Shown one piece after another: positions 1-33,027 of a stretch of 33,027 bases of DNA (position 1 is its first letter; every line of letters begins with the position of its first letter). Under the pieces are notes generated by a model that was not told the origin of the DNA, did no database searches, and worked only from the letters and a program-made list of their open reading frames with translations. The stretch is from the IMG/VR virus record IMGVR_UViG_3300010885_028674, positions 1 to 33,027 of that record, one strand, 5' to 3'. The position numbers and the translations under genes are program-made. Source of the DNA: a virus.

Positions 1-1
1 A

Positions 2-418
2 AACGAAGGTGGAGAGAGTTATTTCAACTCATTATTTAACGCATTAGAATCAAGAAGACATAAACATATTGAAGTTTATGGTTCGGATAATGAACTAAGA
101 CTTACAGGTAAATACGAAACACAGGCAATTGATAAATTCAGTTGGGGGATTAGTGATAGAGGTGCATCTATCCGAGTACCAATGTCAACGGCAAAAGAAT
201 GGAAAGGATATATTGAAGATAGACGACCTGCATCAAATGCCAATCCATATGAAATCATCAAAGTTATTTCAGAAACTATTGAGATGGCAAATGAACTTGC
301 GGAAACTACTCATAGAATGTATAGTAATGTTGATATGAAAAATTTTGATGAATTAGCAAAAAAATACAATGGGATTTTAACAAGTGAGGAATTACTAAAC
401 GAATATAAAGAAGATTAA
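2..418 (+). CDS. glnA: Glutamine synthetase, eukaryotic type (GSII), C-terminal part
   Basis: The gene runs in from the left edge in the frame starting at base 2. The visible ~138 residues contain the C-terminal catalytic signatures of glutamine synthetase: an EVYGSDNELRLTG stretch, DKFSWGISDRGASIR (ATP/glutamate-binding arginine region) and EDRRPASN followed by a Pro-Tyr. The last motif is typical of GSII rather than GSI or GSIII. The enzyme makes glutamine from glutamate, ammonia and ATP in the cytoplasm. A charged tail of about 45 residues follows the fold. The stop overlaps the next start by one base (TAATG), suggesting translational coupling. Carriage by a phage-like genome is unusual and would be an auxiliary metabolic gene. 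The N-terminal half is outside the window, so intactness cannot be judged. Confidence 0.9.
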   Translation, partial: NEGGESYFNSLFNALESRRHKHIEVYGSDNELRLTGKYETQAIDKFSWGISDRGASIRVPMSTAKEWKGYIEDRRPASNANPYEIIKVISETIEMANELAETTHRMYSNVDMKNFDELAKKYNGILTSEELLNEYKED

Positions 419-690
419 TGGAAAAAGAATGTGTATGTGGTGCTAACGTACTTTGTATGTGTCCTCCACCAAAAATGGAACAAGTAAATCATCCTCAACA
501 TTATGGAGGGGAAGATAATCCTTATGAGGCAATTAAGGTGATAGATGCTTGGGAATTAGGTTTCTCATTGGGTAATACAGTAAAGTATATATCAAGGGCG
601 GGTAAAAAAGATTCCGACAAAGAACTTCAGGACCTTAAAAAAGCACTATGGTATTTACAACATCACATTGAACAACTTGAGAAAAAATGA
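418..690 (+). CDS. DUF3310 family phage protein
   Basis: This 90-aa protein carries the DUF3310 signature: VNHPQHYGG near residue 23, then EAIKVIDAWELGFSLGNTVKYISRAGKK and DLKKALWYL. The family is common in tailed phages and is sometimes labelled nucleotide kinase-like, but its biochemical role is not established. The N-terminus is cysteine-rich (CVCGANVLCMC), which could bind a metal and is an extension beyond the core domain. It overlaps the upstream glutamine synthetase gene by one base and the downstream mini-ORF by four (ATGA), so the three are probably co-translated. Confidence 0.85.
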   Translation: MEKECVCGANVLCMCPPPKMEQVNHPQHYGGEDNPYEAIKVIDAWELGFSLGNTVKYISRAGKKDSDKELQDLKKALWYLQHHIEQLEKK

Positions 691-782
691 AAAAAATAAT
701 TAGTAAAATTTACAATATGTTTTCTTTATTAGAAAAAGAAAAGATTAATGCAATGACTCATTGTGGTAATGGGTTTAATTAA
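687..782 (+). CDS. 31-aa small protein
   Basis: This short ORF starts with an ATG overlapping the DUF3310 stop (ATGA) and ends seven bases before the methyltransferase start. It encodes a small peptide with a basic N-terminus (MKKIISKIYNMF) and a C-terminal THCGNGFN. The overlap arrangement matches that of other real genes here. No family was recognised, and chance is possible at this length. Confidence 0.45.
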   Translation: MKKIISKIYNMFSLLEKEKINAMTHCGNGFN

Positions 783-788
783 AAAAAT

Positions 789-1640
789 ATGATAGAAACG
801 GGAAAAATAATAAATGGGGATTGTGTTGAAGTAATGAAAACACTTCCTGAAGGATGTATTGATTTGGTGGTTACAAGCCCACCATACGGAGTTGGCATTG
901 AATATGATGTTCATGATGATGATTTTGAATTTGAAGACTATAAAACGTTCGCTAAAAATTGGTTAAGTGAAACTTACAGAGTACTTAAAGATGATGGACG
1001 TATTGCGTTAAACATTCCTTACGAAATCAATAGACAAAAGAAAGGAGGTCGAATTTTCTTTGTTTCTGAGATGTGGCAAATAATGAAAGAGTTAGGGTAT
1101 GGGTTTTTTGGAATTATTGACCTTGAAGAAGAGTCCCCGCATAGAAGTAAAACAACCGCTTGGGGTTCTTGGATGAGTCCCAGCTCACCATATATCTATA
1201 ATCCAAAAGAGTGTGTAATTTTAGCTTACAAAAAACACCACATTAAAAAGGTTAAAGGAGAGCCTCAGTGGAAAGGAACACCGACTGAAATTGAACAGGA
1301 GGATGGAACCATAAAAAAGAAAGTTATATATGAAGAAAAAGATAAAAAAGACTTTATTGGACTTGTTTATGGTCAGTGGAATTATTTCGCTGATACTAAG
1401 TCCCTCACCAAAGCAACATTCTCAATGGATATCCCAACCAAGGCGATTAAGATATTATCCTACAAGAACGATGTAATTTTGGACCCATTCGCAGGTTCGG
1501 GGACAAGTTTAGTCGCTGCCGAAGTTTTAGACAGAAGGTGGTTAGGAATTGAGTTATCACCTAACTATTGTAAAGTTTCTGAAGCTAGAGTAAACTTATT
1601 TAAAGGTTTAGAACAAATAAAAGAAATCCCACAGTTATAA
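789..1640 (+). CDS. DNA methyltransferase, N4-cytosine/N6-adenine class (beta type)
   Basis: The 283-aa protein has the catalytic TSPPY motif (motif IV) at residues 29-33 and the S-adenosylmethionine-binding DPFAGSGT motif (motif I) at about 232-239, followed by LGIELSPNYC. Catalytic motif first and SAM motif last is the beta-class order seen in the N6_N4_Mtase family. The protein should methylate an exocyclic amino group in DNA. SPPY is frequent in N4-cytosine enzymes but does not exclude N6-adenine. No restriction endonuclease lies nearby, so it is probably an orphan phage methylase for restriction evasion or regulation. An intrinsic terminator overlaps its stop codon. Confidence 0.9.
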   Translation: MIETGKIINGDCVEVMKTLPEGCIDLVVTSPPYGVGIEYDVHDDDFEFEDYKTFAKNWLSETYRVLKDDGRIALNIPYEINRQKKGGRIFFVSEMWQIMKELGYGFFGIIDLEEESPHRSKTTAWGSWMSPSSPYIYNPKECVILAYKKHHIKKVKGEPQWKGTPTEIEQEDGTIKKKVIYEEKDKKDFIGLVYGQWNYFADTKSLTKATFSMDIPTKAIKILSYKNDVILDPFAGSGTSLVAAEVLDRRWLGIELSPNYCKVSEARVNLFKGLEQIKEIPQL

Positions 1641-1652
1641 GTGGGATTTTTA
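1625..1652 (+). terminator. Intrinsic terminator after the methyltransferase gene
   Basis: AAATCCCAC and GTGGGATTT form a 9-bp stem around an eight-base loop, followed by a short T run. The left arm lies inside the last codons of the methyltransferase gene. Confidence 0.8.
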
Positions 1653-1662
1653 ATTTATATAG

Positions 1663-1671
1663 GTATTTATA
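1663..1671 (+). promoter_or_regulatory. TATTTAT phage promoter-like motif
   Basis: GGTATTTAT lies 15 nt before the ATG at 1687. It matches the motif found directly upstream of many genes here, although the spacing is longer than the usual 4-6 nt. Confidence 0.5.
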
Positions 1672-1686
1672 ATAAAACATTTTCTA

Positions 1687-2811
1687 ATGAATAAATCTTA
1701 TATAAATGAATCTGAGTTTAGAAACAAATTAGTCCAACTGTACAAAGAGGAACAACTTAATTATGTTAATGAAAAATGGGAAAAATTACCAGGTAAAGAT
1801 AGAACCTTTGTAATTGAATCTTTAAAATCAATATACCCTGAAAAATCTCACCTTTTAAAAGAGTCAAGATGGTATAATACTGTGGGTGATGTGGTAGGTG
1901 TTTTTGACCCTACAGGTATTGTTGACCTTATAAATGGTATCAGTTATTGGAGACAAGGAGATAAGTTATTTGCAATCCTTTCTTGGATTTCTGTATTACC
2001 TTTTCTTGGTGATGTAATTGCTAAACCTGTTATTGGAATCTTAAAACTTGGAGGTGATTCGGTTAAAATGTTTAAAGCCGCAACAATTGCGGGTGACGCG
2101 GTTAAAATAGCTGAGACCGCTAAAGCTGCGGGAGGACCTGTTGCAAAATTTGTGTCTGAAACACCAAAATGGAGTACAACCTTATTAAATAAATTAGGGG
2201 GAAGTAGTAAAGTTTCTAATGGAATGATGAATGGTGTTAAAGATTATGTTAAAGTATTTGATGACGCGGGTAAATTAATTAAAACGGAGAAAGGAGCTAT
2301 TAACGTAGTTAAAGATGTTAGTAAAATTGGAAAAGGTGTTAAAATTGAAAAACCACTTGCCGCAGCTGAAAAAGTTGAATTAGGGGTTTTAGCGAAACAA
2401 AACCCTGTTAGAATATTTAGAGATTACGGAACAGGTAAGAATAGTTGGTTAAGTTTTATGAAATCGGACGCGAGTTTAATGTCAAAAATCGGTGCAGGTG
2501 TCCCAAGAATTTTTGGGGGTAACCCAGCTACAAGGTCTTTGATGAAAAGAACTAAATTTTATGCGGGGTTTTTAGATTGGTTAGGTATTGGAAATTTTGT
2601 TGGTCCTGATGAGGTTGAAAAAATGTACCCTGATGCCGCAAAACAGTATGAACAATACGCTCAATTACCCGAATCTCAAAAATTATGGTCTCAAGAAATG
2701 GGAGGAACTGTTGCACCACCACCACCCACTATCACACCACCATCAGAAACTTCTACAGGTGGAAGTGGAGGAATTGACCCTGTGTCATTATTAACTAAAT
2801 TATTTATTTAA
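1687..2811 (+). CDS. Large Ala/Gly-rich protein with tag-like N-terminus
   Basis: This 374-aa protein has no confident family. Its start, MNKSYINESEFRNKLVQLY, resembles the N-terminal peptide shared by many proteins in the window. Residues ~70-120 contain a hydrophobic stretch (FDPTGIVDLINGISYWRQGD, then ILSWISVLPFLGD) reminiscent of the pre-toxin regions of large secreted toxins and some virion proteins. The middle is rich in Lys, Ala, Gly and Val, with alternating AGDAVK-type segments. The C-terminus has a proline run followed by Thr/Ser/Gly-rich linker sequence. A virion-associated or membrane-active role is possible but is inference. It is co-directional with the DHH gene, which starts six bases after its stop. 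Confidence 0.75.
   Translation: MNKSYINESEFRNKLVQLYKEEQLNYVNEKWEKLPGKDRTFVIESLKSIYPEKSHLLKESRWYNTVGDVVGVFDPTGIVDLINGISYWRQGDKLFAILSWISVLPFLGDVIAKPVIGILKLGGDSVKMFKAATIAGDAVKIAETAKAAGGPVAKFVSETPKWSTTLLNKLGGSSKVSNGMMNGVKDYVKVFDDAGKLIKTEKGAINVVKDVSKIGKGVKIEKPLAAAEKVELGVLAKQNPVRIFRDYGTGKNSWLSFMKSDASLMSKIGAGVPRIFGGNPATRSLMKRTKFYAGFLDWLGIGNFVGPDEVEKMYPDAAKQYEQYAQLPESQKLWSQEMGGTVAPPPPTITPPSETSTGGSGGIDPVSLLTKLFI
2801..2807 (+). promoter_or_regulatory. TATTTAT motif inside the end of the preceding gene
   Basis: TATTTAT lies in the last codons of the upstream gene, nine nt before the GTG start at 2817. If functional it lets the DHH gene be transcribed separately. Confidence 0.4.
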
Positions 2812-2816
2812 GGATA

Positions 2817-4223
2817 GTGAGAAGAATCATTAAAGAAAGTGGTTTAAGGGATATAAATAAAATTGCGAATCGATACCCAAAGGCGGAGATTTATTTTCAC
2901 CAAGATTTAGACGGAGTTACCACCGCAATTGCAATGAAAAAATATCTTGAGGATAATGGGATTAAAGTAGTTGATGCTCATGTAATTCAGTATGGTGACA
3001 AAGAGTTTTCAGTTAAGAAAAACGACGCTCAAGGAGATGTGATGCCAGTCCTTGTTGATTTTGCACATGGAAAACCAATGTTTGTTATTCATACTGACCA
3101 CCATGATAGACAAGCGGGAGCTGAAGACACTAAATCAACATCGTTTAGACACTCAAGGTCAAATGTTGAAACAATATCACAAGTAGTATCCCCAAAAGAA
3201 ATATTCCCTGAAAGTGACATATTACTAATCTCGACTGTTGATTCCGCTAACTTTGCAATGAATAATATTTCAGTTGACCAAGTAATTAATTACTTATTCA
3301 AATTAGATAAGGATTCTTCGTTATCTAAAAATAAAATGGCTTTAGGTTTAGTCGCAAATAAATTATTACTAGCTTTTAAAAACAAACCAGGGTTCTTAGA
3401 AGAACTTGTAATGAAATGTACTCCATCGTTAATGAATATACTACAAAACATTAAACGAATAATGGTGGAGAAGGGATATACAACAATCCCACAATTAGAA
3501 AAGAATAAAGAAACTTACATCCAACAAATGAAGAACCACCCTGATGTTAAAGTTCAGGGTAATATTATAGTTCAATATGGTGGAGGTAGAATGACATCAC
3601 CTGGGTCTTATGACCGATATACACCATTTAAAAATAACCCTGAAGCGGATTTCATTGTTATTGCTTGGCCATTAGGATTGGTTCAGGCTTCTTGTAACCC
3701 TTATAAAAAGGAAAGAGAATTAAAAGGTGTAAATTTAGGTGAGATAGCCCAAGACGTTCTTTCTAAATGGGAAGGACAATTAAAAGAAAGACAAATACCT
3801 TTGTCAACAATTAAATGGATTTCAGAAAGGTCTAAAGGTTTTGGCCCTGAATCTGTAGGTTTTACCTTTAAAGATTTTGTGGCTTTATATGGTGATAACT
3901 TTAAATCAATGGAAAATGGTAAAGACTATTTAACTCATATTGGTAAAATGATGGAAATCCCATTCACGGAATTACCTGAAGAACATATGAAAATGTTGGA
4001 TGATATTACAATCAACGCTTGGGACCTAATCCAATCTAATAGTGGTGGGCATAAGTGTATTACTAATATTTCAGGTTTAAGTTATTTAGGTCGAGGTAAA
4101 AGACCACCAAAAGGTAAATACAAATACGATGCGGAAAGTGATGATTCACCTTATGTGAAATTTACTAAAATGATTCAGAATGAATTCGTTAGAGTTTTAC
4201 AAGATAAAATTAATAATGGATAA
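2817..4223 (+). CDS. DHH-family phosphoesterase
   Basis: The 468-aa protein shows the DHH phosphoesterase motifs: HQDLDG (D30, D32), an aspartate in VLVDF (D81), HTDHHD (D94-H95-H96) and STVDSAN (D142). A C-terminal SGGHKC element resembles the substrate-binding glycine-histidine loop of DHHA1 domains. Family members are Mn-dependent nucleases or phosphodiesterases acting on short oligonucleotides, cyclic dinucleotides or single-stranded DNA (NrnA, GdpP, RecJ). The substrate cannot be assigned here. Translation appears to start at GTG. The first residues (MRRIIKESGLRDI) match the shared N-terminal tag, with an I-K-E at 5-7. Its 3' end overlaps the convergent DUF192 gene by 14 bases. Confidence 0.85.
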   Translation: MRRIIKESGLRDINKIANRYPKAEIYFHQDLDGVTTAIAMKKYLEDNGIKVVDAHVIQYGDKEFSVKKNDAQGDVMPVLVDFAHGKPMFVIHTDHHDRQAGAEDTKSTSFRHSRSNVETISQVVSPKEIFPESDILLISTVDSANFAMNNISVDQVINYLFKLDKDSSLSKNKMALGLVANKLLLAFKNKPGFLEELVMKCTPSLMNILQNIKRIMVEKGYTTIPQLEKNKETYIQQMKNHPDVKVQGNIIVQYGGGRMTSPGSYDRYTPFKNNPEADFIVIAWPLGLVQASCNPYKKERELKGVNLGEIAQDVLSKWEGQLKERQIPLSTIKWISERSKGFGPESVGFTFKDFVALYGDNFKSMENGKDYLTHIGKMMEIPFTELPEEHMKMLDDITINAWDLIQSNSGGHKCITNISGLSYLGRGKRPPKGKYKYDAESDDSPYVKFTKMIQNEFVRVLQDKINNG

Positions 4224-4551
4224 CATCACCATCTTTAATTCCTAATTTTTTACAAGTACCACCTTTAAGTTCTAAGATAGTGTCTCCTTCACCTACATAA
4301 GTTGGACAGTCTTCTGATTTACATGGAGGACAATCGTGATGGATTTTAGTAATTTCATTACCATCTATGAATATAATATCTAGTGGTATTATGCACTTTT
4401 TCATCCAAAAACCATGTTGACCTTCATCCATTAAAAATAACATACCGTTAAAGGTAGAATCAAAATCACGACCCATCATACCTTTTTGAGTGTCCTTTTG
4501 GTTAATAACCGTTTTGACTTTAAATTTATTATTTTTTATCTTTAACACCAT
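4210..4551 (-). CDS. DUF192 family protein
   Basis: This 113-aa protein has the DUF192 pattern: KGMMGRDFDSTFNGMLFLMD, then FWMKKCIIPLDIIFID and a C-terminal KLGIKDGDVI. A cysteine-rich insertion (CPPCKSEDC) sits before the last strand. DUF192 proteins are small beta-barrels of unknown function, usually exported in cells, but no signal peptide is present here. A TATTTAT motif lies four nt before the ATG. The gene is divergent from the NUDIX gene and convergent with the DHH gene. Confidence 0.85.
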   Translation of the reverse strand: MVLKIKNNKFKVKTVINQKDTQKGMMGRDFDSTFNGMLFLMDEGQHGFWMKKCIIPLDIIFIDGNEITKIHHDCPPCKSEDCPTYVGEGDTILELKGGTCKKLGIKDGDVIHY

Positions 4552-4555
4552 ACTT

Positions 4556-4562
4556 ATAAATA
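4556..4562 (-). promoter_or_regulatory. TATTTAT motif for the DUF192 gene
   Basis: On the minus strand TATTTAT is four nt upstream of the ATG. It lies in the 25-bp divergent spacer with the NUDIX gene. Confidence 0.55.
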
Positions 4563-4576
4563 TATCAACAATTGTA

Positions 4577-4993
4577 ATGAAACAACCTAAGAGATATGCT
4601 GGAATTATTATTAAGAACGGAGACGAGGTTTTAATGTGTCAACGCAATTATGATGGTGATATGCCAGGACAATGGTCCGTACCTTGTGGTCATTTACATG
4701 ATAATGAAAATGCAATGGTCGGAGCAAAAAGAGAATTTTTTGAAGAAACCGATTATAAGATAAATGGAGGTGTTAAGTTAGTAGGTTTTATGAACGGTAA
4801 AACTAAAGGTGAAAACGACTCTGAAGGTTTATTTTATGTGTTTTTACATGAAACTGATGAGAAAGTTATACCTGACTTAGAAAACGCACAAGATGGACAT
4901 GAACATATTGACTGGGGTTATTTTAAGTTAAACAATTTACCTATTGGTAAAAATACACAGTTACATGGTATTATTGAAAAAATTTTAAAATAA
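4577..4993 (+). CDS. NUDIX hydrolase
   Basis: From the ATG at 4577 this is a 138-aa protein. It carries a NUDIX box at residues 38-57: G, five residues, E, seven residues, then REFFEET, with Asp replacing the usual second Gly. The family hydrolyses nucleoside diphosphates linked to another moiety (mutagenic dNTPs, ADP-ribose, NAD, capped RNA); the substrate is not predictable from this sequence. The frame stays open upstream to 4490, but that part overlaps the opposite DUF192 gene and is hydrophobic, so MKQPKRYAG is the better start. A palindrome and terminator follow. Confidence 0.9.
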   Translation: MKQPKRYAGIIIKNGDEVLMCQRNYDGDMPGQWSVPCGHLHDNENAMVGAKREFFEETDYKINGGVKLVGFMNGKTKGENDSEGLFYVFLHETDEKVIPDLENAQDGHEHIDWGYFKLNNLPIGKNTQLHGIIEKILK

Positions 4994-5010
4994 ACACGAT
5001 TTTTAAAAAA

Positions 5011-5034
5011 ATGTAAGATATTTATATCCTACAT
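5011..5034. repeat. 24-bp near-perfect palindrome containing TATTTAT
   Basis: ATGTAAGATAT and ATATCCTACAT form inverted arms (10 of 11 positions pair) around TT. The centre includes GATATTTAT, the phage promoter-like motif. It could be an operator over that promoter or an RNA hairpin after the NUDIX gene. Confidence 0.6.
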
Positions 5035-5035
5035 A

Positions 5036-5071
5036 GCCCCAACAACCCCTTTCTTTAAGTTGGTAGTAATT
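5036..5071 (+). ncRNA. Possible short structured transcript before smpB
   Basis: Between the TATTTAT palindrome and the terminator there is no ORF. CCAAC (about 5039-5043) and GTTGG (about 5058-5062) can form a stem. If the palindrome promoter is active, a transcript of about 80 nt would end at the following terminator. It could equally be just the 3' untranslated tail of the NUDIX mRNA. Confidence 0.25.
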
Positions 5072-5107
5072 AACCCTAACAAATTTAGTCATTTGTTAGG
5101 GTTTTTT
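5072..5107 (+). terminator. Strong intrinsic terminator upstream of smpB
   Basis: AACCCTAACAAA pairs perfectly with TTTGTTAGGGTT across an eight-base loop and is followed by TTTT. It separates the NUDIX unit from smpB. Confidence 0.9.
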
Positions 5108-5119
5108 CATTTATTTTAT

Positions 5120-5127
5120 TACCTTTG
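5120..5127 (+). promoter_or_regulatory. Bacteroidota-type -7 box next to the smpB start
   Basis: TACCTTTG matches TAnnTTTG and ends five nt before the ATG, so the predicted transcript would be leaderless or nearly so. A -33 TTTG exists only at non-ideal spacing. Confidence 0.5.
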
Positions 5128-5132
5128 TTTTT

Positions 5133-5564
5133 ATGGGTAGAACATATATTGAAAATAGAAAGGTAAGGTTTGAATATCACATTTTAGATACCTATATTGC
5201 AGGTATTGTATTACAGGGTACCGAGATAAAATCTATACGTAACGGAAAGATTTCAATGAACGACTCGTTCTGTTACTTTAATAATGGTGAATTGTATATC
5301 AAGAACATTTTAATTTCTGAAACTAAAGACGCTTTTACCCATAGTGCTAAGAGAGACCGAAAACTATTACTTAAGAAAAAAGAATTGAATAAGTTGAGCG
5401 ATAGTTTGGTTAAAGGTTTAACTATTTTACCATATAAAATTTTCATGAATGATAGAGGTATTGTTAAACTTGAAATCGTTTTAGGTAGAGGTAAAAAGCT
5501 CTATGACAAAAGAGAAACAATTAAAGAAAGAGATATAAATAGAGAACTTAAAAAAGAATATTAA
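5133..5564 (+). CDS. smpB: SsrA-binding protein SmpB homologue
   Basis: The 143-aa protein aligns by eye along the whole SmpB family: NRKVRFEY at the N-terminus, IAGIVLQGTEIKSIRNGKI, DSFCYFNNGEL, then KRDRKLLLKKKEL and GRGKKLYDKRETIKERD near the end. SmpB binds tmRNA and brings it to stalled ribosomes for trans-translation; its C-terminal tail reads the empty mRNA channel. The DKRETIKERD tail element is present and the protein is only a little shorter than cellular SmpB. SmpB is rarely seen on phage genomes. No tmRNA was recognised in the window. A host-type promoter sits directly before the ATG. An unknown 78-aa gene follows after one base. Confidence 0.93.
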   Translation: MGRTYIENRKVRFEYHILDTYIAGIVLQGTEIKSIRNGKISMNDSFCYFNNGELYIKNILISETKDAFTHSAKRDRKLLLKKKELNKLSDSLVKGLTILPYKIFMNDRGIVKLEIVLGRGKKLYDKRETIKERDINRELKKEY

Positions 5565-5565
5565 T

Positions 5566-5802
5566 ATGGAAAAAAGAAGTGTGCACTACGGAGACGTATC
5601 AAAATGGATTGAAAAGGTAATTGATTCTTGCGAGACATACCAACAGACATTTACTGTTAAAAAATTGATTAGTAATTTTGCAAAACAATTAAAAACTAAA
5701 TCTCCAGATAAATACTGGAACAGTTATCAATACACAGTTATTGACCCACTTAATGATTTGTTAATAATTAAACGACAATCTTTTATAAATAAATCTGAAT
5801 AA
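5566..5802 (+). CDS. 78-aa protein of unknown function
   Basis: This small protein starts one base after the smpB stop and is probably co-transcribed with it. It begins KRSVHYGDVSKWIEKVIDSC and has a basic middle (NFAKQLKTKSPDKYW). No catalytic motif is visible. The compact, charged, predicted alpha/beta sequence suits a small phage regulator or ribosome- or nucleic-acid-associated protein, but this is only inferred from position. Confidence 0.7.
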   Translation: MEKRSVHYGDVSKWIEKVIDSCETYQQTFTVKKLISNFAKQLKTKSPDKYWNSYQYTVIDPLNDLLIIKRQSFINKSE

Positions 5803-5804
5803 TA

Positions 5805-5837
5805 TTTTTGGTGGTGTAAGTTTTTTTACTATCTTTG
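5805..5837 (+). promoter_or_regulatory. Host-type promoter (TTTTTG-19-TATCTTTG)
   Basis: A -33 TTTG ending at 5810 and TATCTTTG at 5830-5837 are 19 nt apart, an almost ideal Bacteroidota sigma-A promoter. The start codon is at 5871, leaving a leader of roughly 30 nt. Confidence 0.8.
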
Positions 5838-5870
5838 TATTCTACAAACGGATACAAGAACCCTCACGCC

Positions 5871-6647
5871 ATGACACATAAAGAACTACAACAGAAACAC
5901 CTTAAAGAGACTATCGCTAGCGTACAAAAAAATGCCGATAACTTTAAACAAGAAAGAGACAAACTAGAAACTGAGTGGGAAACGTACTTCAAAGAAGTTA
6001 TTAAACATTCTCCCGACTTCCAACTAAAGAGAACACCAAGAAAAAACACTTGGCAAGTGCAACCTTATATTGTTGGGGTTGATGGGTCTTACAATTACAA
6101 TTCTCAAAGAGTGTTGGTAGGGGAAATTTCCGCTGAATATAATGATATGGAAATCTTATATACTGGTAATTTACCTGAAGGTGAGAACGGTAGAATTCGA
6201 GTACTTGTCGAAGAACATAAAACAAACCCAAGAGGTTCTTGGAGGACAGTTAGTCATGGTTTTAAACTTAAAGTTGTTTGTGGTTATGATGACGATAAGA
6301 AATACTACAAAACAGGTCGACCTGTAGTACAAAAAGTTCAAGACTATGTCCAAGGTCTTTGGAATACGTTCAACCTGAAACAAAAACAAGCCGACCTTAA
6401 GACAAGAGCGTTTAAATTAGCTTTCGATAAATATTGGGGAATTAATACTGATATTAATTTTGGTGGGAGAAGTGCTGACGGAATTTCAAGTAATCACGAC
6501 CAACTAGTTGTTAAACACAGTAATGGAAGTGCTATTGTTCTTTCTTACCATGAGATTAACGATGAAATCCAATTCAGAGTTCAACGTACTTACATGGGAG
6601 ATAATACAACTGATTCTATTGTTGAAGCATTAGGAAAAATGAAATAA
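5871..6647 (+). CDS. 258-aa protein of unknown function
   Basis: I chose ATG 5871, because an upstream in-frame TTG at 5835 lies within the promoter -7 box. The N-terminal ~50 residues are a charged helix, probably coiled coil (HKELQQKHLKETIASVQKNADNFKQ region). A mixed alpha/beta body with many aromatic and basic residues follows. No catalytic motif was recognised. A strong host-type promoter suggests early or high expression. Codon choice is less AT-biased than in the tagged genes. Confidence 0.75.
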   Translation: MTHKELQQKHLKETIASVQKNADNFKQERDKLETEWETYFKEVIKHSPDFQLKRTPRKNTWQVQPYIVGVDGSYNYNSQRVLVGEISAEYNDMEILYTGNLPEGENGRIRVLVEEHKTNPRGSWRTVSHGFKLKVVCGYDDDKKYYKTGRPVVQKVQDYVQGLWNTFNLKQKQADLKTRAFKLAFDKYWGINTDINFGGRSADGISSNHDQLVVKHSNGSAIVLSYHEINDEIQFRVQRTYMGDNTTDSIVEALGKMK

Positions 6648-6653
6648 TAATTG

Positions 6654-6661
6654 TATATTTG
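6654..6661 (+). promoter_or_regulatory. Host-type -7 box TATATTTG
   Basis: TATATTTG lies 20 nt before the ATG at 6682. No good -33 element is seen at the expected distance. Confidence 0.5.
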
Positions 6662-6681
6662 TTTAAATAAAAAAAATAACT

Positions 6682-6957
6682 ATGAACACTTCATCTTATA
6701 ATATCAGAATCGAGAGCGAAAAGTTTGGTAAATTAATTAATGAAACCTTCGTTGACTCAATACAATTCAAAATCTTTTTGAAAATGGTTCACGGATGTCT
6801 TGAACTTAAAAATGACTTAACGTTCTTTAACGGAGTAGATTTCTTGGTTCACGTACCTTACAAGTATCTTGCAGAATCAATTGTGTTGACTTCTATTGAT
6901 ACGTTCACTTTGGCGGACCACGCTAAAAGTAAAATCGAAGCTTTAATAACTAAATAA
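6682..6957 (+). CDS. 91-aa protein of unknown function
   Basis: This compact protein has no recognised motif. It starts MNTSSYNIRIESEKFGKLIN and includes a likely helical segment (SIQFKIFLKMVHGCLE). A TATATTTG box precedes it and a short membrane-protein gene follows eight bases after its stop, so the two probably share a transcript. Confidence 0.65.
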   Translation: MNTSSYNIRIESEKFGKLINETFVDSIQFKIFLKMVHGCLELKNDLTFFNGVDFLVHVPYKYLAESIVLTSIDTFTLADHAKSKIEALITK

Positions 6958-6965
6958 TTTTGAGT

Positions 6966-7169
6966 ATGGAATGGTTAATCGCAATAGGTATAACACTGTA
7001 TGTAATTTATAGATTTTGGAAGATGATTCTAAAATGGTTGTTGATTGGAACTGCGTTTTTGTTTATCTTTTTGGTCATAAAGATTAAAACTTCTTTTGAT
7101 AGTGTTACAGGTCAAGAACCCACTAAAGAAAAAGTTGAGGTTGAGAGAGTTGTTAAATGTTTTGAATAA
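6966..7169 (+). CDS. Small membrane protein
   Basis: From ATG 6966 this encodes 67 residues. Two hydrophobic stretches (WLIAIGITLYVIYRFW and MILKWLLIGTAFLFIFLVI) predict one long or two short membrane helices, followed by a charged tail (EPTKEKVEVERVV). An in-frame TTG lies two codons upstream, but ATG is preferred. It could act in the host inner membrane (superinfection exclusion, holin-like or regulatory), but no family was recognised. Confidence 0.65.
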   Translation: MEWLIAIGITLYVIYRFWKMILKWLLIGTAFLFIFLVIKIKTSFDSVTGQEPTKEKVEVERVVKCFE

Positions 7170-7208
7170 AAATAACGTTTCCTTGTTCGTAAAATAAGGT
7201 GGTGGACT

Positions 7209-7247
7209 GCCGTAATCGGCCCCAAGGGAGAGTAATATCTCCCTTTT
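7209..7247 (+). terminator. Tandem hairpins ending in an intrinsic terminator
   Basis: GCCG-TAAT-CGGC at 7209-7220 is followed by AAGGGAGA-GTAATA-TCTCCCTT at 7224-7245 and a T run. The second hairpin is a good terminator for the upstream unit. The 7170-7208 stretch holds no ORF. Confidence 0.8.
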
Positions 7248-7257
7248 TTATTTTTAT

Positions 7258-7266
7258 GATATTTAT
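7258..7266 (+). promoter_or_regulatory. GATATTTAT motif four nt before the start
   Basis: TATTTAT (7260-7266) is four nt before the ATG at 7271, directly after the terminator. This leaves almost no room for a leader or ribosome-binding site. Confidence 0.6.
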
Positions 7267-7270
7267 TGTT

Positions 7271-8068
7271 ATGGGTAATATATTAATAACAGAAAAACAA
7301 TTAGAAGAGTTAGTAAAAACAATTAAAGAAACCCCTGAAGAGGAATTAGAAGAAGGTTTTTTAGGTGATTTAGGTAGAGATATCGGTACCTTAAGATTTG
7401 GTAACATTTTCGCAGGACTGAAAGGAACTTTTAGTGGTAAGGGTTATAGTTTAAACCGTAATATGAACATTATTAAAAATTCTTTAAGAAAGTTAAAAAA
7501 TTCTGAAAGAACAATGTTATCTGTTATGAAAGAATTAAAACACGTTGAAGTTGAGTTTAGTGAGTTAGAGACAAACAATGAGGTTGCTTCAAACATTATA
7601 AGTAATTTAAGGTCCTTAATTTCAAATTACGAGGGTTATAAACACGCATCAAGAAACTTACAGAACATTGTCACAACTTATTACGAAACTGAAGATAAAG
7701 GTAAAGGTAAGGGTAAAAGTTCAGGTTCTGAAAAGTTAGTTAACCCTACACCTAAAACTTATAATACAGGTTTGTCGTCAGCATCTACCCCTTTAATAGG
7801 AGGAACTTCTTCAAATACACAACCATCTGTGACTCAAACAACAACCGCAAATAGTCCCGATAAAATAACAGAAAAAGAAAATTTTTTTAGAGATTGGATA
7901 TCAGGTGAATATAAATTGGCTAATGATAACATGATTTATTATTTAACGATTACTAAAAAATGGGAAGTTCGTAAATCTGGAGGAACTTTTGACCCTTTAA
8001 AAACTACGTTATCAAAAGATAATTACGAGAAAAAATTAGAAGAATTAAAAAACTCAAATAAAGTATGA
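7271..8068 (+). CDS. Tagged 265-aa protein with helical N-part and Ser/Thr linker
   Basis: I chose ATG 7271. The frame is open to 7199, but that extension reads through the terminator and promoter motif. The protein begins with the shared tag (MGNILITEKQLEELVKTIKE); I18-K19-E20 is a possible prohead-protease-type site. Residues ~60-135 are a helical, coiled-coil-like segment. A KGKGKGKSSGS basic stretch, a Ser/Thr/Pro-rich linker and a small C-terminal domain with several aromatic residues (YKLANDNMIYYLTITKKWEV) follow. Function is unknown; an internal or virion-associated protein is inferred. Its stop overlaps the next gene (ATGA). Confidence 0.75.
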   Translation: MGNILITEKQLEELVKTIKETPEEELEEGFLGDLGRDIGTLRFGNIFAGLKGTFSGKGYSLNRNMNIIKNSLRKLKNSERTMLSVMKELKHVEVEFSELETNNEVASNIISNLRSLISNYEGYKHASRNLQNIVTTYYETEDKGKGKGKSSGSEKLVNPTPKTYNTGLSSASTPLIGGTSSNTQPSVTQTTTANSPDKITEKENFFRDWISGEYKLANDNMIYYLTITKKWEVRKSGGTFDPLKTTLSKDNYEKKLEELKNSNKV

Positions 8069-8367
8069 GAAAAATAGTGATATCTGAGAAACAACTAAAT
8101 GATTTAGTAGGTACTCTAAAAGAAAACCATACAGGTTCTAGTATGACAAAACAACAATTATTCACTATTGCGACTTTGGCTCAAAAAATGTGGGAAACCA
8201 TGGATGATGATGTACAAATTGACGATTGGATGGTTAGTAAAGTAGCTCAAGCCGAACAAAGTATTATTGCGGTTGTTAAATCTTTTATGTATGACGAATT
8301 TGTTGATGAAAAACAAATGGATGGTATGGGTAAACTTGATTTTGATGAATTAATTATTGGTAAATAA
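8065..8367 (+). CDS. Tagged 100-aa helical protein
   Basis: It overlaps the previous gene by four bases and starts with the tag MRKIVISEKQLNDLVGTLKE, nearly superimposable on that of its neighbour, including L-K-E at 18-20. The rest is a helical module (QQLFTIATLAQKMWETMDDD, then DDWMVSKVAQAEQSIIAVVK). This resembles, from memory, helical segments at the ends of other phage structural or internal proteins. Function is unknown. A terminator follows. Confidence 0.75.
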   Translation: MRKIVISEKQLNDLVGTLKENHTGSSMTKQQLFTIATLAQKMWETMDDDVQIDDWMVSKVAQAEQSIIAVVKSFMYDEFVDEKQMDGMGKLDFDELIIGK

Positions 8368-8387
8368 ATAATACTAATTGATAAATG

Positions 8388-8425
8388 AAAACCTTTGTTC
8401 TATAATTAAGACAAAGGTTTTTTTT
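8388..8425 (+). terminator. Intrinsic terminator
   Basis: AAACCTTTGT and ACAAAGGTTT form a stem around a 12-base loop, followed by a run of T. Confidence 0.85.
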
Positions 8426-8438
8426 ATACTTAATTATT

Positions 8439-8954
8439 ATGGAATACGCTACTTTATTAAAAAATAATGTCTTCGAAGATAAACGAGGAGTCTTCGCACC
8501 ATTATCCCTACATTATGATAATTCTGAAAACACTCAATTAAAAAAAAATTGGTTACAGAGTAATATTAGTTACAACCCTAAACCGTACACCTTAAGAGGA
8601 CTACATTTCCAAGTTGGGGACAAAGCTCAGTGTAAACTAATTAAAGTGATTACAGGGGAAATTATTGATTTTGTTATGGATATCAGACCTGAATCCCCCG
8701 AGTATATGAAACTGTCTATTTTCAGAATGAAACCAAATGACGAGTTAATAGTTCCAAGAGGATATGCTCATGGTTTTATAACAAAACAATTTAACACCAT
8801 AGTACAGTATCTGGTTGACAATGATTACTCACCTGAAAGTGAAGGTTCAATTTATTGGAAAGAAATCAAACAGTTAACAGAACTTTTTAAAGATTATGAA
8901 AAACAAATTATTATATCTGAAAAAGATTTTATAACTAAAAATTTTGAAAAATGA
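8439..8954 (+). CDS. RmlC-like sugar 3,5-epimerase
   Basis: The 171-aa cupin matches dTDP-4-dehydrorhamnose 3,5-epimerases: TLRGLHFQ (H56, aligning with the catalytic histidine), QCKLIKVITGEI, DIRPESPEY, VPRGYAHGF (H111) and a SEGSIYWKE-type end. The usual reaction is double epimerisation of a dTDP-4-keto-6-deoxyhexose on the way to dTDP-L-rhamnose. No RmlA, RmlB or RmlD is present in the window, so it may act on host intermediates or in a different sugar or virion glycosylation pathway. A glycosyltransferase lies near 31.7-32.4 kb. It overlaps the next gene by four bases. Confidence 0.88.
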   Translation: MEYATLLKNNVFEDKRGVFAPLSLHYDNSENTQLKKNWLQSNISYNPKPYTLRGLHFQVGDKAQCKLIKVITGEIIDFVMDIRPESPEYMKLSIFRMKPNDELIVPRGYAHGFITKQFNTIVQYLVDNDYSPESEGSIYWKEIKQLTELFKDYEKQIIISEKDFITKNFEK

Positions 8955-9226
8955 ACCACATTTTAAAATTTCACCAAAACAATAATCTTGAAATAAAAAT
9001 ACCAAATAACGAAGGTAAAAAAGTTAAAGTCAATATCTCTAACATCCAAGATGGTATTGACCAAGAATGGGGAAATGAAGTTTTAGTAGTCACATTAAAA
9101 ATACAAAATAAGGAAGATTTTAAATACTTTACAGATAACATCTTCAACTTTTTTATAAATAAAGAAATTAAACAACACCTATCACTGTTCTCAATCGATA
9201 AAGATATTGTATTAAGTTTTAAATAG
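8951..9226 (+). CDS. 91-aa protein of unknown function
   Basis: It starts within the epimerase stop (ATGA). Lys, Asn and Ile are abundant, with alternating strand-like segments (LEIKIPNNEGKKVKVNISNI) and no recognised motif. Co-translation with the epimerase is the only contextual clue. Confidence 0.65.
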   Translation: MNHILKFHQNNNLEIKIPNNEGKKVKVNISNIQDGIDQEWGNEVLVVTLKIQNKEDFKYFTDNIFNFFINKEIKQHLSLFSIDKDIVLSFK

Positions 9227-9233
9227 TTTGTGA

Positions 9234-9240
9234 TATTTAT
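9234..9240 (+). promoter_or_regulatory. TATTTAT motif
   Basis: GATATTTAT ends six nt before the ATG at 9247. Confidence 0.55.
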
Positions 9241-9246
9241 AGTAAA

Positions 9247-9699
9247 ATGAATATTATGAAACAAGATTTTTTAAAAGATAGATTATTTGAAGAAGTTAAA
9301 AAAAGAGGGTTGATTGTTGAACAAAAGACAGGTTCTAAAGATTTTACTGAAATGATTTCTTTAATGTTACACTCAAGAACTCAGGTACATACATTTCACT
9401 TACAAACTAAATCTTACGCTGAACATATTGCTCTTAATGGGTATTATGATGGTATTGTCGATTTGGTTGATGGATTAGTAGAATCATACCAAGGTAAATA
9501 TAGTATCCTTAAAGGGTATCAAAACTATAAATTAGAGGATTATAAAGATAGTACCGCTACGATAAATTATCTTAAAGATTTGTGTGGTAAAGTTGAAGAT
9601 TTAAGAGACTGTTGTAAAGACTCTTACATTCAGAATCAAATTGATACTGTTTGTGAATTAATCAACTCAACACTATATAAAATGAGATTTTTAAAGTAA
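9247..9699 (+). CDS. DUF5856 / Dps-like four-helix protein
   Basis: The 150-aa protein has a histidine-rich helix (LHSRTQVHTFHLQTKSYAEH; H42, H48, H51, H60) followed by IVDLVDGLVESYQGKYSILKGY. This matches my recollection of phage DUF5856 proteins, which resemble Dps/ferritin-like four-helix folds. Dps proteins bind DNA and sequester iron. Whether this one keeps either activity is unknown; the pattern of His and Glu/Asp is suggestive only. A second ATG lies three codons in. The gene stands alone between a TATTTAT motif and a terminator. Confidence 0.7.
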   Translation: MNIMKQDFLKDRLFEEVKKRGLIVEQKTGSKDFTEMISLMLHSRTQVHTFHLQTKSYAEHIALNGYYDGIVDLVDGLVESYQGKYSILKGYQNYKLEDYKDSTATINYLKDLCGKVEDLRDCCKDSYIQNQIDTVCELINSTLYKMRFLK

Positions 9700-9717
9700 C
9701 ATTTTAATGTTAAAATT

Positions 9718-9750
9718 AAAACCCTTAATAGAAATATTAGGGGTTTTTTT
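9718..9750 (+). terminator. Intrinsic terminator
   Basis: ACCCTTAATA-GAAA-TATTAGGGGT forms a 10-bp stem with one G-U pair and a GAAA loop, followed by seven T. Confidence 0.9.
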
Positions 9751-9762
9751 ATATACTTTAAT

Positions 9763-10107
9763 ATGAACGAAAAATTACATCCAAAAAGACTTAGGTTATT
9801 TATGGATGAGGTATATGAAACTTATCCTGAAACAGAGAATAATGAGAACTATAAATTCTATTATTTGTTCACTGATTACCAAGAAGAACAAGAGTACTTG
9901 TTGGTAATTGTATCAGGACACGCAATGCTTAGGGAGGCTCAGAAAGTTAATAAGTCTTTACAAATGTGGAAAGGTATGTTTGGATTTAAAGAATCTACAA
10001 TTATGTCTGAAGAAGATTTCCAAAGAACTATTGAAACACAAATCAGAGAATTACAAAACACAATACGAGGAACTAAATACACTTCAGTTTTTTATGAGGT
10101 TTGGTGA
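9763..10107 (+). CDS. 114-aa protein of unknown function
   Basis: A single gene between a terminator and the next TATTTAT unit. It is acidic and aromatic at the N-terminus (DEVYETYPETENNENYKFYY), followed by a hydrophobic strand (YLLVIVSGHAML) and a helical C-terminal half. No domain was recognised. The upstream sequence has no clear TAnnTTTG or TATTTAT box. Confidence 0.7.
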   Translation: MNEKLHPKRLRLFMDEVYETYPETENNENYKFYYLFTDYQEEQEYLLVIVSGHAMLREAQKVNKSLQMWKGMFGFKESTIMSEEDFQRTIETQIRELQNTIRGTKYTSVFYEVW

Positions 10108-10123
10108 TTTTATTCTTCATTGA

Positions 10124-10130
10124 TATTTAT
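10124..10130 (+). promoter_or_regulatory. TATTTAT motif
   Basis: GATATTTAT is two nt before ATG 10133 and five nt before ATG 10136. The spacing rule seen elsewhere favours the second ATG. Confidence 0.55.
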
Positions 10131-10132
10131 TA

Positions 10133-11095
10133 ATGATGAAAAATTTAATCAGATTAATAAAAGAACAATTAGAAGGACAAGGGGATAATCCTTTATCAGA
10201 GAAGGAGATTAGGTTCTTCAAGTACATTAACAAACAAAAGGACCAACATAGTAAGAAAAATGACTTACTAAAGTTATTCCAATCAATGATGCCAGTTATT
10301 GGTAGACCTGTGGCCGACGCTAGATTTTATTACGAAATCTATACTGCAAATTATAGACCTGAAGGTGACTACGAAAATTTAAACAAAAGTACTTTTAAAC
10401 ACTTTAGAGAGTTTAAACAAAGGAAGACACCTAACAACTCCGCTTATGAGTATAGCTCGGTTAGAATACCTTTTAAAGGTTCTAATCTTGAAGGTTATTG
10501 GGATGTTAATGATGATAATCAATGGTATTATATTGTAGAATCTTATGGTTGGTACCCTGTTTTTTTATTTATTAATAACCAATGGTATAGAGTTAGTAAC
10601 ACATATTCATCTAGTACATCAAAACAAATGAGTAACGTTAATCCTATCAGAAGAGCAACATACGACCCAAATATTAAAGACCAAATAATAACGGTAACCT
10701 CTGATGAGATTAAAAAAATTCGAGATGGTAAACCAATGGATGATATTAAAACAAATAGATTAAGTCTTTTCATGAACCAAATAGGTAATGATATGAATAT
10801 GGGTCATCCGTCAAAATTAATCACCATTGGTTGGGGTGAAGACCGAAAGAAAGTAAAATTTACTATTAAAGATGTTAAAAATAGTAATGGTAAAATACAC
10901 TTCAATATTAGAGTTGACAAAGCAGGTACCGTTGAAGGAACCAACAAAATGGTGGTAAACCCTGATGGGTATGTTGTACCAAGTCCATTCTCAGAAGATA
11001 TTGAAAATGGTATTAAACAAAGAATAATGATGGATTACAGTGATATGTTGAAGACTGATAATACCACTTTTAAATTTTATCACCCGAAAGTTTAA
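10133..11095 (+). CDS. Tagged 320-aa protein of unknown function
   Basis: Two adjacent ATG codons (10133, 10136) open the gene. The tag region is MKNLIRLIKEQLEGQ with a possible L-I-K-E cleavage site. Residues ~95-165 are rich in Tyr/Trp and beta-strand-like (AYEYSSVRIPFKGSNLEGYW, DNQWYYIVESYGWYP). A later segment also looks like a beta-rich domain. No catalytic motif was found. It is expected to be late and possibly packaged by analogy with other tagged proteins. Confidence 0.75.
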   Translation: MMKNLIRLIKEQLEGQGDNPLSEKEIRFFKYINKQKDQHSKKNDLLKLFQSMMPVIGRPVADARFYYEIYTANYRPEGDYENLNKSTFKHFREFKQRKTPNNSAYEYSSVRIPFKGSNLEGYWDVNDDNQWYYIVESYGWYPVFLFINNQWYRVSNTYSSSTSKQMSNVNPIRRATYDPNIKDQIITVTSDEIKKIRDGKPMDDIKTNRLSLFMNQIGNDMNMGHPSKLITIGWGEDRKKVKFTIKDVKNSNGKIHFNIRVDKAGTVEGTNKMVVNPDGYVVPSPFSEDIENGIKQRIMMDYSDMLKTDNTTFKFYHPKV

Positions 11096-11101
11096 TTTTT
11101 A

Positions 11102-11132
11102 TTTGTAGATGTCCAAAAAATGCCTATCTTTG
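11102..11132 (+). promoter_or_regulatory. Host-type promoter (TTTG-19-TATCTTTG)
   Basis: TTTG at 11102-11105 and TATCTTTG at 11125-11132 are at ideal spacing. The start codon follows at 11154. Confidence 0.85.
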
Positions 11133-11153
11133 TAAAACAAACACAGATACATT

Positions 11154-11888
11154 ATGACAACAGACATCGCAACCCAAGTAAAGAACTACCAAGGCAAAAA
11201 CACATTCATCCTCAAAATGAAGGATGCTCTAACTAAATACGGTTCTTTGACCGTAAATCAGAAATCGGCAGTTGAGAAAATCTTCTCAAACCCAACTGAA
11301 GCTAAATCAGTAGAATTAACAGGGGATTTAAAAGTAATCAATGACTACCAAGGAACTAATCCATTCGTTAACGAATTGAAAAGTAAACTTGGACAATATG
11401 GAAAACTTTCCGACAAACAAGTTTTGGTCGGTATCAAGGCAATCCAAACTGACGAGAACAAGGCAAACACTCGCAAAATGAACATCCCGACAGTTGGTGA
11501 GACAGTTAAGGTTGGACGCTCAGTTGGTCAGAAGATGAAAGAACAATACGGTCTTCAATTCAACCCAATCCTTTTGGACATCACTAAGGTGTTAGCAGTA
11601 TCACCAAAAGCGGTTAAGTTCTCAGGTAAGATGACTGTAAAACGTGGAGATGTTTGTGTGTGTTGTGCTAAAACACTTACTGACGAGTTCTCAATGTTGA
11701 CTAAAATGGGTAAGACATGTGCTAAACACATGGGTGTTGAATACATCACTGACTCAAGTCAAGCAGAACGTTTCCGTAACGAGTACTTGGCGAAGGTTGA
11801 GGAAATCGGTGAGATGGAGTTTTGGGTTCCTAAGTCTCGAATCATCAAGTGGGAAGGTAAGACCGAAATCATCTTGAAAATGATTTAA
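11154..11888 (+). CDS. Zinc-ribbon protein with two copies of a helical module
   Basis: The 244-aa protein has two copies of one module: YQGKNTFILKMKDALTKYG (from ~12) and YQGTNPFVNELKSKLGQYG (from ~65). Each is followed by L-x-x-x-Q and a helix. A cysteine cluster (C168, C170, C171 with C189 and H192; KMGKTCAKHMG) resembles the small zinc knuckle of DUF6011-like phage proteins. Such modules occur in phage DNA-processing proteins, so nucleic-acid binding is plausible but unproven. Codons are richer in C-ending forms (ATC, AAC, TAC) than neighbours, and the promoter is strong, suggesting high expression. Confidence 0.75.
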   Translation: MTTDIATQVKNYQGKNTFILKMKDALTKYGSLTVNQKSAVEKIFSNPTEAKSVELTGDLKVINDYQGTNPFVNELKSKLGQYGKLSDKQVLVGIKAIQTDENKANTRKMNIPTVGETVKVGRSVGQKMKEQYGLQFNPILLDITKVLAVSPKAVKFSGKMTVKRGDVCVCCAKTLTDEFSMLTKMGKTCAKHMGVEYITDSSQAERFRNEYLAKVEEIGEMEFWVPKSRIIKWEGKTEIILKMI

Positions 11889-11895
11889 TCCAAAC

Positions 11896-11916
11896 GGGGA
11901 GAGGTTGACTCTCCCC
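11896..11916 (+). other. GC-rich hairpin between two co-directional genes
   Basis: GGGGAGAG-GTTGA-CTCTCCCC is a perfect 8-bp stem with no T run after it. It could stabilise the upstream mRNA 3' end or act as a processing or attenuation element rather than a full terminator. Confidence 0.65.
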
Positions 11917-11952
11917 ACTATTATAATTAACATTAAACAAAACATAGAAAAC

Positions 11953-12168
11953 ATGCAAACATTAGTATTTAATACGACAGACAAAACTGTAAAATTTTAT
12001 AGAGACGTTAAACAAGAAGGTCAAATATTGGCTCAATATATTAATGTACCAACAGTTAAAGTACAAGAAGGTTATTATGAGGTAATGCTTAGAACTGAAG
12101 AAATGCAAAGTTCAATCCCCGTATTACGTGTTCCAGTGTCAAACACTAACATGTTCATTGAGAAATAA
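11953..12168 (+). CDS. 71-aa protein of unknown function
   Basis: I prefer ATG 11953 (MQTLVFNTTDKTVKF). The open frame back to 11905 would include part of the hairpin region. The small protein is beta-rich (VKVQEGYYEVMLRTEE, then PVLRVPVSNTNMFIEK) with no recognised catalytic motif. It shares the more C-rich codon use of the preceding gene and is probably on the same transcript. Confidence 0.65.
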   Translation: MQTLVFNTTDKTVKFYRDVKQEGQILAQYINVPTVKVQEGYYEVMLRTEEMQSSIPVLRVPVSNTNMFIEK

Positions 12169-12207
12169 TTTGACTTTTAGGGGTTATTACCTATCATTGA
12201 ATAGTAA
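12169..12207 (+). promoter_or_regulatory. Possible host-type promoter (TTTG ... TATCATTG)
   Basis: A TTTG just after the previous stop and CTATCATTG about 20 nt later resemble the consensus, with one mismatch in the -7 box. Confidence 0.4.
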
Positions 12208-12221
12208 ATAAAAAACAACAT

Positions 12222-12659
12222 ATGACCGTAAAACAAGCATTAAAGTTGAAGAACAAATTGGTTAAAGAAATTACCGAAGAACTACAAAAGGCTCAGTCCT
12301 ACAATAGTGTTGAAGTAATGTCACCAAGACCATATTCCTCAGCGGAATCATTGGACAAGGCTTCCAAACTTACCAATGAATTGATTGAGTTGAAAACAAA
12401 GATTCATCAGGCAAATACATCAGTGTATGGTAAGATTTTCAGATTGTCTGAATTGAAATCATTGGTGTCAAAAATTAAAATGTTGAACTGTACTGAAGGT
12501 ACATCAACAGACTACTACTCAAGACGCAGTGAAAATGCTCCTGTGATGACATCAGAAATCTCAATCGTAGAAAGAGATAGTATGGTAAAAATTATGGAGG
12601 ACGAGATTGAGTCAATCCAAGAAGAATTAGATACTCACAATGCTCTAACCGAAATTTAA
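12222..12659 (+). CDS. 145-aa coiled-coil protein
   Basis: The protein starts MTVKQALKLKNKLVKEITEEL and is helical and heptad-like almost throughout, with a Ser/Pro/Tyr break (MSPRPYSSAE) after the first helix. The middle (ELIELKTKIHQANTSVYGKI, then LSELKSLVSKIKML) loosely resembles the DIP1984/DUF6847 coiled-coil family, but this is weak. Function is unknown. It is probably a short host-promoter unit together with the small frameshifted ORF that follows. Confidence 0.65.
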   Translation: MTVKQALKLKNKLVKEITEELQKAQSYNSVEVMSPRPYSSAESLDKASKLTNELIELKTKIHQANTSVYGKIFRLSELKSLVSKIKMLNCTEGTSTDYYSRRSENAPVMTSEISIVERDSMVKIMEDEIESIQEELDTHNALTEI

Positions 12660-12678
12660 TATCTGGGAGAGTTGAGTG

Positions 12679-12811
12679 ATGATGTTATTCTACAACTTAC
12701 TCTTATGGAGACGATGTTAAGATAACGATGAAGTACGGTCCTTTAGTCAAGATTCAAGCGTTCAACAGTTACCACTCAAATCTTAAAACTCGTATAACTT
12801 TAACATTTTGA
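12679..12811 (+). pseudogene. Frameshifted small ORF (~44 codons if intact)
   Basis: The frame from TGT at 12683 to TGA at 12811 reads as plausible protein (YSTTYSYGDDVKITMKYG ... LVKIQAFNSYHSNLKTRITL), but two stops precede it and it lacks a start. Immediately upstream ATGATG is in a different frame. Removing one base from ATGATGTTATTC would join that start to this frame exactly. So this is a tiny gene broken by a one-base insertion, a sequencing or assembly error, or a programmed shift. Internal ATG 12728 could start a 27-aa product. Confidence 0.4.
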
Positions 12812-12833
12812 CCTCACTTGAACAGATATATAG

Positions 12834-12855
12834 AACCCCTCTTCGGAGGGGTTTT
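12834..12855 (+). terminator. Intrinsic terminator with TTCG loop
   Basis: AACCCCTC-TTCG-GAGGGGTT with a T run. It separates the plus-strand unit from the convergent minus-strand genes. Confidence 0.9.
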
Positions 12856-12861
12856 GAGTTT

Positions 12862-13533
12862 TTAAAATTTTGATTCAAAGACGGTATCTTCTTCGGATTC
12901 TTCATAGTTTTCATAAAAAGTAAGATAAACTTTACCCTCATCAAAATGAAAATTAAAAGAACCTTGGGAACCTTCATTTATTTCCCAACCTCCGTAGAAA
13001 GACTCTAACCAACCATATAATGAATCCATAATGTTTGACGGGACATCTACAGAATTTCCTCTTGGTATATCCATATTACTATAAATGTCACCTGAATCAC
13101 CACCACCACTAAAATCAACACGGCCTTCAGTTATTTCATTTGATTTTGAATATTCTATAAATTCATCACCACCCGATAGCTCGGTTATTTCTTTGTCGTC
13201 ACCCATTTCACGACTTTCCATAAAAAATTTAAAAGATTTAATCTCAATGGAGTTTTCATCGGAGTCAATTGTAACTTCTAGCCTACTATGACCCTCAACA
13301 TCCATTTCATCTTCTAAATCATTTGATTCAATAATAGAATTAATAACCTCATCAATTTCTTTATAACTATCAATGGTCTGAGTACCTGACCACCAACCCT
13401 CATCGTGGTAATCACCACTTCCATCATAATAATTTTTTGTTGTTGAAACAAAACGTTTACCATAACTTTTTACATAATACGAGAATAATTTTAGAGTTTT
13501 AATCTGAGACTCGGTTAATTGTGAATTTTCCAT
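12862..13533 (-). CDS. Tagged acidic 223-aa protein
   Basis: I chose the ATG at 13533, four nt after the TATTTAT motif, rather than the upstream ATG at 13557. The N-terminus MENSQLTESQIKTLKLFSYY resembles the shared tag. The rest is very acidic and Gly/Ser-rich (DYHDEGWWSG, SGGDEFIEYS, VDFSGGGDSGDIYS) with a C-terminal beta-like part. There is no recognised domain. The minus orientation begins the strand-switching island. Confidence 0.7.
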   Translation of the reverse strand: MENSQLTESQIKTLKLFSYYVKSYGKRFVSTTKNYYDGSGDYHDEGWWSGTQTIDSYKEIDEVINSIIESNDLEDEMDVEGHSRLEVTIDSDENSIEIKSFKFFMESREMGDDKEITELSGGDEFIEYSKSNEITEGRVDFSGGGDSGDIYSNMDIPRGNSVDVPSNIMDSLYGWLESFYGGWEINEGSQGSFNFHFDEGKVYLTFYENYEESEEDTVFESKF

Positions 13534-13537
13534 ATTA

Positions 13538-13544
13538 ATAAATA
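13538..13544 (-). promoter_or_regulatory. TATTTAT motif
   Basis: On the minus strand the motif lies four nt before the start at 13533, in the 13-nt gap after the DUF6915 gene. Confidence 0.55.
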
Positions 13545-13546
13545 TA

Positions 13547-13897
13547 TTAATCGACATTAATATCTAATGTCCTCATCATCCACATAGGTCTTTCTTTGGA
13601 TTCTAACGCCATTAACCACTCTTTTGCTGAAGGTATGTGATTAAAACAATCTTCTTTAACATGTTGTTCACCGACATACCTAGTATAAACAATTTTACCG
13701 TCACTATTTGTGAAACTAGAACCAAACTTTTTTTCCATTTCAAATATACCCTCTGAATGGTGTCTAAAAATTCTGTGATTAGAATGGCCATACCAAGCTT
13801 TAGTCTCATCAAACCAATTATGTATATCAATATATTCTTCCCAAGTTCCCCCAAATTTTTTAGCGGATGATTTTGCATGTATGATTGGGTGTGCCAT
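13547..13897 (-). CDS. DUF6915 family protein
   Basis: The 116-aa protein begins MAHPIIHAKSSAKKFGGTWE and contains YIDIHNWFDETKAW, HRIFRHHSEGIF and VYTRYVGEQHVKEDC. This matches my recollection of DUF6915, a small histidine-rich family found in bacteria and phages. The ordered histidines (HP, HH, QHV) suggest metal binding, but no activity is known. It is upstream of and co-directional with the tagged 223-aa gene, and divergent from the gene at 13964. Confidence 0.75.
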   Translation of the reverse strand: MAHPIIHAKSSAKKFGGTWEEYIDIHNWFDETKAWYGHSNHRIFRHHSEGIFEMEKKFGSSFTNSDGKIVYTRYVGEQHVKEDCFNHIPSAKEWLMALESKERPMWMMRTLDINVD

Positions 13898-13952
13898 AAT
13901 TTTTACTTTAAATATAAATTAAATGAACAATACTTAAACAAAACATGTGGGG

Positions 13953-13959
13953 TATTTAT
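13953..13959 (+). promoter_or_regulatory. TATTTAT motif
   Basis: GGTATTTAT ends four nt before the ATG at 13964, supporting that start over upstream in-frame codons. Confidence 0.55.
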
Positions 13960-13963
13960 TATT

Positions 13964-14494
13964 ATGAAAATAATGTTGACCGAAAATCAATTTGACGAAG
14001 TTGTTGAACTTGAAAGTTATAAGAAAAATTTTTTTAAATATTGGGATAAATTTGGTGCAAAATATAATGACCAAATGTTAAAATTATTTGGTTTAAGTCG
14101 AGGGACAATACCATCATCCTTAATTTCACGATGGTTAAGAGAATATCTTGGTGAAACTAGTATGGGGATTATGAAAAAGTTTTTCAGTGAATCAAAACAT
14201 ATAATAGATGATTGTGGTGGATATAATTTCATATTTACAATTGATAATTATCGTAGAGATGGACACCAATTTGAAATTACCTTAACGGTTGATGACATTA
14301 ATGGTAGTGTCGATTTAATAATGACGGGTGGTGGAGAACACAATCTTAGGGACGCGATAAATAATGAAGAGTATGGGTGGGAAGTCGATAATGAAGTCGA
14401 GGATTGTATTTACGATTATTTTATTGAAAAAATAGAAAATACAACAGGATTCTCATTTGTTATTGAAAAAATTAAGTACCAATCATTTCGTTAA
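13964..14494 (+). CDS. Tagged 176-aa protein of unknown function
   Basis: An in-frame extension to 13877 exists but would overlap the divergent gene. The motif spacing and tag (MKIMLTENQFDEVVELESYK) support ATG 13964. The body has a helical segment (SSLISRWLREYLGETSMGIM) and a beta-rich acidic half (HQFEITLTVDDINGSVDLIM). No family was recognised. Confidence 0.7.
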   Translation: MKIMLTENQFDEVVELESYKKNFFKYWDKFGAKYNDQMLKLFGLSRGTIPSSLISRWLREYLGETSMGIMKKFFSESKHIIDDCGGYNFIFTIDNYRRDGHQFEITLTVDDINGSVDLIMTGGGEHNLRDAINNEEYGWEVDNEVEDCIYDYFIEKIENTTGFSFVIEKIKYQSFR

Positions 14495-14520
14495 AGAATA
14501 ATTTTTCTTATTTTTATCAT

Positions 14521-14913
14521 ATGGAAAATTATTTTATTAATAAAGATGAAATGAATCAATTTTTAGAATCCATCGGAGGTTTAGAAAATGGTTTTTATAG
14601 TGATAGACCCCCAATAAAAGACTGTAGATATTTTGGAGTGGGTGAAGGTTGGTATGGTATCGTTAAAGAACTTATTGAAGACTTAATTAAACTTGGGTGG
14701 AATAAACAAGTGTGTCAGGTTAAAGAAAAATTTGGAGGTCTTAGATTCTATATTAATGATGGAGATAATGAAATACATGATATAATAATTGGTGCGGAAA
14801 AAAAGAGTTACGAAGTTTGTGAAAAATGCGGTAACCATGGTGAAGTTAGAAATGACATTGGTTGGTATCTAACTCTTTGTGAAAACCATTATAAAGAAAC
14901 AAAAAAAAAATGA
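14521..14913 (+). CDS. 130-aa phage zinc-finger protein
   Basis: The C-terminal half contains CQVKEKFGGLRFYI followed by a zinc-ligand set C100-x2-C103 and C120-x2-H123 (CEKCGNHGE, then WYLTLCENH). This combination is familiar from many uncharacterised phage proteins, and the GW-Y-GIVKELI segment before it is also typical. Function is unknown. It may be a small nucleic-acid- or protein-binding zinc domain. Its stop overlaps the next start (ATGA). Confidence 0.75.
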   Translation: MENYFINKDEMNQFLESIGGLENGFYSDRPPIKDCRYFGVGEGWYGIVKELIEDLIKLGWNKQVCQVKEKFGGLRFYINDGDNEIHDIIIGAEKKSYEVCEKCGNHGEVRNDIGWYLTLCENHYKETKKK

Positions 14914-15530
14914 ATCCAAAAAAAATTTTAGAGTTATATCAGAAATATTTAAAAGACGGTCTATTCATTAGTGGAGTTAGATTAGTACCTTATAAGATAG
15001 ATAAAATTTATACAATTTATTATAAGATTGATAACCCTGATGATATCTCATATAGTGAAATGTCTTTAAGAGGATGGGTCACTGAAAGCTTAAATAAATT
15101 TTATGAGATTATAGGGTTTGACAACGAACCTATTTTTGAAATTTTAGGAGAATCTTATTATGTGAACGATTCGTTAATGAATGAATTAGGTGAATACTTG
15201 AAAACTGTGAAGAAGATAGTTTGTAATAATAATCTATTAATTGACATTGAACACAAAGGATTTTCAGTAGAATTTCATGGGGATAATAGTCTTCTAATTG
15301 AAAATTATGTCGTCCCTCTGAAAGCGATTATTAAATTAACTAATGGACGAGAAAAAAGAACAGATTTAGATTTTGCAATTGAGAGATATAAGAATCATCA
15401 AAAACTTAGTAAGTACGATGAAACCGAATTCAATTACATTCAGATTGATACAATATTGGAGAATAAAGAAGCTTTAATAGACCCTGAATGGATGGTTGAA
15501 TATGTTGTAACAAAATTCCAAACAATTTAG
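14910..15530 (+). CDS. 206-aa protein, paralogous in part to the gene at 16680-17366
   Basis: It overlaps the zinc-finger gene by four bases. Residues ~20-65 (GVRLVPYKID, then NPDDISYSEMSLRGWVTESL) align by eye with GVYLIPDIYP and NPNNLSYSIESLRNHVWDIF of the minus-strand gene ending at 17366. The two are probably diverged paralogues. There is no recognised function. The 3' end overlaps the convergent gene by four bases with no terminator between them. Confidence 0.65.
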   Translation: MNPKKILELYQKYLKDGLFISGVRLVPYKIDKIYTIYYKIDNPDDISYSEMSLRGWVTESLNKFYEIIGFDNEPIFEILGESYYVNDSLMNELGEYLKTVKKIVCNNNLLIDIEHKGFSVEFHGDNSLLIENYVVPLKAIIKLTNGREKRTDLDFAIERYKNHQKLSKYDETEFNYIQIDTILENKEALIDPEWMVEYVVTKFQTI

Positions 15531-15913
15531 ATTCCCTTAGACATTCTATACCATTGAGTACCACCCATACTATTAGGGTTGTTTCCGTGCATAACCTGAA
15601 GGTCTTCTAACCAATCAAATATTTTGACTCCATTAGAGTTATACACCTCAACTTGATAATCCTCATTAAGAATAGGAATTTTATCAAATGGTATTAATTT
15701 TGTAAAGTAATCTTTAACATGGTGGTCAATTAACCAAAAAACATCGACACTATCATATATTTCTTCTTTTGTTACTGGTTCATTAAGGTATAATTTATAA
15801 ATTAAAAATGACTCGTCCTTATTTAAAGAAACTTTAATTTCGTCAACAGACGGATAAACATCCATTGAATTAATAATTTTATTTAGGGCTGATAATTCCT
15901 GTTCTTTTGTCAT
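15527..15913 (-). CDS. 128-aa protein of unknown function
   Basis: This acidic protein follows the tagged 122-aa gene after two bases, so the two form a minus-strand pair. It starts TKEQELSALNKIINSMDVYP and ends NSMGGTQWYRMSKGI. No domain was recognised. Its stop overlaps the stop of the convergent plus-strand gene. Confidence 0.65.
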   Translation of the reverse strand: MTKEQELSALNKIINSMDVYPSVDEIKVSLNKDESFLIYKLYLNEPVTKEEIYDSVDVFWLIDHHVKDYFTKLIPFDKIPILNEDYQVEVYNSNGVKIFDWLEDLQVMHGNNPNSMGGTQWYRMSKGI

Positions 15914-15915
15914 AG

Positions 15916-16284
15916 TTAAAAAATATTTTTAGCATTTAAACCTGTCCTATCATTAAACCACTCTATTACAATTGGTTCATACTCATTACCAAACATATTA
16001 GATAGTAATTTAGTTACTTCATTATCAATAAATCTAAATGATGGTAAATACTGAAGTTCCTCATCATTCCATCCTCTATCGTGAGTCGGGTATTTGAAGT
16101 ATTCAATCACGTAGTTATCCTCAAAGTCTTCCTCCTCACCAAAATATATCATTTCAATATTATGACCCGTGTCCCAATCAAAAAATTCATCTTCATTCCA
16201 ATAAAAGTTTTCAAGGTCATAACGATTATCTAAGAATTTAAAAATGATGTCTTTTAATTTAGACTCTGTGATTATATATTTCAT
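15916..16284 (-). CDS. Tagged 122-aa protein, paralogue of the gene at 18438-18824
   Basis: The N-terminus MKYIITESKLKDIIFKFLDN and the end (LLSNMFGNEYEPIVIEWFND followed by LNAKNI) match the minus-strand gene at 18438-18824 (MKYLISESKIKNLIFDYLDN; PLSNLFGENNVKNYVKEWIN; LNATHL). The middle is acidic and divergent. Conserved tag and C-terminus around a variable centre suggest a family under diversification. A TATTTAT motif is five nt upstream. Confidence 0.75.
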   Translation of the reverse strand: MKYIITESKLKDIIFKFLDNRYDLENFYWNEDEFFDWDTGHNIEMIYFGEEEDFEDNYVIEYFKYPTHDRGWNDEELQYLPSFRFIDNEVTKLLSNMFGNEYEPIVIEWFNDRTGLNAKNIF

Positions 16285-16289
16285 ATTAA

Positions 16290-16296
16290 ATAAATA
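16290..16296 (-). promoter_or_regulatory. TATTTAT motif
   Basis: Minus strand, five nt before the ATG at 16284, within a 22-bp divergent spacer. Confidence 0.55.
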
Positions 16297-16306
16297 CTTA
16301 TACTAT

Positions 16307-16699
16307 ATGGAAATGGATAAAACAACTCAGAAAACATTGGACATGGTTCATAAATTATTAGATGGTACACATGTTTTTGAAGGTTGGTATTCTATGCCGT
16401 ATTCTTATAGTGACGATGATGTGGTTGATTATCAAATAAAATATAGAGCTAAGAAAGTTTCTATATGGAAAATGAAGAATGGGGAATGTCAGTATGAAGG
16501 AACAATTTATATTGAACCCTTAGAAATTTCTTTAGGGGTTAACGATGAATGGGAACACGGTTTTAGACAACATGATATATCTGAAAATATATGGGATGAT
16601 TTAGGTGAAAATACCATAAAAAAAGTATCAACAATATTACCACATGTATGTGTTGATTATGATTGGGATTATAAAAAACTTAATAACTCCAAATCTTAA
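16307..16699 (+). CDS. 130-aa protein of unknown function
   Basis: ATG 16307 is preferred, because the longer frame from 16244 runs through the divergent spacer and opposite gene. The protein starts EMDKTTQKTLDMVHKLLDGT and contains strand-like aromatic segments (FEGWYSMPYSYSDDDVVDYQ). It is acidic. It overlaps the convergent gene by 20 bases. No domain was recognised. Confidence 0.65.
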   Translation: MEMDKTTQKTLDMVHKLLDGTHVFEGWYSMPYSYSDDDVVDYQIKYRAKKVSIWKMKNGECQYEGTIYIEPLEISLGVNDEWEHGFRQHDISENIWDDLGENTIKKVSTILPHVCVDYDWDYKKLNNSKS

Positions 16700-17366
16700 G
16701 AATCTTTCCTTCTTTATTTAATGGTGAAATACTATTTGTAATATACATAAAACTATTGTCAAATAGTAGGGGATTATTTACGATAAAAGAAACCATTGGG
16801 TTAAATAAGGTATATTCGTAATCATTATAAAAATCATCATCCTCAAACAAATCACTTAACACTTCACCATCGGAACCCAATTCCTTGTCTGTATAGATAT
16901 GTCCTGTTTCTTTATTAGTACATTTTATAAATCTCATACCGACCTCGATAGTAAAATCTTCTGCAGGTGTAATACTAAACCAATCACATTTAATATTTGC
17001 ATGAAAATTTTTAAAATTGATTTCTGTAATTGTGTGCATTCTATTAGTTAACGTTTGAAAGTCTTCTTTATTAATAAAAAATTGATTATTTGGTTTGTAA
17101 AAATTACCAACTTTTTTATGGTAAGTACTAAATAATGAATCTTTCATTCCTGAACCAATGGTATCAGACAACTTACAAAAATCCTCAAATATGTCCCAAA
17201 CATGATTACGTAAACTTTCAATACTATAAGATAAATTATTAGGGTTTTTTACATTCCACCAAACCTCACCTTTATCGGGGTATATATCAGGTATTAAATA
17301 GACTCCATGGAAATCATATTTTGGTTTTAAAAATTTGGTCATGTAAAAGTTAATCTCATGTCTCAT
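16680..17366 (-). CDS. 228-aa protein, partial paralogue of the gene at 14910-15530
   Basis: It shares the N-terminal pattern G-V-x-L-x-P, then N-P-x-x-[IL]-S-Y-S-x-x-S-L-R, with the plus-strand gene at 14910. The C-terminal part (DDDFYNDYEYTLFNPMVSFI) appears specific. TATTTAT is four nt upstream of its ATG. The function is unrecognised. Confidence 0.65.
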   Translation of the reverse strand: MRHEINFYMTKFLKPKYDFHGVYLIPDIYPDKGEVWWNVKNPNNLSYSIESLRNHVWDIFEDFCKLSDTIGSGMKDSLFSTYHKKVGNFYKPNNQFFINKEDFQTLTNRMHTITEINFKNFHANIKCDWFSITPAEDFTIEVGMRFIKCTNKETGHIYTDKELGSDGEVLSDLFEDDDFYNDYEYTLFNPMVSFIVNNPLLFDNSFMYITNSISPLNKEGKILKIWSY

Positions 17367-17370
17367 ATTG

Positions 17371-17388
17371 ATAAATACTTATATTTAT
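17371..17388. promoter_or_regulatory. Divergent pair of TATTTAT motifs
   Basis: ATAAATA at 17371-17377 (minus strand, four nt from the start at 17366) and TATTTAT at 17382-17388 (plus strand, five nt from ATG 17394) are separated by four nt. Each divergent gene has its own copy at the usual distance. Confidence 0.6.
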
Positions 17389-17393
17389 TATTA

Positions 17394-17948
17394 ATGAACC
17401 AAGAAAGAAAAAAACAATTAACACAATTAGTTGATGAAAAAGGATTAAAAGGTACGAGTAAAGTTTTAGGGTTAACCCAAGTTGAGTTAGTTGTAATGCT
17501 TAATATACCAATTAATTATGAATTAGCTAATCAACTCCTATTTGATTTATACAATTTAGGTAAATTACCTGATGTTTATAGAGAGTATGAAATAATGGTT
17601 GATAAATATAACGGAACATTTGAATGGAGATTAGACTCAGAAACTGATTACTATGGTGATGATGACAAATATAAAGAAGCGTTTGGGGCTTACGCAACTC
17701 CTTTTTGGGATGGTTCAGATGACACACCTGTTGAGGCGATTTTTTATGTATTAGTAAAAAATGGTGAAACAATAATAGATAGAGAAATGGTGGGTGATTA
17801 TTTTGAATCACTCAAATCAGTGAAAGAATTTAAAAACTTAGAACATTTATTGGTGTGGTATCGAGATTTTTATTTACCAAATGTATATTATATTTTAAAT
17901 AGAGTTTTCCTAAGGGATATACGAGAAGAAAGTAAAGTTGGTCTTTAA
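17394..17948 (+). CDS. 184-aa protein with HTH-like N-terminal segment
   Basis: The first ~35 residues (KKQLTQLVDEKGLKGTSKVL, then LTQVELVVML) resemble the start of the 123-aa protein at 21890 (IKKIVDDLGVIKASQALSIS, then PIELSQQL). This looks like a short helix-turn-helix or adaptor module. The remaining acidic alpha/beta domain is unknown. ATG 17394 fits the motif spacing; the frame upstream overlaps the opposite gene. Confidence 0.65.
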   Translation: MNQERKKQLTQLVDEKGLKGTSKVLGLTQVELVVMLNIPINYELANQLLFDLYNLGKLPDVYREYEIMVDKYNGTFEWRLDSETDYYGDDDKYKEAFGAYATPFWDGSDDTPVEAIFYVLVKNGETIIDREMVGDYFESLKSVKEFKNLEHLLVWYRDFYLPNVYYILNRVFLRDIREESKVGL

Positions 17949-18436
17949 CTAATTCTTTTAACCGAATCTTTATCTAACTTAACATCATTCGTATCTGAGT
18001 CATAAATATCAGTATCTATGTGTTCACCATCCCACGGAGATATATCACCTTCGCTTTGCATTACCTCAGCAATTTCTAATAATGTTTTAGGACTATAAGA
18101 GGTACTCGTATGTTTAAAAGTTTGTCTCTGAGCAACAGTTTCATGGACATCAATTTCATATGTGTATGTACCAACTTTTGGACGTTTATTAACTATACCT
18201 TCACTGATAGATGGATTCATATTAATTAGGGTTATAATATAATCAAGGTCAATCCAATCACATTGACCTAAACCAAATATTGTAGATACTGAGTCACAAT
18301 CATCTCTGAACGATGAGTTATCAGCTAATGGTGAGTAGTCCGAGTTTTCAAAAGGGCCATCGTAAATTTTACCTAACTGAATAAAAAATTGTGATAACAT
18401 TTTATCACTTAATTGTTCTAATTTTGATTTTTCCAT
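17945..18436 (-). CDS. 163-aa acidic protein of unknown function
   Basis: It starts one base after the stop of the tagged gene at 18438 and forms a minus-strand pair with it, like the pair at 15527/15916. The sequence begins MEKSKLEQLSDKMLSQFFIQ and contains a helix with hydrophobic face (CDWIDLDYIITLINMNP). The tail is Asp-rich. No domain was recognised. It overlaps its convergent neighbour by four bases. Confidence 0.65.
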   Translation of the reverse strand: MEKSKLEQLSDKMLSQFFIQLGKIYDGPFENSDYSPLADNSSFRDDCDSVSTIFGLGQCDWIDLDYIITLINMNPSISEGIVNKRPKVGTYTYEIDVHETVAQRQTFKHTSTSYSPKTLLEIAEVMQSEGDISPWDGEHIDTDIYDSDTNDVKLDKDSVKRIS

Positions 18437-18437
18437 A

Positions 18438-18824
18438 TTAATTTGGTTCTAAATGAGTTGCGTTTAATTTAAAATTATTATTAATCCACTCTTTAACATA
18501 GTTCTTTACGTTATTTTCACCAAATAGATTAGAAAGTGGTTCGTATATGTAATGAGTTTCTAATTCTATTAATGGATAATACTCATCACCATAAGGAGAC
18601 TCCACCCCTACTAAATCCTCATATGATTCCGAATCTCTATAATACGTAAAAACAAAATCATAGTCAGGGTCTGTGTCATCATCCAAGTGAACGGTTTTAA
18701 AATACTCTTTAACGGCCGCAGGGTAACCTGTCCTATGTTCCTGAACTTCTTCAAATAAACTAGAATTATCTAAATAATCAAATATTAAATTTTTAATTTT
18801 GGATTCTGATATCAAGTATTTCAT
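18438..18824 (-). CDS. Tagged 128-aa protein, paralogue of the gene at 15916-16284
   Basis: It starts MKYLISESKIKNLIFDYLDN and ends with PLSNLFGENNVKNYVKEWIN and LNATHL, as described for its paralogue. A variable acidic centre (HLDDDTDPDYDFVF) separates the two conserved ends. A TATTTAT motif is five nt upstream. The function is unknown; the tag suggests packaging or another shared localisation. Confidence 0.75.
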   Translation of the reverse strand: MKYLISESKIKNLIFDYLDNSSLFEEVQEHRTGYPAAVKEYFKTVHLDDDTDPDYDFVFTYYRDSESYEDLVGVESPYGDEYYPLIELETHYIYEPLSNLFGENNVKNYVKEWINNNFKLNATHLEPN

Positions 18825-18829
18825 ATCAA

Positions 18830-18836
18830 ATAAATA
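18830..18836 (-). promoter_or_regulatory. TATTTAT motif
   Basis: Minus strand, five nt before the ATG at 18824. Confidence 0.55.
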
Positions 18837-18845
18837 TAATAAGAT

Positions 18846-18876
18846 TTTGTATTTTGGGAATAAATAAGTATATTTG
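18846..18876 (+). promoter_or_regulatory. Host-type promoter (TTTG-19-TATATTTG), near-leaderless
   Basis: TTTG at 18846-18849 and TATATTTG at 18869-18876 have ideal spacing. ATG 18882 is only five nt past the -7 box, so transcription probably starts at or beside the start codon. Confidence 0.75.
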
Positions 18877-18881
18877 TAACT

Positions 18882-19493
18882 ATGATAGATAATTTAGAAG
18901 ATATTAAGGGTTTACTTAACTTTGAAAAAGAAGGTGACTTTTATATGCTTTATGTGTTTAAAAGAAAGAAAGACCAACCTGAAGGAGAAAGGGATAATCA
19001 CCAATCAGTTCGTACTATCAAAACTTATTGTGTGGATAGTGTTCAGTATTTGGAAAAAAGATATGACGAGGTTAAGAAATTGTGTGAGTTGTTTAATGCT
19101 CGTGCTTACATTCACGTACAGAAACAAAACCACAGTGACGTTTCTTTAGATATGTTAGCAACACTTGCAGAAAGAATTAAGAATGGTGTTCACAATCAGA
19201 AAGGACTATTTGATAGTGTTGTTGGACAAATCAAGACTAATGAAAAAAGATGGATTATAGACATTGACGATGTATCAAAATTTAGTTTTGACCACGACTC
19301 TTATTACGCCTCAATGAGAGAATATATAATTGAATTACAACTTGAAGCAAATAAAACATTGGGGATGACTTTTATTAAAACTAAAAGTGGGTTTCATATC
19401 ATTACCCAACCATTCAATGTCATGAAGTTTAAAGAAAGATATCCTGATGTTGATATTCAAAAGAAAAACCCAACATTATTATTTGTACCATGA
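18882..19493 (+). CDS. Putative archaeo-eukaryotic primase-like protein
   Basis: The 203-aa protein contains RWIIDIDD (about 122-129, an acidic hhDhD-like motif) and, further on, TKSGFHIITQPFN, an S-G-x-H motif. In primase-polymerases of the AEP superfamily the acidic pair and the sGxH motif form the catalytic and nucleotide-binding sites. The order and spacing fit, but the protein is short and no third acidic motif is obvious. It could instead be a related non-catalytic domain. It starts a plus-strand run and overlaps the next gene by four bases. Confidence 0.55.
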   Translation: MIDNLEDIKGLLNFEKEGDFYMLYVFKRKKDQPEGERDNHQSVRTIKTYCVDSVQYLEKRYDEVKKLCELFNARAYIHVQKQNHSDVSLDMLATLAERIKNGVHNQKGLFDSVVGQIKTNEKRWIIDIDDVSKFSFDHDSYYASMREYIIELQLEANKTLGMTFIKTKSGFHIITQPFNVMKFKERYPDVDIQKKNPTLLFVP

Positions 19494-20086
19494 TAACTCA
19501 AGAATTAACAATAAGAGAATTAAATTTTCCTCATTCACACGATAAGAGGACTTTAATGTTGAATGATATTTTAAATAATATTGTTGGTAATAAAAATTAC
19601 CAAAAACATAATGTGTTTTGTGAGTTTAGGTGTAACTATCCAGGTCGTGATTATTATTTCTTCATAAAGACAAATCCATATATCAACTCAGATATTTTAT
19701 GTGAGTCAGTTTATTATTTGATTGAAGAAGTTTTGAATTGGTATGATTTATCGGACATTGAAAATTTTGAAGTGAAATTTGAGGAAGGTAACCGTAGAAT
19801 GAAATGTACTTATTATGATTTAGCTTGGTGGGGTTATAGTAGAAGTAACTCACCTTGGGGGAGAAAACCATCATATAGTGATGAAAAACTTGATAGAATA
19901 CATAAGTGGATGCAACGTAAGATGTATGACGAAAGACAAGAATATCAAGAAAAGATGACAAGAGCTTTAGGTGGTGGAAGAATGTTTTGCGAAAACACGG
20001 AACCTATTAACCAAAAAGTTATTCATAAACCTAAAGGTTTTATTATGAAAGTTAAAGAAATATTTGTAAATTTGTCTTATGTTTAA
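19490..20086 (+). CDS. 198-aa protein of unknown function
   Basis: It is coupled to the primase-like gene through ATGA. The sequence has an aromatic segment (YYDLAWWGYSRSNSPWGRKP) and a basic helix (IHKWMQRKMYDERQEYQEKM). The C-terminal 25 residues (QKVIHKPKGFIMKVKEIFVN) overlap the next start. No domain was recognised; a role beside the primase-like protein is only inferred. Confidence 0.65.
   Translation: MITQELTIRELNFPHSHDKRTLMLNDILNNIVGNKNYQKHNVFCEFRCNYPGRDYYFFIKTNPYINSDILCESVYYLIEEVLNWYDLSDIENFEVKFEEGNRRMKCTYYDLAWWGYSRSNSPWGRKPSYSDEKLDRIHKWMQRKMYDERQEYQEKMTRALGGGRMFCENTEPINQKVIHKPKGFIMKVKEIFVNLSYV
20067..20074 (+). promoter_or_regulatory. TAnnTTTG box (TAAATTTG) before the CCA-enzyme gene
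   Basis: The box ends four nt before the ATG at 20079 and lies inside the preceding gene. No clear -33 element is seen. Confidence 0.4.
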
Positions 20087-20807
20087 ATTCTATGAAGTAG
20101 GTGGTAAGGTCAGGGATGAGATTTTAGGTCTCCAATCTAAAGACGTGGACTATGTTGCGGTCCCGAGTGAAATTTTATTGGAGAAATATAAAAGTGCTCA
20201 TGAGATGTTTGTCATCTTGGAAACATATCTTACTAATGAGAAGTTTGAGATTTTCTTGTCAACACCTGATTGTTTCACCGTTAGAGCTAAGTTCCCCAAA
20301 GACCACAAGTATCAGGGAGTTGCAGACTTTGTAATGGCCCGTAAAGAGATTGGGTATGTGGAAGGTACAAGAACACCTATCGTTGTACCAGGAACCCTTA
20401 AAGATGATTTGGAACGTAGGGACTTTACCGTTAATGCAATGGCGAAAGGTGAGGATGGGGAGATTATAGATTTGTTTGATGGAATGAAGGACTTAGAGAA
20501 GATGGTTTTAAGTACTCCACTACCAACAAAACAAACATTTGATGATGACCCACTTCGTGTTTTAAGAGCGATTCGTTTCGCAATCACCAAAGGGTTTAGT
20601 TTGAAACACTTAGATTACTACATCAACAACTACGATTATGAAAATAAGATGAAGGTTGTTTCTTCTGAAAGAATCCGCGAAGAATTATACAAGTGTTTCA
20701 AACATGATACTATGGATACTTTGGACACTTTGAATGATTACCCAACACTTAAGAGATATATCTTCGAGAATAAATTAATGTGGTTAAAACCAACAATGGA
20801 ACAATAA
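20079..20807 (+). CDS. Compact CCA-adding enzyme / poly(A) polymerase family nucleotidyltransferase
   Basis: The 242-aa protein has class II nucleotidyltransferase signatures: GGKVRD (8-13), KDVDYV with D22 and D24 as metal ligands, DDLERRDFTVNAMA (~109-122), EIIDLFDGMKDLE and FDDDPLRVLRAIRFA (~154-168), then SSERIREEL. The family adds CCA to tRNA 3' ends or A tails to RNA. The head and neck are present, but the protein is far shorter than cellular enzymes (about 400 residues), so most of the body and tail domain is missing. All visible catalytic residues are kept. With smpB it suggests phage interference in RNA or translation. Confidence 0.88.
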   Translation: MFKFYEVGGKVRDEILGLQSKDVDYVAVPSEILLEKYKSAHEMFVILETYLTNEKFEIFLSTPDCFTVRAKFPKDHKYQGVADFVMARKEIGYVEGTRTPIVVPGTLKDDLERRDFTVNAMAKGEDGEIIDLFDGMKDLEKMVLSTPLPTKQTFDDDPLRVLRAIRFAITKGFSLKHLDYYINNYDYENKMKVVSSERIREELYKCFKHDTMDTLDTLNDYPTLKRYIFENKLMWLKPTMEQ

Positions 20808-20808
20808 T

Positions 20809-20976
20809 ATGGAAAAGAAATTTATAATCACCAATAACCAAGAAGAAATCCAATATTGGTTAGACTTAGGTTTTGAAATTGAGAAAATGGAGGCGTTGTA
20901 TATTGCAACAGGAGCGTTAAGTTCTTATGGTCGGTACGATGGAAAAATTGCAGTATATTTAATTAAAAAGGACTAA
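20809..20976 (+). CDS. 55-aa protein of unknown function
   Basis: The ORF begins one base after the CCA-enzyme stop and ends one base before the next start. It starts MEKKFIITNNQEEIQYWLDL, weakly reminiscent of the tag (F-I-I-T), and ends with a strand-like segment (GKIAVYLIKKD). Tight packing on both sides supports it as real. Confidence 0.65.
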   Translation: MEKKFIITNNQEEIQYWLDLGFEIEKMEALYIATGALSSYGRYDGKIAVYLIKKD

Positions 20977-20977
20977 C

Positions 20978-21253
20978 ATGCACACAAAACCATTATTACA
21001 GGATTTACAAGCAGTTGCAACATCTGATGAATGTATAACAATAACAATAGATAAAGATTTATCATTGGAAGGGTCAAAGTTATTAATCAAGGGTCCCGAA
21101 AGATTATTGATTATGTCACTGATACCAACGTCACATGATATTGATGTATGTGTGTATACAGGTAAACCAATGTTCGTTGAATTAGAAACCCCATCAGGAA
21201 CTTCGGTGCAATATGTAAAAAAATCGGGGAATAATTTTTATAATAATAATTAA
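20978..21253 (+). CDS. 91-aa protein of unknown function
   Basis: A small beta-rich protein (CITITIDKDLSLEGSKLLIK, then RLLIMSLIPTSHDIDVCVY) with no recognised motif. It is part of a tight run of small genes between 20.8 and 22.3 kb. Confidence 0.6.
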   Translation: MHTKPLLQDLQAVATSDECITITIDKDLSLEGSKLLIKGPERLLIMSLIPTSHDIDVCVYTGKPMFVELETPSGTSVQYVKKSGNNFYNNN

Positions 21254-21257
21254 GAAT

Positions 21258-21488
21258 ATGAAAAAAATAATATTAGGTTTATCCTTACTAACTTTAATTA
21301 GTTCTTGTAAGTTTAAAAATTACAAATACAGGATTGAAGGTAATGTCATGGTTAACGACACACTTTATCCCGCAATATGGTATACGGACACTATTTCATT
21401 TGATAATGATACCGCTTATTACTATAATAGTGATAGTAGTGAAGTAAGAATTTACCCACCATTCACCATACAAAAAAACACTAAATAA
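21258..21488 (+). CDS. Small lipoprotein
   Basis: The 76-aa protein has a lipoprotein signal: MKK, a hydrophobic stretch (IILGLSLLTL) and the lipobox ISSC, with Cys at residue 17. The mature part is rich in Tyr, Asp and Ser (IWYTDTISFDNDTAYYYNSD). It should be lipidated in the host envelope. Possible roles are superinfection exclusion or lysis timing, but nothing specific is seen. Confidence 0.75.
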   Translation: MKKIILGLSLLTLISSCKFKNYKYRIEGNVMVNDTLYPAIWYTDTISFDNDTAYYYNSDSSEVRIYPPFTIQKNTK

Positions 21489-21489
21489 T

Positions 21490-21741
21490 ATGACAGAAAG
21501 AGAACTAATCCTGTTAGGGTTTAAAAGTGAGGAAATAAAAGAATACGATGAAGATGATACCTACTATTATATCTTAGATATTGTTGATGGATTTTCATTA
21601 ATAACCCCAACAAACGATGAAATTAAAAATGAAGAGTGGTTTGTTGAAGTTTTTAATACTAACCCACTTATTAGATTTCATAAAATTAATGAGGTTGAAA
21701 CATTGGTTAATATTATAAAAAACGCAATTGTAAAAAAATAA
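21490..21741 (+). CDS. 83-aa acidic protein of unknown function
   Basis: It starts one base after the lipoprotein stop. The pattern LLGFKSEEI, YYYILDIVDGFSLIT, NEEWFVEVF and IRFHKINEVETLVNII is one I associate with a widespread small family in Bacteroidota and their phages, without known function. It is probably translated together with its neighbours. Confidence 0.6.
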   Translation: MTERELILLGFKSEEIKEYDEDDTYYYILDIVDGFSLITPTNDEIKNEEWFVEVFNTNPLIRFHKINEVETLVNIIKNAIVKK

Positions 21742-21746
21742 TTATT

Positions 21747-21893
21747 ATGAATAAAGAAGTAACTTATATTGAAGTTTGTGTAGGTGTTGGAATGGACCAA
21801 CTTATACCTGAATACATTAAAATCCCTGTATATCCTGAAGAAAAGGAAAAAATAAAAGGTAAAAAAGAAATTAAAATTGAAGTTGAAAAATGA
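21747..21893 (+). CDS. 48-aa protein of unknown function
   Basis: The ORF starts five nt after the previous stop and ends with TGA overlapping the next ATG. It begins MNKEVTYIEVCVGVGMDQLI and ends with a Lys/Glu-rich tail. No homologue was recognised; support comes from tight packing. Confidence 0.55.
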   Translation: MNKEVTYIEVCVGVGMDQLIPEYIKIPVYPEEKEKIKGKKEIKIEVEK

Positions 21894-22261
21894 AAAACGT
21901 TGAAAAAATAAAAAAAATTGTTGATGACTTAGGTGTGATTAAGGCCAGCCAAGCTTTAAGTATATCACCAATTGAATTAAGTCAACAATTGGATTTAAAT
22001 TTAAAAACGATTGACGACATCGACTTTAAACCATTTCAAGGAGGAGTTGCGGGTAGTATTATGTTTGACAACGGATATGGAGTATCAGTAGTTTCCCACA
22101 AATATTCTTATGGGGGTGAAACAGGACTTTATGAAATGGCAATTTTAGATAGTGATGGTAGGTTAACCTACGATACCGACATTACTTCAGATGTTATTGG
22201 ATATCTAAAACCTAAAGCGGTTACAGAATATATGATAAGAGTGCAAGATTTAAAATCTTAG
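21890..22261 (+). CDS. 123-aa protein with HTH-like N-terminal segment
   Basis: The first ~30 residues (VEKIKKIVDDLGVIKASQAL, then SPIELSQQL) resemble the start of the 184-aa protein at 17394, suggesting a shared small helical module. The rest is a beta-rich domain with repeated Gly/Tyr/Ser (GYGVSVVSHKYSYGGETGLY). Function is unknown. It closes the run of small plus-strand genes that began at 18882. Confidence 0.6.
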   Translation: MKNVEKIKKIVDDLGVIKASQALSISPIELSQQLDLNLKTIDDIDFKPFQGGVAGSIMFDNGYGVSVVSHKYSYGGETGLYEMAILDSDGRLTYDTDITSDVIGYLKPKAVTEYMIRVQDLKS

Positions 22262-22264
22262 CTA

Positions 22265-22271
22265 TATTTAT
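22265..22271 (+). promoter_or_regulatory. TATTTAT motif
   Basis: TATATTTAT ends four nt before the ATG at 22276. Confidence 0.55.
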
Positions 22272-22275
22272 CTGT

Positions 22276-24264
22276 ATGGACATTAAGAAGTGGGAAAAAT
22301 CTGCGGAAAGAGTAGTAAAAAATTTATTGAATAAGATAAACATCGATAACTTTAGTGATGTTGCGGTGGACGTTCTACCTGATAATTATGGTGGGTATGA
22401 TATCCATATCACTTTTTTAATGGATAGACCATATAAAATGACCGATTCAGATTTTCTACAATTTAATCGTCACAAAATAAAAGAATATCTTGAAAATTTC
22501 TTACCAAAATTAAATGATAGAACTCATTTTGGATTTGGGACATCGACTATAGATAATTACTTAACGACTACTAAACCTTGGTACGACAAAAAGAAGGAAA
22601 AGGGATTGCAAGAATCGTTAGTAAAAACATTAAGGGATTATAATTCAGTTTATGACCCTGAAATAATTAGTGAAGCGTCAAAGAAAAAAGTTTTAATTAA
22701 TAAAGTTGGGTTAAGTGAACCTAACGCAGAATATTTAGACGAGATTTGTGGGTCCTTATCGGTATGGATGGCTAACAAGTTAATCGACCTCCAACTCACC
22801 AACATGAAAAGCTGGGAAAGTAAAGGATTAAATACTGAACTTACAAAACAAAACGCATTAGAAAAAATAAATTCAGGTAACCTTAAAAATTATTACGGTC
22901 AAAAAGTGATTGATATAATGGACTGGGTAAGAGTTGGATTAAACGGACGTATTGGTGAGTATAAAGATTTATCAATTCCTGAATTATTAGTCAAATCAAA
23001 AGAATGGCACGATTCATTAGGTATTGGAGACGCTGACATCAATTATGTTGAAAAAAATGACATTATTAAAGACTTTCGTGATGAAAATGGTAATGGATTT
23101 TATTGGGCTGATTTAGATACTAAAAGTTCGCCAGAAGAAAAACATAGAATGGGACATTGTGGTGAATCAAGATATGGTTACATCTATTCATTGAGAGAAA
23201 CAAAACCAATTAGTGATAAATTTAAAATTAATCAGAGTCATTTAACCTCAGCTATTGGTGAGGATGGTATTATGTATCAGTTAAAAGGACCTAAGAATTC
23301 AAAACCAAAAGAAGAATTTCACCAATATATTTTACCATTGTTTTATGTTAAAGATGAGGATGATGAATATTTAGTTCAAGGTTTTGGAACCGAATATGCC
23401 GCACAACAAGATTTTAAATTAACTGATTTACCTAATGAAGTGTTAGTTAATTTATATCAGAATAGACCTGAACTTTTCAATACGAGAAGTTTACAGAAAA
23501 AATTAATGGACCTTGGGATTATTGAAAAACCTACTATTGATTACAATGTAACAATTAAAACAACTCCCGAAGGTTTAGGAAAATATGTTGATGGAGATTG
23601 GGTTTATAGAAAATACAAACAAAAAACTAAAACACCTGCGGGACAAGAGTACGAAAGAACTGTTGAAGTTACAATGTTTGAAATTATCTTAAGTGGTGAC
23701 GTTTATGAGATATGGGATAATTGGGACGCTGATTGGAAATCATCTTTAAACTACCATGTGGATAAAACCAACGAACAAAGAATACGTGACTTATTAAAAC
23801 ATATTGCTCAAAAGGATAATCCTGATTTTGACGAAGAAACATTTAACAATGAAGATACTGAAGATTTAATTGAAGAGTGGGATGATGATGGTGAAATCGC
23901 TAGAGTTATCTCAAACGCGACAAGTAATGCAGAATCTGACGACTACGCTAATTACCTTTATAAGGAATTAAGAAATGCGGTTGAGGAGTACGGTGAAATT
24001 GAAAAGATGGATGATAGTGAAGTTATTTTTCATGTTAACGCTGAACCTTACATTGATAATGTTGATGAAAGATGGATAGACGATTATATGGAAAGATGTG
24101 ATGACGATATCCCGTGTGTGTTTGACGAACTTGTTTCGGAAGAAATTGACAAACCTAAATTTAACCCCGATGAAAGATGGTACCCAAGTGTTGATGAAGG
24201 GAATTTTAACAGTATGTTATCGGATTATTTACACGATGCAGAATATCACTACACAAAAAGTTAA
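22276..24264 (+). CDS. 662-aa PcfJ-like protein
   Basis: The central region around residues 280-345 has a spaced pattern like PcfJ-type proteins of phages and conjugative elements: MGHCG (from residue 292), then YSLRETKP, then an Ile/Gly-rich strand, YQLKGPKNSKP and FHQYILPLF. PcfJ-like proteins are common, of unknown biochemistry, and often have a conserved Cys/His pair. The N-terminal 270 residues are novel, with a helix containing GLQESLVKTLRDYN. The C-terminal 200 residues are very acidic (DEETFNNEDTEDLIEEWDDD) and include VDERWIDDYMERCDDD. It is one of the longest proteins in the window and has no similarity to virion families I know. Confidence 0.6.
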   Translation: MDIKKWEKSAERVVKNLLNKINIDNFSDVAVDVLPDNYGGYDIHITFLMDRPYKMTDSDFLQFNRHKIKEYLENFLPKLNDRTHFGFGTSTIDNYLTTTKPWYDKKKEKGLQESLVKTLRDYNSVYDPEIISEASKKKVLINKVGLSEPNAEYLDEICGSLSVWMANKLIDLQLTNMKSWESKGLNTELTKQNALEKINSGNLKNYYGQKVIDIMDWVRVGLNGRIGEYKDLSIPELLVKSKEWHDSLGIGDADINYVEKNDIIKDFRDENGNGFYWADLDTKSSPEEKHRMGHCGESRYGYIYSLRETKPISDKFKINQSHLTSAIGEDGIMYQLKGPKNSKPKEEFHQYILPLFYVKDEDDEYLVQGFGTEYAAQQDFKLTDLPNEVLVNLYQNRPELFNTRSLQKKLMDLGIIEKPTIDYNVTIKTTPEGLGKYVDGDWVYRKYKQKTKTPAGQEYERTVEVTMFEIILSGDVYEIWDNWDADWKSSLNYHVDKTNEQRIRDLLKHIAQKDNPDFDEETFNNEDTEDLIEEWDDDGEIARVISNATSNAESDDYANYLYKELRNAVEEYGEIEKMDDSEVIFHVNAEPYIDNVDERWIDDYMERCDDDIPCVFDELVSEEIDKPKFNPDERWYPSVDEGNFNSMLSDYLHDAEYHYTKS

Positions 24265-24809
24265 TTAGATAAATCATCAAAATACATAATGATGTCATCA
24301 ACATCAAAGTTTTCTTCTACTTCTAATTTATTATAAATATCGGAATGAGTATCCTCATCTTCAATACCAAGAATAACTTCCATTGTGGGAGTCGACTCCA
24401 TAAAGTTTGAAATAAAAGATAAACCTAACTCACCTAATTTATCTAATAAAGGTTTATATACATCTGTGTTATAATGTTCGTATTGGACCCAAAGTACATA
24501 CTCTTCAGTAGGTAAAACATACTTGACTACATCTTCCATTTTATCTTCATATGAGTTAATATTGTTTATTAGACTATTATATTCTCTTGAAAATTCTGAA
24601 GAACTACCCCAAAATTTTGCGTGGTCAACAGTAAAATAAACAAAAATATTATATATCACATTTTTTGTATAGACAAGACTACCTGTTTCATTATATGTTA
24701 AACCCTCGATTCTTTGTTCAATATCAATTCTAAAATCAATCTTACCTTTAAATATTAATACTTGATACGCTTTAGTTAAAGCTTTTTCAATTTGTTCATT
24801 AGACATCAT
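24261..24809 (-). CDS. 182-aa acidic protein of unknown function
   Basis: It is convergent with the PcfJ-like gene (four-base overlap) and divergent from the tagged gene at 24835. Two adjacent ATG codons open it, four nt after the TATTTAT motif. The start MSNEQIEKALTKAYQVLIFK is helical, and the end is Asp/Glu-rich (EVEENFDVDDIIMYFDDLSN). No domain was recognised. Confidence 0.65.
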   Translation of the reverse strand: MMSNEQIEKALTKAYQVLIFKGKIDFRIDIEQRIEGLTYNETGSLVYTKNVIYNIFVYFTVDHAKFWGSSSEFSREYNSLINNINSYEDKMEDVVKYVLPTEEYVLWVQYEHYNTDVYKPLLDKLGELGLSFISNFMESTPTMEVILGIEDEDTHSDIYNKLEVEENFDVDDIIMYFDDLSN

Positions 24810-24820
24810 ATTTATAAATA
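24809..24820. promoter_or_regulatory. Palindromic TATTTATAAATA in a divergent spacer
   Basis: The sequence reads TATTTAT on both strands. It is four nt from the minus-strand start (24809) but 19 nt from the plus-strand ATG (24835). Confidence 0.55.
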
Positions 24821-24834
24821 TAACAATTACAGAT

Positions 24835-25335
24835 ATGAAATTTATAATAACTCAGAAACAATACCAATTACTAAAAGAAAGTCTTGATGATGTGTTAGAC
24901 CTTTACTCTAAAAAAAGTCGAGGTGAGACATTAAGACCATCTGAAATGGATGTGTTAAGAGCGTTTGATAAACATCAAAAGAAAGGAGGTAACCCTGAAG
25001 ATTTTGTATTTAACCAGGATGATGTTTATGATATTGACGAAAGAGAAGGAACAAGATTTAAGTATAATTTAAAAGGTAAACCATTTACGTTTGAATTTTC
25101 CGAGGAAATGGAGCAAGATGATGAAATCGAATATTACGGAGAGGTTACATTTATGGGTGACGAATTTCTTGGTGTTATAGTTACAGACAAACGAGGTTAC
25201 TTGGTGGATTACGATTTTTATAATACATTAAGTGATGAAGATATTAGATTACAAGATGTGTTAAAAAAAGAAGATAGTGATTTAGAAATACAAAACTTTT
25301 TCCAAGAAGAAGTTATTCCTACATTGAAAAAATAA
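24835..25335 (+). CDS. Tagged 166-aa acidic protein
   Basis: The N-terminus MKFIITQKQYQLLKESLDDV is a clear tag with L-K-E at 13-15. The rest has a Lys/Arg-containing helix (KKSRGETLRPSEMDVLRAFD) and an acidic beta-rich domain (FTFEFSEEMEQDDEIEYYGE). No recognised family. Confidence 0.72.
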   Translation: MKFIITQKQYQLLKESLDDVLDLYSKKSRGETLRPSEMDVLRAFDKHQKKGGNPEDFVFNQDDVYDIDEREGTRFKYNLKGKPFTFEFSEEMEQDDEIEYYGEVTFMGDEFLGVIVTDKRGYLVDYDFYNTLSDEDIRLQDVLKKEDSDLEIQNFFQEEVIPTLKK

Positions 25336-25359
25336 AAAAAAATACTTACTTTTATCATT

Positions 25360-25758
25360 ATGAAAGTTAGTTTTGATTTTGACGGAACCTTATCGAGGAA
25401 GGACGTACAAAAATTTGCAAAAGAATTAGTGGAAGAAGGACATGAAGTTTGGATTGTTACTTCTAGATTTAGTAATGAAGCCGTTGCTGAAAAAGGTTGG
25501 TATTGGATTAGAGAACAAAACGCCAAGTTATTTGAAGTTGCTGATGAATGTGGTATAAATCGAGAAAATATTCATTTCACAAATCAAAATCCAAAAGTTA
25601 TATTCTTAAAAGATAAAGACTTTGTATTACACTTAGATGATGATATTATTGAATTAATGGATATCATGGATAGTGGTGATAAGTGTAAACCATTAAACGT
25701 GGACCACATGTCATGGGATTTAAACTGTCGAGAAATTATAAATAATGAGAAATTTTAA
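25360..25758 (+). CDS. HAD-superfamily phosphatase-like protein
   Basis: The 132-aa protein has HAD motif I DFDGTL (6-11), motif II VTSR (33-36), a lysine in FLKDKD and an acidic motif HLDDD (91-95). HAD enzymes use the first aspartate as nucleophile on phosphate esters. The absence of a cap domain suggests a small phosphatase, such as a nucleotidase or a polynucleotide 3'-phosphatase-like protein. The 14-base overlap with the next gene suggests co-translation. Confidence 0.85.
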   Translation: MKVSFDFDGTLSRKDVQKFAKELVEEGHEVWIVTSRFSNEAVAEKGWYWIREQNAKLFEVADECGINRENIHFTNQNPKVIFLKDKDFVLHLDDDIIELMDIMDSGDKCKPLNVDHMSWDLNCREIINNEKF

Positions 25759-26080
25759 ATTTTACAAAGAAAATACTGGTAGGTGGTATGTTGACTTACC
25801 TGAATGGGAAGGGGAAAAGGCGGAATTAGAAATGGTTTCAGGTGCTGACACATTCCTTGAGATACTGTCGCAAGGAGAACAAACGGTAAATGTTACATTA
25901 TCTACCGTCCCGTTTGATGGTTCTGATGTATTAGAATTACAAAGAGAAGATGAGCACATTGGAGGAGGGTGGTACCAACTAATTGAGTATATGGGAATTC
26001 CCTACGAACTTGAGATGTGGTTATGTGAAGTAACTAGATTCGTATTTGGAGAGTTACCAAAAAGTATTTATTTCAAATAA
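25745..26080 (+). CDS. DUF6717 family protein
   Basis: The 111-aa protein has RWYVDLPEWEGEKAELEMVS, GADTFLEILS, GGGWYQLIEY and LWLCEVTRFVFGELP-like elements of DUF6717 as I remember it. The family is found in bacteria and phages and has no known function. The gene overlaps the HAD gene by 14 bases. Confidence 0.7.
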   Translation: MRNFKFYKENTGRWYVDLPEWEGEKAELEMVSGADTFLEILSQGEQTVNVTLSTVPFDGSDVLELQREDEHIGGGWYQLIEYMGIPYELEMWLCEVTRFVFGELPKSIYFK

Positions 26081-26087
26081 AAATTAT

Positions 26088-26327
26088 ATGTTTAAATTTA
26101 AAAGTTTAAAAGATAGATATAAAGAATTAATTCTATCTCGAGTTTTAATAGATGAAGAAGATTTAACTGATGAGGAATCCTCAATAATTAATTTTTCTTA
26201 TGAACTATTCCAAGAAAAACTTGACGATATTAAATTGCTGAACGATGAAATTGTTAGATTATCGATAGAACTAGCAAATTTAAAATCCTATAATGATAAT
26301 AATGATTATGATTATGATGACAAATAA
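26088..26327 (+). CDS. 79-aa acidic protein of unknown function
   Basis: I prefer ATG 26088 (MFKFKSLKDRYKELI); the frame is open to 26046 but overlaps the previous gene. It is helical (LFQEKLDDIKLLNDEIVRLS) with an Asn/Asp/Tyr tail that looks low-complexity. No domain was recognised. Confidence 0.6.
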   Translation: MFKFKSLKDRYKELILSRVLIDEEDLTDEESSIINFSYELFQEKLDDIKLLNDEIVRLSIELANLKSYNDNNDYDYDDK

Positions 26328-26338
26328 TATTTTATGAG

Positions 26339-26345
26339 TATTTAT
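26339..26345 (+). promoter_or_regulatory. TATTTAT motif
   Basis: AGTATTTAT ends six nt before the ATG at 26352. Confidence 0.55.
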
Positions 26346-26351
26346 TAAAGT

Positions 26352-28160
26352 ATGAATAGAAAAAGGTTATTAATCACTGAGGACGATAGGAGACACATAT
26401 TAGGACTTTATGGAGTTCTAACTGAGGCGATTGACCCTAATTCGGGAGGTACTGTAACAATTAATAATTATTATCCTAATGGATGGTACACGTTAGAAAA
26501 CAAAGACACTAAATCAGGTAAAATTATTAAAGACCAATTAAATGAAGCTTTAGCACAGGTTACCGAATTTGTTAAAAAACACCCCGATTCTATTGTAAGT
26601 GTAAAATTTATTTCACAAGAGTCAGCGATACCAAATAAAGATAATGAAGGAAAAGAAGGTGGGGATTTTTTACCTGTTAAAGGTTTAAGTGATTTAAGAA
26701 AAAAATATTTAGAACCATACATTAAATCTTATTTTGATGGTTTAAAGACCCAAAGGGTTATTGGACAAACCGTTGAGGTCCCACCGTTAGAATATATCCC
26801 AAAAGACTTTGTAACTCCTTGGGTGGGAACCCCATTTTGTCCTGCAAGTGCAACGATACAACAACAAAGAAGTGAATGTATTAATAAATATAGACAAGGA
26901 GTCGCGGCAAAAAATCCTGAAATTGTAGGATACAAAGCAAAATATGATACCGAACAATCAAGTGCGATTGAGATTACGGTTAAATTAAAAACCTCAACAA
27001 CAACTCAAACAACTAAACCAACCACAAATTTCGAGGCTTGTGCAAAAGGATTTAAAGTTAGAGTTTATGTACCTAAACATAATTGTCAAAACGCTGAATT
27101 TTTTGTATTTGCAAATAGTACAATACTATATAATTCACAAGGAGGTTTAACTGCTAATCTTAATAACTCCTACACAAGTAGAGGAATTCCAAGAACTGCG
27201 TCGTTACCTAAATTTTATCCTGAGGCTTTAAATCCTGGATACGGGTTCTTAAAGAATGGTGACGGAACGTTGGGTTCTTACAAATTTGGTAGTAAACAAC
27301 TCTTTAATGAGGAAACCCCTAAAAACACGGGAGATAATGGTAACGGTAGGTCTGACAGTTTCACAGTTACAGGCGAACAAGCTAAAAAAATGTTAGTTGA
27401 GGGTTCAGGTAAAATAAATCTTTGGATGATAGGGACTACCGACACAACCCATGATGACATAAACTTTGTTTCAATAACTGACGAGGACCAATCAAAACCT
27501 TTTTACGATAAACAACCTAATTTTAATCAAGGTAAACTACTTACAATTAGTTTTGACGCTACATGTAAAAGAACTGTTATTGATAACAATGATAAAACAG
27601 TACCTGATGTTACAGGGTGGGTGGATAAACTTAGACAAGAAAAAATTGCGGTAATGTCTGAAGTTGATAACATGGGTATAAAGACTGGTGACAAAAAAAC
27701 TGAAGCTAAAAGAAAATCAATTACCGATTCTAAAGCCGTATTACAAGAAAGAGTTGAAGGATTAGTAAGTAAAATGTTTGCTTTATTAACATCTATTTAT
27801 GATGACGTAAGTAAAATACCAACACCAACATCCGTTGATAATGGAATCGCCGAAAAAATTAAAGCTGACTATAAAGAGTTTTATAGTGGGTTAACTGCAA
27901 CGGGAACAGAGAAAGAACCTCTAATAGCTTTAAGTCAAGATGCGGATGGTGATTTTACAAATAAAACCTTACGTGATGACCCTTTATATGGGGATATTAG
28001 AAATAGAATGAATCAATTTTATGAAGGGTTTAATGCGATATATAAAAATAAAGAGGGTGTAATAACTCCTAATGGAGTTCGTAGGTCAGACGGGTCTTTA
28101 AATGTAACAACTCTTTTAAATAGAATAAAAGGTCTAAAACAATGGGAGTTTAGACGTTAA
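26352..28160 (+). CDS. Tagged 602-aa protein, paralogue of the gene at 28462-30255
   Basis: It starts with the tag KRLLITEDDRRHILGLYGVL; L23-T24-E25 is a possible prohead-protease-type site. Residues ~55-130 (helix, then SIVSVKFISQESAIP and LSDLRKKYLEPYIKSYF) loosely recall an OmpA-like fold, but this is weak. The middle contains TPFCPAS, a Thr-rich linker (TSTTTQTTKPTTN), CQNAEFFVFAN and NPGYGFLKNGDGT. After VPDVTGWVDKLRQEK the rest is helical (coiled-coil-like), ending in a small conserved domain (DDPLYGDIRNRMNQFYEGF). An internal or virion protein is inferred. Its stop overlaps the opposite lipoprotein gene. Confidence 0.8.
   Translation: MNRKRLLITEDDRRHILGLYGVLTEAIDPNSGGTVTINNYYPNGWYTLENKDTKSGKIIKDQLNEALAQVTEFVKKHPDSIVSVKFISQESAIPNKDNEGKEGGDFLPVKGLSDLRKKYLEPYIKSYFDGLKTQRVIGQTVEVPPLEYIPKDFVTPWVGTPFCPASATIQQQRSECINKYRQGVAAKNPEIVGYKAKYDTEQSSAIEITVKLKTSTTTQTTKPTTNFEACAKGFKVRVYVPKHNCQNAEFFVFANSTILYNSQGGLTANLNNSYTSRGIPRTASLPKFYPEALNPGYGFLKNGDGTLGSYKFGSKQLFNEETPKNTGDNGNGRSDSFTVTGEQAKKMLVEGSGKINLWMIGTTDTTHDDINFVSITDEDQSKPFYDKQPNFNQGKLLTISFDATCKRTVIDNNDKTVPDVTGWVDKLRQEKIAVMSEVDNMGIKTGDKKTEAKRKSITDSKAVLQERVEGLVSKMFALLTSIYDDVSKIPTPTSVDNGIAEKIKADYKEFYSGLTATGTEKEPLIALSQDADGDFTNKTLRDDPLYGDIRNRMNQFYEGFNAIYKNKEGVITPNGVRRSDGSLNVTTLLNRIKGLKQWEFRR
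26410..26680 (+). repeat. First copy of a diverged direct repeat shared with 28520-28790
   Basis: The 5' portions of the two ~600-aa paralogous genes are highly similar at DNA level, with long identical stretches around the codons for QVTEFVKKHPDSIVSV. Similarity falls off in the middle and C-terminal parts. Confidence 0.7.
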
Positions 28161-28402
28161 TCTCCCAAAGTATCAACCCCAACGGTAACACCTTCACGAA
28201 ACTCACGTATCTGTTTTTTAGATAATTTACCTTTAACAGATTTTCTTGCTTCTTTGTCTGCGTATTTGAAGGCTTTATCTAACATTCTGTCATACTGTTT
28301 TTGAGTGACCATATTACCATTAGCTAATTCCACAGTTTTTTGTTGTGTTGCACATGAAGTTAAAAAGACAACTAGAAATAATATTGAGATAACTTTATTC
28401 AT
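28157..28402 (-). CDS. Small lipoprotein on the strand opposite to the paralogues
   Basis: The 81-aa protein has a lipoprotein signal (MNKVISILFLVVFL, lipobox LTSC with Cys at 17). It has a charged, helical mature part (YDRMLDKAFKYADKEARKSV, KKQIREFREGV). It is inserted between two tagged paralogues in reverse orientation and uses a host-type promoter instead of TATTTAT. This suggests independent expression, possibly early. A host-envelope role such as exclusion is speculative. Confidence 0.75.
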   Translation of the reverse strand: MNKVISILFLVVFLTSCATQQKTVELANGNMVTQKQYDRMLDKAFKYADKEARKSVKGKLSKKQIREFREGVTVGVDTLGD

Positions 28403-28426
28403 TTTTACTTTATTTTATATTTATAA

Positions 28427-28456
28427 CAAAGATAGTACTTTTTTCCTATTATTCAA
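28427..28456 (-). promoter_or_regulatory. Host-type promoter (TTG-19-TATCTTTG) for the lipoprotein gene
   Basis: Minus strand: TATCTTTG at 28434-28427 and a TTG at 28456-28454 with 19 nt between. It overlaps the 5' region of the plus-strand gene starting at 28462, so the two units could interfere. Confidence 0.75.
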
Positions 28457-28461
28457 AAAAA

Positions 28462-30255
28462 ATGAGAAGATTATTAATTACAGAAGAAGATAGAAGACAT
28501 ATTTTAGGATTATATGGGATTTTAACAGAAGCCATCGACCCTAATTCAGGAGGGACAATAACAATAGATAACTATTATCCTGCGGGATGGTACACGTTGG
28601 ATAACAAAGATACTAAATCAGGAAAAGTTATTAAAGAACAACTGAATGAGGCTTTAGTACAGGTTACCGAATTTGTTAAAAAACACCCTGATTCTATTGT
28701 AAGTGTTAAATTCATTTCGCAAGAATCTGCAATTCCAAATAAAGACAATGAAGGTAAACATGGAAGTACTTGGTTAGCACTTGGAGGGTTAAGTGATTTA
28801 AGAAAACAATACTTAGAACCATACATTAAAACTTATTTTGACACTTTAAAAACTCAAGGAGTTATCGGACAAACCGTTGAGGTACCACCACTTGAATACG
28901 AAAAGAAAGACTTTGTAACTCCTTGGGTAGGAACCCCATTTTGTCCTGCAACCTCAACAATTGCTCAGCAAAGAAGCGAGTGTATTAATAAATATCGAAG
29001 TGGTAAAGAAACCACTTATAAAGATTATTTTAACAAATATCAAACAGAACAATCAAGTAGAATTGAGATTACTGTAAAAATAAAGGCAACAACTACTACA
29101 CAAACAACAACAATTAAAACAACTGGTTATACTACTTGTGCCGCAGGGTTAAGTATAAGAGTTTGGGTCAAAACACATCAATGTCAAAACGCGGAATTTT
29201 TTATTTTTGCAAATGATTTACTACTGTATAATTCACAAGGAGGTATGACCGCAAATCTAAATAACGCGTCTACTACAAGAGGAATACCAAGAACAGATTC
29301 AGAACCATTATTTGGACCTGAGTATTTAAATCCAGGATTTGGATATTTAAAAAATGGTGATGGTACTATTGGTTCTTATGGTTATGGTAAAGTAAATGAA
29401 AGTGGAGATTTAACAGGTAGTAGGTCAGACACATTTAAATTAACTAAAGAACAATCACTAACATTATTAAACGCTGGTAAAGGTAAGATTAGTCTTTGGA
29501 TGATTGCGACAACAACTACTGCTCATAAAGATATCCCTCAAGTAACAATCACTAAAGAAGATGGTACTGTTATTTACAACAAAGCACCTAAAATTGTACA
29601 AGGTAAATTATTAACGTTAGATGGATGTACATTACAGGTTGTTGAAGGAACTGATGCAACAGTCCCTGATGTTACAGGTTATGTGAATATAATTAGACAA
29701 GAACGAATGAATTTACAATCTCAAGCGGAAAACGCTGAGATGGCTAAAACAGGTAGTAAAAAACAACAAAAGAAAAAACAATCAACTTTAGATAGTAAAG
29801 GAAAAATATTAGAGAGAGCCTCAGATTTGGTAACTCAAATGACAACGTTCTTAAATTATTTAAAACCCGCTTTAGAAAAAAGCACACCACCTTCAGGTTC
29901 CGCAAGTATGGCAAATCTAGGGACGCCTGAAATTCAAGCGGAAATAGATAAATACTATAGTATATTTTATAGTGGTTTAACTTACTCAGGAACACCTGAA
30001 TCCCCTGAACTACAACTAGGTAAAAATAGTGAGGGTGATTATATTAATAAAACTGTTAGGACTGATGATTTATTTGGTGATATTAGAATGTATATGGACC
30101 AATTCTACTCAGGATTTGATGCGGTTTACGCGAACGATGAAGGAGTTTTATCACCAACAGGTATTAGAAGTATAAATAGTAAAGGTGTTGATAAAGGATT
30201 AAAAGGGTCTAAAATATTAAGCAATATTAAAAAGTTAACACAATATACAATATAA
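28462..30255 (+). CDS. Tagged 597-aa protein, paralogue of the gene at 26352-28160
   Basis: It begins RRLLITEEDRRHILGLYGIL with L21-T22-E23 as a possible processing site. The first ~150 codons are close to the paralogue at both protein and DNA level. The middle and C-terminal parts diverge but keep landmarks: TPFCPAT, CQNAEFFIFAN, NPGFGYLKNGDGTIGSYGYG, VPDVTGYVNIIRQER and DDLFGDIRMYMDQFY. The Thr-rich linker (TTTTQTTTIKTT) is also present. TATTTAT is 37 nt upstream, farther than usual, across the lipoprotein promoter. Recent duplication or gene conversion of the 5' part is likely. Confidence 0.8.
   Translation: MRRLLITEEDRRHILGLYGILTEAIDPNSGGTITIDNYYPAGWYTLDNKDTKSGKVIKEQLNEALVQVTEFVKKHPDSIVSVKFISQESAIPNKDNEGKHGSTWLALGGLSDLRKQYLEPYIKTYFDTLKTQGVIGQTVEVPPLEYEKKDFVTPWVGTPFCPATSTIAQQRSECINKYRSGKETTYKDYFNKYQTEQSSRIEITVKIKATTTTQTTTIKTTGYTTCAAGLSIRVWVKTHQCQNAEFFIFANDLLLYNSQGGMTANLNNASTTRGIPRTDSEPLFGPEYLNPGFGYLKNGDGTIGSYGYGKVNESGDLTGSRSDTFKLTKEQSLTLLNAGKGKISLWMIATTTTAHKDIPQVTITKEDGTVIYNKAPKIVQGKLLTLDGCTLQVVEGTDATVPDVTGYVNIIRQERMNLQSQAENAEMAKTGSKKQQKKKQSTLDSKGKILERASDLVTQMTTFLNYLKPALEKSTPPSGSASMANLGTPEIQAEIDKYYSIFYSGLTYSGTPESPELQLGKNSEGDYINKTVRTDDLFGDIRMYMDQFYSGFDAVYANDEGVLSPTGIRSINSKGVDKGLKGSKILSNIKKLTQYTI
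28520..28790 (+). repeat. Second copy of the diverged direct repeat shared with 26410-26680
   Basis: See the first copy. The boundary is approximate because it was judged by eye. Confidence 0.7.
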
Positions 30256-30289
30256 TTGATTATTGTTAATTAACTGACTATATTTAGTT

Positions 30290-30538
30290 ATGATTAATGA
30301 AATTACAGAATATTATTACGAGGATGAAATTCTAAAAGCCGATGGATTTGATGATGCGGTAATTGGGGTTGAAGAACGTACTATGAGATTAATATACTCA
30401 GTTAGAAAATGTATTGAGATTTTAGTTTTAGGTGGTATGTCAGTAGAAGAAGCTATTGAATACTTCGACTTCAATACAAGAGGAGCTTACGTTGGAGAAA
30501 AAACACCAATTTGGTGTGACGACATGTTTGAATTATAA
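30290..30538 (+). CDS. 82-aa conserved phage protein of unknown function
   Basis: This acidic protein reads LKADGFDDAVIGVEERTMRL, then YSVRKCIEIL, then AIEYFDFNTRGAYVGEKTPI. This is a pattern I recall from many unrelated phages, without a known function. A TATTTAG near-match is two nt before the ATG. Confidence 0.75.
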   Translation: MINEITEYYYEDEILKADGFDDAVIGVEERTMRLIYSVRKCIEILVLGGMSVEEAIEYFDFNTRGAYVGEKTPIWCDDMFEL

Positions 30539-30560
30539 TATGAATTTTTTACTGTTTAAA

Positions 30561-30592
30561 TTTGGCAGATTAAAAAGAAAAACATATCTTTG
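30561..30592 (+). promoter_or_regulatory. Strong host-type promoter (TTTGGCAGAT ... TATCTTTG)
   Basis: TTTGGCAGAT at 30561-30570 and TATCTTTG at 30585-30592. The same extended -33 element occurs at 31404-31413 with identical spacing. Confidence 0.85.
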
Positions 30593-30597
30593 TACTG

Positions 30598-30790
30598 TTG
30601 ATTTGATAACGAGATAAATCTTAACCTAAAATCAGAGCGACACTTAGAACAAGTAAAACTTCTTCTATGTGGGGGTCGATACACCGAAAGGTGGTAGTTA
30701 AGTGGGTAAGTTGGAACACCCTAACCAACCGCTGAGGTACACCGCGATAGGGTAGTGAACCATTCCCTCACCGAAAGGTGGGGGTTTTTT
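30598..30790 (+). ncRNA. Structured non-coding RNA of about 190 nt
   Basis: The region lacks an ORF but is bounded by a strong promoter and a strong terminator. It is GC-richer than its surroundings and can form several helices: TGATTT with AAATCA near the 5' end; CACC-GAAA-GGTG at 30682-30693; and GTTA plus GGGT (30697-30707) with ACCC and TAAC (30718-30725). The last loop contains GTTGG (30710-30714), which can pair with CCAAC (30725-30729) as an H-type pseudoknot. GGGTAGTG near 30750 can pair with CATTCCC and would compete with the terminator stem. I see no tmRNA, RNase P or tRNA signature. Confidence 0.65.
30765..30790 (+). terminator. Intrinsic terminator of the ncRNA
   Basis: CCCTCACC-GAAA-GGTGGGGG is an 8-bp stem with one wobble and a GNRA loop, followed by six T. 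Confidence 0.95.
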
Positions 30791-31379
30791 ATGTTAATTT
30801 AATTGTTTTTTGATTTTTTTTACCATAGAAAGGAACTCCTTTTATTTGGCTCTTCAGGTATAAAGTATAACTTGGTTCTCTATCTCTATATTGGTTCATT
30901 TTAATAATAACACTGTATAATTTACCATCTGAGAGAGCGGTACCCTCAGCAACATCACCATCTTTTAAATTACCTAAAAATATTTGTTGTGCGAATTTGT
31001 CTGCGGCTTTTCTAATGAAATCAAATCCCTCTAAGTACTTAGGGTCAACTATTCTTGGGTTATAAAATTTACCCCCTTCTTGATAATCAGGGTCGGATAA
31101 TCTGAAAAGTCTCTCCAAAAAATGAGTGTCATATTTAATATTAAATTTGATTTTACCTTCTTTATTAGTCCTCTTATCAATATAAGTTCCGTAAAACGGA
31201 TTAATCTTTCTTAAATAACCATCTAATATTGGTTTGGCTTGAATAGGTATTTCAATCTTATGTTTTTTAGAATCCTCCTCAATAATTTTAAAATATAACG
31301 GGTCCACAAAACCAACTCTACGTAATATAATATTGTCATTAGAGTATTCCCTTAAAATTTTATTAATTATTTTCTCCAT
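30789..31379 (-). CDS. Tagged 196-aa protein of unknown function
   Basis: The N-terminus MEKIINKILREYSNDNIILR is a shorter tag version with I-L-R-E at 8-11. The body is basic and beta-rich (KIEIPIQAKPILDGYLRKIN, KIKFNIKYDTHFLERLFRLS), with a helical segment (GFDFIRKAADKFAQQIFLGN). No domain was recognised. TATTTAT is five nt upstream. The gene is convergent with the ncRNA terminator. Confidence 0.72.
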   Translation of the reverse strand: MEKIINKILREYSNDNIILRRVGFVDPLYFKIIEEDSKKHKIEIPIQAKPILDGYLRKINPFYGTYIDKRTNKEGKIKFNIKYDTHFLERLFRLSDPDYQEGGKFYNPRIVDPKYLEGFDFIRKAADKFAQQIFLGNLKDGDVAEGTALSDGKLYSVIIKMNQYRDREPSYTLYLKSQIKGVPFYGKKNQKTIKLT

Positions 31380-31384
31380 CTATA

Positions 31385-31391
31385 ATAAATA
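31385..31391 (-). promoter_or_regulatory. TATTTAT motif
   Basis: Minus strand, five nt before the ATG at 31379. Confidence 0.55.
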
Positions 31392-31403
31392 TATTAAAAA
31401 ACA

Positions 31404-31435
31404 TTTGGCAGATAACCATAAACACATTATCTTTG
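31404..31435 (+). promoter_or_regulatory. Strong host-type promoter (TTTGGCAGAT ... TATCTTTG)
   Basis: Same -33 extended element and spacing as the ncRNA promoter; TATCTTTG at 31428-31435. It drives the 50-aa gene at 31479. Confidence 0.85.
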
Positions 31436-31478
31436 TAAAACAAAACCGATAGATACAAACCCTTTAAAATATTTGACG

Positions 31479-31631
31479 ATGAAAGCTTATGACCAACACA
31501 AGATGAAAAGAACTCAAATCAGACAAGACCAACTACAAGCTGGATTCTTCGATGGAAGATTCGTGTCTAGAGTTGAGACTCCTAAAAACGTTTACTCAAG
31601 AAAGTCAAAACACAAAAGAGACTTGAACTAA
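31479..31631 (+). CDS. 50-aa very basic protein
   Basis: This ORF encodes MKAYDQHKMKRTQIRQDQLQ, then a short GFFDGRF motif and a Lys/Arg-rich C-terminus (YSRKSKHKRDLN). The promoter, terminator and C-rich codon use (TAC, AAC, TTC, ATC) mark it as highly expressed. A basic peptide of this size may bind nucleic acid or ribosomes. The GFFDGRF element resembles small phage proteins I have seen, but I cannot name a family. Confidence 0.75.
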   Translation: MKAYDQHKMKRTQIRQDQLQAGFFDGRFVSRVETPKNVYSRKSKHKRDLN

Positions 31632-31639
31632 TATACTGA

Positions 31640-31669
31640 ACCCGAGAACACCACTCGGGTATTTTTTTT
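31640..31669 (+). terminator. Intrinsic terminator
   Basis: ACCCGAG and CTCGGGT form a 7-bp stem around a seven-base loop, followed by a T run. Confidence 0.9.
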
Positions 31670-31684
31670 ATTATCATAAAGATA

Positions 31685-31691
31685 TATTTAT
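31685..31691 (+). promoter_or_regulatory. TATTTAT motif
   Basis: TATATTTAT ends five nt before the ATG at 31697. Confidence 0.55.
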
Positions 31692-31696
31692 TTGGT

Positions 31697-32452
31697 ATGG
31701 GTGATAATTTAATTAAAGAAGATATTAGAAGGATGTTGGGTATTATGGGTGTTAATCAGGACCTATACAAACCAAAACCAACTATTGATGTAATTATACT
31801 GTCGTATTGTAAAGACAACTCAATACGAGAAATGAATATGAATTGTATTGACAGTATTAATAATAGTACCAAAAATTATAAATTTAACATTGTACTTGTT
31901 GAGACTGACAGTCGAAAAACACACACTTATCCACAACCAAATGTTAAAGTAATCCAACCTAAAGAAAAATTTAACTATAACAGATTTTTAAACATTGGAC
32001 TAAATCATTGTAATAATAATTGGGTGTTGATTACTAACAATGATACGGTATACAATAAGAAATTTATTGACCATATGATGAGCGCTCATGAGAACGACCC
32101 ACAACTCTTATCTATGTCCCCAATGGATAACGATAGTGGATATCAGACTGATTTAGGTTTTGATAAAGATGTGCATTATGGTTATGAAATAATGAAACAA
32201 TTAGTTGGATGGTCAATATTACTTAATAAAAAAGTTTTGGATATTATTGGTAAATTTGATGAGGATTTTACTTTCTTATATCAGGACGCCGATTACGGTA
32301 AAAAACTTGAAAAGAATTTAATAAAACATGGATGTGTAACAAACGCCAAAGCAAAACATTTAATTAATGTCAGTCACGGAATGGTTGAACCAAAAGAATA
32401 TGACGAAATGACAAATGGGATGGAAAGAATGTTTAAAAAGAAATGGGGTTAA
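31697..32452 (+). CDS. Tagged family 2 glycosyltransferase
   Basis: The 251-aa protein combines the tag (DNLIKEDIRRMLGIMGV) with a GT-A glycosyltransferase. After the first ~28 residues come the nucleotide-sugar strand DVIILSYCK, NYNRFLNIGL, the metal-binding NNDT region (~114-117) and, near the acceptor site, GWSILLNKKVLDIIGKFDED followed by FLYQDADYG (QDADY at 196-200). These are the usual landmarks of GT2 inverting enzymes. The sugar and acceptor are unknown. The tag closely resembles that of the ~600-aa paralogues, a notable link between an enzyme and putative packaged proteins. Confidence 0.85.
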   Translation: MGDNLIKEDIRRMLGIMGVNQDLYKPKPTIDVIILSYCKDNSIREMNMNCIDSINNSTKNYKFNIVLVETDSRKTHTYPQPNVKVIQPKEKFNYNRFLNIGLNHCNNNWVLITNNDTVYNKKFIDHMMSAHENDPQLLSMSPMDNDSGYQTDLGFDKDVHYGYEIMKQLVGWSILLNKKVLDIIGKFDEDFTFLYQDADYGKKLEKNLIKHGCVTNAKAKHLINVSHGMVEPKEYDEMTNGMERMFKKKWG

Positions 32453-32453
32453 A

Positions 32454-32460
32454 TATTTAT
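32454..32460 (+). promoter_or_regulatory. TATTTAT motif
   Basis: AATATTTAT ends four nt before the ATG at 32465. Confidence 0.55.
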
Positions 32461-32464
32461 AAGA

Positions 32465-32812
32465 ATGAAAGAATTAATAAAAAATATTATAAAGGAGGAA
32501 ACTGAAGACATGGATAAAGGTCTTCTTAATTTCTTAAAAAGAAGAGCTCAGATAGAGGTTAAGGACCTTAGTTTTGGCGATGATGAAAAACCATTTGTGG
32601 TAAAAAAAGTTTCTTTTAATATTGACGGTGAATGGTATAACATAAATTCACTCATGTCCAAAAAAGAAATGACATGGAAATTATTAAACATGTTAGAAGA
32701 TAACAATCAAATAAATTTTGGAGGGTATAACCCAAATATATTGGATACTGATAGACAAAAAGTTGTCAGAACTATTAAATACTTTATTGATGTGACAATC
32801 AGAACAGAATAA
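32465..32812 (+). CDS. Tagged 115-aa protein of unknown function
   Basis: The start MKELIKNIIKEETEDMDKGL is a short tag form with I-I-K-E. The remainder includes LNFLKRRAQIEVKDLSFGDD, a strand pair ending FNIDGEWYNI and a helical end. No recognised domain. A terminator follows. Confidence 0.72.
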   Translation: MKELIKNIIKEETEDMDKGLLNFLKRRAQIEVKDLSFGDDEKPFVVKKVSFNIDGEWYNINSLMSKKEMTWKLLNMLEDNNQINFGGYNPNILDTDRQKVVRTIKYFIDVTIRTE

Positions 32813-32818
32813 TTAATT

Positions 32819-32843
32819 CCCCTTTTACAAGAAGGGGTTTTTT
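32819..32843 (+). terminator. Intrinsic terminator
   Basis: CCCCTT and AAGGGG pair around a seven-base loop and are followed by a T run. Confidence 0.85.
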
Positions 32844-32892
32844 ATTTGATTTAATTTTCTTATAATTCATATTAGGTTAAATTAAAACAAAT

Positions 32893-33027
32893 ATGTCATT
32901 TTACAGAATTAAAATAGAAGAAAAAAATAACGGAGAGAAGGTTTATATACCACAAACTTGTAAATTAGAAAGTTTTGGAGTTTGGACTAAACGACAACAA
33001 ATTGTTTGGTATAATATCCATAAGATT
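32893..33027 (+). CDS. Start of a further gene, truncated by the window edge
   Basis: ATG 32893 opens a frame of 45 codons to the end of the window (MSFYRIKIEEKNNGEKVYIP, then SFGVWTKRQQIVWYNI). It is not identifiable from this part. No tag is present. It begins about 50 nt after the preceding terminator. Confidence 0.6.
   Translation, partial: MSFYRIKIEEKNNGEKVYIPQTCKLESFGVWTKRQQIVWYNIHKI

Follow-up and report, generated by a model that had tools for sequence, protein, structure and literature searches.

Among phage small RNAs with a known function, base-pairing and the titration of the ribosome or of an RNA-binding protein of the host are common. In type III toxin-antitoxin loci, a pseudoknot RNA arranged in tandem repeats is located upstream of a gene for a ToxN/AbiQ-type endoribonuclease on the same strand. 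Another pseudoknot RNA, tmRNA (RF00023), can be found in phages encoding SmpB, and further stand-alone, structured, non-coding RNAs of phage genomes are collected in Rfam. Functional RNAs in uncultured Bacteroidota phages have barely been charted. The small RNAs of B. thetaiotaomicron include stand-alone transcripts with promoters of the type recognized by sigma-ABfr, the Bacteroides primary sigma factor, for which the promoter consensus has been described (PMC7366714).

Here, we analyzed a stretch of 33,027 nucleotides (IMG/VR record IMGVR_UViG_3300010885_028674, positions 1-33,027), in the following called the window. On the basis of sequence comparison, the region 30561-30790 is assigned with high confidence as a genuine, undescribed stand-alone structured RNA gene with a predicted transcript (Table 1). 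With the B. thetaiotaomicron small RNAs (PMC7366714) it has the promoter type and the stand-alone layout in common; it differs in being phage-borne, and the sequence relation was compared through Rfam alone. In a search of Rfam 15 (4227 families), none of the scores reached the gathering threshold, and matches obtained at permissive thresholds were rejected as terminator-driven or due to chance. Thus, the RNA resembles the phage-encoded structured RNAs of Rfam in kind but matches none of the families, in agreement with the preliminary description, in which it had been called undescribed. Like the type III antitoxins (ToxI and relatives), it is a small RNA genetically coupled to one protein gene, with a putative H-type pseudoknot whose strands are conserved but invariant here. 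However, only one significant copy was found in every record instead of tandem repeats, and in place of a downstream same-strand ToxN/AbiQ-type endoribonuclease gene there is a convergent gene without family match. The likeness to type III antitoxins does not go beyond that of a putative pseudoknot RNA with a linked protein gene.

Homologues of the RNA were detected in seven other IMG/VR contigs, which together with the window represent four lineages and five distinct sequences; all contigs in the comparison are fragments. Two near relatives, G001 (L002) and G002 (L004), were obtained by exact-pattern scans of IMG/VR and share 91% and 78% nucleotide identity, respectively, measured over promoter and RNA. 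A scan with the pseudoknot core yielded a distant lineage of five near-identical contigs (L035, L036, L038, L039, and L040), in which the RNA is placed alike, with its own promoter, the same terminator frame, and the same convergent gene, and has a size of about 155 nt vs. about 190 nt in the window. When a covariance model for the 3′ domain was derived from the near relatives alone, it already scored this group at an E value of about 6e-4. The carriers of the RNA are uncultured viruses of Bacteroidota-type bacteria. In cultured phages and plasmids, the RNA gave short chance matches only and the convergent protein gave none, SmpB-bearing huge phages contained no significant copy of the RNA, and protein-pattern scans of viral contigs with the neighboring proteins returned already known contigs only. 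A Lokiarchaeia contig with an 18-mer match was discarded as a chance hit since the similarity stops at the 18-mer and the sequence looks like coding sequence; the matches L037 and L041 were likewise due to chance.

Table 1. Features of the predicted RNA gene and the adjacent convergent gene (positions in the window)
Feature	Position	Strand	Description
Bacteroidota-type promoter	30561-30592	+	TTTG (30561-30564), 20 nt, TATCTTTG (30585-30592)
Structured RNA gene (predicted)	30596-30790	+	Start inferred from promoter; end at terminator T-run
P1, 5′ strand	30620-30625	+	CUUAAC; pairs with 30697-30702; 4 of 6 pairs compensated in L035 lineage
P2, variable hairpin	30639-30679	+	Folded in the window; position kept, pairing not cleanly supported; partly deleted in G002
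P3 hairpin	30680-30696	+	UACACC-GAAA-GGUGGUA; 3 of 4 core pairs with compensated double changes
P1, 3′ strand	30697-30702	+	GUUAAG; partner of 30620-30625
H-type pseudoknot (putative)	30704-30729	+	S1 GGGU (30704-30707)/ACCC (30718-30721); S2 GUUGG (30710-30714)/CCAAC (30725-30729)
P5 hairpin	30736-30761	+	GGUACAC...GUGAACC; UCAG...CUGA instead in L035 lineage
Intrinsic terminator	30765-30790	+	CCCUCACC-GAAA-GGUGGGGG-U6; stem 30765-30784 plus T-run
Convergent gene	30789-31379	-	196 aa, no known family; stop codon overlaps RNA terminator T-run

The promoter motif (TTTG-N20-TATCTTTG) occurs seven times in the window compared to 1.67 expected occurrences, and none of 100 shuffled sequences reached this number. 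Ahead of the RNA, it is kept in four of four lineages (window, G001, G002, and L035) though the upstream genes differ. The intrinsic terminator is conserved and covaries in the relatives. Stop codons interrupt all three forward frames in the window, G001, and G002, no frame is common with L035, and the homologues are separated by non-triplet indels. The host-type promoter, the strong terminator, and the absence of an ORF reported in the preliminary description were thereby confirmed. Nucleotide identity of the RNA was 95% and 88% compared to 77-80% for the coding neighbors. A second, near-identical promoter (TTTGGCAGA...TATCTTTG) was noted at 31404-31633 of the window, ahead of a conserved 50-aa gene.

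The folding energy of the RNA in the window (-58.8 kcal/mol) exceeds that of shuffled sequences only moderately (z = -2.33), which is modest when taken alone, and therefore a comparison with relatives was needed. In an alignment from which the variable loops had been removed and into which padding N had been inserted by hand, double changes were found in 8 of the 27 named pairs, every one of them compensated, and 100% of the cells were paired. A model-fitted full-length alignment gave a similar result (7 pairs; 97.3% paired). The covariation score was 0.333 vs. 0.146 for shuffled alignments, none of 500 shuffles reached the score, and sliding the partners destroyed the signal. Four of the compensated pairs belong to the long-range helix P1, three to the P3 hairpin, and one to the terminator. 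P1, which is the best-supported helix and had been missing from the preliminary description, reads CUUAAC/GUUAAG in the window vs. CUCGGA/UCCGAG in L035, with both partners replaced in four successive pairs; its strands were correctly aligned by sequence-only MAFFT. These four double changes represent one divergence, and in a fixed register all four would compensate with a chance of about 0.04; independent support is provided by P3 and the terminator. The P3 core is CACC/GGUG, CGUC/GACG, or CACU/AGUG in three lineages, and the terminator is topped by a C-G, U-A, or A-U pair depending on the lineage. An invariant U-G pair in the terminator and another U-G pair in P3 of L039 would be mismatched on the opposite strand, which places the fold on the + strand. 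These compensatory changes in homologues bear out the structured RNA claimed in the preliminary description, in which such a covariance analysis had been suggested. The folding energy alone would be compatible with helices that arise by chance around a real promoter and terminator, but such an origin is very improbable, as it is contradicted by the compensated changes in P1 and P3 and by conservation above that of the neighboring genes. Because the fold was kept while the letters changed, and because the same protein gene is constantly located tail-to-tail with it, we consider it very likely that this undescribed RNA is real and functional.

The GTTGG/CCAAC strands had previously been assigned to an H-type pseudoknot. 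All four pseudoknot strands have the same sequence in every lineage, but the loops vary in length (3 to 4 and 3 to 2 nt), in line with that assignment. As S1 and S2 do not vary, covariation provides no proof here; invariant strands combined with changing loops favor a conserved pseudoknot. A nested pairing, as obtained by RNAfold, would be the alternative, and it is weakened in L035. Two further proposals on the fold fared less well. The 13-nt repeat CACCGAAAGGTGG reported for two hairpins does occur in the window; as a repeat, however, it is not conserved in the relatives, where the counterparts are CGTCAAATGACGG and CACTGAAAAGTGG in G002 and CACTCAAAAAGTGG and CACAGAAATGTGG in L035. The helix GGGTAGTG/CATTCCC, which had been thought to compete with the terminator stem, is absent from the L035 lineage and thus not supported.

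In every record found, the RNA lies tail-to-tail with the convergent gene, and the stop codon of this gene is located at the terminator T-run each time. The encoded protein is 44% identical between the window and the distant lineage. A search with the protein alone selected seven contigs, exactly those holding the RNA, so that the RNA pattern and the protein search, run separately, select the same contigs. The window and the distant lineage have few genes in common, these are placed elsewhere, and near the RNA just the convergent gene is homologous. For the protein, no profile match to any family, including toxin or defense families, was obtained; a very weak Pfam hint pointed to the T4 RegB endoribonuclease (E 0.15). 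The structure model was poor (pLDDT 55) and gave no usable fold match. The helices and strands had seemed to follow a RelE/RegB-like order, but this was not confirmed. The convergent gene showed no convincing terminator ahead of the point from which its transcript would be antisense to the RNA.

According to the preliminary description, the RNA does not match tmRNA landmarks. In our analysis, no tmRNA was scored on the window, G001, and G002 fragments. These three do encode SmpB (in the window at positions 5133-5564; PF01668, E 1.4e-48), which could suggest that the phage protein has a divergent, tmRNA-like partner in this RNA. This reading is hardly credible, since the RNA has half the size of tmRNA, a tRNA-like domain with acceptor and T-loop, a tag ORF, and a 3′ CCA were not seen in it, and SmpB is missing from the L035-lineage fragments although these carry the RNA. 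Moreover, several SmpB-bearing phages carry an ordinary tmRNA elsewhere: among seven records with SmpB that were searched in the phage collection, four (two Lak phages, one 636-kb phage, and one 64-kb fecal contig) gave a tmRNA above threshold. A protein with a CCA-adding/poly(A) polymerase head domain (PF01743, E 1e-17) is encoded at 20079-20807 of the window, so that an RNA 3′-end enzyme occurs beside SmpB in the same phage.

We propose that the RNA would be transcribed from the phage genome by the host RNA polymerase with its primary sigma factor, and that its own terminator would end the transcript. The 5′ half, closed by P1, would carry the variable P2 and the covarying P3, followed directly 3′ of P1 by the compact, near-invariant pseudoknot, then a hairpin, and then the terminator. 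We infer that such a stand-alone structured phage RNA quite probably acts in trans, an estimate that leaves the identity of the partner aside. It would offer a binding surface that is formed in advance and contacted at the rigid pseudoknot, with an interchangeable scaffold made up of P1 and P3. A protein would be the most likely ligand, with the convergent-gene product as a tentative first single candidate; the main alternative would be the ribosome or an RNA-binding protein of the host.

Alternatively, the RNA may control the convergent gene in cis, either as antisense RNA or as a shared 3′ terminator region. Such a role is suggested by the 3′ ends meeting at the terminator and by the lack of a convincing terminator for the convergent gene ahead of the RNA. 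It is nevertheless unlikely, because the RNA barely overlaps the coding sequence, its fold lies on the + strand, and pure antisense action needs no compensated internal fold. That the RNA targets the host, through base-pairing or through titration of an RNA-binding protein or of the ribosome, with the convergent gene linked by mere co-inheritance, is plausible, albeit somewhat below an even chance. The independent host-type promoter and terminator fit this explanation, and this way of acting is common among phage small RNAs with a known function. On the other hand, conservation is highest in a structured pseudoknot and not in an open seed, and the linked gene persists where the remaining synteny is lost.

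In a further reading, RNA and convergent gene would form a two-part RNA-protein module, in which the pseudoknot RNA binds the 196-aa protein and checks or guides it in a type III-like manner or as a small RNP, without being a type III member. The agreement of the RNA-pattern and protein searches, the differing other neighbors, the recurrent overlap of terminator and stop codon, and the very weak RegB hint are consistent with such a module. Yet only four lineages are available, the tail-to-tail arrangement is unlike known type III loci, and neither the poor protein model nor the profile searches linked the protein to a fold or to toxin or defense families. We therefore regard the module as possible but doubtful. 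More doubtful still is the specific version of a new phage module in which a junction-plus-pseudoknot RNA binds, and then controls or uses, a tail-to-tail-encoded protein of unknown fold. The gene is compact, its fold is supported by covariation, its putative pseudoknot is sharply conserved, and a single protein gene is always linked to it, which offers the direct question of RNA-protein binding. The RNA would represent a new Rfam family, and phages may thereby gain a new type of RNA-protein control module.

Many unrelated proteins encoded in the window carry an M-x-x-I-I-[TS]-E-like N-terminal motif (7199, 8065, 13877, 15919, 18441, 24835, 28462, and others), which may direct them to the capsid or serve as a prohead-protease signal, similar to internal proteins of T4. 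The N-terminus of the convergent protein is somewhat similar to this motif. The same motif is also present in two adjacent paralogues of about 600 aa each, encoded at 26352-28160 and 28462-30255 of the window.
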